Below are positions 1 through 64,000 of a DNA stretch of 64,000 nucleotides, piece by piece. The first letter of the stretch is position 1; each line of letters starts with the position of its first letter. Under the pieces are notes generated by a model. The model was not told the origin of the DNA. It was given only the letters and a program-made list of their open reading frames with translations, and searched no databases. Source of the stretch: Siphonodentalium dalli (Eukaryota > Mollusca > Scaphopoda > Gadilida > Siphonodentaliidae); the NCBI GenBank assembly GCA_032622095.1, contig CP136067.1, positions 199,850,052-199,914,051 on the forward strand. The letters are read 5' to 3'. Made by a program: the position numbers and the translations under genes.

Positions 1-600
1 TACTATAGCATCTAGACTGGCCTCAAGATTTGCTAGTGTTTGAAATTTCAAACCTGATACCCCCACTTAGGTTGAACAAATTCCAACTGATAACCTCTTC
101 AGTCCACAATTTAGACGAAATTGGAGTAAAATAATGTTTTCTTAAACTACTAGCTGAATTGGCATTTTTTTTTAGGCCACGGGGTGGGAATAGGACCACA
201 CATGGGCCGACAATGGTTCGGCCAGGTGTGAGAAAATTTTGAAATCTGAACAAGAAAATAGAATATCCTAGCATATAGACTGGCCTCCAGCTTTCCCAGT
301 GTTGGAAATTTCAAACCTGTTTTCTTAAATTGACTATCAGTTTTAGACCGGCCACGAGGGAGGGACCAGAACACAAGCTCTCCAAGTGTTGGAAATTTCC
401 AATCTGACACCCCCCCCCCCCGGGCCCCCTAAGGTTTGAAAATATACAACTGATGGCCATTTCAGCCCAAAATAATGATGGTCTAAAAAACAAAAAATTT
501 CCCTCTAACAAATTGTTGGAAAATCAAACTACAAGAACAATTTCAGCCTATTGAGATTTCTAATTGATGTTTTGTCAGTTATGAAATTTCCAACTGTTGA
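1..600. repeat. degenerate tandem repeat region
   Basis: The stretch repeats, imperfectly, a block of roughly 110-180 bases built around 'ttggaaatttcaaacctg' and 'cggccac' (near 40, 300, 390 and 580). Short open frames here are proline- or phenylalanine-rich by-products of the repeats. No gene is visible. A C-run at about 408-421 interrupts it. Confidence 0.55.
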
Positions 601-631
601 AAAATTTGACCAAAGTTGGGGGGGGGAACCT

Positions 632-659
632 CCCCCCCCCCCCCCCCCCCCCCCCCCCC
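632..659. repeat. homopolymer C run (28 C)
   Basis: 28 consecutive C follow a shorter G run at about 619-626. Such a run is slippage-prone and its exact length should not be trusted. A 24-C run of the same kind lies at 4563-4586 and a run of about 20 G at 24822-24840. The proline-rich open frame across it is an artefact. Confidence 0.9.
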
Positions 660-859
660 ACGATGCCCCCTGTCGCCACGTCCCTGAGCAGGCGGTGCTG
701 TCGGGTACCCATTTTGGACTACATGTGTGTGTATTTTAGTGTTTGATGCTGCTTTCTTTTATATGGAGAAACCTCAGAATGCAGCATCAAACACGCAAAA
801 GCACATCCATCTCTTGTCTCTTGGTCCGGCTCCTATTCCGACTTTCGACCAGGCGACGC

Positions 860-898
860 GATTTCCGTTTTCCGGTCTTTCCTCCGTGTTGATTAAAC
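860..898 (+). promoter_or_regulatory. candidate RPL27A core promoter and TOP-type 5' UTR
   Basis: An ETS/GABP-like site (TTTTCCGG on the plus strand) sits directly before a pyrimidine tract starting with C at 877 (CTTTCCTCC). That is the 5'-terminal oligopyrimidine arrangement expected of ribosomal protein genes. About 20 bases later comes an ATG at 899-901. Assigning it to RPL27A, 6.9 kb before the first certain exon, is inference from position and promoter style. No other upstream candidate looked better. Confidence 0.35.
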
Positions 899-901
899 AT
901 G
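899..901 (+). CDS. RPL27A: candidate RPL27A exon 1 (start codon only)
   Basis: The ATG is followed at once by GTTCGT, a weak but possible 5' splice site (G at +5, T at +6). Joined to exon 2 in phase 0 it gives a protein starting [10 protein letters not shown], matching the family's short basic N-terminus. Ribosomal protein genes commonly have a first exon ending at or just after the start codon. The weak donor and the 6.9 kb intron keep confidence low; another exon 1 in 902-7847 or before the window is possible. Confidence 0.33.
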
Positions 902-1608
902 GTTCGTTTTTATCCATATTTTTCATGAATAATCCACATGTTACTATGCCATAACGAAATCATCCACCATTTTATGTCCCGTTTTTGTCAAATATACACT
1001 TTAATCATAATAAAGCAGTGTTAACTTTGTAGGATTGTGTCGTTATCGGTAATTTGGGACAGATTTATAATGGTAGGGAAATAATCATATTCGCTGCCCC
1101 GGCTGTGGCTGAAAATTCCAATATTATGACAAATCATAGATCTTATAGCTACGAAAACCTGTGCGTGCCCATAGGTACAGTAAATTAACTACCGAATATC
1201 GCAATTCAATGCCAAAATCTATAACCAATTCACAATTATTTAAATTTAAATTCAATGTAAATTTTCACCATGCATCCATCTCAAACTTGCAAGCTGACAC
1301 CGAAATCTCTCGATTTTCTTATTCAGCTTCTTCTTCGTGATATAGTGCAAGTCCTGGCATTTCTGTTGGGACAATATCGCACTATTGAGGAGACTTCCCG
1401 GTATACCAGGTCTGGGTATTCTAAGACAGTTGACAATAAAGGTGACAAAAGTCAACGACCTACTGCATGTAGTTCGTGTTGACTTTGTGGACACTCATCG
1501 ATCGATCGTAGGTTCCAGAACAAAAAGTTTCCGGACCATTTCCCACGTGGTATAACATTTCTTTTCGATCGCATTCTCATTTTTGCAACGACATGCTTCC
1601 TCATTTCA
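902..1608. other. putative RPL27A intron 1, first part: no feature seen
   Basis: AT-rich sequence with no convincing exon. The open frames at 1252-1494 and 1270-1482 lie on opposite strands of the same DNA and match no family I recognise. Confidence 0.4.
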
Positions 1609-3437
1609 CAGGTCGGGCACAGGTGCCAAATGAGCTAAATAGCTCATTTGAGCTCATGTAGCTAAATTTGTAATGGGATTTATGTCTGTCTCTTCAGTTC
1701 AACGCCTACCTCGATTAATTTCATTAGTTAGACCGCACGTGAAGCTTCACAGAAACACATTCGGTACAACTAATTAAAACAGCCGCTGTGCAAACAAAGG
1801 CGATTTGATTAACACTTTTATGAGATTGATTAAACTTTTTATCGAACTTACGAATTGTGTACATAAAACTGCCGTTTCTGCATGTCAATTTACCTGGATC
1901 GTAGTTATGAAGGTTACGGGCACGAGGTTACAACGTCTTGTCCGATTGGATAAACCGCTGGCATCAATTTACGATAAATATTTTTCGCAAAGTGACTGGA
2001 CTCCATTAGGAGAGGAAGAAATACGGAAGCACGAGCGGTCAATACATTCGTATTCTACTGTATAATTTTACGCATCACTTACTGTGTTTTCTATTTTGTC
2101 GATATGGTTAAGCACGTGGCTTTCCATACGCTCTAACTGGTGAAATTCATACTTATAAACACATAGCGAGAGACCGTTTTGAAGAGCCAATCAAAATGTG
2201 TGTTTAATTTTATCTTGGGGATAATGTCAAAAAATGGCGTCGCGAAGCTGACACGGCAAGATTTGCCGAAGGAAAAGTCAACTAAACACTCTTTTCTCTT
2301 CCGAATTTTAATGAAAACATGTGGGTAAATCCTTAAGCAGATGTCAGTTAACACATATCACAGGAATTTGTGAGAATGATAATAAATACAAATAATACAA
2401 AATAAGTAATAATAAATACAAATAAAACAAGGAATGAATCAAGGGGATTTATTGATTTGACCTACAGGTGTTTATTTATAAATTTTTTGCCTCGAAAATA
2501 GGAAAGCCAAAACGTTACCGATTGTAGCGATCTTCAGACAGATTGCTATTATGACTACTATACATCAATATGACCGCATGTGGCTGAAATTCAACTTCGC
2601 ATTGACTACATCACCTATTTTCTCTTTATATCACCGCAACGGCAAGTTTCATTTTCGAAGCGTTGGCTGCCCTCGGTGACACGCTGCTGGACACGGTGTC
2701 CAGTAAAACTTGATCAACTCTTGGACGAAGTTGTTTGCAGCAGTGGTCCGAATATTTCGACCTAAATCTTTTAAATATTACATCGTTCTTAACATTAACA
2801 TGCCCCGGAAATATTCGGACAGCATGATGCAAACGGCACAGATTCCTTGGCCCTTTTATTATATGTGTGCATTTTTGCCCGACACCGCCAACTAATTACA
2901 ACGGATGTACATGGTCGCGTGTCCACGAAATCAACGGACGGTTCGAAAATGAAACCTGGCGTTGCGGTGATATAAAGAGAACATAAGGTGATATTGCCAA
3001 TGCCATGTAAATCACAGCGATCACGTTGATGTATAACAGTCATAATAGCAATGAATATGGAGAGCGCCACAAGCGAAACGTTTTTTTCATGTTTCTAATT
3101 TTCGTGATACTAAAAATAAAAAAAAATGACGTCAATCGCTAATCCCCTAGTTGCTACCCTTTTCTTTATTTATTACTTATATATCTATATATCTCTTATA
3201 TTTTTTATTTACTATCATTCTGACAAACCCCTGTGCACATATCAAGACTGTTGTGAGTAAATAAGCGGAAGGTATTTTTGTGAAGCTCAATGTTATGTTG
3301 ATCCAGTACAATTAAAAGCGCATGTCGATATTCGAGTTAGGCGTTGAACTGAAGGGACAGACATAAATCCCATTAAAAATTTAGCTACATGAGCTCAAAT
3401 GAGCTATTTAGCTCATTTGGCACCTGTGCCCGACCTG
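1609..3437. mobile_element. 1.8 kb DNA transposon with ~105-bp terminal inverted repeats
   Basis: The element begins CAGGTCGGGCACAGGTGCC and ends with its reverse complement. The inverted match runs about 105 bases (1609-1715 against 3331-3437) and is flanked by the direct repeat TTTCA (1604-1608 and 3438-3442). A second inverted pair lies inside (about 2603-2665 against 2938-3000), so the interior can also fold. No transposase is recognisable; the longest internal frame is 86 codons. It is therefore non-autonomous or decayed. Confidence 0.85.
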
Positions 3438-3442
3438 TTTCA

Positions 3443-6407
3443 GTTTCGTCTGGCAACGCAATGACGCTTACGATATTATAACACATATCGGAGACGAAAT
3501 GGACACATTCCGATATATTATTGATCAGAGAGGCCGATTATTTGACAACAGTATCGACTAACAAGTCTATTCAAATGAAAAATAAACATACAAAAAAAAA
3601 ATGTCGGTTGGGGCAGAATCACGTTGGTCGGTTTCGGTCGGTATTGTTTAAAACCGAAACCGAGTTGTTTTCTCAGTTACACGCCCGCCCAACACTATAC
3701 ATGAGTCTGACCTATAGTGAAGATAGTATTCTTTGTGCTTACACATACATGTAGATTGTGATATACATATACAAGTAGTCAGAATTGCAGATTTGTTAGG
3801 CCAAAAATATGCCTGTTTCCGGTGACCCGCCCGCCCCTATTTCGGAGCTCCCGACGGTTTTCATTTTATTCATTTTGCAAAATTTGTACGCATCCCGTTT
3901 TATTTTTGTGCCACCTGGAAAAATTCCATGTATAAATATGCAAAATCATCTCCCATTTTCTATTAGTTGCAGTCATTAATTTAATTCAATGAGTCATTAG
4001 CATAATTAAGTTAATTAACTGTGTAAATCATGCTCACAAAACACATCCAAAAACGGGAATTTCATTGCAATATAACGGACTACTGCCGTAGCACCGATAC
4101 CTCGAAAATAGGGAACATGAAACAAGAATAAAACGATGTCTTTTAGGCTTATGGTTCATGATTGAGCCTATATACGTTTATTAACTCAATGTGTTATGTG
4201 AAGGGGTAGTGGTTAATAGAATTTAAGTGAGTTTGGACATAGATTTTCTCAAAATTCTGTAGTTATAGGTAGGCATTAAAAGATGTACTGTACCCGGCCT
4301 GGCTGAAATTTTCTTGCCGGTCTCAATTTTTTCTCCCAGAAGTCCGCAATAACATGTCTGTGTTAATATTATGTTTTCCCAATACCAACAGCAGAACTAA
4401 ACACCCACGGCATCGCAAACACAACTGACGCATGTGTAGGCTGGCTTATGAAATCGCGCATTCTAGATATAAATATAAGACAACCCGGTCGGCCATGCTA
4501 TACGCCGCGAATACTAGTAGCATGGCTTAAATCAAACTATACCCTGACAAGTCACTTTGGAACCCCCCCCCCCCCCCCCCCCCCCCTACCTTTTTATTGT
4601 GCTGTGTATTTTACAATGTATTATACCGGTAGCTCCCTTGAATTCCTTCACGGAATTGGCGACAAACCATGCTTGAAAGATAATTCTGTTCGCGACAAAA
4701 CTAAGCAGTGAAAAGCACGTGCGTTTTGGCGGGGAAAATGACAGTCCGTATTCCGTAATCAGCCCTGTGAATTAGCGTCGACAATCGACATTGCCCAGGT
4801 AAAAGCCGAAATCGCCATCACCATTGACCAGAAGATAGCAGTTTCCAATATAAAATGCATTGGCATCCTGGAGTATTCACAGAAACCAGAGCTTAACCCA
4901 ATTTAAATAAACAACTGCCTGTTGTGAAGGACACACTAACTGGGTCACTGTGTCATACAACAAACACGTGCGGGTCACGCGAATCAACTCCGCGTAACTA
5001 TTTACGGCAGACTCTTTGATCTTTATACAGACTTAGTAGCAAATACTAGTAAGATAGAAACAACTCACACTGTATGCAAATATTAAACACGCATTTCTTA
5101 TCATCTGATGTCCAAACATGTACTGTATGTGATAAATTGCTGTTAATTGCACTGAAAGATAGCAGGTAATAAATTCTGCTAATTAAAACTTTCCGGGGTT
5201 GAAACGAAATATGTCGGAAATATGTGACCTTTAACAACAATACTATTTAGTGATTTGATAATATGGACAAGTTGTCATATAAAAATAATGATCTTCTATG
5301 AAGAGAAATATGAGGGAATGAACATATGATATGTTTGATTGAAATGGCAAGTATTTATTGCATAAAACGAACTCCACCTGAAAAATTGCGTAGACACAAC
5401 TGAATAGGATGGCATAAAATGTGTAACCTCAAGCCCATGAACATCAGACAGATATTCCATGCAAGAGGAATAACTCTAAACCCATGGTCATAGCCAATAC
5501 CTTGGTTCTTCACACAAAAATATACATGGTAAGTTGTCTCTGAAAGTTTATTGGGATCAAGTGAACTGATATACCTGTACACCTGCTTAAAGGAAAACTC
5601 TTTAATGCATGTTAAAGGGGTGCACTACACTATTTTATCGCTTTCAAATGGCTGGGAACGTTAATAGCTTTTTCATGGCAAATATCGATCTCTATTGTAA
5701 ACATGCTTTTCCATGTTTTATTCAATAAAACAATAAATTACGCTATATTCTAATGGAATCTAATTAGTTTTATTATTTTATAAGTCAATTACAAACAAGG
5801 AGAAGTTGGCTTGGGGGTCGCATTCATATTAATTTTGAACAAAGATGAAAATAAAATGAAGAAATAAAATAAAATGAAAAGCCACCCTCCCCCCGCCCCT
5901 ATTTTTTTCTTGCATGTCACCAGTAACATAGGTATATATTTTTTTGGCCTTAGTTTAAACTCGGTAGTGTGAAACATATCACCATTTTGAAAATAAACAA
6001 TTGCATTGACGTCACACTTAGGCCAGGCAAAAAAAAAGGTGTCTGGGGTTCAGATTTGTTCACATGGGGTCACTGGGTCAAAAGGGAGGAGCTGCCCTAT
6101 TTGAAGATGACACATTCATTTGTCGCTTTGATAATAAAGGTGAGGGAGGACTTTAGTTTTAGTGACAGGCTGATAAAAAAAAAGGTGCAGTTTTTTGTCC
6201 CAATTCCATTCCAAATTGGTAGACAAAGCTTGTGAAGTCACTATGCCCACAATTTTGAATAAAATGAACTGCTACTGACGAGAGAAAAATGCTGTGAAAA
6301 TCTCACCCCCGTGTCTGGTGTAAATTGGCCTTTTGTCTCCCATAGAAGTTGGGGGGAGAAGCTAAATAATTATGAAAAAAACCATTGGGGGGGGGGGGAA
6401 TTGCAAG
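3443..6407. other. putative intron 1, middle part: no gene seen
   Basis: About 3 kb of AT-rich DNA with a 24-C run at 4563-4586 and scattered A/T runs. The short frames (under 90 codons) show no recognisable domains or splice context. Confidence 0.4.
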
Positions 6408-7590
6408 TAGATGTGTAACGATACGCCTAGGCCACGATACGATATGTATCGCGATACTAGGATTACGATACGTATCGCGATACATGCATGTTATATATAT
6501 AATTAGTAGTATCAGTGAGGGGGTCCTCATTAAGACATTATCTTGTAGCTCTATGTCACACTATTGACAGTTTGACACAAATACAATATGTTCCATATAA
6601 AATTGGGTTAATGAGACTAAACTAGTCATTATGAGTGTGATATAAGTTATTGAGAACCCTCGATCATGGGGCGTCCGGACATCATATTGTACTTAGCAAA
6701 TTGTTCTGTATCCATAAATCCCCAATATAATTTATGCCATGTTTGAGACTTTGAGTAACCTCTACAACAAACAAAGAAGCTATCTTATATTTCCATGATC
6801 AACTTTCACAAATAACCAACACAAGAGATTGCATGAAAAGAGTCAAAATCCAACTCTTCAAAATAAATTCTATCGTCAATTTGTCCTTGACATTAGATCA
6901 ATTTAGTTTTTAGTTTACATGCATATTTTAACGTCCATAAGTGACAAATTTTCAGTTTTCCTGTGCGACGATAATGCGACTACAGAGTGTGCTATGTAAT
7001 ATTTTTGGGATTTTAGCGAATAGCCAATGAACTTGAATGAAGAACAGCTGTTTTTGATAATGTTCTGTGTATATGGTATGAATACTAATATCGTAATAGT
7101 ATATGCGTTGTGTTTATTTCCAGTACTGTTTATATTCACAGCTAGTACCTAATGCATTAATATACTTTTTCTGTCAACCTATCGGACGTAATAATACACG
7201 CGGACTGTTAAAGTTAGTAAAAGTCACGGGAATTTCATAAAGATCTTCAATGTAATAAGCCTTACACTCAGTTAATACCACGAACATATTGGATGAAAAT
7301 ATTTTATTGCCAACGTTTACAGTTACAACGGACCTCCTACCTCACCCTAAATGACAAGTTTGACAACCGGCATGCTAGTTGTCAGTAATTACGGACTTGT
7401 TAATGACAAAGTAGTATCTGTTTGACGCTAAGCGACGTCACAGAAGAACGGAGTATACCAAAAGCGACCAACACATGCTGCCACAAAAAAACAAAGTATA
7501 GTACGGGAGGATCGATACTCAGGTCTCGTATTGATGCATCGTATCGGCGCGCAGCGTATCGCGATGCATCGGTGAATCGTTTCACCACTA
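6408..7590. mobile_element. non-autonomous hAT element with 8-bp target duplication
   Basis: The ends are TAGATGTGTAACGATACG on the left and the inverted CGTTTCACCACTA on the right, typical of hAT elements. The exact 8-bp direct repeat ATTGCAAG flanks it (6400-6407 and 7591-7598). The sub-terminal regions are rich in CGATACG/CGCGATAC palindromes (about 6419-6485 and 7510-7575). No transposase frame remains in 1,183 bases. Confidence 0.88.
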
Positions 7591-7847
7591 ATTGCAAGTA
7601 CCAAAAAAAATGAGTTTTTATGGGTTCCAAACTACACACCCACCCTGGCCCTGTGTACTGTATTACCACAGACATACGATGCTCTTGTTGCAATATACTG
7701 CCGCCCATCAGCAGATTCATTTAGAATTTTTTTTGCTATTTTTCAATTTACAAATACATGAATGTGTGTATTCTTTGTCCCATTTTGGACAGCCAGATAA
7801 TCATTATTTCCATTGATTGATATTGATTATCCCTTTGATATTTGCAG

Positions 7848-7911
7848 ACCACCAAAAACAAGAAGACCAGGAAGCTACGAGGTCATGTAAGTCATGGCCA
7901 TGGTAGAATCG
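7848..7911 (+). CDS. RPL27A: RPL27A exon 2
   Basis: This is the N-terminal coding exon of the large-subunit ribosomal protein uL15 (L27a). The protein sits in the 60S subunit and uses a basic, extended N-terminus to bind 28S rRNA. The 64 bases encode [20 protein letters not shown] and I, plus the first base of a glycine codon; [18 protein letters not shown] is near-invariant in eukaryotes. The acceptor is tttgcag and the donor G|GTAAGT, both strong. Phase 1 at the 3' end matches exon 3. The surrounding introns (2.1 kb downstream, probably 6.9 kb upstream) are far longer than usual for this highly expressed gene class. Confidence 0.96.
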
Positions 7912-9517
7912 GTAAGTATCACAATGGGCTCATTCCCGGCTCAAATGATAATTACATGGGCCTCAGGCATTCACTTGATCCTCCACGATTAGCATTTGTA
8001 ATTATCGGTGGCATGATAGGCATCCGCAACAAATTGCCCTTATCAACTAACTTGGCAATTTGACCTGGCTAAATTTTTATCAGATCGTCCTTTAAATAGC
8101 AACTTACAATTAGCTCTTGGCAACTCATCTTTAAAAACTTAAACCCGGCAACCCTGATTATTAGCGGTCGGCTATCGGCAAAGCCGACTGTTTTGCCGAT
8201 GAAAAAATTATTATCCTCGGCTAAAAAATAGCCGAGGTCATTATCTGAAGAAATAATAAACAAAATGTCAATAAATGAGATTAATTATCAACCTTATCTC
8301 TATCAAACACACAGCTATGCTATAAAACAAAGTTCTATGAGGTGTATGCGATCTACAGAGCTTCGCGTGTGTTATTATTCCAGATGACATGTGCTCTGGT
8401 AATCTAGCCCAATTTCTAACTGACCTACATCATGATACACTATGGAAAGATCGCGTACATAGTTGTTTCTCATGCATGGTACATTGTATATATATATATA
8501 CACATGTAATATATACAATTTTACTCGCGAGTCCCCGAATACACAATCGATCGTGTCAGTTTCAGAAATAAATCTGCGCAGACGGGTGATGTTTATAATA
8601 ATAGTACATTTCAATGCGATGTCATAAGTTCTATATTTAGCCTGATTCCGGGAATTTGCGTCATCCAGATTAGGTTTCTGGGAACAGCTTTGTCACCGCT
8701 CTTCCGCGAAGGATTTAAGTTTGAGGCGCTATAATGCTTTCACAAACACAGCCCATAAACGACGTGTGATTTCCGAAGTGACTCACCAGTTTATAGTTTG
8801 AAATACGCGACGCTATTCAATGCATAGCATGGCCGACAGCGGGTTGGCTTTATATTTATATCTAGAATACTAGAATGTGCGACCGTATACCGGTACGCTC
8901 ACCCGTGCGTCAGTTGATGCATATGGTGGTTGTTTATTGATGCTGTGCAATATTGGGATTGGGAAATTCGTCACATGGAAATCACCCAAACATACAATGA
9001 TTATTGAAATTGAATGTAAGATAATAAACATGATATTAATGTTTTACTGTTTATTAAAATATTAAACATTTGTTCTTGTTCTTATCCAATATATTGGTGA
9101 ATCACTGCACATCAACTACAATAAAAGAAATGCATATTATGATATTAAGAACTATATGTAAACACAATTGTTAGTGTTAACTGTTTACAATCCACAATGC
9201 ATAATGTATTTCAAAATGTGGAAACTTAACAGAAATATTCACTAAATCATCATTCAATATGTCAATGTTATTTGTTAATTGTATGTATCCATAGTCATAT
9301 TAGTTCTTGTAATGTATCATAATCATTTTAAGTACATTTATTTAGTTGTTTATGGACTTTATTGTTCAATGTTGTCTGATCAGAGTGTTTACAATTCATT
9401 GCATGAAACATGACCTTTCACAACAGTACCATTTATGTTTTTTTTTTTGCCTAGGACATTTTTCCTAATTATCAGGGTTGCCGGTGGTTGGCACTAATGA
9501 GTTAAAATATGAAACAT
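7912..9517. other. RPL27A intron 2, unique part
   Basis: AT-rich intron without recognised genes. A short hairpin (ATCCTCGGCTAAAAAATAGC and its partner) lies near 8212-8240, and a TA dinucleotide tract near 8490-8510. I looked for an intronic snoRNA, common in ribosomal protein genes, and found no convincing C/D or H/ACA boxes by eye. Confidence 0.5.
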
Positions 9518-9865
9518 CCAGGTATTAAATATCCTTGTACCCCCCCCACTGTTGCCGGTACTAAATCTCCATATACCCCCGATGTTGCTGGGTATTAAAT
9601 TTCCATGTACCCCCGATGTTGCTGGGTATTAAATCTCCATGTACCCCCGATGTTGCTGGGTATTAAATCTCCATATACCCCCGATGTTGCCGGGATATTA
9701 AATCTCCATGTACCCCCGATGTTGCCGGGATATTAAATCTCCATGTAGCCCAATATTGCCGGGATATTAAATCTCCATATACACCCGATGTTGCTGGGTA
9801 TTAAATCTCCATGTACCCCCGATGTTGTCTGGGTACTAAATCTCCATGTAGCCCGATGTTGCTGG
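9518..9865. repeat. 34/35-bp minisatellite, about 10 copies
   Basis: The unit is close to TATTAAATCTCCATG, then TACCCCCGATGTTGCTGGG, with ATAC/GTAC and GCTGGG/GCCGGGA variants. It lies in RPL27A intron 2, ending about 185 bases before the exon 3 acceptor. The minus-strand 96-codon frame here is a repeat by-product. Confidence 0.92.
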
Positions 9866-9944
9866 AGAGAACTTATAATTATCCCCTGCCAAATTGAAAA
9901 TTTGCAGGATTTAATAATTGGCAATTGTACCATATTATGCATAA

Positions 9945-10126
<182 letters not shown>

Positions 10127-10241
10127 GTAAGTTAATTAATGAACAGAACAGTGTAAATTCTTCATCTTATGATACCCACATGGAAATACAGGTCATGTTC
10201 GAAATTGGGTTCGGTCTGCCAATTTTTGTCAGACTTATGGT

Positions 10242-10430
10242 CAAGCCTTGAAATAGGGTGTCTGTCATTTGCAGAATGAGGTCCCCAGAGGGTGAATTTA
10301 GTGATGCTACCCCGCATAGTGGGCTAGCATCACCAAATTCGCCCTCTGGGGACCTCATTCTACTTACACCTTAGCAGAATGAGGTTCCCATTTGGTGATG
10401 CAAATGACAGACACCCTATTTCAAGGCTTG
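10242..10430. mobile_element. MITE of the 'CAAGCCTTGAAATAGGGTGT' family (copy 1), 8-bp target duplication
   Basis: The terminal inverted repeats start CAAGCCTTGAAATAGGGTGT and continue through the sub-terminal GCAGAATGAGGTCCCCAGAG. The interior is itself palindromic around 10310. The exact 8-bp direct repeat CTTATGGT flanks it (10234-10241 and 10431-10438). It carries no coding capacity. Eight-base duplications suggest hAT-type mobilisation. Confidence 0.88.
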
Positions 10431-10504
10431 CTTATGGTACTTGTCGACTTAGAATTTGCCGATTATTTTGGTTTGGGCTCTTTTTATGTTTTAATAATTA
10501 TTTG

Positions 10505-10677
10505 AAATCTCCATAGCATGTAAGATAATATGATGTCATGAACACTTAAATCTCCATAGCATGTAAGATAATATGATGTCATGAACACTTAAATCTCCAT
10601 AGCATGTAAGATAATATGATGTCATGAACACTTAAATCTCCATAGCATGTAAGATAATATGATGTCATGAACACTTA
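10505..10677. repeat. 43-bp tandem repeat, 4 copies
   Basis: Four near-identical copies of a unit starting AAATCTCCATAGCATGTAAG, immediately before the large 47-bp array. 'AAATCTCCAT' also occurs in the 34-bp array of intron 2, so the two arrays may share a seed. Confidence 0.93.
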
Positions 10678-10712
10678 CAGGCATCCAATTATTGAGCTGA
10701 CTTCGTGTTTCT

Positions 10713-13700
10713 TAATTATGTGCACCCAAAGGAATAAATCCCGGCAAGGGCCTTCATAGTAATTATATGTGCACCCACAGGAATAAATCCCGGCAAGGGC
10801 CTCCATAGTAATTATGTGCACCCAAAGGAATAAATCCCGGCAAGGGCCTCCATAGTAATATATATGTGCACCCACAGGAATAAATCCCGGCAAGGGCCTC
10901 CATAGTAATTATGTGCACCCACAGGAATAAATCCCGGCAAGGGCCTCCATAGTAATTATGTGCACCCACAGGAATAAATCCCGGCAAGGGCCTCCATAGT
11001 AATTATATGTGCACCCCACAGGAATAAATCCTGGCGAGGGCCTCCATAGTAATTATGTGCACCCACAGGAATAAGTCCCGGCAAGGGCCTCCATAGTAAT
11101 ATATATGTGCACCCACAGGAATAAATCCCGTCAAGGGCCTCCATAGTAATTATGTGCACCCACAGGAATAAATCCCGGCAAGGGCCTCCATAGTAATTAT
11201 GTGCACCCACAGGAATAAATCCCGGCAAGGGCCTCCATAGTAATTATATGTGCACCCCACAGGAATAAATCCTGGCGAGGGCCTCCATAGTAATTATGTG
11301 CACCCACAGGAATAAGTCCCGGCAAGGGCCTCCATAGTAATATATATGTGCACCCACAGGAATAAGTCCCGGCAAGGGCCTCCATAGTAATATATATGTG
11401 CACCCACAGGAATAAATCCCGTCAAGGGCCTCCATAGTAATTATGTGCACCCACAGGAATAAGTCCCGGCAAGGGCCTCCATAGTAATATATATGTGCAC
11501 CCACAGGAATAAATCCCGGCAAGGGCCTCCATAGTAATATATATGTGCACCCACAGGAATAAGTCCCGGCAAGGGCCTCCATAGTAATATATATGTGCAC
11601 CCACAGGAATAAGTCCCGGCAAGGGCCTCCATAGTAATATATATGTGCACCCACAGGAATAAATCCCGTCAAGGGCCTCCATAGTAATTATGTGCACCCA
11701 CAGGAATAAATCCCGGCAAGGGCCTCCATAGTAATTATGTGCACCCACAGGAATAAATCCCGACTAGGGCCTCCATAGTAATTATGTGCACCCACAGGAA
11801 TAAATCCCGACGAGGGCCTCCATAGTAATTATGTGCACCCACAGGAATAAATCCCGGCAAGGGCCTCCATAGTAATTATGTGCACCCACAGGAATAAATC
11901 CCGACTAGGGCCTCCATAGTAATTATGTGCACCCACAGGAATAAATCCCGACGAGGGCCTCCATAGTAATTATGTGCACCCACAGGAATAAATCCCGGCA
12001 AGGGCCTCCATAGTAATTATGTGCACCCACAGGAATAAATCCCGACGAGGGCCTCCATAGTAATTATGTGCACCCACAGGAATAAATCCCGGCAAGGGCC
12101 TCCATAGTAATTATGTGCACCCACAGGAATAAATCTCGATGAGGGCCTCCATAGTAATTATGTGCACCCACAGGAATAAATCCCGACTAGGGCCTCCATA
12201 GTAATTATGTGCACCCACAGGAATAAATCCCGGCAAGGGCCTCCATAGTAATTATGTGCACCCACAGGAATAAATCCCGGCAAGGGCCTCCATAGTAATT
12301 ATGTGCACCCACAGGAATAAATCCCGGCAAGGGCCTCCATAGTAATTATGTGCACCCACAGGAATAAATCTCGACGAGGGCCTCCATAGTAATTATGTGC
12401 ACCCACAGGAATAAATCCCGGCGAGGGCCTCCATAGTAATTATGTGCACCCACAGGAATAAATCCCGTCAAGGGCCTCCATAGTAATTATGTGCACCCAC
12501 AGGAATAAATCCCGGCAAGGGCCTCCATAGTAATTATGTGCACCCACAGGAATAAATCCCGACTAGGGCCTCCATAGTAATTATGTGCACCCACAGGAAT
12601 AAATCCCGACGAGGGCCTCCATAGTAATTATGTGCACCCACAGGAATAAATCCCGGCAAGGGCCTCCATAGTAATTATGTGCACCCACAGGAATAAATCC
12701 CGACTAGGGCCTCCATAGTAATTATGTGCACCCACAGGAATAAATCCCGACGAGGGCCTCCATAGTAATTATGTGCACCCACAGGAATAAATCCCGGCAA
12801 GGGCCTCCATAGTAATTATGTGCACCCACAGGAATAAATCCCGACGAGGGCCTCCATAGTAATTATGTGCACCCACAGGAATAAATCCCGGCAAGGGCCT
12901 CCATAGTAATTATGTGCACCCACAGGAATAAATCTCGATGAGGGCCTCCATAGTAATTATGTGCACCCACAGGAATAAATCCCGACTAGGGCCTCCATAG
13001 TAATTATGTGCACCCACAGGAATAAATCCCGGCAAGGGCCTCCATAGTAATTATGTGCACCCACAGGAATAAATCCCGGCAAGGGCCTCCATAGTAATTA
13101 TGTGCACCCACAGGAATAAATCCCGGCAAGGGCCTCCATAGTAATTATGTGCACCCACAGGAATAAATCTCGACGAGGGCCTCCATAGTAATTATGTGCA
13201 CCCACAGGAATAAATCCCGGCAAGGGCCTCCATAGTAATTATGTGCACCCACAGGAATAAATCTCGATGAGGGCCTCCATAGTAATTATGTGCACCCACA
13301 GGAATAAATCCCGACTAGGGCCTCCATAGTAATTATGTGCACCCACAGGAATAAATCCCGGCAAGGGCCTCCATAGTAATTATGTGCACCCACAGGAATA
13401 AATCCCGGCAAGGGCCTCCATAGTAATTATGTGCACCCACAGGAATAAATCCCGGCAAGGGCCTCCATAGTAATATATATGTGCACCCACAGGAATAAAT
13501 CCCGGCAAGGGCCTCCATAGTAATTATGTGCACCCACAGGAATAAATACCGGCAAGGGCCTCCATAGTAATTATGTGCACCCACAGGAATAAATACCGGC
13601 AAGGGCCTCCATAGTAATTATGTGCACCCACAGGAATAAATCCCGGCAAGGGCCTCCATAGTAATTATGTGCACCCACAGGAATAAATACCGGCAAGGGC

Positions 13701-16028
13701 CTCCATAGTAATTATGTGCACCCACAGGAATAAATCCCGGCAAGGGCCTCCATAGTAATTATGTGCACCCACAGGAATAAATCCCGATGAGGGCCTCCAT
13801 AGTAATTATGTGCACCCACAGGAATAAATCCCGACGAGGGCCTCCATAGTAATTATGTGCACCCACAGGAATAAATCCCGGCTAGGGCCTCCTTAGTAAT
13901 ATATATGTGCACCCACAGGAATAAATCCCGATGAGGGCCTCCATAGTAATTATGTGCACCCACAGGAATAAATCCCGGCAAGGGCCTCCATAGTAATATA
14001 TATGTGCACCCACAGGAATAAATCCCGATGAGGGCCTCCATAGTAATTATGTGCACCCACAGGAATAAATCCCGTCAAGGGCCTCCATAGTAATTATGTG
14101 CACCCACAGGAATAAATCCCGATGAGGGCCTCCATAGTAATTATGTGCACCCACAGGAATAAATCCCGGCAAGGGCCTCCATAGTAATTATGTGCACCCA
14201 CAGGAATAAATCCCGGCAAGGGCCTCCATAGTAATTATGTGCACCCACAGGAATAAATCCCGATGAGGGCCTCCATAGTAATTATGTGTACCCACAGGAA
14301 TAAATCCCGGCAAGGGCCTCCATAGTAATTATGTGCACCCACAGGAATAAATCCCGATGAGGGCCTCCATAGTAATTATGTGCACCCACAGGAATAAATC
14401 CCGGCAAGGGCCTCCATAGTAATTATGTGAACCCACAGGAATAAATCCCGATGAGGGCCTCCATAGTAATTATGTGCACCCACAGGAATAAATCCCGATG
14501 AGGGCCTCCATAGTAATTATGTGCACCCACAGGAATAAATCCCGCCGAGGGCCTCCATAGTAATTATGTGCACCCACAGGAATAAATCCTGTCAAGGGCC
14601 TCCATAGTAATTATGTGCACCCACAGGAATAAATCCCGACTAGGGCCTCCATAGTAATTATGTGCACCCACAGGAATAAATCCCGGCAAGGGCCTCCATA
14701 GTAATTATGTGCACCCACAGGAATAAATCCCGACAAGGGCCTCCATAGTAATTATGTGCACCCACAGGAATAAATCCCGATGAGGGCCTCCATAGTAATT
14801 ATGTGCACCCACAGGAATAAATCCCGATGAGGGCCTCCATAGTAATTATGTGCACCCACAGGAATAAATCCCGCCGAGGGCCTCCATAGTAATTATGTGC
14901 ACCCACAGGAATAAATCCCGCCGAGGGCCTCCATAGTAATTATGTGCACCCACAGGAATAAATCCTGTCAAGGGCCTCCATAGTAATTATGTGCACCCAC
15001 AGGAATAAATCCCGACGGGGGCCTCAATAGTAATTATGTGCACCCACAGGAATAAATCCCGGCTAGGGCCTCCATAGTAATTATGTGCACCCACAGGAAT
15101 AAATCCCGGCAAGGGCCTCCATAGTAATTATGTGCACCCACAGGAATAAATCCCGGCTAGGGCCTCCTTAGTAATATATATGTGCACCCACAGGAATAAA
15201 TCCCGATGAGGGCCTCCATAGTAATTATGTGCACCCACAGGAATAAATCCCGGCAAGGGCCTCCATAGTAATATATATGTGCACCCACAGGAATAAATCC
15301 CGGCAAGGGCCTCCATAGTAATTATGTGCACCCACAGGAATAAATCCCGACGGGGGCCTCAATAGTAATTATGTGCACCCACAGGAATAAATCCCGGCGA
15401 GGGCTTCCATAGTAATTATGTGCTCCCACAGGAATAAATCCCGACGGGGGCCTCCATAGTAATTATGTGCACCCACAGGAATAAATCCCGACGGGGGCCT
15501 TCATAGTAATTATGTGCTCCCACAGGAATAAATCCCGGCAAGGGCCTCCATAGTAATTATGTGCACCCACAGGAATAAATCCCGCCGAGGGCCTCCATAG
15601 TAATTATGTGCACCCACAGGAATAAATCCCGGCAAGGGCCTCCATAGTAATTATGTGCACCCACAGGAATAAATCCCGATGAGGGCCTCCATAGTAATTA
15701 TGTGCACCCACAGGAATAAATCCCGGCAAGGGCCTCCATAGTAATTATGTGTACCCACAGGAATAAATCCCGATGAGGGCCTCCATAGTAATTATGTGCA
15801 CCCACAGGAATAAATCCCGACTAGGGCCTCCATAGTAATTATGTGCACCCACAGGAATAAATCCCGGCAAGGGCCTCCATAGTAATTATGTGCACCCACA
15901 GGAATAAATCCCGGCAAGGGCCTCCATAGTAATTATGTGCACCCACAGGAATAAATCCCGGCAAGGGCCTCCATAGTAATTATGTGCACCCACAGGAATA
16001 AATCCCGGCAAGGGCCTCCATAGTAATT
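10713..16028. repeat. 5.3 kb minisatellite, 47-bp unit, about 113 copies, with higher-order repeats
   Basis: The unit reads TAATTATGTGCACCCACAGG, AATAAATCCCGGCAAGGGCC, TCCATAG. Most units differ only at a small variable site after 'AATAAATCC' (CGGCAAG, CGACTAG, CGACGAG, CGATGAG, CGTCAAG, CGCCGAG) or at TTATGTG against ATATATGTG (3 bases longer). It fills most of RPL27A intron 3. The many minus-strand frames (up to 142 codons) come from the repeat: 47 is not a multiple of 3, so a frame cycles through all registers. I regard them as non-coding. After the array, 16029-16362 is plain AT-rich intron. Confidence 0.97.
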
Positions 16029-16362
16029 TAAATATAACATAATCAGTGCTTTGACCGTAAGATCTAGTAATTGCAGGATTGTTTTCATGCAATAACCCCA
16101 TATAAAATTCAAACAATACAGAAATTGGATAAAATGTAAAAATAAAAACCATACTGCTTGCTGCTTTTGAAAATAAAATGTTTCATTGTTTACTTTTGAA
16201 CACTTTTCACTTCACTTCAAAAGAAGGCTCTCTAAACATTTAGCTTCACTACTTGCTTCACTATATGACCATACATATGTAGAACAAGTTTGTTGAAAGT
16301 GACGTTTAAACACGAATTACTAAACTAAACTACAAATCTAAACAATGTAATTTTCTTTACAG

Positions 16363-16591
16363 CCATCCAGGTTACTTCGGTAAAGTTGGTATGAGGTATT
16401 ACCACAAGCAAATGAATAAATTCTATTGCCCGTCTGTGAACCTCGACAAACTGTGGTCGCTTCTCCCAGAACAGATGAGACTGTGTCATCAGAAACGTTT
16501 ACAGGTTCTCAAAACTGGTGTTAAAGAAGGCAAAAAGAGCGACGTCAAGAGAGACGACATCCCAGCACCAGTTATTGACTGTGTTAAAAAC
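16363..16591 (+). CDS. RPL27A: RPL27A exon 4 (contains an 18-residue expansion)
   Basis: The 229 bases complete a tyrosine codon and encode 76 residues, from [15 protein letters not shown] through [14 protein letters not shown] to [13 protein letters not shown]. Human L27a has 58 residues between the same points, so about 18 are extra. They lie between EQMR and APVID (residues about 89-115 of the predicted protein) and are basic and polar. The reading frame is open and phases fit on both sides (2 in, 0 out), so the expansion is probably translated. The acceptor is ctttacag. The donor AAC|GTACGT is weaker than those of exons 2 and 3 and is tandemly copied downstream. Confidence 0.93.
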
Positions 16592-16750
16592 GTACGTTGT
16601 TAGAATATTCTTCTCTTTAAACTGAACTCACTCTTGAGAGATGACGTCCCAGCACCAGTTATTGACTCTGTTAAATTCGTACGTTGTTAGAATGTTCCTC
16701 TCTTTAAACTGAATTCACTCTTGAAAGACGACATCCCAGCACCAGTTATT
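16553..16750 (+). repeat. 87-bp tandem duplication of the RPL27A exon 4 end and its 5' splice site
   Basis: The last 39 exon bases (from GACGACATCCCAGCACCAG), the donor GTACGTTG and about 40 intron bases recur with an 87-base period at 16553, 16640 and 16727. The third copy is cut at CCAGTTATT by a transposon at 16751. Its continuation and another copy appear at about 20003-20155 beyond the insertion. Reading past the first donor meets a stop at once (V-R-C-stop), so only the first copy can give L27a. Confidence 0.9.
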
Positions 16751-17012
16751 AGCTCAACTTACTTTGTAAGTTTGAGCTATTGCCATGGGTTGGCGTCCGG
16801 TCGTCCTTGTGTGTGTCCGTGTGTCAGTCAACAATTTCCTTTGGCGCGGGCTACAGGTCGTATCTTTGGTCTGATCTTTATGAAATTTGTCATGAATGTT
16901 GACATTGACATTTAGATGGGAACGAGTCATTTTGGGGTCATTCAGCCAAAAAACATCGCCGCTGGTGGCCATCTTGGATTTCAAATTTGAAAAACGGGCT
17001 ACAGGCCGTACT

Positions 17013-18454
17013 CAGGGTTTCCGCGAGGGGAAAATTAATGAGTCCGTATTGGGGAAACACATAACGCGACGGGGACGACCATGGTTCGTCCCGTCGGGCG
17101 AAAATTTTGTTATTTGACACTGAAAAGTAGCAATTTCCTTGCACATAAGAGTCTCACAAAGCAACCAAAGCTACGTATATATTACGCAAGTCAATCATTT
17201 CCGTGGGTGCATTAATTCTGTTGATGGTATCCAGATAATCAATCAACTAATTACGCACATAAGACTGCCGTCTGACTGAAGATTATATATAAATGAACAA
17301 GCTACTAGTTATTGTTTACAAATTTATACAATAAGATTCCGATGAATCTAAACACTACAAAACATCTATGCATTGACCAATAATAGATAGCAAGGAGAAT
17401 TGAATAAAGTATTTCCTAGAATTGCAAGCAGCTTCTGTGAAAATGAAACTGACATGATATACGCTGTCAATCGTAAAACTATTTGTGCGCTGTGACGTCA
17501 TACTGCAGGAGCTATTTATAGTGGCAAAATACGAATGGTAGCGACACAGGTATTTGGCACCAAAAAAAATTAATAAAAAGAGATTTTTATTAAATTTAAA
17601 AACAAAAATTGTGCCTAATACCTGTGGGTAGGGACATCTTTCACTCGGAACGCGTAGCTTGTTCACTAGTCTCTATATATTAGTCCATAAACTGACGACC
17701 GCAATTGCTTATTATGCGCATAGTCAACAAAATCCCAACGTGATTTATTTCACAGTAAAACGGAACCTGTCCCGAAATCAGTCTTTATAGTGGGAATTCA
17801 TAGTGACAAGTTAACAACACCATTCATTTGAACCATATTACATACATGGGTGATAAAGACAAACACATACGTACCCCCTCCCCAATATGGAGATAATGTC
17901 AAAGGACGGTAAATAATAGTTGCGTTGTCCCCAAGTACAATCAACGACGCACGTGTTCACATCTCCCGCCAAATTATATTTTATAACACGTTTGCTAAAA
18001 CTCCGTTCTATACCTCATGGACTCTGCAGGGGGACCCATTTATTATGTACCACCGTACGATAGCACGGGATCTCGGAGAGGAGCAGTTTCATTCATGAAA
18101 ATCCCGTGCATAAAAATGTCCCGACTAAGAAATTCGGCGTTCTTTGATCAAATTATGTAATCCTACGATATCACGGGATTTTCGAGCATGAGTAGTTTCA
18201 TCCCGTACACAAAAATATGCATATTCAGCAGTCCGACATTTTTTGATGTTACCGCGACATGCATTACGCTGTATCTAACGTCGCTATTTGACCCGCTTTT
18301 TCACCAGTATTCTATTTAACACCCGAACTCCCGTTGTAACCGGAATTGTTTACGACATTGCGACTGACATTTGGTATATGTATGAACCAAACAGATAATA
18401 TGCGAGGGGAATGAGGCCGTCCTACGGACGCTGAGCCGTACTAACGGAAACCCT
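17013..18454. mobile_element. nested hAT-like element, 8-bp target duplication
   Basis: It begins CAGGGTTTCCGC and ends ACGGAAACCCT, and lies between direct repeats GCCGTACT (17005-17012 and 18455-18462). The repeat it interrupts resumes in register on the other side. The interior of 1.44 kb has no recognisable protein. Confidence 0.75.
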
Positions 18455-18657
18455 GCCGTACTGTTTGTCTGATCTTCATAAAAATTATCATGGATGTTGA
18501 CATTGAGATGAAGATGGGAACGAGTCATTTTAGGGTCATTCAGCTCAAAAACGTGGCCGCTGGCAGAGTTGTTGCTGCAATTCCTGCCCTTACTATCTAG
18601 TTAACATTGTTCATTCATATACATTGTCATTCCATTTCTACTTCCAATATTTATTTT

Positions 18658-19852
18658 TGTCCCCCGAAAAATTTATTTTTGGGAGACTATAGAAACGGGG
18701 TCCGTCCGTCTGTTGTGCCGTCCGTCCGTTCGTCCGTGTTTACTAATGACTACTTATGTGGCTAAGATTGTGTAAAATGGATATTTATGTGCATAACTTC
18801 CGTTGCGTGGCTAGCCACGTAACAGCTTTCAGATGGACGTTCAAAAATGATCTATTTGGCCTAATCAGCTTATTTAATTTTGTAGTCACTCAAAATTTGG
18901 AAACAAAAAGTCCATCGATTTAGACATCCTTGACCTGCCAATAGGAGATGTTGGACACTGACTGACATTTATGTGGCTAGCCACCCAATCACGGACCTGT
19001 CAGTTTCTCCTATTCCACTGTCCCAGTTGCTGTGTGCAAGTTTTTGAGTTTTAATCAGCTTCTGCTATAATTCCAACATGTTATGAATCCATAATCTGGA
19101 GTTTTATCACTATCTACTACTTGATAGCCACATAAAATTTTATGGCTACTTGAGAAGCCACATAAAAATTAAAGCCACATTACCATTTCTAGCCACATAG
19201 GTCGGAGCCACATATCTACCCATTTGTCCGTCTGTCCGTCCGTCACACTTTTGAGTACCTTCATGGTGTAATCATCTCCTACAGATTTCATCCCAGAGAT
19301 TTGAAACTTCAGAATATTGTTGCCCATATATTGAAGATGTGCAACATGTATATAGATGACGGAAAAATTATTTTTTGACAGAGTTATTAACCCTTTTCGA
19401 CTTAGAAAATTTCAACATTTTTTTTAATTTTCAGTATGAAGGTACCTTCATGGTGTAATCAACTCCTCCCACAGTTTTCATCCTAGAGATTTGAAACTTC
19501 AGAATATTGTTGCCCATATATTGAAGATGTGCAACATGTATATAGATGACGGAAAAATTATTTATTGACAGAGTTATTAACCCTTTTCGACTTAGAAAAT
19601 TTCAACATTTTTTATAATTTTCTGTATGAGGGTACCTTCATGGGGTAATCAACTCCTCCTACAGTTTTGATTGTAGATATTTGAAACTTCAGAGTATTGT
19701 TATCCACATATTGGAGATGTGGAACATGTATATAGAGGATGGAAAAAATATTTTTTGACAGTTATTAACCATTTTCGACTTAAAATATTTCAACATTTCA
19801 AAAAAAATTCTTTAACAAAGCCGCATCGACTTGCCACTTTTTCGGGGGACAC
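18658..19852. mobile_element. GTCCCCCGAA-type element with internal 188-bp tandem repeat
   Basis: The ends TGTCCCCCGAAAAA and TTTTTCGGGGGACA are inverted. GTCCGTCCGTC-rich sequence lies inside the left end. A block of about 188 bases beginning near 'taccttcatggtgtaatc' is repeated three times (about 19251, 19439 and 19627). No coding capacity is seen. Confidence 0.7.
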
Positions 19853-20002
19853 TGGTCAGCTGACCTTTTATTTGGTCTCTCTTCACATTTACATCTTGTC
19901 TTACTTAGACACATTTCAATTAGCACCTTTCCTAATTCCTCCATTTACTGTCAACCATTAAATTATTCCCCTATCTAAGTTGAGCTACAGTGTCATTGAC
20001 AC

Positions 20003-20155
20003 TTTCATTGACTGTTAAATCTGTATGTTGTTAGAATGTTCCTCTCTTTAAAATGAACTCACTCTTGAGAGACGACGTCCCAGCACCAGTTATTGACTGT
20101 GTTAATCCGTACGTTGTTAGAATGTTCCTCTCTTTAAAATGAACTCACTTGAAAT
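20003..20155 (+). repeat. further copies of the RPL27A exon-4 end
   Basis: The resumed half-copy (ATTGACTGTTAAATCTGTAT) and one full copy (GAGACGACGTCCCAGCACCA to the donor-like GTACGTTGTTAG) lie beyond the transposon. The copies have diverged and one has lost its codon register, as expected for unselected duplicates. Confidence 0.85.
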
Positions 20156-20229
20156 TTGATTGTATACTTTTTTTAAAACCATATATTCGTTTAATTTCTT
20201 ACTTGATCATAAAGCTTAAAGGGGCACTG

Positions 20230-20655
20230 TACACTAAATCTGTCCATTTATGGGACCATCTCCTTTTGTACTCAACCGAATATATGCAACAAATTGAATG
20301 AATTTGAGCCATGGATTAGTGCAAAATCAGCCCTCTTAATTCAGATTGTTTGGCTTCGGCAATCCGCTACGGTAACAGTATGCCGTGGCCCAGTTTGCTT
20401 CAGCAAATTGCTTCGGCAATTATGAAGGCTGCAAAATACACTCATTTGCTCTATGAACAATGAAAACAACATAGTAATTATAATGAAATAAATTTATGAC
20501 TCTCAGTCATAAATCCATTTTCATTATAATTACCATGTTTTACATCATTCATAAAGTAAATGAGTGTATTTTGCACTCATCCATGACTCAAATTCATTCA
20601 TTTGTTGCATATATTCTGTTGAGTACAAAAGGAGATGGTCCCATAAATTTTGTCC
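20230..20655. mobile_element. hairpin MITE
   Basis: Left sequence around 20243-20310 (GGGACCATCTCCTTTTGTAC and AATATATGCAACAAATTGAA) recurs inverted at 20580-20650. A central 'tgcttcggcaat' repeat lies in the loop. It is a non-coding foldback element. Confidence 0.75.
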
Positions 20656-21701
20656 TAAATTCTTTAAAAAACATGGCTGCCGGCACACCCTCTACAGACC
20701 ACGTCCCTCATCGGATCATCACTAACTTCAAATGGATCTAGATGGGAGCGTTGAAAAAAACATAGCCTATGCCCATAGTGAAGAAGTACAGGTTGGAAGC
20801 ATGTTGCCAATTTTCACAAAAGGGCAATAATTATTCAAATGCCCCAGAAGTGCAACAATGTAATAACAACAATTCCACCTGTTCTTGTAAGAATACTTAA
20901 ATGTTTGTTTTGTGACCCTGTAGAAGTACAGGGTGGAAACAGCCACCGGCAGCCATCTTTGATTTTACTCCTTGCATGACTAAATTCTTAAGCACACCCT
21001 ACAGACTACCTTACATCTCTCATCTGATTATCACCAAACTGCATACTCTCGTGTGCCAAATAGAAGTGCAGGGCGGAATTTTAGTACAGGGAAACAACCG
21101 TCAAAATTAATAATAGTGCAGGCGGGAATAGAAATAGAAGTACAGGGTGGAAGCATGTTAACAATTTTCACAAAAAGGCAATAATTAATCAAATGCCCGG
21201 AAGTGCAACAAAATATTACAACAATTCCACATATTCTTGTAAGAATACTAAGATGTTTGTTTTGTGACCGCCACTTTTGAGAACCGATATTCTTGTATTT
21301 TTATTTGCACCGGCAGCCTTTATGGACTTCCACTATCGAGCCATTGATTTTCCAAAAACACTTGCAGACCAGAATAAGCATCGTGCAGTGTGGATTTTTT
21401 TTCATAAAGTTAATAAACACAAAAGAGTATTGATCTTTGAGGTGACCACCGTATCTCTTAATGTTGACATCTTGTATTACTTCAAGCCATCACAAATCGT
21501 TAAGGGGAAAATATCAGGTGGAGCATCCATTGTGCATGCTCGTGAAAATATCGCAGCCATATTGTAGCGATCAAGCAATGTTTGATTTTTACCAAGAAAA
21601 TCGTGCCGTGACCTTGGCAATGTGCACGATCGTAGCTGTCACATGACCATGGTCGCACTGGTGTCACAATCACGTGGATAAAATCGCATCTGCAGACATC
21701 G
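20656..21701. repeat. degenerate dispersed repeats in RPL27A intron 4
   Basis: Two copies of 'gtacagg(g)tggaagcatgtt...aattttcacaaaa' lie at about 20788 and 21139, mixed with 'catggctgccggcacaccc' type sequence. The 96-codon frame at 21277-21567 lies within repeat material and matches nothing I know. Confidence 0.5.
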
Positions 21702-21709
21702 CAGCACCG

Positions 21710-22590
21710 TAGTGTTGAAACGATTAGTGAATTTCAGAGTAGACTAGTCGAGACCCAAAAGTCGCGTTGCGTCGACTAGTCGGTACCCGATATCAAAACT
21801 TTCAAACATAACATGGTACGGAATATTCATCGTACATGGCGTACACTGATGACTGATGCAATGGCGGTCTATTGCGTAGCACATTTCCCTGCATATACAC
21901 CAATTTATTTGGGAAATAATACTGTAAACATCTTTATATTTATCCAACACACTGAATGTAATTATATAATTAGACATGTGGTGGATAATGATTAGAAACT
22001 CGATCATTTATAGAGGTTTTAAATTTAATATCAGCGTTCGAGATTTCGTTTAGTCACGTGATCACCAATAAACCGGTGCCGAGCGGTGTCACTATAAAAT
22101 GTTAATGTTCCGACTAAACACGCCCTATAGAATAGGCTGTTGTAGAATACGATAGCCAGTTCTTAATGTCAGTATCATTTATATACAGTAGCAACAATGA
22201 CGTCACCTTAAGCGACATTCAAATGATCAATTGAAAAATACAGTGTCTAGATCAAAGTGGTCTCCGACAAACGATAAAGCCGCGTCAATTATTGATGTCT
22301 TTGACCTCAAACGACGATTGAGACATTGTGTTGTCAATTTAATTCTTTCAATTAATGGTCGGGTCACCGTGTGTGTCTATACTAGTAACACTGTCAATTC
22401 CGGGTGCCACCAAACGTTATACTTACCGTAACTTACGCGCAGTTAACACCGTTTATGTCGGAATCGATCTTGAAAACGTTATACATGGAACTAATACACT
22501 ATGATCCGACTAGTCGACGGCAAAATTCTGTGTCGACGTTCTGACATTTCGGCGTTGTCTACGACTAGTTGATTAATCGTTTCAACCCTA
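21710..22590. mobile_element. non-autonomous hAT element, 8-bp target duplication CAGCACCG
   Basis: Ends TAGTGTTGAAACGATTAG and TTAATCGTTTCAACCCTA are imperfect inverted repeats. Exact direct repeats CAGCACCG flank it at 21702-21709 and 22591-22598. Sub-terminal GACTAGTCG motifs recur inverted. The same left end appears at 63434. Confidence 0.9.
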
Positions 22591-22978
22591 CAGCACCGTA
22601 GCGTCTGCAGGCAATCCACCTGTGATTTTCCCCACTTAAGATTTTAATCGCAACTTCTGCAATGGCGCTTAGATTTCAACTTTCCGCGTTCCTCATCGCT
22701 CCATTGACCTTGACCCAAAACTGCTGTGCTTCCAGTGACTTCATTCTATACCATCTACACCATTGTGTTATAATTAGATGAACCGCACGGCATGCCGCGC
22801 TGCAAATATCATGTGAAAGGGCCTTTACAAGATCTTTCATATCACAGAATTAAAACCCTCTAGCCAAAATATTTGCCATTGACAAATTTTGTAAGTGACA
22901 ACGCGAACCCTGCATATATCTGCTTGATACATCTGGGTTAAAAAACATAGAACTCTCAAACATGTCAGGCCTAATATA

Positions 22979-23117
22979 TAGAGAGTAATCAATTGGTTCC
23001 GAGAATTATGTTAAATAATTCACAAGAGACGCCGGTACGCGCACGAGTTTCTTACCCAAAAGTCTCTCGCCTAGAGTGAATTATTGAACGTAATTGTCGG
23101 AACTAATTGATTACTCT
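22979..23117. repeat. foldback (hairpin) sequence
   Basis: GAGAGTAATCAATTGGTTCC on the left pairs with the inverted copy ending at about 23117. The pairing continues through TAATTCAC...AGTGAATTA with a CG-rich centre. It is non-coding and lies 460 bases before exon 5. Confidence 0.7.
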
Positions 23118-23252
23118 ATTACACTTCTGCATCAATTTGGTTCACCAAATATGATTAAAACACAGATTTAATACATGAAAGTCCCAATCTGGAGAAAGAT
23201 CAACCATCAAAAATTCAGTCTAGATCAGTAAGCGACGTAACGTCAATAACGT

Positions 23253-23253
<1 letters not shown>

Positions 23254-23306
<53 letters not shown>
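23254..23306. repeat. homopolymer G run (53 G)
   Basis: 53 consecutive G as assembled, 275 bases before the exon 5 acceptor and on the coding strand of RPL27A. It could form G-quadruplexes in DNA and pre-mRNA. The assembled length of such a run is unreliable. Confidence 0.95.
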
Positions 23307-23308
<2 letters not shown>

Positions 23309-23581
23309 ATGATGTCACGGGAAATGACATAATTCACTAGTGACATTACCATTTTTAATTAACAGCGTTTTCAATGGAAATCGCGCATAGGAGTGCAGGG
23401 AGCAAATTAACTGATATCGCATCGCAATTTGTTACCCAAATTTGGATAATAGCTATGCAATTTGGTATGAATTTGATATGATTTTAGAACAATGCGATCT
23501 AATCATGTCAATGGGAGGTTATTTGCTAATCAAAGTAATTTGCTCCCTGTAGTCGTGTAATATAAATGATTATTTTTTCAG

Positions 23582-23710
23582 GGTTACTACAAGGTTCTTG
23601 GTAAAGGCAAGCTTCCCAGGCAGCCATGTATCGTGAAGGCCAAATTCTTCAGCAAGGTCGCCGAGAAAAAGATCAAGGGCGTAGGTGGAGCTTGTGTCCT
23701 CGTTGCATGA
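23582..23710 (+). CDS. RPL27A: RPL27A exon 5 (C-terminal exon, stop)
   Basis: The 129 bases encode 42 residues and a TGA stop: [20 protein letters not shown], then [20 protein letters not shown] and VA. This is the conserved C-terminal half of the uL15/L27a fold, ending in the family's usual ACVLVA. The acceptor tattttttcag has a good pyrimidine tract, and phase 0 fits exon 4. The intron before it (6,990 bases) is unusually large and packed with transposons. With the proposed start codon the protein is 166 residues. Confidence 0.97.
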
Positions 23711-23720
23711 GGAGATACAA

Positions 23721-23726
23721 AATAAA
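23721..23726 (+). terminator. RPL27A: RPL27A polyadenylation signal AATAAA
   Basis: AATAAA begins 10 bases after the stop codon. A very short 3' UTR is typical of ribosomal protein mRNAs. Confidence 0.8.
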
Positions 23727-23810
23727 ATTAAAAAAACAAAACCTGCGTCCTCTCTCTCAATACATATTTAGGGCCGGAACCTACACATAAACAATGGGTG
23801 AAACATATGT

Positions 23811-23830
23811 CCTCGTTGCATGAGGTGATT
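23811..23830 (+). repeat. echo of the RPL27A stop-codon region
   Basis: GTCCTCGTTGCATGAGG at about 23809 repeats the last coding bases and stop of exon 5 (from 23697), followed by a similar GATNCAAAA tail and A-rich stretch. The copies are about 112 bases apart. The intervening bases are only loosely similar, so this is a partial tandem duplication of the 3' end. Confidence 0.75.
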
Positions 23831-23995
23831 CAAAAACAAAACAAAAAACTACCGCAAGTATTTGTCTTCTCGGAATACATGAAAAAAAAACGTTTGTCTT
23901 CTCTACATATCGTCTGTGGGCTTCTGAAAACTTGTCATCCAAAAATCATTTGACCCGAGACAGAACAAACTGTTCATCACTGGAAATAGCATTCA

Positions 23996-24446
23996 CGTTG
24001 GGGAATCGTGTGTGGTTTCGAATTAATGAGTATCACGCATTCAAAATGGCTGAGACGATTGGAAACACTACCAAAAACGAGGAAAAAGGTAAAAACTAAG
24101 ATATTACATAGTATTTTGTCGGCTACGAGCAGATGCTATACTATTTTTATATCAAGCTGATACATCATTTATGTCCAAATTCACATTTGTTTCTCCAACA
24201 TTCTGACCAAAGTTGTCAGTCGAAGGATTCTCCTAGATGTATGGTCTATTCCACGCACCTCCGACTGGCAACTTTGGTCAGAAAACCACTGAGTATTACC
24301 ATACAAATAAGGTATCAACGTGTTTCAAAAATAAACTAGCATATGCTCATAACATTCAAAATACTATGTTTTGTGTCCGTTTCTATTATGTTTATTGTGT
24401 TATGCGCTGGTACTCACCAACCTCGAACGACGTGATTCCCCATCGT
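23996..24446. mobile_element. foldback element downstream of RPL27A
   Basis: TTGGGGAATCGTGT near 24000 pairs with the inverted ACGTGATTCCCC near 24430. Inner pairs include TACATAGTATTTTG with CAAAATACTATG and ACCAAAGTTG with CAACTTTGGT. It is non-coding. Confidence 0.6.
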
Positions 24447-25009
24447 GGCATTGGTATCTACCGATATTTGCATGACAGTCTGTTAGATCAAAGTTGTTAT
24501 AAAACAAAAAGATAAATTTTCATATTCAAGTCTCGCCGGGTTGAGGAAAACATTTTAGTTTTGACCTTTTCCATGTGTTCGGCGAGTCTCAACTCACGAT
24601 AAGGAGAAAACCGAAGTCTTGAAATTGTCTTAGAATTAGTTTTCCAGAGTGAATTTAGTGACGCTACTCTGCACAGCGGACTAGTATCACTAAATTAATT
24701 CTGTCAACTCGGCAATTGGGTACAAATCGAGAAAATACTGCATTATATACATGTACTACCCTTAAAGAAAGATTGGTGGGCTGAAATTATTTTGTGTATC
24801 CAGGCATACATTTTCATCTGGGGGGGGGGGGGGGGGGGGGTGGGGGAAATAGGTTCAATAAAATTTGAGAATTTCAACGTTATTTACCAAATGCTCATTT
24901 GACGAGTGGTTCCCTTTGGGGGAAAAATCACAATTTTTTTTTCAGTTTCCCCAATCATTGCTCGGCATCGTAGAAGTTGTAACTTATGACTTCAGCATAG
25001 CATAACTAC

Positions 25010-25515
25010 TGATGTCGGACAAATATCAAAACTCAATCCATTAGCATGGGCTACAGGTCATACTGTTCGTCTGATCAACATCATTTTGGAGTCATTCGGC
25101 AAAAAAACATGGCTGCCCGTGGCCATCTTGGATTTCAAAATTCAATCCATTAGCACAGGTCGGAGTGTTCGTCTGATCATCATGAAATTTGTCGTGGAAG
25201 TTAATATTGATATGTTGATGAGAACAAGTCATTTTGGGGTCATTCGGCAAAAAAAACATGGTTGCCAGTGGCCATCTTGGATTTCAAAATTCAACCATGG
25301 GTTACAGGCTGTACTGTTTGTCTGATCATCATGAAATTTGTCACTTATGTTAATATTGACATTTTGATGGGAACGAGTCATTTTGGGGTCATTCGGCCAA
25401 AAACATGGCCGCCAGCAGCCATCTTGGATTTTACTCTTTGCTTGACTAAATCATTTGGCACCGTATGGGCTACAGGTTGTACCTTTGGTTGGATCATCAT
25501 GAAATTTGTCATGGC
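25010..25515. repeat. ~120-170 bp tandem/dispersed repeat, about 4 copies
   Basis: Repeated blocks 'gggctacagg(t/c)..tact(g/t)tt(c/t)gtctgatcatcatgaaattt', 'cattttggggtcattcggc' and 'ggccatcttggattt'. The same units occur at the ends of the composite insertion at 16751-19986. Degraded transposon sequence. Confidence 0.7.
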
Positions 25516-25520
25516 TGTGA

Positions 25521-25897
25521 TATGAAACACCCCGTTAGTGTGATCAAATAGAAATGGAGAATAATCTTACTCAAAGTAGTTATGTTTACGAATATTAATC
25601 CAAATTTACAACACACCATATATGAATTAAATGCAATGACTCTCGATGGCGAAATCATTTGCATTAGTTTATCGCTGATAGTTGCGTCCCGAATCGAGAT
25701 ATAAATATCTACAGTTGAGGGTAGTTAACACGATGTTTTCTATGGAGTGGTATGGGCCATTTCTTTTAAATTTTTGGCGATGTTAGTAGAATGTTACATA
25801 CCTTCAGTTGGCATAGCGCCTGAGTAATTAATTAGTTTCATGCACAGTAAACAAGTCCATAATATGTCTTTAACATTGAAATGAAATTGGCACACCC
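25521..25897. mobile_element. dispersed element 'F', copy 1
   Basis: Starts TGATATGAAACACCCCGTTA, continues GTGATCAAATAGAAATGGAG and runs about 375 bases through GTTTTCTATGGAGTGGTA to a CATAATATGTCTTTAA end. Related copies lie at about 27591-27960, 33199-33573, 47295-47506, 58157-58472 (inverted) and 60327-60700 (inverted). Non-coding, family unassigned. Confidence 0.75.
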
Positions 25898-26569
25898 TAC
25901 AGTCCTCATCCGATCATCACCAAACTTCATATTAATCTTGATATTGATCTAATTGATGGATCTATCAAATGATTTTACTCTTTATATATCTCTTCATGTT
26001 GATAATCTATTATTACTTAGACCTTTCAGGTAGTACTGCTCTGCCATTTCATTTACTGCTAATTACCCATAAGTATTTATGTGCTCAAGTACATGTACCT
26101 AGAAAAATCAACAAGACTCGATCAAGCTAATATTTACAAAGAAATGTAGTTTCGGAAACTAACAAATCTGTCACAGTCCGACCTTAAGATTCGACGAGAA
26201 TCACAGAATCGATTCTCGTAATGATTCTCACAAAACTTTTCAATTTTCAGTGCTTTATGACTAACTTGATTCAGCATTTGATTCGTGCAAAATTAAATAT
26301 ATTTTGAGCCCTGCACAATACATGCATAATATTTCTGGAACACCTGCTGCGACAGGGGATCGATCAGTTGATCAATACATGTACACTGTTCACTAGCCAA
26401 TCAAAAGCGACAAATTCACGAAACCACTTGATCACAACATTGGATGGTTGATTGACAGCGTTCTTATCAATTTCAACTTTGATGTGCGTCTTTTTGATGG
26501 CAATAATCTTAAAGTTTTACTCCTCTTTTATACTTATACCTTCTGATTATGGTGGTTCTCTTGTGAAAT
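25898..26569. other. intergenic, no gene seen
   Basis: AT-rich sequence between the two genes. A fragment 'ggcacaccctacagtcctcatccgatcatcacc' resembles the repeats of 20656-21701. Confidence 0.4.
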
Positions 26570-26750
26570 GGCAGATTAAATTATAAGAAATAACTCTTGT
26601 TTCGATTAAGGTTATGAGTTGTAACCAAAAAGTTTGAAGATTAATTAATTAAAACGGTGCTACGCATGTTATAGAATTTATCTTCAAACTTTTTTGTTAT
26701 AACTGCATAACCTTAATCGAAACAAGAGTTATTTCTTAACTAATCTATAA
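26570..26750. mobile_element. hairpin MITE
   Basis: AAGAAATAACTCTTGTTTCG near 26587 has an exact inverted partner near 26720. The arms continue through ATTAAGGTTATG and AAAGTTTGAAGAT. Non-coding foldback element of about 170 bases. Confidence 0.8.
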
Positions 26751-26910
26751 CTAATTGACCCAATCTGCCATACAAGGCTGTGTACTAAGCATTGTTTTAG
26801 GAATCATGGGAATTCCATAATGCACATGTATGCCAGATTTTAGATCTTGATTTGATTTGCGTAAATGCGAGTCCTGAGTATTTTGGTAAACATTGTCTGG
26901 TACATCAACG

Positions 26911-27089
26911 TCTAAGTAATCAACTTCTTAACCACAGCAGAATTATGCGCAACTTTTCAGGATTTAGTCGGAAATATGGCTTGTTGCCATTCATTGGAAA
27001 GCTCTCGCCGAGAGCTTTCCGATGAATGGCAACAAGCCATATTTCCGACTAAATCCTGAAAAGTTACCCATAATTCTGCTGTGGTTAAA
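26911..27089. mobile_element. palindromic TA-type MITE 'D', copy 1 (ends eroded)
   Basis: Near-perfect palindrome: CAGCAGAATTATG to GGCTTGTTGCCATTC, then its mirror, centred at about 27010. The outer CAGTAATGC ends present in other copies are missing or degraded here. Confidence 0.85.
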
Positions 27090-27427
27090 ATGATATATTT
27101 ACACACTAAGTGTTGTCATCACTAAATCCAGCATTCTGATTGGTCGGCGCCCACGTGGCTAGTTGCAGTTATTTCTCGGTGAATGCGTAACGCCTAATAA
27201 CACCATCGATACGTCATTAGGTTTGGAAAGACGAACGCGTAATGCTTTGGGCGCATTTTGACTCGCGCAGGATTGACTTAATACATCATCGGGTTTCAAC
27301 ATGAAGAGAAATTGTTCCTATTAACTTTTGCCAAGGGTGCTATTGGGTATTTTGGGCTGATCTTGTCACGATACACTTTTCGATTTAAATATATTTACAA
27401 AAGCGGCTTTTTCGCTAAATGTATATA

Positions 27428-27592
27428 AATATAAGGATTAACTGTCATGTGGACTATTTTTATGGAGATGTAACGGTGAGGTAAGTGGACATAACTTGTA
27501 TGTAAAACCCTTTGGGTTTTACACAAGTTATGTCCACTTACCTCACCGTTACATCTCCATAAAAACAGTCCACATGACAGTTACTCCTTATG
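27428..27592. mobile_element. near-perfect hairpin element
   Basis: Arms of about 75 bases: AACTGTCATGTGGACT, TTTATGGAGATGTAACGGTG, AGGTAAGTGGACATAACTTG and their inverse. The loop is TAAAACCCTTTGGGTTTTA. Only a few mismatches, so it is young or recently converted. Confidence 0.85.
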
Positions 27593-27960
27593 TGAAACAC
27601 TCCTGTAGGGTGATCAAATAGAAATGGAGAATAATCTTGCTCAAAGTAGTTATTTTTACGAATATTAATCCAGATTTACAGTACATGTCGTCATTATTAT
27701 ATATCAATTCAATGACGCTAGGTGGCGAAATCGTTTGTGGTATAGTTTATCAGATTGTTGCATCCCGAATTGAGATGTAAATATTTACAATTGAGCGTAG
27801 TTCTGACGATGTTTTCTATGGAGTGGTATGGTCGATTTCTTAGCAATTTTCGGTGATGTTAGTAGAATGCTACATTCCCAATGTTGGCATAGAACGGTGT
27901 CAATTCTCGGTGCATTTACAATGGAAAATTCATGAGCGTGTACAAGTAACTACAAAACAT
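27591..27960. mobile_element. dispersed element 'F', copy 2
   Basis: TGTGAAACACTCCTGTAGGG then TGATCAAATAGAAATGGAGA, and colinear similarity to copy 1 for about 350 bases. Directly abuts the hairpin at 27428-27592. Confidence 0.75.
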
Positions 27961-29880
27961 ATTTTGGGCGGAAAATTGCTGATTAACAGCAAAAGTACCC
28001 CAGCCAACACGTATCATGAGTTTGTGTGAATTTAGTCCCGTAAATAGCATTGGGGAGGCTTTTAAAAAGGGCAACTAAAAGCGCCGGTGTGCTCCCAAAT
28101 AGCTGTTCAACACGTGGTCCGCATTTGATAAAAAACGCCCTAGTTCGTAGATGATTTAGATCGCAATTACTCGTCTTTTCCTTTCGGCATGGTGTTTTTC
28201 GATTTAAAGAACTCGAATTTAAGGCATTTCTGGATTATATGAAGATATTGACGCAATTTTTTAGCGCATGCATAATAGGAAGTCCATTTTATGAGCCTGT
28301 TTCGACTCTGTTTGTATATGTATATCACATCTCCTAGTAAATGAAAGGAAACTATGGTTCCACAACCACAAATTATGTCTAGTCAACTTAAATGAATACC
28401 GTATGAGAAATGACTACACTCTTTAAAAGGATGTGTAGCAGTACTACACAATTTGTGTCAAATTTGAATTGGCAGAATGTTAATGTCAATTTTACACAAC
28501 ATTCTGTCGTATCGAATTGGACACAAATTGTCATTATTTTAAGAGTTTAACAGGTTGTATCACGAACTAATAACTGTCTTGGAAACAATTTGATTCCATT
28601 TTTGTCAAATTTATATCTGACACAATGTTATCTGTTTATGGCATGTTTAGCGAGATTTGCTTTGATTACAATGGTCATTCGCTATGCAATGTGCATTAAG
28701 TGCAGCAAGTCCGGGTCAAATACCCCAAAGCTCCACGCGTTGTATATATGGAGTATAAAACTAGAAAAGGTTATTTATTTCTAATAGTCGCAAATGACGC
28801 AGTGATACATGTAGCATTTATATATCTACAATGAGACCATATATCCGCATCAGTTGATGTAACACTAATAAACAATTCACTCGCAGCCAGGGCTTCCGTG
28901 AAATTAGTTATATACATAAGAATAATCAATAAATTAAGTGATAAATACAAAAATGAGCATATTTGTCATTATTTGTCCCATTTGGGACCGTCTATTCCCC
29001 AAAGTTAATTTTAAATGCGCACTGGAGCCGGTGATTTTATGGCTGTTTGCTACAAAATTTGGCACCTACCTTTTTGCCTATAGGCAATTTGATACCCATC
29101 GGACATATAATAAAGCTTGCAGTCATTCGGTCAGAAAAACACACATTGATATTAGGTCGCGACAAAGGTAATTGAATCCTAATTGAAAGCATATAATATA
29201 TTTGGGTATCTTAGGTCACATCGACTTATTATATCACTGGGGTGAATGGGTTTCAAATTTCTACTAGATTTTTACACTATGGTTATTGACTCCAATTTGA
29301 CAAAGGGCTTCCTAAACTGTTTTGATGGGTGGTCGATGAATTATCATCAATATGTCCTTCATAACTCAGCTTTCACAAACAGTGACACACAGCAAATATG
29401 AATCGTAAGCGTAAGTTAGATTTCGGCAACAATGCATCATCAAACACATAAAATGAAGAAAGTTACTGATTTCTTCAGACATTACCGACAGTCCAAATAA
29501 AGTGGTTATTTAACATCTTCATGTGCTACATTGCCTAAACCAAGCAACATTCTAGCGTTAAATGCCACGAGAATGCCACAAAAAAGCTGCAATTTTGCTA
29601 AAACGAAAATTGTGCCGAGTCTTTTTTGGAAATACCCAATTCAAAAATGGCACCAGAAAATATAAAGTGGCTCAAAATATAATGCAATTGGAAACAGAGT
29701 TGGCACCTGGGAATTTTGGGCTGGCGCGAACCCTGGGTATGAATTAATAATATGAATCAAAAGACCCTTGTGCGGAAACTCGTCTTATTTTGATTTTTTG
29801 TTCATATACTAGTAAAATAGCTCTGCGGTTCAAAAATGGTCCTAATATTCACGACCTTTTATATTTGCATGTTTTAGTTA
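27961..29880. other. intergenic, no supported gene
   Basis: A hairpin lies at about 28440-28545 (AATTTGTGTCAAATT and inverse). The short frame at 29401-29455 begins MNRKRKLDFG, vaguely like a transposase N-terminus, but stops after 17 codons. The frames at 28590-28784, 28938-29171 and 29562-29747 show no recognisable domain. Confidence 0.4.
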
Positions 29881-29884
29881 TTTT

Positions 29885-30006
29885 AATTTTTGAAAATAAG
29901 CCTATGCCACACTCTAAATAAGCCTATGCTACACTCTAAATAAGCTTATGCCACACTCTAAATAAGCCTATGCCACACTCTAAATAAGCCTATGCCACAC
30001 TCTAAA
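29885..30006. repeat. 22-bp tandem repeat, about 5 copies
   Basis: Unit TAAGCCTATGCCACACTCTAAA (read as AAGCCTATGCCACACTCTAA plus flanks), nearly perfect. Confidence 0.93.
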
Positions 30007-30220
30007 TCTTGTATACTTTATTCACTCTTATTATTTCAATCAATTGGAGACAGTTTGCGGCTCGGATTCGTTCAGAGAGTACCACGCTGGAGGCCTCTAT
30101 CTAAAAGTTCTAAATATAGTAACACATATATTCCCATTAATTATTACTATATTGTCGCATAAAAATAAAATATCGAAATAATAGATATTAATTGATAGAA
30201 TCGTTTCCGGGTAGGGATCT

Positions 30221-30422
30221 CCTTCAAAGTTCTCGTTTGAATATTTGCTACTACCACCAAGATCTGCACCCGCAGTGGCTCCACCCGAGCTCGCGCTCTA
30301 GGCTTCAACGCTCGCCGCAGCGACCCTCCTACTCGTCGAGGCGTGGCCGACTGCCGAAACAGTCGCATTGCCTCGACGGCCCGGTATATGCCCGACGCTC
30401 TAGCGCCATCCATTTTCAGGGC
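30221..30422 (-). pseudogene. 28S rRNA gene fragment (about 200 bases)
   Basis: Read on the minus strand the segment starts GCCCTGAAAATGGATGGCGC and ends GGTAGTAGCAAATATTCAAA then CGAGAACTTTGAAGG. These are hallmark strings of the central part of eukaryotic 28S rRNA, and the CG content rises sharply relative to the flanks. A variable stretch between them (GGCAATGCGACTG...) corresponds to an expansion segment. Both ends stop abruptly inside the rRNA, so this is an isolated insertion rather than a functional rDNA unit. The opposite-strand protein frames (30147-30413 and 30192-30425) are by-products. Confidence 0.93.
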
Positions 30423-31009
30423 TAGTTGATATTATTTCATACCCAGGAAACTAAACAATTTTGTATAAAGATTAAAGAGATAATCCATCTTTAACATTGC
30501 TTTTTCCCTTCTATTCCTGAATAACAACCCAGACATGTTTTTCATTGTATTAATATATTTCACTCATTAAAATATAAACTAAATTGAATAATTAAATAAT
30601 ATACAGGTATATAATGATCTATTAACAATGAAAATTTGACAGAAACTCCTTTGACATGAAGATATGGTTTCATGATGATATGGTTTCAAGGGATCCAAGG
30701 ACATGCAGTTGGTAAATGTGCAAAACATATAAAAGTCTGTAAAAACATCACCACTAAGAACATGGAGAAATAGATATAAAAAAAAAAAAATCTTATATTC
30801 ATTATTAATAGTTCTCCAATAAAAAATTTGGCGTGTTGAAATCATTGTTATGTAAACAAAACTGTCAGTGAACTTTGTCAAATATCCCTCATCGGGTGGT
30901 AAGTTAAAATATCTTAGTCTGAAATGCTTTCTAGAATATTTTTCAATGTTTACGTTAAAGCTTTGATAAAACTTCAGTATCTTATTGGACTAAATGGACT
31001 TTTATCAGT
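30423..31009. other. intergenic, no gene seen
   Basis: AT-rich, with an A-run near 30780 and a small 'gatatggtttca' duplication near 30660-30690. Confidence 0.4.
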
Positions 31010-31345
31010 ATTTCCACTGTAACAGTAATGTTTACATAACATTATTTCCCACTGTAACAGTAATGTTTACATATCAGTATTTCCACTATAACAGTAATGT
31101 CTACATAACATTGACTTTTTATCAGTATTTCCACTGTAACAGTAATGTTGACATATCAGTATTTCCACTATAACAGTAATGTCTACATAACATTGACTTT
31201 TATCAGTATTTCCACTGTAACAGTAATGTTTACATAACACAGTATTTCCACTGTAACAGTAATGTTTACATAACACAGTATTTCCACTGTAACAGTAATG
31301 TTTACATAACACAGTATTTCCACTGTAACAGTAATGTTTACATAA
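31010..31345. repeat. minisatellite, 35-70 bp units, about 9 copies
   Basis: Units built on TCAGTATTTCCACTGTAACA then GTAATGTTTACATAACA, with a longer variant containing TTGACTTTTA. The minus-strand cysteine/tyrosine-rich frames are by-products. Confidence 0.92.
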
Positions 31346-31420
31346 CACATTAACATGCAAAATCTCATTATTGGAGTTATTAATAATGAAAATAAGAACA
31401 AGTCAATCTATTTTTTCAAG

Positions 31421-31636
31421 TACAGTAATGCCATAATTAATCGACTCCTTAACCACAGCAGAATTATGGGTAATTTTTCAGGATTTAATCGGAAATATGG
31501 CTTGTTGCCATTCATCGGAAAGCTCTCAATGAGAGCTTTACGTTGAATTGCAACAAGCCATTTTCCGACTAAATCCTGAAAAGTTACCCATAATTCTGCT
31601 GTGGTTAAAGAGTCGATTATTTTGGGCATTACTGTA
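31421..31636. mobile_element. palindromic TA-type MITE 'D', copy 2
   Basis: TA-CAGTAATGCC at the left and GGGCATTACTG-TA at the right. The whole about 215-base body is one inverted repeat with AACCACAGCAGAATTATGGG arms. TA flanks suggest Tc1/mariner-type mobilisation. Confidence 0.9.
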
Positions 31637-31738
31637 CTTGTTGAGGATAATTGTTTTATAGACTTTTATGTTATTTCATATGAACCCGCTTTGAACGCCT
31701 TTAGTCCCTTTAAAGTTACACAATTCTCAAACCTTAAA

Positions 31739-31860
31739 TTAACCCTCTCATGATGGGAGCTGCGTGGTGCAGCATTAAATAACTTGTGCCAGTGCATTCT
31801 CTTATATATGTGAGTCTCCCAAAGGGTGCCTTGCATATATAAGAGAATGCATTGGCTTAC
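31739..31860. mobile_element. TTAA element 'C', copy 1 (right end missing)
   Basis: TTAACCCTCTCATGATGGGA then a GTGCAGCATTAA block. It ends in the shared hairpin module CAGTGCATTCTCTTATATAT ... ATATATAAGAGAATGCATTG. Confidence 0.75.
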
Positions 31861-32218
31861 GTTTGTTTGTTGAACATATTGTCTCAAGATTTCCTGCCAG
31901 TAAATAAGATTCCTTCACCACTTTTATTATTTCAGCTGCTTAATTTTCCGGAACAACCCTCCAGATGAATAGACTTTTTCCAAAGAGCACTTTTATCACT
32001 AAAGCCAATAAAAATAAATTGCTAGATTTACATCCAACTTTTTCAGAAAACTGGGGCGGGAGGGCGTATTTAATTTTTTATTCTTCCTAACATAAATGGA
32101 CATGGAGAGTTCTAGATATTGAAGCAGTATCCTATCTTATATATTACAAGGTGATTTAGATTGTCCCTATTTGACCAAAATGGACTGATTAATGGATCAT
32201 TGAAATGAAATTTGATGA

Positions 32219-32476
32219 TTAACCATTCCATGACAGGAGCTTCCTGATTTTTTTCGAAAACCCTGTGCCAATGCATTCTCTTATATATGTGAGTTGCCCA
32301 TAGGGCGCCTCACATATATAAGAGAATGCATTGGCCTAACAATATTTACCTTGATCTTGTAAGCCAGTGCATTCTCTTATATATGCGAGGCTCCCTTTGG
32401 GAGACTCGCATATATAAGAGAATGCACTGGCACAGGGTCTTTAATGCTGCACCAGCTCCCATCGTGAAAGAGTTAA
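32219..32476. mobile_element. TTAA element 'C', copy 2
   Basis: Bounded by TTAA at 32219 and 32473, with CCATTCCATGACAGGAGC against the inverted GCTCCCATCGTGAAAG. It contains two hairpin modules (GCATTCTCTTATATATG...CATATATAAGAGAATGC) at about 32274-32335 and 32364-32430. Confidence 0.85.
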
Positions 32477-32690
32477 GGCATGAGAAAAAATTTGCATAAC
32501 AGATATTCAAATACAAAAAATTGAGGAGGGAACTAAAAAATAGGGTCGGGAGGGGATGTAAATCAAGCAATATTTTTATATTGGCCTAAGGCTAAATAAA
32601 TAAAACTGTGTTCTCAGGCACCTCTCTCATCTGACTGAAATTTTCTTTTAAAAAGCCTAGTCAAACATTTTTTCTCTCAATATTTTCTGT

Positions 32691-33081
32691 TTAACCCTTT
32701 ACCCAACAGAACGGCCCTGTGCCAATGCATTCTCTTATATATGCGAGTCGACCATAGGTCGCCTCGCATATATAAGAGAATGCATTGGCTTAACACATTA
32801 AAAATTATAAAATTGTTAAAGAATGTAAGAAAAAATGGTAAAAAGTGTTAAAAAAAGATTTCTTTTTAGGCCAATGCATTCTCTTATATATGCGAGGCGA
32901 CCTATGGTCGACTCGCATATATAAGAGAATGCATTGGCACAGGGCATAACTATAACCATCACAATGTGTTCATTGAGCCGGTTCCAATGATATCCATATT
33001 TGTATGGTTTTATTGAGACAGACCCAAGATATTTTAGGCTGTTGAAGCTTTATTTGGCCGGTTTGTTGGGTAAAGGGTTAA
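32691..33081. mobile_element. piggyBac-like MITE 'A', copy 1
   Basis: TTAACCCTTTACCCAACA at the left and its inverse TGTTGGGTAAAGGGTTAA at the right, each including the TTAA target. Two hairpin modules of about 67 bases (AATGCATTCTCTTATATATG, GTCGACCATAGGTCGCC loop) sit inside, with unique sequence (TTGAAGCTTTATTTGGCCGG) on one side. TTAA target with a CCC start is the piggyBac pattern. No coding capacity. Confidence 0.93.
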
Positions 33082-33198
33082 ATATTGGATTTGAACAACT
33101 GAAATTATTTTCTTGGGGTTTCCGGAATATGTTTTCCAGATTTTGAGAAAAAAGATAAAAATAAATAGGCTCCCTCCCTCATCTCAAAATGAGATTTA

Positions 33199-33573
33199 AA
33201 GTGATGTGAAAACACTCGGGTAGGGTGATCAAATAGAAATGAAGAATAATTTTGCTCAAAGTAGTAATTTTTACAAATATTATATCCAAATTAACAACAC
33301 ACACCGTCATTTTCATATATTAATTAAATGCAGTGACTGCCGATGGCGTAATCGTTTTCGTTAATTTATCGCCGATAGAAGCGTCCTGATTCGAGTAGTA
33401 AATATTTACAATTTAGCGTAGTTCAGACGATGTTTTCTATGGAGTGGTACGGTCGATTTACTTGAGATTTTCGGTAATGTTAGTAGAATGCTAAATTCCT
33501 CCAATTGGCGTAGCATCTGAATACTTACTTATCAGTTTCACGCACCGAACAAGTACATAATATGTCGTTAATT
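33199..33573. mobile_element. dispersed element 'F', copy 3
   Basis: GATGTGAAAACACTCGGGTA, GTGATCAAATAGAAATGAAG, and colinear similarity to the 25521 copy through GTTTTCTATGGAGTGGTA. Confidence 0.75.
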
Positions 33574-34530
33574 GCCTGAGAACACAGATATTTATTTTAA
33601 TGGTCTTAAAGCGGATGGCCTTCTGGTGGGCATTGCTGTTAAAATAGTCACACCAGTTAAAACTGCCGTAAACAGAAGGAATATTAAAACATAAGACATA
33701 TTTTATTCTTATACAAATCATAAATGTTGCATAAATAGTATGTTATTGTCATGTTCGTACGCTATGTTATGTAAACAAAAGGCAGGTTCTGTAACATTTT
33801 TGACGAAGGTCATCCATACTTTTAATGAGAATCAATTTATTGAAGTAAGGTTAACATGAGGCTTGAAGAATATTATTATTATATGTGGGTATGATGCCCA
33901 CTGCCCAACAAGGAACTGACTGCTCATGGAGATTGTGTGGTATGATGCCCACTGTCTCAGGGAAATGTCTGCTCACGAAACATAACTTGAAATATTTGGC
34001 CTTGTTGGCATATCCACCGTTGCCATTTCCATGATGCTAACTTGCTATGATACATTACACCAACTATGCTATGGCCAGGTTTTATTTATGTTAATCCAAT
34101 TATTGATGTAAACTCTCTGTACAAATAATTCAGCTCCATTGTATAAATGGGTCAAGTTGAATTGAGATATCATTGGTGAATATTCAATAACCATCGCGTC
34201 AAGGGTAAACACCACCTCAGTGTAAACACCACCTTAGTCACAATCCCATTGTTACAATTGTTCACTTATTTTTGGTAAATCACACCAATTTCCCAGGCAT
34301 GATAAAAGTTGGTCAGCCCAATGACGGTTTCCAATTAATCACATTGTGTACGGTTAATTGTAATCGTCGGTCAGAGCATGGGAAGAGTTCTTTACCAGAA
34401 TCAACCTCGTCTTTGACTCAATTTATTCTGGTAAAGAACTATTTTTATTCTCTGACCCCTATGTAACTTCAGCCTAACAGTGGGCAGTAAAATCTAGCTT
34501 GTCCAATAAGACCGGCTCATCAGTTATATG
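33574..34530. other. intergenic, no gene seen
   Basis: A direct repeat 'gtatgatgcccactg' occurs at 33889 and 33941, and a foldback around TTCTTTACCAGAAT...ATTCTGGTAAAGAA at 34387-34440. Confidence 0.45.
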
Positions 34531-34747
34531 TACAGTGATGCTCTAATTAATCGACTCCTTAAACACAGCAGAATTATGGGTAACTTTTCAGGATTTAGTC
34601 GGAAATATGGCTTGTTGCCATTCATCGGAAAGCTCTCGGGGAGAGCTTTCCGATGAATGGCAACAAGCCATATTTCCGACTAAATCCTGAAAAGTTACCC
34701 ATAATTCTGCTGTGTTTAAGGAGTCGATTAATTAGAGCATTACTGTA
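34531..34747. mobile_element. palindromic TA-type MITE 'D', copy 3
   Basis: TA-CAGTGATGCTCTAATTAATC to its inverse ending ATTACTG-TA. The arms are practically identical over more than 100 bases. Confidence 0.93.
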
Positions 34748-35360
34748 TGTACAGTGGGGCCATAGATTCATGTAAATACAAAACAGGCAATGCAAGCATG
34801 CACTACAAAAATAAATAGCTGTAAAAGTAATCAAATTAATCATATGAATGTATGAATATTAAATACTGAATTAAGCACAGAGTAATTACCTTTAAAACAT
34901 CTTAGTCCTTAAAGGTACACAATCCGATGAGATGATCCTAAATTACTATTTCCTTGTCTTTGGGGGTAAAAAATATTTCATAGTGAAGGAACCGGCAAAT
35001 TTTCGTTGAACAAAAAGTTGATAGGTTTTTGTCAATTTTATGCTATAGTTGACTGTGGTTAGCATTATTTTTGAGCAATTAATCGATTCTGACAACTGAA
35101 GCAGCATTTCAAAAAATCTTGTTGTTGGAATCTGATATGGGGACCATCAAATCGGATTGAGTACCTTTTATTAGTGCTATACATGATATGGTTAAGTGTT
35201 CATTTCCGACACCAGGGTGATTTCCAACAATACACCAAGGAAAAAACATGAAAATTCAATGGAAGTTCAATATTAACCCTTTACTAAATACTAATTGATG
35301 AATAGTTCCCTTAGGCCATAAGTCATTTGTTGAACTTATTAACTGAACAGTTCCGACCAA
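34748..35360. other. intergenic, no gene seen
   Basis: Contains part of a dispersed sequence ('gttgttggaatctgatatggggaccatc', 'aatcggattgagtac') also found at 36850-37420 and, inverted, at 55632-56030. Confidence 0.5.
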
Positions 35361-35575
35361 TTAACCCTTCCATGACTGGAGCTTCCTGAAAGTTTGTGAA
35401 AACCCTGTGCCAATGCATTCTCTTATATATGCGAGGCCTAATTATATTTAATATTTAACTTGACCTTGTAAGCCAGTGCATTCCCTTGTAAATGCGAGAC
35501 TCGTAAATACAAGAGAATGCATTGGCACAGGATCTTTAATGCTGCACCAATGCAGCTCCGGTCATGAATAGTTAA
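35361..35575. mobile_element. TTAA element 'C', copy 3
   Basis: TTAACCCTTCCATGACTGGA to its inverse GCTCCGGTCATGAATAGTTAA (end read as GTCATGAATAGTTAA). One hairpin module is partly deleted (35409-35440 and 35473-35530). Confidence 0.82.
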
Positions 35576-35812
35576 TCACAGTTTTTGCCACAACCAGGAT
35601 GGAGAGGAACAGTAGTAGAGAGAGAATGTCTGGGTAAAGGTAGAAGAGGAAGTGGAGATGATGTGATATAGGCAAGTACAGATAAGGTGTATGGGGGAAG
35701 GGTGTGGCTAGAACTTGGGTGGAAATATGAAAAATTAAGATATATTCAGGGTTCCTAACTAAATTTTACGAGATGTATTTTACTTTTTATTTTGCTGCCA
35801 GTTTACTATATA

Positions 35813-36541
35813 GAGAATACCTAGTTTTTGCTTGAATACTGAAATATCTCACGAGTGTCTGGAAAGTTCTTAAAGCCGAAAGTGAAAATTCAATACCTTA
35901 CTCGTATTTAAATTCGCGCAGTACTATATTTCGTTCAGTTTTGAATTCGCGCATTTTAAATTCGCGCACTTCGCTGCGCGAATTCAAAACTGAAAAAAAT
36001 ATTTTCGTAATATTTCTGTGATATTTTCGTATATCTTGGAGCTGATGCCAGTTGGGTTCTTTGTCATTGCTTGATTATAGTATTGTAATAAACACAATCG
36101 CGGCGGATTTACATCGTGTAGACAATAAACTAGTAACTACATACATCATAATTTTGTGGCGACCTGGAATATTAGTATATCTTGTACAAGCATTTCAGTA
36201 ATGTCTATGTTACCATGATTTGTCGCTTGGCATTGTAAGCAATGGTCTTGATAGAGGTTGACCGAATGCAAATATATTCATACATGTATAGCCGTAATTG
36301 TCTATTCAACCGTTCATAATATATGTAAACTCAGCAACATAGCACTCTTGTATTTCATATGGACTGATTTAGATTAAACTTGTGGTCGTACTATTTTTCG
36401 CTCAGTTTTAAATTCGCGCACCAATGAGCGCGCGAAAAATAGTACTGCGCGAATTTAAATACGAGTAAGGTATCTCTTTCCAGCCACGAATGAGATGTTT
36501 CAGGAATTCAAATAAAAAACTGCAGGTATTCTTTTTATTAT
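35813..36541. mobile_element. foldback element interrupted by a second inverted-repeat element
   Basis: Outer arms GAATACCTAGTTTTTG...CTCACGAGTGTCTGGAAAG (left) and TTTCCAGCCACGAATGAGAT...GCAGGTATTC (right) match the intact copy at 44688-44867. Between them lies 35893-36473, an element with termini ATACCTTACTCGTATTTAAA and its inverse plus AATTCGCGCAGTACTAT. This is a clear nested insertion; both are non-coding. Confidence 0.8.
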
Positions 36542-37014
36542 ATGTGGCTTATTAATGCTCAATTATGAAGCATTTTCACTTTTAGTACAAAATTGAAAAA
36601 TACTTAAAAATAAACAACCAGTTGACCAAAATTTCTGACACTGAACAGTTGATAGGTAGCAAACCGCTTTCAAGGGCAAAATTTGGACATCCACAGAACA
36701 AAATACTTCAACTCTACTTATTTAAAGAGTGTGTGTCACTGTTTACAAACAGGTGAGAGACCGGTATGTACTGGGCGTATTGATTCAATCTCGGCAAGCT
36801 ACAGTGAAATAACAAAATCGTATTTCAAAGATATTTTGTTAAAGACACATAATCCGAATTAACGCTCCTAAATGACTACTTCTTTGGTTTCAGGGTAAAA
36901 AAATATTTGATTTGAGTCATCAAAGCTCAGAGTTATCAGATTTAAATTTTTGAAATCTATTATTTTTTACCACTAATTTGGCGGCCAGGAAAATATTCGA
37001 CGAGCTAACCGACA

Positions 37015-37231
37015 TACAGTAATGCCCTAAGTAATCGACTCTGTAACCACTGCAGAATTATGGGTAACTTTTCAGGATTTAGTCGGAAATATGGCTTGTT
37101 GCCATTCATCGGAAAACTCTCCCCGAGAGCTTTCTGATGAATGGCAACAAGCCATATTTCCGACTAAATCCTGAAAAGTTACCCATAATTCTGCTGTGGT
37201 TAAAGAGTCGATTACTTAGGGCATTACTGTA
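37015..37231. mobile_element. palindromic TA-type MITE 'D', copy 4
   Basis: TA-CAGTAATGCCCTAAGTAAT to its inverse GGGCATTACTG-TA. Long perfect arms with the TTTCAGGATTTAGTCGGAAA core. Confidence 0.93.
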
Positions 37232-37444
37232 CTCTAGATTCCAAATTGTATTGAACAAAATGTTGATATATAACACATTTTGGAAAATTTTATACTAGAG
37301 TAGACAGTGGTTAGCATAATTTTAGTAATTAATCTATTCTGATACATAAAGTGTATTTTGAAGAAATGTTGTTGTTGGAATATGATGATACGGGGACCAT
37401 CGAATCGGATTGTGTACTTTAAAAATTTTAATAACAAAATGATA

Positions 37445-37700
37445 TTCTGTAGTATTTATAAGTCTAGTTTATATTATATATTATAAGTCTAGTTTATATT
37501 ATATATTATAAGTCTAGTTTATATTATATATTATAAGTCTAGTTTATATTATATATTATAAGTCTAGTTTATATTATAATTCTAGTTTATATTATATATT
37601 ATAAGTCTAGTTTATATTATATATTATAAGTCTAGTTTATATTATATATTATAAGTCTAGTTTATATTATATATTATAAGTCTAGTTTATATTATATATC
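37445..37700. repeat. 25-bp AT-rich tandem repeat, about 10 copies
   Basis: Unit ATAAGTCTAGTTTATATTAT then ATATT, with one shortened copy near 37575. Confidence 0.93.
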
Positions 37701-38033
37701 ATATTTGTTTTTCAACAGAAGAAAGCAGAATGGATATTTAGTCAGATGTTTCATGTTTTTTTTGTCGTTTTAGCTGTTTTTTGAACCCTGAATACATCAT
37801 TAATGTAGAATGATAGAAGTAGTTGAGGCCAGAGACATTTTAACTTATTAAAATTATTAGTGCCAAACTTCATAAGTATCTGGTGTTCCTGTATATCACA
37901 AATGATTTATAATTCTGTAAGTCCAGATTACATTAGAAGAAGAAAAATATTGCTTCATTTCAAATAGATAAGAAAGCCCGACAAAAATTAATATGTTGTT
38001 TGACAGGACATCAAGGATGGGTTCAAGCCTTGA

Positions 38034-38229
38034 AATTGGGCGTCTGTCATTTGCAGAATGAGGTCCCCAGAGGGTGAATTTAGTTATGCTACCCCGCATA
38101 GCGGACTAGCATCACCAAATTCACCCTCTGGGGACCTCATTCTGCTTACACCTCAGCGGGGTAGCATCACTAAAATCACCCTCTGGGGACCTCATTCTGC
38201 AAATGACAGACACCCTATTACAAGGCTAG
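38034..38229. mobile_element. CAAGCCTTG MITE 'E', copy 2, 8-bp target duplication
   Basis: Starts CAAGCCTTGAAATTGGGCGT and ends ACCCTATTACAAGGCTAG. Flanked by exact 8-bp repeats GATGGGTT (38026-38033 and 38230-38237). Internal palindromes carry the GGTCCCCAGAGGGTGAATTT block. Confidence 0.88.
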
Positions 38230-38625
38230 GATGGGTTTTATTAATATGTTATTTCACAAGACATCAAAGAAGGGTTTTATTTATTATTCCTGAAAGCAAC
38301 TTCAAAGGAAAATTAATCATATAAAATTCAACAATAAATAGGCAAAAGGCAGTGAAAATCATTAGAAAGTATACAAGAAAATAATTACAACCACTGTAGA
38401 AAACAGTTTTAACGATATATCTAATTCAACATGCACTTTTGTGTTGACATATTCTGTTGAGATGTACATGTAATTATAAGGAATAATCCAGTGAGTTATT
38501 GATGCCTTGATTTTGAAACATTCATGGCAAGTGGATTAAAAAATATGAAGGCAGGACACCGAAAGCCAGCAGAGGGGAGGCACATCATCAAGAAAAGGGC
38601 ACTTTCTAAGACAGATGTATTGACA

Positions 38626-39365
38626 TAAATGGAAACAAGAGCACGCCATCGGGGCGTGGCATAATACGCCCGTTTCTGGAGTAGAGTGGGGCAAGGTTTA
38701 ATTTGTTTGAAACCTATGACTTAAGACGAAAATAATAACAAAAATAAAACACAATAACTTCAAGTGTGATATTTTTGACTGAAAAATTCACATACCAAAT
38801 TTTTTTATCAATCAGAAACCTCAAATTATTAACATTTTAAGTTGAAATTAATATACCCTGTTGCCAGTGAGAAATAACCACATCAACAATCATTCCATCC
38901 AATCCAAACAAGTTCGAACTTTATCTGTATTTTGGGGTGGTAAACTAATACCGGTATAACAAATTTGGTTCAGTTCACTTGATATAATCTGAAGTTATCA
39001 TCTGCAAACCGCAAATCAAGTAAAAGTCGAAAAAGGGACATAACTCAGTCAAAATCATGCAGACGAAACCCATATTCGAACTTGATCTGTATTTTGGGGT
39101 GGTAAACTAATATACCAAATTTGGTTCAGTTCACTTGATTCAATCTACAGTTATCATCCGGAAACCGCAAATCAGATAAAATCTAAGTCGAAAAAGGGGC
39201 ATAACTCAGTCAAAATCATGCTGACGAAACTCATATTCGAACTTGATCTGTATTTTGGTGTCACCGTGTGGTAAACTAACATACCAAATTTGGTTCAGTT
39301 CACTCGAATCAATCTCAAGTTATCATCCAGAAACCAAAAGCGGACAGACGATGGACGGACGGATA
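38626..39365. mobile_element. degraded dispersed element with ~160-bp internal repeats
   Basis: Begins 'acaagagcacgccatcgggg', contains about 2.5 copies of a ~160-base block ('gcataactcagtcaaaatca', 'aacttgatctgtattttgg', 'ccaaatttggttcagttcac') and ends with 'cggacagacgatggacggac'. Same architecture as 52150-52920. Confidence 0.65.
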
Positions 39366-39400
39366 ACCCATTTACATAATACAACCATTTTTAGTTAAGT

Positions 39401-39558
39401 TTAACCCTTTCAGTGCCAAGTCCGATTTTTGTATCAACCCATATACCCTGTGCCAATGCATTCTTATATATGCGAGTCGCCTCGCATATATAAGAGAATG
39501 CATTGGCACAGGGTATATGGGTTGATACAAAAATCGGACTTGGCACTGAAAGGGTTAA
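39401..39558. mobile_element. TTAA element 'B', copy 1 (complete, 158 bp)
   Basis: TTAACCCTTTCAGTGCCAAG to its inverse CTTGGCACTGAAAGGGTTAA. Arms continue through GTCCGATTTTTGTATCAACC, with one hairpin module at the centre. The whole element is a single palindrome. Confidence 0.92.
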
Positions 39559-39724
39559 ACTTACCTAAAAATGGTCGTATTATGTATTATGAAAACATCA
39601 CCTGAAAATGCATTTCGAGTTGGACAGATCGTTCAACTATTGGGAACTTTAAATTTATAGTGACGATGCTGCGATGTCGCGTGCTGGCGTGACGAAATTA
39701 CTTCACTCAACGTTCACTTGTAAT

Positions 39725-40051
39725 TATTCTATTCAAGTCGCCTCGCATATATAAGAGAATGCATTGGCCTAACAAATTTTCATCATTTGTTATTATTTCA
39801 ATTTTAATAATTTTTTCTTATATTCTTTAACAGACTTATTTTGTAGGTTTAGTGCCAAGGAATCTTACATTTTACATGGGCATCAAAATTATTACTATGA
39901 ATACTTGGTGATAGTTTTGAGTTATAACATGCCCCTAAGGTTTTAACCAGTTTGGTTTTAAATTTGCTATAGCATGCTTAAGCATACCCAAATTTTTTAC
40001 AGACCGTAAATTAGGGCCGATGAGATCGTCCCCTGGCACTGAAAGGGTTAA
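39725..40051. mobile_element. TTAA element 'B', copy 4 (left end lost)
   Basis: Half a hairpin module (GTCGCCTCGCATATATAAGA) followed by sequence colinear with the longer copy at 59877-60326, ending CTGGCACTGAAAGGGTTAA. Confidence 0.75.
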
Positions 40052-40087
40052 AGCACTTTTCAGGACCAAGCTCGCACTGAGCTACAA

Positions 40088-42270
40088 GAATGGGTACATT
40101 TTAGTGATGCTATCCCGCATAGCGGGATATCAGCTATCCCGCATAGCGGGATAGCATCACTAAATTCACCCTCTGGGGACCTCATTCTGTAAATGACAGG
40201 CACACGAAACCCAGACTTGATTGTCCTAAGAGAAAAATGTACCCATCTTCTCTTAATTATCAAATTTCTATAGAAACTTCTTCACATAGATTCTATTTCT
40301 TTTTTAGTTTAGTTTCTCTATATCCCCAAATTGGCAGATGACACATTGCATAATCGAGGTTCACAATGGGTGTACATCACAATATTCACCATTTGGGAAC
40401 TTCAAATAGCAGATAACGCCATGCAGAATGAGGTCCCCAGAGGGTGAATTTGGTGATGCTAGCCTGCTATCACCAATCACCTCTGGGGACATTCTGCAAA
40501 TGATGACAGGCACACTAAACTCAGGCTTTAGGACAATGCTGAGGTATTTCTGGCCATTCTATGAAATTTGAAAGGAAACTGTGCCCCCCCAGTGGCATAT
40601 GCCCCCATTTGCTCCAGTGCCCCTGCATGAAATAATGAGACATATTTATCAGCAAAAACTTAAGGAACTTGAGAAGAAGTAACAACAGCATTATTTTTTT
40701 TATTATTTTTTTTGAAAATACAAGATATTCCTGGGTAATTCAACAGTACCACAAGATTTAGCATAAAACGGATTACGATTGTGAAAGTTATAATGCTTAT
40801 GTCGCAGCACGGACAGACAGACGACTAGACAGATGGATGGTCTCCGTCATTCATCAAACCATAACAACTCGACAAAAAAAAAAAATGCTGTTGTTATTTC
40901 CCCTTAACCCTTTACCCAACAAACCGGCCAAAACCGGCCAAATAAAGCTTCAACAGCCTAAAATATCTTCGGTCTGTCTCAATAGAACCATACAAATATG
41001 GATATCATTGGAACCGGCTCCTTGACCACATTGTGATAGTTACAGTTATGCCCTGTGCCAATGCATTCTCTTATATATGCGAGTCGACCATAGGTCGCCT
41101 CGCATATATAAGAGAATGCATTGGCCTAAAAAAAAATCTTTTTTTAACACTTTTTACCAATTTTTCTTACATTCTTTAACAATTTTATAATTTTTAATGT
41201 GTTAAGCCAATGCATTCTCTTATATATGCGAGGCGACCTATGGTCGACTCGCATATATAAGAGAATGCATTGGCACAGGGCCCTTCTGTTGGGTAAAGGG
41301 TTAATCATGCTACAAACTTGACATACTATCAGACTAGATTAACATTGAAGTTACGTAACTACCTATATGCATACATTACATATTAATATATAACATCAGG
41401 CTTCCTTCAACGGGCCTATCAGGCCTCAAATATGGTGCTGGACATTCGCAGAATGAGGTCCCCAGAGGGTGAATTTAGTGACTCTATCCCGCATAGTGGG
41501 CTAGCATCACCAAATTCACCCTCTGTGGACCTCATTCTGCATGGCCTCATCTGCCATGGGAGACTCAGATTGAAGTTCCCAAATGGTGAATATTGTGATG
41601 TACACCCATTGAGAACCTCGAGTATGCAATGTGTCATCTGTCAATTTTGTGATACAGAGAAACTAAACTAAAAAAGATATAGAATCTTTATGAAGAAGTT
41701 TCTATAGAAATTTGATAATAAAGAAACTTTCCAGAGAAGATGAAGCCTAAGCAGAATGAGGTCTCCAGAGGGTGAATTTGGTGATGCTATCCCGCACAGC
41801 AGGCTTGCATCACTAGATTCACCCTCTGGGGACCTCATTCTGCTTAGGCCTCATCTTCTCTGGAAAGTTTCTTTATTATCAAATTAACAAGTGTGTTAGT
41901 TTCTTCCGAAACTTCTAAAGAAAGTTTATTTTTTAGTTTAGTTTCTCTATATCCCCAAATTTGCAGACGGCACAATGCATAATCGATTTGCATAATGGGT
42001 GCACGTCACATTTTCATAAACTGGGAACTTAGATCTGTGTCTTGGTCTCCCATAGCAGATGAGGACATTTAGAGTGAGGTCACCAGAGGATGAATTTGGC
42101 AATGCTAAACTAAATTCACCCTCTGGGAACCTCATTCTGCAAATGTCAGACACACCAAACTCAGGTTTTCAGTCCAGAGGATGAATTTTGTGATGCTAGC
42201 CTGCTGTACGGTGTAGCATCACTAAATTCACCCTCTGGGAACCACCTTCTGCAAATGTCCAGCACCAAAT
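40088..42270. mobile_element. cluster of 'E' family MITEs interrupted by an 'A' element
   Basis: Repeated modules GCAGAATGAGGTCCCCAGAG / CTCTGGGGACCTCATTCTGC lie at about 40104-40190, 40424-40500, 41447-41540, 41753-41845, 42075-42145 and 42168-42255. They are joined by the family's longer interior ('tagtttctctatatccccaaattggcagatgacacattgcataatc'). Element A copy 2 (40904-41304) lies inside the cluster. Confidence 0.75.
40904..41304. mobile_element. piggyBac-like MITE 'A', copy 2
   Basis: Full length (401 bases) between TTAA at 40904 and TTAA at 41301, with both hairpin modules, in the opposite orientation to copy 1. Confidence 0.93.
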
Positions 42271-42285
42271 TTTTAGGCCTGCATA

Positions 42286-42666
42286 TTAACCCTTTACCCA
42301 ACAAAACGGCAAAAACCGGCCAAATAAAGCTTCAACAGCCTAAAATATCTTCGGTCTGTCTAAATAGAACCATACAAATATGGATATCATTGGAACCGGC
42401 TCATTGACCACATTGTGATAGTTACAGGTATGCCCTGTGCCAATGCATTCTCTTATATATGCGAGTCGACCATAAGAGAATGCATTGGCCTAAAAAAATC
42501 TTTTTTTAACACTTTTTACCATTTTTTCTTACATTCTTTAACAATTTTATAATTTTTAATGTGTTAAGCCAATGCATTCTCTTATATATGCGAGGCGACC
42601 TATGGTCGACTCGCATATATAAGAGAATGCATTGGCACAGGGCCCTTCTGTTGGGTAAAGGGTTAA
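42286..42666. mobile_element. piggyBac-like MITE 'A', copy 3
   Basis: 381 bases between TTAAs. The first hairpin has lost about 18 bases of one arm (GTCGACCATAAGAGAATGC), an internal deletion at the stem. Confidence 0.92.
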
Positions 42667-43327
42667 CCAATCTCTAGCATTCAAACAAGCCTTTATTTGA
42701 CACAATCAACTAGTAAATGTGACCTGCAAAATATGTATATTCATTAAAACAAATGATTATTCATCAACCTATTTTATCAAGTAATATCTGAATTTATATC
42801 ATATATTTATCAAGTAATATCTAAAGAATTACATATAAATATGTAAATATACATGTATGGATAGGATGGCACATTCTTAGTCATGGTTTTGGAACAAAAG
42901 AAAAATTGCACTCATATTTTCTGAAATTTTTTCATTCATATATGTTGAATGAACTCAAAAATTAAACAAGTGATATTTGGTTGCATTTTATCTCTAGTAT
43001 CCCTTAAATCAAGATTAAGCTAAGCGGCAGAGTTATAAATTATAGAGATAGAACAAATGACAAAAAGGAAACATCGCGCCCAAAACATAAAATCCGGCAA
43101 AAAGGAAACTTTGCGTCCAGAACATAAAATCCGGCAAAAAGGAAAAATCGTGCCCAGAACATAAAATCCGGGCAATTTGAAAGCACTATTCAGTCCTGTA
43201 AAATCAAGAGAAAAGACATCAAAACTGAACAGAATTCAATTCCAATGAAACATGAATAATGTTAAATGATTGGAAATGCAAGATATCTGAGGAATACCAG
43301 TAATAATTCTACCTTTCGGTGAAGTCT
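42667..43327. other. intergenic, no gene seen
   Basis: A short tandem of 'acataaaatccggcaaaaaggaaa' (about 3 copies, 43065-43170) and AT-rich sequence. Confidence 0.5.
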
Positions 43328-43700
43328 GCAAATAGTGTGCCTATCATTTGCAGAATGAGGTCCCCAGAGGGTGAATTTAGTGATGCTATCCAGCACAGTG
43401 GGCTAGCATCACTAAATTCACCCTCTGGGGACCTCATTCTGCTTTGGCCTCATCTTCAGGGAAGTTTCTATATCCCCTAATTTTCAAAAGATAAAATGCA
43501 GGTGACTAATGGGTGAACATTGTGCACTTCAACTGGGGAACTTAAAACTGATCCCAGGTCTGCCATAGCAGTTGAGGCCTAAGCAGAATAAGGTTCCCAG
43601 AGGGTGAATTTGGTGATGCTAGCCCACCATGTGGGATAGAATCACTAAATTCACCCTCTGGGGGCCTCATTCTGCAAATGACAGACACGCTATTTGCAGG
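43328..43700. mobile_element. CAAGCCTTG-type MITE 'E', long copy
   Basis: Outer ends TCTGCAAATAGTGTGCCTAT and GACACGCTATTTGCAGGTTT are inverted. Two palindromic GGTCCCCAGAGGGTGAATTT modules flank a central section. Confidence 0.78.
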
Positions 43701-44184
43701 TTTGTTTTCAGTAAATATCTATGAAAAGAAAAACACTGACGCTATGTACTGGTATAAACACTATGACGCTATGTACTGGTATAAACTCTTGAACTCTACC
43801 TCAATAACATGAATTTGTGTGATTGCTTTATATTTTTTATTTGGCTGACAAAATTTGCAAATGGAAGACATGGATAGAATGTCACAAGCGTGTGAGCTGA
43901 TTAACGATAATGCTGTGATGCGATGGTACGGGAACTGTAGGTTCGAGTTGCACCTCGCAGTACAACAAACGTTAACAAGTTCACACCACTATGAATTTTA
44001 TTTTTTATTTTTTTTATTTCGTTAAAATAAATGAATGGGTGTGGAATAAAATAACTGGTAGGATTTTACAAGAACTATTTTTTATTATATGGTTGCCTAT
44101 AAAATAGCAATTACCCAAATAAAGATTGTTGTATGTATCTCTTAGAAGCCACAGTGAAATACGATTTCGTTATTTCATTGTAGC

Positions 44185-44401
44185 TACAGTAATGCTCTAA
44201 TTAATCGACCTCTTAACGACAGCAGAATTATGGGTAACTTTTCAGGATTTAATCGGAAATATGGCTTGTTGCCATTCATCGGAAAGCTCTCGGTGAGAGC
44301 TTTCCAATGAATGGCAACAAGCCATATTTCCGACTAAATACTGAAAAGTTACCCATAATTCTGCTGTCGTTAAGAGGTCGATTAATTAGAGCATTACTGT
44401 A
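44185..44401. mobile_element. palindromic TA-type MITE 'D', copy 5
   Basis: TA-CAGTAATGCTCTAATTAAT to its inverse AGAGCATTACTG-TA, with intact arms of about 105 bases. Confidence 0.93.
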
Positions 44402-44687
44402 TATTGTTATTTCACTGCAGGGCTTGAAACTAACACAACCTTCCAAGGTCGATCAAGTAATCATTGCGTGCATACTGTCCACTAGCCAATCAAATGCGAT
44501 GAATTTAAGAGGGCACGTGATCAATCGATAATTCTGTTGTGAGTCACAGCATCCATTTCAACTTTAGGCCCAGGCTCTTTCCTGTTTGTAAACACTGACA
44601 TGTGTGCTCTTAATTAAGTAGAGTTTAATAATCATTTAATTATGGGATAACTTTGCAATTTTGAGCATATATAAGGCGCATATAATA

Positions 44688-44867
44688 AAAAGAATACCTA
44701 GTTTTGATTTGAATACGTGAAATATCTCATGAGTGTCTGGAAAGAAATATAAAATTTTCACTCGCGGCTTGTAGCTGCTTTTGAAAATTTTATAATTTTC
44801 TTTCTAGACACTCATGAGATATTTCGTTAATCAAATAAAAAAAACTAGGTATTTTCTATATAATGAA
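44688..44867. mobile_element. foldback element (intact relative of 35813-36541)
   Basis: GAATACCTAGTTTTGATTTG ... AATATCTCATGAGTGTCTGG and the inverse at 44805-44865, with an AAAATTTTATA centre. Confidence 0.82.
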
Positions 44868-44977
44868 ATCATGCATCTTGGTAGGTGGTGTTTATGCAGC
44901 CTAAGTAAGGCCACGGAAAGTCAAATTCCCGATTCTCAGGCCCGCGCACATGATCCCGAAACCCTGCATGTACAACC

Positions 44978-45180
44978 TTAACCCTTTCAGTGCTAAGTCC
45001 GATTTTTGTATCAACCAATTATTTCTTTGATCATTTTTCAAATTTATTGATTATAATAATGTGATACATTGGTGGAAAGAGCTCCATCAATGTATCACAT
45101 TATTATAATCGATAAATTTGATAAATGATCAAGGAAACATGGGTTGATACAAAAATCGGACTTGGCACTGAAAGGGTTAA
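44978..45180. mobile_element. TTAA element 'B', copy 2 with a different core
   Basis: Same ends as copy 1 (TTAACCCTTTCAGTGCTAAG ... GGCACTGAAAGGGTTAA). The centre, however, is a different palindrome (AATAATGTGATACATTG) in place of the usual ATGCATTCTC module. Confidence 0.9.
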
Positions 45181-45304
45181 TCAGGCTCAAACAGTCGGGA
45201 AATGTTTTAATCGGTACGAAATAATCAAAGTGAGATGGAACCCACCCATTTTCCAATTCAAATTTCCGATACCTTTCTGTGATTGGTCGATATGTTTTCA
45301 AACA

Positions 45305-45470
45305 TGATTGTGTTAACACATTGACTACTGAGTCCCATTCAATAACATGCAAAAACTACGACATAACTCGTAGTCGGAAATCAATGTGTTAAACATTGAC
45401 TACTGAGTCCCATTCAATAACATGCAAAAAGTACGACATAACTCGTAGTCGGAATTCAATGTGTTAAACA
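45305..45470. repeat. ~81-bp tandem duplication, 2 copies
   Basis: ACATTGACTACTGAGTCCCA...CGTAGTCGGAA(A/T)TCAATG twice, each copy with inverted ends (TTAACACATTGA / TCAATGTGTTAA). Confidence 0.85.
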
Positions 45471-45622
45471 TTGATATATTGCCAAATGGATAGCAATATC
45501 TATAAAGTCGATACTACCACAATGTTGATCATGGAATATCAGTAATTAAATTTTCTTCATTCATGAATAATCCACTAATAGAATGTTTTTTAACAAAGCT
45601 AGTTTTGGAGTAGATCATGCCA

Positions 45623-46022
45623 TTAACCCTTTACCCAACAGAAGGGCCATGTGCCAATGCATTCTCTTATATATGCGAGTCGACCATAGGTCGCCTCGCA
45701 TATATAAGAGAATGCATTGGCTTAACACATTAAAAATTATAAAATTGTTAAAGAATGTAAGAAAAAATGGTAAAAAGTGTTAAAAAAAGATTTTTTTTAG
45801 GCCAATGCATTCTCTTATATATGCGAGGCGACCTATGGTCGACTCGCATATATAAGAGAATGCATTGACACAGGGCATAACTGTAACTATCACAATGTGG
45901 TCAACGAGCCGGTTCCAATGATATCCATATTTGTATGGTTCTATTGAGACAGACCGAAGATATTTTAGGCTGTTGAAGCTTTATTTGGCCGGTTTTGGCC
46001 GGTTTGTTGGGTAAAGGGTTAA
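45623..46022. mobile_element. piggyBac-like MITE 'A', copy 4
   Basis: 400 bases between TTAAs. Beyond the TTAA, a further 35-base sequence (AACAAAGCTAGTT, T/A, TGGAGTAGATCATGCCATTAA) is repeated on both sides (45589-45626 and 46019-46054). Confidence 0.92.
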
Positions 46023-46027
46023 CAAAG

Positions 46028-46566
46028 CTAGTTATGGAGTAGATCATGCCATTAATATCACTCCGGCTTATGACTGTAGAGATCATATCTTCAACCAGTT
46101 TAAAACCTTGGAACTTTTTGAAGTTTTGACAGAGAACCTTATAAAGTTGAAAAAATAACATGGGGAATATATTTCTTAGTTATTATCAGTTCCTTAATAA
46201 TGTACTTCATTGTAGGTGAAGGTCCCAACTCGAAATTTCACGATTTCAGTGAATTTTTAAGTGATTTTGCTTTGCATCGCTTATAATTATGGCATTTTTC
46301 CTGAGTAATTAATTCAATGTTTATTGCAATATCGGTTCACAAATGTAAGAGAAAAGCATGCAATTTTGAGTTGGGACCTTCACCTACAGTGAAGCACATT
46401 ATTAAGTAACAAATAACAACTAAGAAATATATTCCCCGTGTTATTTTTTCAACTTTATAAGGTTCCCTGTCGAAACTTCAAAAAGTTCCAAGGTTTTGTA
46501 CTGGTAGAATATGATCTTTACGGGTGTTAGCCAGAGTAGAGATTCATGGCATGATCTAGTTATGGA
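46028..46566 (-). repeat. large inverted repeat forming the 3' UTR region of the TIF1-like gene
   Basis: Arms of about 195 bases (about 46028-46235 and 46370-46566) are roughly 85-90% complementary: TTTTTTCAACTTTATAAGGT / inverse, and GTAGGTGAAGGTCCCAACTC / GAGTTGGGACCTTCACCTAC. The right arm stops about 6 bases from the gene's stop codon. A transcript crossing it would fold into a long duplex. It may be an inserted foldback element. Confidence 0.8.
46320..46325 (-). terminator. candidate polyadenylation signal of the TIF1-like gene
   Basis: AATAAA on the minus strand, about 250 bases after the stop and inside the loop of the inverted repeat. It is chosen only by position. Confidence 0.35.
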
Positions 46567-46571
46567 ATACA

Positions 46572-46790
46572 TCAATTAAAATGTTGAGGTACATATTCCT
46601 CATCCCGTTCATACGTTCTCTTCTTTCTCGGTGGAGTCGACTCCGAGGGACTCTCAGGCTCGGACGGTTCCTCAGACGTCGGACATTCTAACTGTTTTAG
46701 ATACTCTGAGTAACAAGGGCAGTACTGGTCGACGAGGAACTCAAACACAGTATTCACAGTCTTCCCAGCTTTACCCACTTCGGATATCGT
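46572..46790 (-). CDS. TRIM33-like: TIF1-like gene, last exon: bromodomain C-terminal helix and tail
   Basis: 219 bases (72 residues and TGA) starting at the acceptor tgtttccacag. TISEVGKAGKTVNTVFEFLV corresponds to the final bromodomain helix of TIF1 proteins (human TRIM33 has SEVAQAGKAV here). The tail is acidic and Ser/Pro-rich, then basic (PPRKKRTYERDEEYVPQHFN), comparable in character to the KKR tail of TRIM24/33. Phase 0 joins the previous exon as FFNS-TISEV. This is the real 3' end: the stop is followed by the inverted-repeat 3' region. Confidence 0.93.
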   Translation of the reverse strand, partial: TISEVGKAGKTVNTVFEFLVDQYCPCYSEYLKQLECPTSEEPSEPESPSESTPPRKKRTYERDEEYVPQHFN

Positions 46791-46895
46791 CTGTGGAAAC
46801 AATTAAAGAATCAATATAAATTCTAATTCACTAATTATTCAGATTACATTGAAATTGCACCATGTACCGCTATACTTAAAGTAAAATAATATTAA

Positions 46896-47294
46896 TTAAC
46901 CCTTTACCCAACAAACCGGCCAAAACCGGCCAAATAAAGCTTCAACAGCCTAAAATATCTTCGGTCTGTCTCAATAGAACCATACAAATATGGATATCAT
47001 TGGAACCGGCTCCTTGACCACATTGTGATAGTTACAGTTAGCCCTGTGCCAATGCATTCTCTTATATATGCGAGTCGACCATAGGTCGCCTCGCATATAT
47101 AAGAGAATGCATTGGCCTAAAAAAAATCTTTTTTTAACACTTTTTACCATTTTTTCTTACATTCTTTAACAATTTTATAATTTTTAATGTGTTAAGCCAA
47201 TGCATTCTCTTATATATGCGAGGCGACCTATGGTCGACTCGCATATATAAGAGAATGCATTGGCACAGGGCCCTTCTGTTGGGTAAAGGGTTAA
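46896..47294. mobile_element. piggyBac-like MITE 'A', copy 5
   Basis: 399 bases between TTAAs, both hairpins intact. In the last intron of the TIF1-like gene. Confidence 0.93.
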
Positions 47295-47506
47295 ATGCAA
47301 TGACTCTCAATGGCAAAATCATTTGTGCTAGTTTATTGCCGATAGTTGCGCCCCGAATCCAGATGTAAATATTTAGAATTGAGCGTGGTTCAGACTATGT
47401 TTTCAATGGACAGGTCGATTTCTTTGAAATGTTTGGCAATGTCAGTAGAATGCTACTGACCCAGGTTGGTATAACGTCTGAGTACTAACTTATCAGTTTC
47501 ATGCAA
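47295..47506. mobile_element. dispersed element 'F', copy 4 (partial)
   Basis: Only the second half is present (ATGCAATGACTCTCAATGGC, GAGTACTAACTTATCAGTTT). It is truncated on the left by MITE A copy 5 and on the right by an E element. Confidence 0.7.
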
Positions 47507-47513
47507 GCCTGCA

Positions 47514-47912
47514 AATAGCGTGTCTGTCATTTGCAGAATGAGGTCCCCAGAGGGTGAATTTAGTGACGCTATCCCGCACAGCGGGCTAGCATCACTAAAT
47601 TCACCCTCTGGGGACCTCATTCTGCTTAGGCCCTCAACTGATATGGCAGACCTAGGATCAAATTGAAGTTCCCCAATTGATGTTGGATCTTCTGCAAATT
47701 AGGGGATATAGAAACTTCCCAGATGGGAAAACGTAACTAAAAACAATGTTAATTTGATACCATAGATACTTCCCAGAAGATGAGGCCTAAGCAGAATGAG
47801 GTACCCAGAGGGTGAATTTAGTGATGCTAGCCCGCTATGCGGGATAGCTTCACTAAATTCACCCTCTGGGGACCTCATTCTGCAAATGACAGACACGTTA
47901 TTTGCAGGCTTG
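47514..47912. mobile_element. CAAGCC MITE 'E', full-length long copy
   Basis: CAAGCCTGCAAATAGCGTGT to its inverse ACACGTTATTTGCAGGCTTG. Two palindromic GGTCCCCAGAGGG modules lie near the ends. Flanks GTTTCATG and GTTTCAAT agree at 6 of 8 positions, a probable decayed 8-bp target duplication. Confidence 0.85.
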
Positions 47913-47970
47913 GTTTCAATAATATGTCTTTAAAGATATAGATGGTTCATGATGGGTATTGGTGTTAAAA

Positions 47971-48157
47971 TACAGTAATGCCCTAAGTAATCAACTCCTT
48001 AACCACAGCAGAATTATGGTTAACTTTTCAGGATTTAGTCGGAAATATGGCTTGTTGCCCGAGAGCTTTCCGATGAATGGCAACAAGCCATATTTCCTGA
48101 AAAGTTACCCATAATTCTGCTGTGGTTAAGGAGTTGATTACTTAGGGCATTACTGTA
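47971..48157. mobile_element. palindromic TA-type MITE 'D', copy 6 (internally deleted)
   Basis: Complete TA-CAGTAATGCC ends, but about 30 bases around the centre and a few in the right arm are missing. Confidence 0.88.
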
Positions 48158-48662
48158 GTCATTAAGAAAGAATATTAAATATAGAGATTTTGTTATATCA
48201 ATCATAAATATTACATAAATAGCATGTTTTGCCAAGATCGTATGCATTGTTAGTAAACAAAAGCCATGTTATGTAACAGTACAGTACATAAAGAGTGTGC
48301 GATAAGCAAAACATTCAACACTAGGGAGAGCCCACTGAGTGAATTTTAGTTGAAAATGTACCATGTAGTTTACAACATACTGTTATAGCATTCACTAATC
48401 CTCGCCACTCAATATTTGGTGTTGAATGGGCCACAGTGAATCAATCTCCCAAGAAAATCACCACCGTATGAGTGTTTTCCTAATCGCACTTTTGATGTGC
48501 TGTATATAAACAAACGTTCGGCTCGCACAAGTGTGTTTTGTGGATAATATCGCATTCATACTATCATTATACAATATACTATTAGTATATTCTTAAGGAA
48601 TTTTTCATAATTTGGTAACTTTTATTTCTTAATTATAACCTATAACCAACACCATCTGTGTA

Positions 48663-49051
48663 TTAACCGTTTACCCAACAGAACGGCCCTGCGCCAGTGC
48701 ATTCTCTTATATATGCGAGTCGACCATAGGTCGCCTCGCATATATAAGAGAATGCATTGGCTTAACACATATTAAAAATTATAAAATTGTCAAAGAATGT
48801 AGAAAAATATTAAAAAAAAAATTTATTAGGCCAATGCATTCTCTTATATATGCGAGGCGACCTATGGTCGACTCGCATATATAAGAGAATGCATTGGCAC
48901 AGGGCATAACTGTAACTATCACAATGTGGTCAAGGAGCCGGTTCCAATGATATCCATATTTGTATGGTTCTATTGAGACAGACCGAAGATATTTTAGGCT
49001 GTTGAAGCTTTATTTGGCCGGTTTTGGCCGTTTTGTTGGGTAAAGGGTTAA
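48663..49051. mobile_element. piggyBac-like MITE 'A', copy 6
   Basis: 389 bases between TTAAs (left end TTAACCGTTTACCC). Its right end is about 87 bases from the bromodomain exon's donor. Confidence 0.92.
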
Positions 49052-49137
49052 GGTCTTACAAAATGGTCAAACAAATTCAAACAAATGTGTATAAGACATT
49101 CTATTCAACAGTGAATGAGTTGAAAGTTATTACTCAC

Positions 49138-49290
49138 CGAATTGAAGAATGCACAATTGGAGAAGACTAATTTGACATCGAGCAGAAATTCCTCAAAACA
49201 CTTGTAATGGTCGAAGTGATCCCTCGAAAGCTTCATCCTTATTGCTGAGAAGTCCATCGGTTGAGTTATCACCTTATAGTAGTTTGGTAC
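49138..49290 (-). CDS. TRIM33-like: TIF1-like gene, bromodomain exon (ZA loop to acetyl-lysine pocket)
   Basis: 153 bases, 51 residues: VPNYYKVITQPMDFSAIRMK, LSRDHFDHYKCFEEFLLDVK, LVFSNCAFFNS. VPNYYKVITQPMD is the bromodomain ZA-loop signature. The last N of NCAFFN is the position of the acetyl-lysine-anchoring asparagine. Closest to the TIF1 family (TRIM33: IPNYYKIIKKPMDLS), whose bromodomain works jointly with the PHD finger to read histone H3 tails. Acceptor tgattgaag, donor TCG|GTGAGT, phase 0 at both ends. A polypyrimidine tract is poor on this acceptor. Confidence 0.95.
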
Positions 49291-51849
49291 CTTCAATCAT
49301 AAGATAGGGTTTTTATTAGCGATGTGTGGTTTTGAAATTTCATTTTGGTTTTGGTATGGTTTCTTTGTAGAAAAATCAGGTTTTGGTTTCGGTTATGGTT
49401 TTACTCATTATACCAATGACTATATGCATCGAGCAGATGTTATAATATGAGATAACATTTCCAGCCACTTTCCAGTGATTTCCATATGTGGCAATATGTG
49501 CTATTATCTCTCATATCACACCCAAATGTTACAAATTGAAAATGCTAGTGGTGGCAAATAGCAGCTGACAAAAAACGTGCCCTAACCACATGTCTTGTAA
49601 AAGCGACATTCAGCGACCATGTGTCGGTTAATTGAAATCCAATATTACTTTTTACCACAACCCGGACGAATACAAGAAAAACACATAATGTACACAACAT
49701 TGTATAATATTGTGAACAGTATGTGTTTTATTTTATTCATCCGGGTTGTGGTAAAAAGTAATATTGTTATTATCCATCTGTATGTTTATTTAAATTTTGG
49801 GAATAAAACTTTTGTATTTATTTTTGGTATTTGTCGCACTTGATTCTCTATAAAAGCCTGTATTTGATCATCAGAAAGCATGATTTGGAACAGTAAAAAC
49901 AGAAGTGAAAAAAAAACTCAATGTGGAAGTGAGACGTCTGCTAAATCAACCAGAGTATTTCACGTACATCACAATGTCACCGATTCATTGGGCAATAGAG
50001 TTACTTCGTCAAACCACGGAGTCCCAATAAAAAATTCATATTTGGACTCGATTGAGTCCAATATGATTTTCGGGAGTTCAATATGACCTTTTCCTGGATT
50101 ATCATGTGACAGCTTTTGCACAATCAGAAACAGTCTTAATTAAGGGATGGATAATAAAAAGAAAATAGAAGTCAATTGGTTGAATTATCACCTTGTATAG
50201 TTGGGTACAGTAATGCTCTAAATAATCGACTCCTCAACCACAGCAGAATTACCCATAATACTGCTGTGGTAAAGTAGTCGATTATTTAGGGCATTACTGT
50301 ACCTTCAATCATAAGATAACGTTTTTATATGTTTTAGATTGTTAAACAAGGAGATAAGTGAAAAGTAAAACAGCTTGAAACATTTTTGTCATATGTATTT
50401 CCCTGCATAATAATGATCGTGTATGTAAAATGAATGGGCTGCATTTTGGAACTTTTGTCTGTATGTATGTATGTTTGTTATAGACTCGAAAACTGTTTGA
50501 CCGATCCAACTCAAATTTGGTATGTCTGGTCTGCCGTAAATTGAACATAAACATATTTATCATATGACTCAATCATTATTTACGTAGGAAACTACATTGT
50601 ATGTCATAAATCAATTTCATATCAATTACTAATTCATATCACCTTCCGATAATTTGATTGGTTTGTTGACAAAAAGTGTGTTCTGATTGGCTGAATGGCA
50701 GCCGGGGGCCGAGCCGCATCTCTGACTAAATGCAGGTCAAATTCGTGCCTGTCAATCAACGCGATGCCGAAATTCTCGCAATTATAATCTTGAAATATAT
50801 AGTTTTGGACATTGTTATACGATAAATAGAATATGTAATTCGTAATTATCTAATAAACATACGATATAATGTCACAAACTGAGAACAGAATAGCCCACTA
50901 TATCTTCACGTGCATATTATTTCTGCTAGTTCACCAGGTGTAATTGGGCTTCCGGTGCAATGAAGTGACGTCACATTAACCTTATGCTGCCGATGTCATA
51001 TAGCTATTTAGTGATTTGTGTGCGTTTTGGACATCATAATCAATTTATAGGTGTCATATGATAAATAGAATATGTAATTCGTGTTTCTCTCCTATGATAT
51101 TTATGAAACTCGTCACGATTTTTCAGTTTTCTCTCGCCGGAGGCTCGAGAAAACTGAAAATTCTTAGACTCGTTTCATAAATATCATATGAGAGAAACAC
51201 TCATGAGGCCCCCACCCCCCCCCCCTGGAATACGGAATACCACTTAACACAGAGGGTGGAATACGGAATACCAGTTAACAGCCATATGGAATACATAAAA
51301 ATATATGAAAACTTCATTTTTTGGAAGGTCGGCGTACGAATACCGGTATTTTTGGATACCGAATACCTCCTAACAGAGGGGCCAGAATACGGCGTACCTC
51401 ACAACAGGGCATGGAATACGGCGTACGAAAAGGGGGGGTGGGGGCCTCACTCATTTCATATCCTCTATGTATTACAACCACCAAGTGTTCCACAACATAC
51501 ATGTGTATAAACAAGCCTTGAAATACTGTGTCTGTAATTTGCAGAATGAGGTCCCCAGAGGGTGAATTTAATGACGCTACCATGTACAGAAGGCTAGCAT
51601 AACTAAATTCACCCTCTGGGGATCTCTTTCTGCTTAGGCCTCATCTTCTCTGGAAAGTGTATTTATTATCAAATTAAAATTAATTTAATTAATTTCTTCT
51701 ATGGCGACAAATTTCAAATCAGTCATTGATAACCTACACCCCTCCCAGGTAATATACTCGGTCACTTGTCGTTTGGGATGCAAAAGCATTCTGACTCTCT
51801 CTGACCGGGGATACCTCACTCTGATCAGGGATACCTCACTTTTACTTAC
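49291..51849. other. intron with foldback elements and simple sequence
   Basis: Includes 'ggttttggt' repeats (49330-49405), a hairpin at 49637-49768 (CAATATTACTTTTTACCACA and inverse), MITE D copy 7, a hairpin at 51083-51203 (TTTCTCTCCTATGATATTTA and inverse), a GGAATACGGAATACC-type imperfect repeat (51215-51440) and an E-family fragment (51541-51640). No exon is needed: the flanking exons join in phase 0. Confidence 0.6.
50216..50301. mobile_element. palindromic TA-type MITE 'D', copy 7 (86-bp remnant)
   Basis: Both complete outer ends TA-CAGTAATGCTCTAA... and ...GGGCATTACTG-TA remain, but the inner 130 bases of the palindrome are gone. The arms meet near CAGAATTACCCATAATACTG. Confidence 0.9.
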
Positions 51850-51924
51850 AGTTTTTGGCACAGGTTCATGGAATGGTACACTAGCTTCATGACAGTATAA
51901 TTCTAAGACGATTCTCTCGGCAAC
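51850..51924 (-). CDS. TRIM33-like: TIF1-like gene, bromodomain N-terminal helix exon
   Basis: 75 bases, 25 residues: VAERIVLELYCHEASVPFHE then PVPKT. It aligns with the first bromodomain helix of TIF1 proteins (TRIM33: CERLLLYLYCHELSIEFQEP). Acceptor tgtgtttcag, donor ACT|GTAAGT, phase 0 at both ends. The following tandem repeat 'agattagtttagtagtagtt' starts inside the upstream intron just before the acceptor. Confidence 0.95.
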
Positions 51925-51939
51925 CTGAAACACAGATTA

Positions 51940-52095
51940 GTTTAGTAGAAGTTATGAAAATCAGATTAGTTTAGTAGTAGTTATGAAAATCAGATTAGTT
52001 TAGTAGTAGTTATGAAAATCAGATTAGTTTAGTAGTAGTTATGAAAATCAGATTAGTTTAGTAGTAGTTATTAGATTAGTTTAGTAGTAGTTATG
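51940..52095. repeat. 29-bp tandem repeat, about 5 copies
   Basis: Unit AGATTAGTTTAGTAGTAGTT then ATGAAAATC. The proximal copy begins about 10 bases upstream of the bromodomain exon's acceptor, so the branch-point/pyrimidine region is part of the repeat. Confidence 0.92.
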
Positions 52096-52149
52096 CGTGA
52101 AGTTCTTTGATATCTTTCTTGACGTGATGTGGAACACTCCACTGGGGTA

Positions 52150-52920
52150 ATCTAATGGCAACTAGAGGTGTGACTGTCCCAATGGGACTACGGATACCCC
52201 CCTGTTTTTAAAATACTAAGATGTTTCACATGTCAGTAAACATTTAGTTAAAATAATAAAATAACAGTTCCCATTGCAGGTGTACAACCATAACCCTAAT
52301 CTTAAAGCTATTGACCGAAAAATGTAGGAATAAAAGCTTGGACAAAATTATGCATGTTGCAAAATTTCTAAGTCGAAAAAGGGGAATAACTCCACACAAA
52401 AAATGTCGGACAGACATCATAATCGCAGGTGCACAGGTTCCCATGGTACTAAATATCAGTGCCAAGATTAAAAAACATTGACCGAAAAATGTAGGAATAA
52501 AAGCTTGGACAAAATTATGCATGTTGCAAAAAAAATTCTAAGTTGAAAAAGGGGAATAACTCCACACAAAAAATGTCGGACAGACGTCATAATTGCAGGT
52601 GCACAGGTTCCCATGGTACTAAATATCAGTGCCAAGATTAAAAAACATTGACCGAAAAATGAAGGAATAAAAGATCGGACAAAATTATGCATGTTGCAAA
52701 CAAATTTCTAAGTCGAAAAGGGGGATAACTCCACCAAAAAATGTTGGACAGACGTCATAATCGCAGGTGCACAGGTTCCCATGGTGGTTGATGTCTGTGC
52801 CAAGTTTCAAGGAAATTGATAAAAAAAACGACTGAGAAAAACTCCGGACAAATTTGTGTCCACGGACGGACGGACGAGCTGACTCCAGTATACCCCCCCT
52901 AACTTCGTTGCGGGGGATAT
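52150..52920. mobile_element. degraded dispersed element with ~170-bp tandem block, 3 copies
   Basis: 'ggggaataactccacacaaa', 'catcataatcgcaggtgcac', 'aggttcccatggtactaaat' recur at about 170-base spacing. It ends 'cggacggacggacgagctga' and 'cttcgttgcgggggatat'. Same organisation as 38626-39365. Confidence 0.7.
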
Positions 52921-53536
52921 AATAAGAATAATCTTGCTCAAAGTAGTTATTTTCATAAAATAGGATCTTCATCTGTTGCAGATTGCTAACCCGTGCCATA
53001 CTAAGCACATGGACACCAAAGTTTTGACCTTTACTTGCAAGAAGTTGTACAAAAGGTTAGCGTGAACACACTATAACAAAGTAAACAGATCCTATCTAAA
53101 ATTACTGAGAAACACACAAATCACCCTCAGACTAATCACAATCATTTTTAAGTGTGGAATAGATCAATGTTGATGTCACATGATGTTGAAATTGACAATG
53201 AAACCATCAGAAAATATCAAGGGCAAAAGTTCTAGATGACATCAGTTATGAGATGTCATCAGGCATGTAATAAACACAGAACCACATGCGTAGCTCATTG
53301 ACGAGTAGTTCCCTTAGGAAATGTTCAGATCATAAGATCAAATTTTAATGTCTAAATACCGTATATTATCTGAACATTTCCCTCCAATAAATGAGACTCC
53401 TTTTGCATTTGTATTATCTGACATAGGCTTGTTTTTCCTGAAAGCCCCTTTAAACGAATAATAGACTATTCCAGTATATACTTTTATAACTAAGTGGGAG
53501 AATCCATTTAGTATATAAAGGGTTAAAATTGCCCAC
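52921..53536. other. intron, no feature of note
   Basis: A weak foldback (GGAAATGTTCAGAT / inverse) lies at about 53317-53385. Confidence 0.4.
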
Positions 53537-53626
53537 CTAGAGTTCTCTGTCACCGAGGCTCGTGGGAGCTTTTCGTTTATTAGTTCCTGGGATGTGAGCG
53601 ATAGATACCGGCTGTAATAATCTCAC
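53537..53626 (-). repeat. second copy of a 90-bp tandem duplication covering most of the PHD 3' exon
   Basis: The 90 bases repeat the 3' part of the exon just upstream (PVSIAHIPGTNKRKAPT...DREL) with a few substitutions and end CTC-TAG|GTGGGC. If both copies were kept in one transcript, the frame would continue and then stop at the TAG exactly at the copy's end. The copy also carries an acceptor-like ATTATTACAG. It is probably intronic when the first donor is used. Confidence 0.85.
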
Positions 53627-53750
53627 CTTGAGTTCTCTGTCAGCCAGGCCCGTGGGAGCTTTTCGTTTATTAGTTCCTGGGATGTGAGCGATAGATACCG
53701 GCTGTAATAATCTCTCTTTGTTGCTGCACAGGTTACAAACCCAATCACCC
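53627..53750 (-). CDS. TRIM33-like: TIF1-like gene, PHD finger 3' exon
   Basis: 124 bases complete the split Glu codon and encode 41 residues: GDWVCNLCSNKERLLQPVSI, AHIPGTNKRKAPTGLADREL, K. GDWVCNLC supplies the last two zinc cysteines of the PHD finger (TRIM33: GDWICTFC). The rest is the linker to the bromodomain, with a basic KRK. Acceptor ttattttcag, donor AAG|GTGAGA, phases 2 in and 0 out. Choosing this donor skips the 90-base second copy and its stop. Confidence 0.92.
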
Positions 53751-54002
53751 CTGAAAATAAAAAAAATCCATATATCAAACATGAATGAAATTGGTTGACG
53801 TTTGTTCATGTTATCGCGCTAACGGACATAAAATTTATATAATTTCTCTGTGTGCAGCTATCACACATGACAATTAACTCGCATACCAAAATTTGTCTGA
53901 ATATGTCAATAAACGGCTATGTTATATAGGTTTGTTGCCGCTCACCCGGATGCCTGCCCGCACGCCAACCGTCCCTCGAGTTTTGATAGTTTTGTTAGGC
54001 CA

Positions 54003-54120
54003 TTAACTCTGAAGTTCATGATGAGAGCTGCGCTGGTGCAGCATTAATTATCCTGTGCCAGTGCATTCTCATATATATACGAGTATCCCATAGGGAGCCT
54101 CACATATATAAGAGAATGCA
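54003..54120. mobile_element. TTAA element 'C', copy 4 (right end lost)
   Basis: TTAACTCTGAAGTTCATGAT, GGTGCAGCATTAA and a degraded hairpin module (GTGCATTCTCATATATATAC...ATATATAAGAGAATGCA). An E-family MITE follows at about 54280-54415. Confidence 0.7.
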
Positions 54121-54279
54121 ATGTGTTCTTAGGAAATTATATATATTGGAAATTGGATGAGAGAGGGAGGGAGACTTTTTATTTTTTTCCAAGAATTCCA
54201 AGAAATGAATGGGTAAATAAATTCCACAAGTTTCCAAGCAATGTTTAGAATCTATCCCCCAATGCAAAGAAACTTTCCA

Positions 54280-54415
54280 GAAAAGATGAGGCCTAAGCAG
54301 AATGAGGTACCCAGAGGGTGAATGTAGTGATGCTAGCCCGCTATGTGGGATAGCATCACTAAATTCACCCTCTGGGGACCTCATTCTGCAAATGACAGAC
54401 ATGCTATAATCAGGC
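54280..54415. mobile_element. 'E' family MITE half
   Basis: GCAGAATGAGGTACCCAGAG ... CTCTGGGGACCTCATTCTGC and the terminal CAAATGACAGACATGCTATA. The left half is missing or truncated. Confidence 0.75.
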
Positions 54416-54568
54416 TTAGCCACCACTCTCCCTTATATGGGATGTAATAAATATGATGCCAAATGAGGCCCAGTTTATAGCAGCCCTTGAAATTGGTATG
54501 TATGTTTTACAGAATTTCTTGACACCAAAATATGTAGGTATATGACATGTATAATTAGACCCTTAATG

Positions 54569-54780
54569 ACTTACTCAGGAGGGCCGCCGAGCGGAGGTAT
54601 ATGGCATGTATAATGATAACCCTAATGACTTACTCAGGAGGGCCGCCGAGCGGAGGTATATGGCATGTATAATGATAACCCTAATGACTTACTCAGGAGG
54701 GCCGCCGAGCGGAGGTATATGGCATGTATAATGATAACCCTAATGACTTACTCAGGAGGGCCGCCGAGCGGAGGTATATG
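54569..54780 (-). repeat. 59-bp tandem repeat of the PHD 5' exon end and its 5' splice site, 4 copies
   Basis: Four nearly identical copies of a 59-base unit. On the minus strand each contains codons for [15 protein letters not shown], the donor GA|GTAAGTCATTAGG and a little intron. Donors lie at about 54746-54751, 54687-54692, 54628-54633 and 54569-54574. Only the first keeps the PHD frame: reading on gives GAG-TAA. Confidence 0.93.
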
Positions 54781-55188
54781 GCATGTATAATGATAGACTT
54801 TCGGACATGTATCGCAACAGAGTAGATCCCCGCCGTTGTGGCAGCAAGCGCAGTAATCTTCACTCGGATCGTCCACACTGTTTCTTATTGGGTACGGTTG
54901 AGATATATGCTGTCGTGGAATTTCTTGCGATGAGTCGTCTGCTCTGTTTCTTATTTTATGTGGACGAGATTTCTGCTGCCGTGGATTATTTTTATCTGAT
55001 TTTGACATCCCTGGTGATTCTGGACTTCGGAATTCTTGAGATATTGACGTCAACAATTCTCCGGCTGTAGGTACTTTTAGAATAGAGTCGGACAATTCAT
55101 TGCTTTGAACAGACGGATTGGATGGTGGACGTTTAGAGTCACATGATAGTCTCTGACCTTCTGATTTCACCGAACTGTGTGAACATGA
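54752..55188 (-). CDS. TRIM33-like: TIF1-like gene, PHD finger 5' exon
   Basis: 437 bases, 145 residues plus two bases. The first 110 residues are polar and low-complexity, with a SUMO-consensus VKSE near the start (SSVKSEGQ). They are followed by [20 protein letters not shown] and [17 protein letters not shown], the PHD finger's first six zinc ligands (C-x2-C, C-x2-C, H, C). Human TRIM33 has [20 protein letters not shown]. The PHD finger of this family binds the unmodified H3 N-terminus. Acceptor ttattacag (phase 0), donor GA|GTAAGT (phase 2), which the next exon completes as Glu. The 3' edge is tandemly copied. Confidence 0.95.
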
Positions 55189-55231
55189 CTGTAATAAAAC
55201 AAATTGTTTAATTAATGTCATGATCCATGTC

Positions 55232-55630
55232 TTAACCCTTTACCCAACAAAACGGTCAAAACCGGCCAAATAAAGCTTCAACAGCCTAAAATATCTTCGG
55301 TCTGTCTCAATAGAACCATACAAATATGGATATCATTGGAACCGGCTCCTTGACCACATTGTGATAGTTACAGTTATGCCCTGTGCCAATGCATTCTCTT
55401 ATATATGCGAGTCGACCATAGGTCGCCTCGCATATATAAGAGAATGCATTGGCCTAAAAAAATCTTTTTTTAACACTTTTTACCATTTTTTCTTACATTC
55501 TTTAACAATTTTATAATTTTTAATGTGTTAAGCCAATGCATTCTCTTATATATGCGAGGCGACCTATGGTCGACTCGCATATATAAGAGAATGCATTGGC
55601 ACAGGGCCCTTCTGTTGGGTAAAGGGTTAA
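55232..55630. mobile_element. piggyBac-like MITE 'A', copy 7
   Basis: 399 bases between TTAA 55232-55235 and 55627-55630, both hairpins intact. Lies 44 bases upstream of the PHD exon's acceptor. Confidence 0.93.
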
Positions 55631-56045
55631 AGGTACTCAATCCGATTTGATGGTCCCCATGTCATCGGATTCCAACAACAACAATGCTTTATAAATGCTG
55701 CTCCAGTTATCAGAATCGATTAATTACCCAAAAATAATGGTAAACACAGTCAATTATCTAGTATAAAATTGCCCAAAACCTGTTTTTATCAATATTTTGT
55801 TCAACAAAATTTTGCCGGTTTGTCAAATATCTGACACAAAAAAACACTTGATTTTTCAGTTATCCATCTTCATCCGCAATTTGGTCCGAAACGTCTTTTA
55901 CTGGGCCACCAAAAATTATCGGTGGTAAAAAATAATAGATTTCAAAAATCAATATCTGATCACTCTGAACTTTGATGGGTGAGTTCCTAGACTTCAATCA
56001 AATATTTTGACCCCCGAAACCAAGAAAATACTAATTTGTCCTCTC
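55631..56045. other. intron, dispersed repeat fragment
   Basis: 'actcaatccgatttgatggtcc' and 'ttggaatccgatgac' (as inverse) resemble, inverted, the sequence at 34910-35170 and 36840-37420. Confidence 0.5.
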
Positions 56046-57160
56046 ACTTACCTTATCTTCTATGGATGTCCTCTCACTTTTAACATATAAATTAGAGACT
56101 TTATCTTATCTTCTATGGATGTCCTCTCACTTTTAACATATAAATTAGAGACTTTATCTTATCTTCTATGGATGTCCTCTCACTTTTAACACATAAATTA
56201 GAGACTTTATCTTATCTTCTATGGATGTCCTCTCACTTTTAACACATAAATTAAGAGACTTTACCTTATCTTCTATGGATGTCCTCTCACTTTTAACACA
56301 TAAATTAGAGACTTTACCTTATCTTCTATGGATGTCCTCTCACTTTTAACACATAAATTAAGAGACTTTACCTTATCTTCTACGGATGTCCTCTCACTTT
56401 TAACATATAAATTAAGAGACTTTACCTTATCTTCTATGGATGTCCTCTCACTTTTAACACATAAATTAAGAGACTTTACCTTATCTTCTATGGATGTCCT
56501 CTCACTTTTAACACATAAATTAAGAGACTTTACCTTATCTTCTATGGATGTCCTCTCACTTTTAACACATAAATTAAGAGACTTTACCTTATCTTCTATG
56601 GATGTCCTCTCACTTTTAACATATAAATTAAGAGACTTTACCTTATCTTCTATGGATGTCCTCTCACTTTTAACACATAAATTAGAGAATTTACCTTATC
56701 TTCTATGGATGTCCTCTCACTTTTAACACATAAATTAGAGAATTTACCTTATCTTCTATGGATGTCCTCTCACTTTTAACACATAAATTAAGAGACTTTA
56801 CCTTATCTTCTATGGATGTCCTCTCACTTTTAACACATAAATTAAGAGACTTTACCTTATCTTCTATGGATGTCCTCTCACTTTTAACATATAAATTAGA
56901 GAATTTACCTTATCTTCTATGGATGTCCTCTCACTTTTAACACATAAATTAAGAGACTTTACCTTATCTTCTATGGATGTCCTCTCACTTTTAACACATA
57001 AATTAAGAGACTTTACCTTATCTTCTATGGATGTCCTCTCACTTTTAACACATAAATTAGAGACTTTATCTTATCTTCTATGGATGTCCTCTCACTTTTA
57101 ACATATAAATTAGAGAATTTACCTTATCTTCTATGGATGTCCTCTCACTTTTAACACATA
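56046..57160 (-). repeat. 53/54-bp minisatellite, 21 copies, each containing a candidate microexon with splice sites
   Basis: Read on the minus strand the unit is GTAAAGTCTCTTAATTTATG, TGTTAAAAG|TGAGAGGACA, TCCATAGAAGATAAG|. The 25-base segment TGAGAGG...GATAAG is 1 + 8 codons (ERTSIEDK) and has exactly the phase needed between the exons at 57602-58128 and 54752-55188. Most copies are followed by GTAAAG or GTAAAT; the most distal has an ideal donor GTAAGTGAG at about 56049-56057. Four copies have ATAAAG and no GT. Nine spacers are 53 bases, so read-through is frameshifted. The plus-strand frames (up to 132 codons, MDVLSLLTHKLRDFTLSS repeats) are by-products. Confidence 0.9.
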
Positions 57161-57171
57161 TAGCTGGTGCT
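57123..57171 (-). CDS. TRIM33-like: TIF1-like gene, small exon at the head of the minisatellite
   Basis: A good acceptor (ATCTATTACAG) opens a 49-base exon that runs into the first repeat unit and can end at GATAAG|GTAAAT. It completes the preceding Gly codon and encodes APAICVKSERTSIEDK, open throughout, and its phases (2 in, 0 out) are exactly those required. VKSE is a SUMO-consensus motif, as is the VKSE just inside the next exon. Human TRIM33 has VKQE-type SUMO sites in the same place before its PHD finger. Which repeat copy's donor is used cannot be told from sequence; the strongest donor is at the far end of the array. Confidence 0.72.
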
Positions 57172-57601
57172 CTGTAATAGATCGGAACACTTATTACTTA
57201 TCTGCCACACAGGTCCCCAGAACAAAAATTGACCCACCCTAATAATACTTAATCCTATAGAAAGGTACCTATCTTCTTCGGGCTGTCATTTTATAATCTT
57301 TTCACAAAAGTCCACAAACTGGTTCAAAATACAGAAAAATAATGTTTGTTCCATAAGCGTCTCATATCTATTATTACTCTTCAATTTGATGTATCCCGTG
57401 TAAAAATTGGTTCAGAAGAACTCCAGTTATGAGCACAGTTCTGATGCAGACCGGCTGTTATTTTTTACTCGTTTGGTTTAAAAAGATCTTACCAAATGTA
57501 CTGAGTTAAAACAATCTTACCAAATCAGGGCTTAAAATCTTACTTTGATTATCATTAAAAGCAGCTGATTGGCTGTAGAAAAACTTGTGAACATGACTTA
57601 C
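57172..57601. other. intron, no feature seen
   Basis: AT-rich, with a small 'aatcttaccaaat' repeat near 57485-57525. Confidence 0.4.
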
Positions 57602-58128
57602 CCATCTGACGCTACTGGGCTCCGTGAATCTGTATTGGGTGATGGTGCTACAGGTGGAGGTAGTGGAGGTGGCGTAGCTTGAGGTCGCACATGACCTGCG
57701 GCGTGTCCTGCGGCATGCTGTAATCCCTGTCGAATCAAATTACCATAGGCATTGGCTTGATTGTCAGTCACAAGCAGACGTGTCAGCGAAGAACTAAGAT
57801 TGGTTTGCCTGTTAGGAGGCGTGGCTGGCCGCATTTGGTTGACAGGCATGTGAGGTGGAGTCACAGACCTGGGTTGGTTCGGCTGCATTTGAGGAGGTGT
57901 TCTTGATCTGGGTTGAGTGTGGGCTTGGTTGCCGGGATACTGATTTCCAAACTGCGTCGGAAGGTGGCCAGTCATATTGTGATGATGTTGAACTGGTTGG
58001 TTTTGCATTGGATTGAGGATGTTTTTCGAGGGTTTGAGGATGTTCGCTAGCCGCTGGAGCTGTTGGTTTTTCGTCATTTGCTGACTACTCACATTTTGGT
58101 TATTCTGTTGCTGACCTGATCTGTTTCC
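57602..58128 (-). CDS. TRIM33-like: TIF1-like gene, Gln/Pro-rich exon
   Basis: 527 bases, 175 residues plus two bases. It starts after tttcatttag with GNRSGQQQNNQNVSSQQ and ends at the strong donor GATGG|GTAAGT. The composition is Gln, Asn, Pro and His-rich, with three R-x-x-TPP motifs (RSRTPP, RSVTPP, RPATPP). SSLTRLLVTD contains LTRLL, an LxxLL nuclear-receptor-box pattern. TIF1 proteins have a long, poorly conserved linker of this kind between the coiled coil and the PHD finger, and TRIM24 uses an LxxLL motif to bind nuclear receptors. Functional use of this motif here is inference. Confidence 0.88.
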
Positions 58129-58156
58129 CTAAATGAAAAACAAGTAGATAATAGTT

Positions 58157-58472
58157 AAAGACATATTATGTTCTTATTCGGGTGCGTGAAACTGATAATT
58201 TGGTATTCAGGAGGAATGTAGCATTCTAGTAAAATCGCTGAAAATTTCAAACAAATCGACCTTACCACTTCATAGAAAACATCACCTGAACTATGCGCAA
58301 TTGTAAATATTTACTTCTCGATTCAGGACGCAACTATCTGCAACTATCTGCGATAAACTAACGAAAATAATTTCGCCATCGAGAGTCACTGTATTTACTT
58401 AATATATAAGGATGACGATATGTGTTGCCAATTTGGATATAATATTTATAAAATTTACTACTTTGAGCAAGA
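58157..58472. mobile_element. dispersed element 'F', copy 5 (inverted)
   Basis: Reverse complement of the 25521-type element, from ATATTATGTTC... through TATAATATTTATAAA to TACTTTGAGCAAGA. It passes directly into the 55-bp minisatellite. Confidence 0.75.
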
Positions 58473-59320
58473 TTATTCTCCATTTCTATTTGATCACCCA
58501 ACCAGAGTGTTTCACATCACTTCAAGATTATCTCCATTTCTATTTGATCACCCGACTAGAGTGTTTCACATCACTTTAAAAATATTCTCCATTTCTATTT
58601 GATCACCCTACCAGAGCGTTTCACATCACTTTAAGATTATTCTCCATTTCTATTTGATCACCCTACCGGAGTGTTTCACATCACTTTAAGATTATTCTCC
58701 ATTTCTATTTGATCACCCTACCGGAGTGTTTCATATCACTTTAAAAATATTCTCCATTTCTATTTGATCACCCGACCAGAGTGTTTCACATCACTTTAAA
58801 AATATTCTCCATTTCTATTTGATCACCCTACCGGAGTGTTTCACATCACTTTAAGATTATTCTCCATCTCTATTTGATCACCCACACCAGAGTGTTTCAC
58901 ATCACTTTAAGATTATTCTCCATTTCTATTTGATCACCCAACCGGAGTGTTTCACATCACTTTAAGATTATTCTCCATTTCTATTTGCTCAAATGACCAG
59001 AGTGTTTCACATCACTTTAAGATTATTCTCCATTTCTATTTGATCACCCTACTGGTGTGTTTTCTATTTGATCACCCTATCAGAGTGTTTCACATCACTT
59101 TAAGATTATTCTCCATTTCTATTTGATCACCTGACCAGAGTGTTTCACATCACTTTAAGATTATTCTCCATTTCTATTTGATCACCCTACCGGAGTGTTT
59201 CACATCACTTTAAGATTATTCTCCATTTCTATTTGATCACCCTACCGGAGTGTTTCACGTCACTTTAAGATTATTCTCCATTTCTATTTGATCACCCTAC
59301 CGGAGTGTTTCACTTCAATT
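58473..59320. repeat. 55-bp minisatellite, about 15 copies, derived from the end of element F
   Basis: Unit ATTATTCTCCATTTCTATTT, GATCACCCTACCGGAGTGTT, TCACATCACTTTAAG. This is exactly the terminal part of element F (inverse GTGATCAAATAGAAATGGAG). One unit is truncated near 59048. Single terminal units occur at the other F copies. Confidence 0.95.
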
Positions 59321-59876
59321 TAACTGTTCTGAGTAGCTCAAAATAATAATTTTTTTACTGACTGTCAAAATGACAGGCACAAAATGGCTGGTGTTGGTCA
59401 TTTCAAAATTGTGCCTGTCAAATTTTCAGATGTACTGTATTAGACAGTATTTAAATTTCTAATCGACTTATTATTCGTCAATGATGCGCATATTTTAGTG
59501 AGTGTCCAAATGCCACTTGGACCCATGTTATTTTTTTTCTTCAAAAGTTCAAAAACTTTACGTCGATTAATAAATACACATGCAATTCGACATAATTATA
59601 TTCACTATGAATTGATCTGAAATTAAAAAAGGACTATTTTTTACTTTCAATGTCCTATTTGGCCAGAAGTGGCTCCTTGGACAGATACAGATTGTTTAAA
59701 GAATTGCATTGGACAAAATGTCCGACATATACAGAAGTGCACTGGACATAAGCTATTTTTCGTCGGACAATGACCGTGACATACCACTTATTTTGAGCCT
59801 TGAGCGTACATGTTTTCTCATCGAGTAAGATGAGGAGGATTATTTTACAATGCACTCGCAAACCAATTCAGCTTTA
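59321..59876. other. intron, small foldback
   Basis: GACAGGCACAAAATGG...CAAAATTGTGCCTGTC forms a short hairpin at about 59374-59420. Nothing else is supported. Confidence 0.5.
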
Positions 59877-60326
59877 TTAACCCTTTCAGTGCCAGGGGCC
59901 GATCTCATCGGCCCTAATTTAGGGTCTGTAAAATCGGCCCTGAAAAAGATTTTTTTGGGTTGAATTTTTTTTGGGTATGCTTAAGCATGCTATAGCGAAT
60001 TTAAAAACAAACTGGATAAAACCTTAGGGGCATGTTATAACTCAAAACTATCACCAAGTATTCATAGTAATAATTTTGATGCCCATGAAAAACGTAAGAT
60101 TCCCTGGCACTTAACCTACAAAATAAGTCTGTTAAAAATACAAGAAAAAATTATCAAAATTGTAAAAAAATGTAAAAAATAATAACAAATTATGAAAAAT
60201 TGTTAGGCCAATGCATTCTCTTATATATGCGAGGCGACCTATGGTCAACTCGCATATATAAGAGAATGCATTGGCACAGGGTATATGGGTTGATACAAAA
60301 ATCAGACCTGGCACTGAAAGGGTTAA
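59877..60326. mobile_element. TTAA element 'B', copy 3 (450 bp)
   Basis: TTAACCCTTTCAGTGCCAGG to its inverse CTGGCACTGAAAGGGTTAA. One hairpin module (GCATTCTCTTATATATGCGA) near 60210-60275. The longest member of the B family here. Confidence 0.9.
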
Positions 60327-60700
60327 AGACATATTATGGACTTGTTCTGGTGTGTGGAAGTCCTAAGTTAGCACTCAGGCGCTATGTCAACTGGCGGAAT
60401 GTAGCATGTTAGTAACATCGCCGACAATTTCAAGCAAATCGACCATACCAGTCCATAGTAATCATCGTCTGAACTACCCTGATTTTGCAAATATTTAGTT
60501 CTCGAATCGGGACACAACTATCTGCGATAAACTATTGAAAACGATTTCATCTTCGAGAATCACTGCAATTAATTAATATATAAGAATGACGATGTGTGTT
60601 GCCAATTTGGATATAATATTTGTAAAAATAACTACTTTGAGCAAGATTATTCTCCATTTCTATTTGATCACCCTACCAGAATGTTTCACGTCACTTTAAG
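60327..60700. mobile_element. dispersed element 'F', copy 6 (inverted)
   Basis: 'gacatattatggacttgttc' through TTTGAGCAAGATTATTCTCC to CCAGAATGTTTCACGTCACT, the inverse of the 25521 copy. It ends about 30 bases from the donor of the next exon. Confidence 0.78.
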
Positions 60701-60730
60701 TGGCATATAGTTGTGATTTTATTAACAGAC

Positions 60731-61038
60731 CTGCTGTGCTAATAGATGCTGTAGTTGACGTTGAATGTTCTGTTGGTTTTGCACGTTCTGTTGGTTTTGA
60801 AGTTGATGCTGGTCACCATGGCTCTGAATAAGTCGCTGCTGCTGCTGTTGTTGTTGTTGTTGTTGGTAGGGTGCCTGGCTAGCCTGCTTATGACTGGACT
60901 GTTGAAGGGAACCTGTAGGTTCATAATAATGAAACGTGTATTTTGGTGATTTTGAGTTTTCTGGGTGCGATGATTTTGGAGTTTCTGAATGTGAAGGTTT
61001 AGACAGTGATTTTGGAATTTCTGAGTGCGAGCTAGAAT
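60731..61038 (-). CDS. TRIM33-like: TIF1-like gene, Ser-rich/polyQ exon with LxxLL
   Basis: 308 bases: two bases complete an Asp codon, then 102 residues. It begins SSSHSEIPKSLSKP and has three imperfect repeats (SHSEIPKS, SHSETPKS, SHPENSKS). Then come a run of ten Gln (six CAA, four CAG) and RQLQHLLAQQ, whose LQHLL fits LxxLL. Acceptor gttctttcag, donor CAG|GTCTGT (weaker at +4/+5). Phase 1 in and 0 out fit the neighbours. An apparently longer ATG-starting frame (61110 down to 60739) on the same strand is a shadow in a different register; the splice phases decide for the Gln-rich frame. Confidence 0.88.
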
Positions 61039-61139
61039 CTGAAAGAACAAAAAATACTGTTTAATGTAATGGATAATGTATGCCACAGGATATGTAAACA
61101 ACCATGCCAAATTTCATAATGACCTGACCAAAGGTATGA

Positions 61140-61257
61140 GCTACATGTACATGTATAGCCCATGCTAATGGTAATTTTTTTTATGGACACTCATACGGAT
61201 GACAGATACCGTACCAACCATGACAATAGCTCAAACTTGACTTTGTCAAGTTGAGCT
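61140..61257 (-). mobile_element. end fragment of the AGCTCAACTT element family
   Basis: On the minus strand AGCTCAACTTGACAAAGTCA, then GTTTGAGCTATTGTCATGG, as at the left end of the 16751 insertion. The rest is lost within about 120 bases. Confidence 0.65.
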
Positions 61258-61739
61258 AAAAATGGGCGTGCAAACGAACCGAAATTTGAACTTATGTGGG
61301 TAATCCCCATACAAAATTTTAAATAAAAAGTCGGATATCTAAAACTAACCATCTGGAAACCATCTGGAATGGATGGACGCACAGCTACATGTAGATGAAC
61401 ACGATAGGATGGATGCTCAGACAGACACTGGTGATTTCTATAGTCTGAGGGGGGACCTAGGATCAGATTGAAGTTCCCCAGTGGAAGTTGATGATGTTCA
61501 ACCATTAGTCACTTCGATTATACATGTACATGTACATTTTATCCTCTGCAAATTAGGGGATATAGAAACTGAAGAGAAGGAAAAAAGTAACTAAAAACAA
61601 TGTTATTTTGAGACTATAGATCCTTCCCAGGAGATGAATCATAAGCAGAATGAGGTCCCAGAGGGTGAATTTACTGCTTGTTCTGGATTCAACTCTCTCA
61701 ATTCAATTTGATGGTGATTAAATAGCAATTTCTGAATTT
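61258..61739. other. intron, fragments of E-type elements
   Basis: 'tagggggacctaggatcagattgaagttcccc' and 'aaattaggggatatagaaact' recall the interior of the E family (compare 47640-47710). A truncated GCAGAATGAGGTCCCAGAGG is near 61645. Confidence 0.5.
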
Positions 61740-62525
61740 TTGCAAAAACCCTGTGCCAATGCATTCTCTTATATATGTGAGTCGACCATAGGTCGCCTCG
61801 CATATATAAGAGAATGAATTGGCCTAACAAATTTTATAATACTTTTTATAATTGTTAAAGAATGTAAGAATTTTTTTTTTTAAATGATAACAAATTGTGA
61901 ACGAATGTAAGAAAAAGTTATAAAAAATTATAAAATTGTTAAAGATTATACCCTGCTAGACAAAACAAGTGTCCACTTAACCGCAGTGTGGTTAGCGTTG
62001 CCACCGTGGCCGAAATGCAACTACACCGCGGCTCAACCGGCTAACTGCAGTTGGGCTGCGGTGTACTTGCCATTCGGCAATGGTGTAGTTGCCACTGTGT
62101 ACGTTCATTAAACTGAAAAAAGACAATACAAATCAGAAATCTAACCATTGTGTACATGCTGTTCGACCGCGGTGTAGTTGCTATTCAGCCGTGGTGTACT
62201 TGGCGTTCGGCTGCAGTGTACTTGCCATTCGGCCGTATTGTACTTACCGTTCAGCCGCGGTGCTCAACTGCAGTTACAAACTGAATGGCAAATACACCAT
62301 GTTGTCAATGGACACTTGTTTTGTCCAGCGGGGTAAGAAGAAATTCAAAAAATTGTTATAGAATGTAAGAAAAAATTCAAAAAATTGTTATAGAATGTAA
62401 GAAAAAATTCAAAAAATTGTTAATGAATATAAGAAAAAATTCAAAAAATTGGTTGACTCGCATATATAAGAGAATGCATTGGCACAGGGTCTTTAATGTT
62501 GCGCCTGCGCAGCTCCCATCAAGAA
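61740..62525. mobile_element. TTAA element 'C'-like sequence split by another MITE
   Basis: A hairpin module at 61750-61825 (GCATTCTCTTATATATGTGA) and a half-module at 62455-62490 with the family's 'gcagctcccatcaag' end. Between them lie several 'aaaaaattgttatagaatgtaagaa' repeats and the inserted element 61949-62335. Confidence 0.6.
61949..62335. mobile_element. 387-bp MITE with TACCCTGCTAGACAAAACAA termini
   Basis: TACCCTGCTAGACAAAACAA (left) and TTGTTTTGTCCAGCGGGGTA (right) are inverted, continuing GTGTCCA/TGGACAC. The CG-rich interior repeats a motif like 'ttcggccg(c/t)(g/a)gtgtac' about six times in both orientations. Family not identified. Confidence 0.8.
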
Positions 62526-62585
62526 ATGACAGACGGGAAATTCCCTTGTCAAAAGAACACGAATCCAGGCTGTTTATTTTTCAGA

Positions 62586-62835
62586 ATAAGCCTGAGTTTA
62601 ATGTGTCTGTCATTTGCAGAATAAAGTCCCCAGAGGGTGAATTTAGTGACGCTATCCCGTACAGAGGGCTAGCATCACCAAATTCACCTCTGGGGATCTC
62701 ATTCTGCATGGCATCATCTGCTATGGGAGACATAGACTCAGATTTCCAAATGGTGATTATTGTGATGTGATCATGTACACCCATTGGGAACCTCGATTAA
62801 TTATGCAATGTGTCAACTGCCAATTTGGGGTTATT
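62586..62835. mobile_element. 'E' family MITE
   Basis: AAGCCTGAGTTTAATGTGTC, GTCATTTGCAGAATAAAGTC, the palindromic GAGGGTGAATTT module and the interior 'gtgatgtgatcatgtacacccattgggaac'. It ends about 14 bases from the donor of the exon at 62849. Confidence 0.75.
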
Positions 62836-62848
62836 AAGAATACTGCAC

Positions 62849-63020
62849 CTGATTGCATGCTTTTTATTTCATCTGTGAGATCAACAACAGTCTGATTAGC
62901 TGCGGGACGGTGTGGTAAGAACATTGACCCAGATGACGCACTGGTGGTCACGCTGGTGTTCCGTGCTGGCGAGGTCGTATTCTGTGTAGGAAGTGGCTGT
63001 GACATCACCTGTCTCAGAGC
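62849..63020 (-). CDS. TRIM33-like: TIF1-like gene, first exon seen in the window
   Basis: 172 bases, 57 residues plus one base, after acceptor catcttcttgcag and before donor CAG|GTGCAG. It encodes ALRQVMSQPLPTQNTT..., a Ser/Thr/Pro-rich linker, ending NQTVVDLTDEIKSMQS. VVDLTDE fits a SUMO-interacting motif (hydrophobic core followed by acid). Phase 0 at its start shows the gene continues upstream (minus direction). The RING, B-boxes and coiled coil expected of a TRIM protein must lie beyond coordinate 64000. The family call rests on the downstream PHD-bromodomain exons; this exon alone is not diagnostic. Confidence 0.85.
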
Positions 63021-63433
63021 CTGCAAGAAGATGGCATTTTCACCAGTATAAAATCATTTTCAATAAAGGTCCCAAAATCACACCAGACACGACCAGACCG
63101 CATGTTTATTACACATTTGTTCCTAAAAGTACAGTGTTTTTGCTGTTCAATATTTATAAATCTGTATGGAATGTAAATGACATTCGCCTCAACCATGAAA
63201 CCGGAACTATAAAATAAAAGCATCATCACACATGACAAAACAAGCCCTGTATGTGCCTAAATAAACCTTGTAAGCCTGTAATTTTTTAATGCACAGATTC
63301 TAGAATGGGTGACATGTAACAAACACAGAACGACACGTGTTTTAATGGGTTTGTTGATACGACACTTGTGCCATCACAGAAGAATAGAACTTGAGGCACA
63401 CCTCTCGTCCTATCCTTCCACACTAGCATGCAC
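63021..63433. other. intron, no exon seen
   Basis: No upstream exon of the TIF1-like gene is recognisable here; the short frames show no domain and no suitable splice sites. Confidence 0.45.
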
Positions 63434-63530
63434 TAGTGTTGAAACGATTAATCGACTAGTTGAAGTCGACGCGATTATTAAATTAGTCGATCCCGAAACC
63501 TGCTAGTCGATTAGTCGGGGAAAAAGCACT
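63434..63530. mobile_element. left end of a hAT element like 21710-22590
   Basis: TAGTGTTGAAACGATTAATC followed by GACTAGTTGAAGTCGACG and repeated AGTCGATTAGTCG. The right end is not found in the window, so the boundary given is only the recognisable end. Confidence 0.7.
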
Positions 63531-63879
63531 ACCTATGTGCTATCATGGCAGCAGTGCCATTGCACGGCCATATTATCACGTAATCTGTAACAGTTAACAC
63601 ATATTAACTTCTAAAAGCCTTATTGCATTGTTCCTTTAACAATGCCACTGCCATCAGTCATGCACGGGCATTGAACTCCATGACCTGAACTGAACCCAAT
63701 GTATGCAAGTGTAGGCACGGTTTCTTTTATGTTGATCATCAAAGACATGAAGTGTCGCTGCCGACTGAACACTGTCTAGTTCGATGTGACGCAATTGACC
63801 AGTGATAACTTCTCACTGTGGCACGTGTAATACTAGAGTAATGATGTAACAAAATGGCTTCAATGATATATGAAACATA

Positions 63880-64000
63880 ATTCGTATAGATTCTAGTCTG
63901 ACATCCAATGCGGGCCATTTATTTCAATGTGGCGGTGTCTGACATCCAATGCGGGCCATTTAATTCAATGTGGCGGTGTCTGAGATCCAATGCGGGCCAT
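63880..64000. repeat. 41-bp tandem repeat, at least 3 copies, running out of the window
   Basis: Unit ACATCCAATGCGGGCCATTT, ATTTCAATGTGGCGGTGTCTG at 63901, 63942 and 63983. The array continues beyond the window. Confidence 0.9.

Follow-up and report, generated by a model that had tools for sequence, protein, structure and literature searches.

How does a gene splice when the 3' end of one of its exons, together with the 5' splice site, is present in 21 tandem copies? This question is raised by a minisatellite at 56048..57160 on the minus strand of a 64,000-nucleotide stretch of DNA (hereafter the window), whose 53/54-bp unit appears to contain the end of an exon, its 5' splice site and the first intron bases. 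The minus strand reads GTGAGAGGACATCC[A/G]TAGAAGATAAG 21 times, with the first unit at 57148 and the last at 56077, and the 20 intervals measure 53 bases in nine cases and 54 bases in eleven. TRF reported the same array with a score of 2058 and 97% matches, and both results bear out the 21 tandem units of 53/54 bases described in the original prediction. When the 2.2 Gb genome, with withheld stretches reading as N, was searched with the 24-base core, allowing up to two mismatches, 21 places were found, every one within the array, and the reversed control pattern searched in the same way gave none; by this search the array locus is single copy in the assembly. GATAAG is followed by GT in 17 of the 21 copies, matching the predicted number of donor-bearing copies, and by AT in copies 2, 18, 19 and 20. 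The 25-base pieces of neighbouring copies are separated by 28-29 bases, in agreement with the earlier view that these intervals are too short to be introns. At its tail (56037..56053, minus strand) the array ends in the donor GTAAGTG, with its GT at 56051-56050, which runs into a repeat of AAGTGAGAGGACA. This tail repeats the unit's own sequence, and it looks like a truncated last copy that has lost its spacer.

The array lies between two exons of a gene that we traced on the minus strand. E1 (57602..58128) is a Q/P-rich linker exon that ends in phase 2 (GG/GTAAGT, where the slash marks the splice boundary), and E2 (54752..55188, or starting at 55174 if an alternative AG is used) contains the second of two VKSE motifs and the first part of a PHD finger. 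The end of the PHD finger is encoded by E3 (53627..53750), the bromodomain starts in E4 (51850..51924) and continues in E5 (49138..49290), and E6 (46572..46790) is the last exon and contains the stop codon. When 49 nt are placed between E1 and E2, the six exons form a single open frame that ends in this stop codon, and the predicted product has a PHD finger followed by a bromodomain at its C-terminus (Pfam PHD and Bromodomain). Exons for an N-terminal RING, B-boxes and coiled coil would be expected upstream, past the edge of the window. The best PDB match of the C-terminal part is human TRIM33 (5mr8_A, E 1e-57, 198.6 bits), followed by TRIM24 and TRIM66; the Pfam domains and this chain support the earlier assignment to a TIF1/TRIM33-like gene. 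An E2/E3 query gave nine other matches in the genome (35 candidates scored), all aligned solely from query residue 85, in the PHD-finger part, and among these nine, examined for a spliced or array-free version of the exon, we saw no second TIF1 or retrocopy.

Other repeats were also observed in the window. A 29-bp unit, CTAAT- and pyrimidine-rich, is repeated 6.1 times at 51926-52095, where it abuts the E4 acceptor and is possibly a repeated branch-point region, and a 20-bp unit is repeated 2.3 times at 51795-51840, starting ~10 bases into the intron past the E4 donor. A 47-bp unit occurs ~112 times at 10713-16028, where the minus strand has long open frames. The 24-mer AATGCATTCTCTTATATATGCGAG is found 15 times on the plus strand and 17 times on the minus strand; near 55380-55610 it makes inverted arms, and it probably belongs to a MITE-like family.

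The reading frames on either side define what the array has to supply. E1 ends on two codon bases (GG) and E2, from its first AG, opens on a codon boundary, confirming the phases 2 and 0 given in the original prediction; therefore, an insert of 3n + 1 bases is needed between E1 and the first AG of E2. The stretch from the acceptor at the head of the array (ctattacag/, 57172-57174) to the donor of copy 1 measures exactly 49 bases and has an open frame that is in phase on both sides. We thus consider the segment at 57123..57171 on the minus strand (AG/AGCACC...GATAAG/GTAAAT), which encodes APAICVKSERTSIEDK including VKSERTSIEDK with a SUMO-type VKxE, the likely functional exon. On splice-site scores built from general consensus frequencies, the head acceptor scores 3.9 (98.1 percentile of AGs) and the copy 1 donor, GTAAAT, scores 5.0 (99.5 percentile). 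The acceptors inside the array (AAAAG/T) score from -3.2 to -5.9 in all 21 copies, the one at -3.2 being at the 67.5th percentile of AGs, so that the head copy indeed has the best acceptor. It was also correctly anticipated that the tail copy has the best donor: GTAAGTG, at 8.5, is the strongest donor scored, where the scoring covered four copies and the remaining GT copies have the same donor letters.

The donors further into the array behave differently from the first. From the head acceptor, every one of donors 2-21 leads to a stop at codon 31 and donor 1 alone stays open, because the first spacing, 53 bases, shifts the frame and a stop is met in copy 2. Since the later donors give a stop from this acceptor, copies 2-21 are most likely intronic, leaving copy 1 as the most likely exon. 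The copy 1 donor is weaker than the tail donor, however, and a simple strength rule would therefore favour a 1120-nt exon containing the stop. The strength of this distal donor genuinely counts against the reading of the extra copies as harmless.

The protein sequence around the putative exon resembles a modified region of human TRIM33. The lysines of the two VKSE motifs, the first encoded by the 49-nt exon and the second by E2, are 17 residues apart, and the predicted piece aligns with the human TRIM33 segment VKQEPGTEDEICSFSGGVKQE over the same 21 residues; this segment fits the positions K776, T781, S787, S789 and K793. The available part of one study gives SUMO modification of human TRIM33 at K769, K774, K776 and K793, the last two of which an earlier study had mapped as well, together with phosphorylation at T781, S787 and S789 (PMC10353822). 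Like the gene described here, human TRIM33 thus has two VKxE-type sites 17 apart (K776 and K793) upstream of the PHD finger, whereas here the first, predicted site is encoded close to the 3' end of the 49-nt exon, whose border is multiplied. The 13 residues between the motifs align modestly better than shuffled sequences, with 169 of 20000 shuffles reaching the score at a gap cost of 5/1 and 1685 of 20000 at the usual cost of 11/1, which is only suggestive. More telling is the position of the motif before the donor. Among 3634 GTs preceded by 11 open codons in the window with the array set aside (1729 on the plus and 1905 on the minus strand), none has [VIL]KxE at exactly that position and two have the looser psi-K-x-[DE]. 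The exon with the SUMO-type site is probably conserved.

Repeats of this kind have been described in lancelets. In lancelet globin genes, intron-exon borders are duplicated in a minisatellite-like manner, and these arrays were named mirages after the Adh3 case; in the accessible part of that report, AG/GT signals are present in many units, the copy number differs between haplotypes and RT-PCR suggests that regular splicing is undisturbed (PMC3087553). PGBD5 and troponin C are further lancelet cases (from the accessible part of PMC3902484). As in the mirages described in these sources (Adh3, the globins BflGb6 and BflGb9, troponin C and PGBD5), the units here contain an exon border with its splice site: with copy 1 taken as the exon, tandem units run across the exon-intron border (VKSERTSIEDK codons, donor and intron bases), and the extra copies contain splice signals, given the GT in 17 of 21. 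Here, however, the host looks like a mollusc, a difference in range that does not define the mechanism, and the units number 21, compared with six and three in two haplotypes of BflGb6. Variable tandem repeats at exon-intron borders are also described in human segmental duplications (PMC2812944, in the part consulted), and they are likewise able to alter the exon/intron structure. In that case new introns have transcript support, while the present case is read from DNA and its 28-29-base spacers are too short for introns. In earthworm metallothionein genes, minisatellites lie within an intron and the accessible part of the report describes none over a splice site (PMC12783039). A literature search of open papers, in the parts available, yielded no molluscan case that we recognised. 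In our view the array is best read as an unusually long mirage from beyond the lancelets rather than as a device for SUMO tuning.

Two more exons of the same gene have repeats over their donors. A 59-bp unit is repeated 4.4 times over the end and donor of E2 (54536..54795, minus strand), where donors 2-4 hit a stop at once, and a 90-bp unit is duplicated over the end and donor of E3 (53534..53714, minus strand), with an in-frame TAG before the second donor. For both E2 and E3, joining at the first donor also leaves the alignment with human TRIM33 free of inserts.

We then surveyed 84 loci outside the TIF1 gene (2 PHD, 30 myosin, 24 TCP1 and 28 kinesin; 56 sequence clusters), which represent a part of the matches (30 of 85 for myosin, 24 of 53 for TCP1 and 28 of 123 for kinesin), using match ends as a proxy for exon ends and counting repeats with a period of at least 20, shorter periods being excluded. 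A repeat over the donor side was found at 3 of the 84 loci (2 of the 56 clusters), and over the acceptor side at none. In a myosin gene, a 67-bp unit is repeated 2.1 times over an exon end and donor (locus L012, 1619-1756; locus L010, turned, 1622-1759). L010 and L012 are similar gene copies, 96.5% and 94.7% identical over two aligned blocks. In neither copy is the second donor in frame; a stop precedes it in L012 and not in L010. The muscle myosin exons match best chains from scallop and squid (278-274 bits, vs 257 for the next), which makes a mollusc or a close relative the probable host. The molluscan haemocyanin family PF14830 had no match, but the controls gave none either, so this result has no bearing on the phylum. 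The third locus, L054, is a chaperonin gene of the TCP1 family with a 63-bp unit repeated 1.9 times over an exon end and donor (1585-1705), in which the second donor is open and in frame and would add 21 residues. The first donor preserves the frame in all five distinct cases (array exon, E2, E3, myosin and chaperonin). In L067, a 31-bp unit is repeated twice inside the matched frame, short of any border, and was not counted.

The survey did not reveal a general enrichment of repeats at donors, since points 150-1350 bases off were covered at 1 to 14 of the 84 loci. All five distinct cases lie at donors and none at an acceptor, a bias that is not significant (p = 0.0625), whereas lancelet mirages are found at both borders in the accessible reports. 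The TIF1 gene has border repeats at 3 of 9 exons, vs 2 of 56 clusters in the survey (p = 0.017, or 0.073 leaving out the 21-copy array). For this comparison the gene was selected post hoc, and two of its nine exons were assessed by visual inspection of open frames. A minisatellite that was born on an exon-intron border is consistent with the nearby arrays over other donors and with the lancelet precedents.

Three other explanations have to be weighed against the use of copy 1. The original prediction proposed a splicing-choice array, in which 25-nt microexons or in-frame blocks of several copies are picked from the inner copies and adjust how many SUMO sites are encoded. Frame does allow this in part: among 172 pairs of an inner acceptor with a GT donor, 44 are open, comprising 17 single-copy and 27 multi-copy pairs, the latter carrying one to six VKSE, and copies 10-16 form one in-frame run. 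All of these pairs depend, however, on inner acceptors that score far below the head acceptor, so that the predicted retained blocks with multiple VKSE exist as frames and would be reached only from weak acceptors. The 25-nt exon itself, although in frame, would not carry VKSE, as the GTT AAA codons fall upstream of the AAAAG/T boundary. Four donors have lost their GT, and the variants in the exonic part are too few to show constraint across copies, with one variant in 21 copies and spacers that likewise vary little (7 types in 20). Nor do the copies resemble mutually exclusive exons, each of which would have a good acceptor and donor of its own with true introns between. We consider a choice among inner copies very improbable, and the tuning of SUMO-site number proposed with it is not borne out. 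It would also be possible for the whole array to be intronic, with E1 spliced to the second AG of E2 (55174) to give ...SPVASDGSVKSEGQ... This join starts 14 bases into E2, is in frame and stays open to the gene end without any array sequence; contrary to the earlier argument, frame by itself therefore does not require array sequence in the mRNA. The second AG scores -1.6, vs 3.8 for the first, and a correctly spaced VKxE ahead of a donor would then be a very rare chance event. The join would also lose SCSHSS and the first VKSE, both of which have a counterpart in human TRIM33 (numbering from the available part of PMC10353822). The all-intronic arrangement is thus unlikely, and array sequence is very probably part of the mRNA.

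A third explanation accepts copy 1 as the exon and gives the extra copies a role: the additional donors would compete for U1 snRNP, and the copy number would set how much of the TRIM33 mRNA is productive and how much contains the stop. The array has 17 GT donors with the strongest at the far end, and all later donors are unproductive from the head acceptor, which speaks in its favour. The lancelet-array papers, in the parts available, report or suggest on the other hand that regular splicing is undisturbed (PMC3087553, PMC3902484), and we regard donor competition as quite unlikely. In its widest form, the array would be a natural rheostat, where up to 17 donors compete with the first donor and the copy number of an individual alters the amount of productive TRIM33-type mRNA or of the isoform bearing the SUMO site; this, too, we rate as a doubtful idea with a small chance of being right.

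The probable explanation is that a mirage-type minisatellite expanded at the 3' border of a 49-nt coding exon in this TRIM33-type TIF1 gene, with copy 1 as the functional copy. The unit would consist of the exon end (VKSERTSIEDK), the 5' splice site and ~16-20 intron bases, repeated 20 more times, presumably by tandem duplication and unequal exchange. Copy 1 would be spliced from the acceptor just upstream of it (57172-57174) to the first donor (57122), and would supply one SUMO-type VKxE site, with the second following 17 residues later, the same spacing as between K776 and K793. The later copies, lacking a proper acceptor and 28-29 bases apart, would be removed together with the intron; if a later donor were used now and then, a premature stop would result.

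These observations extend donor-spanning minisatellites beyond lancelets and show, in what is probably a mollusc, a SUMO-type region with two sites as in TRIM33. Lancelets already provide examples of duplicated exon-intron borders, and the main interest here is the choice of splice donor. One acceptor is followed by seventeen donors, of which the last is the strongest and the first alone keeps the frame from that acceptor, making the locus an extreme experiment of nature on spliceosomal choice among many near-identical donors.
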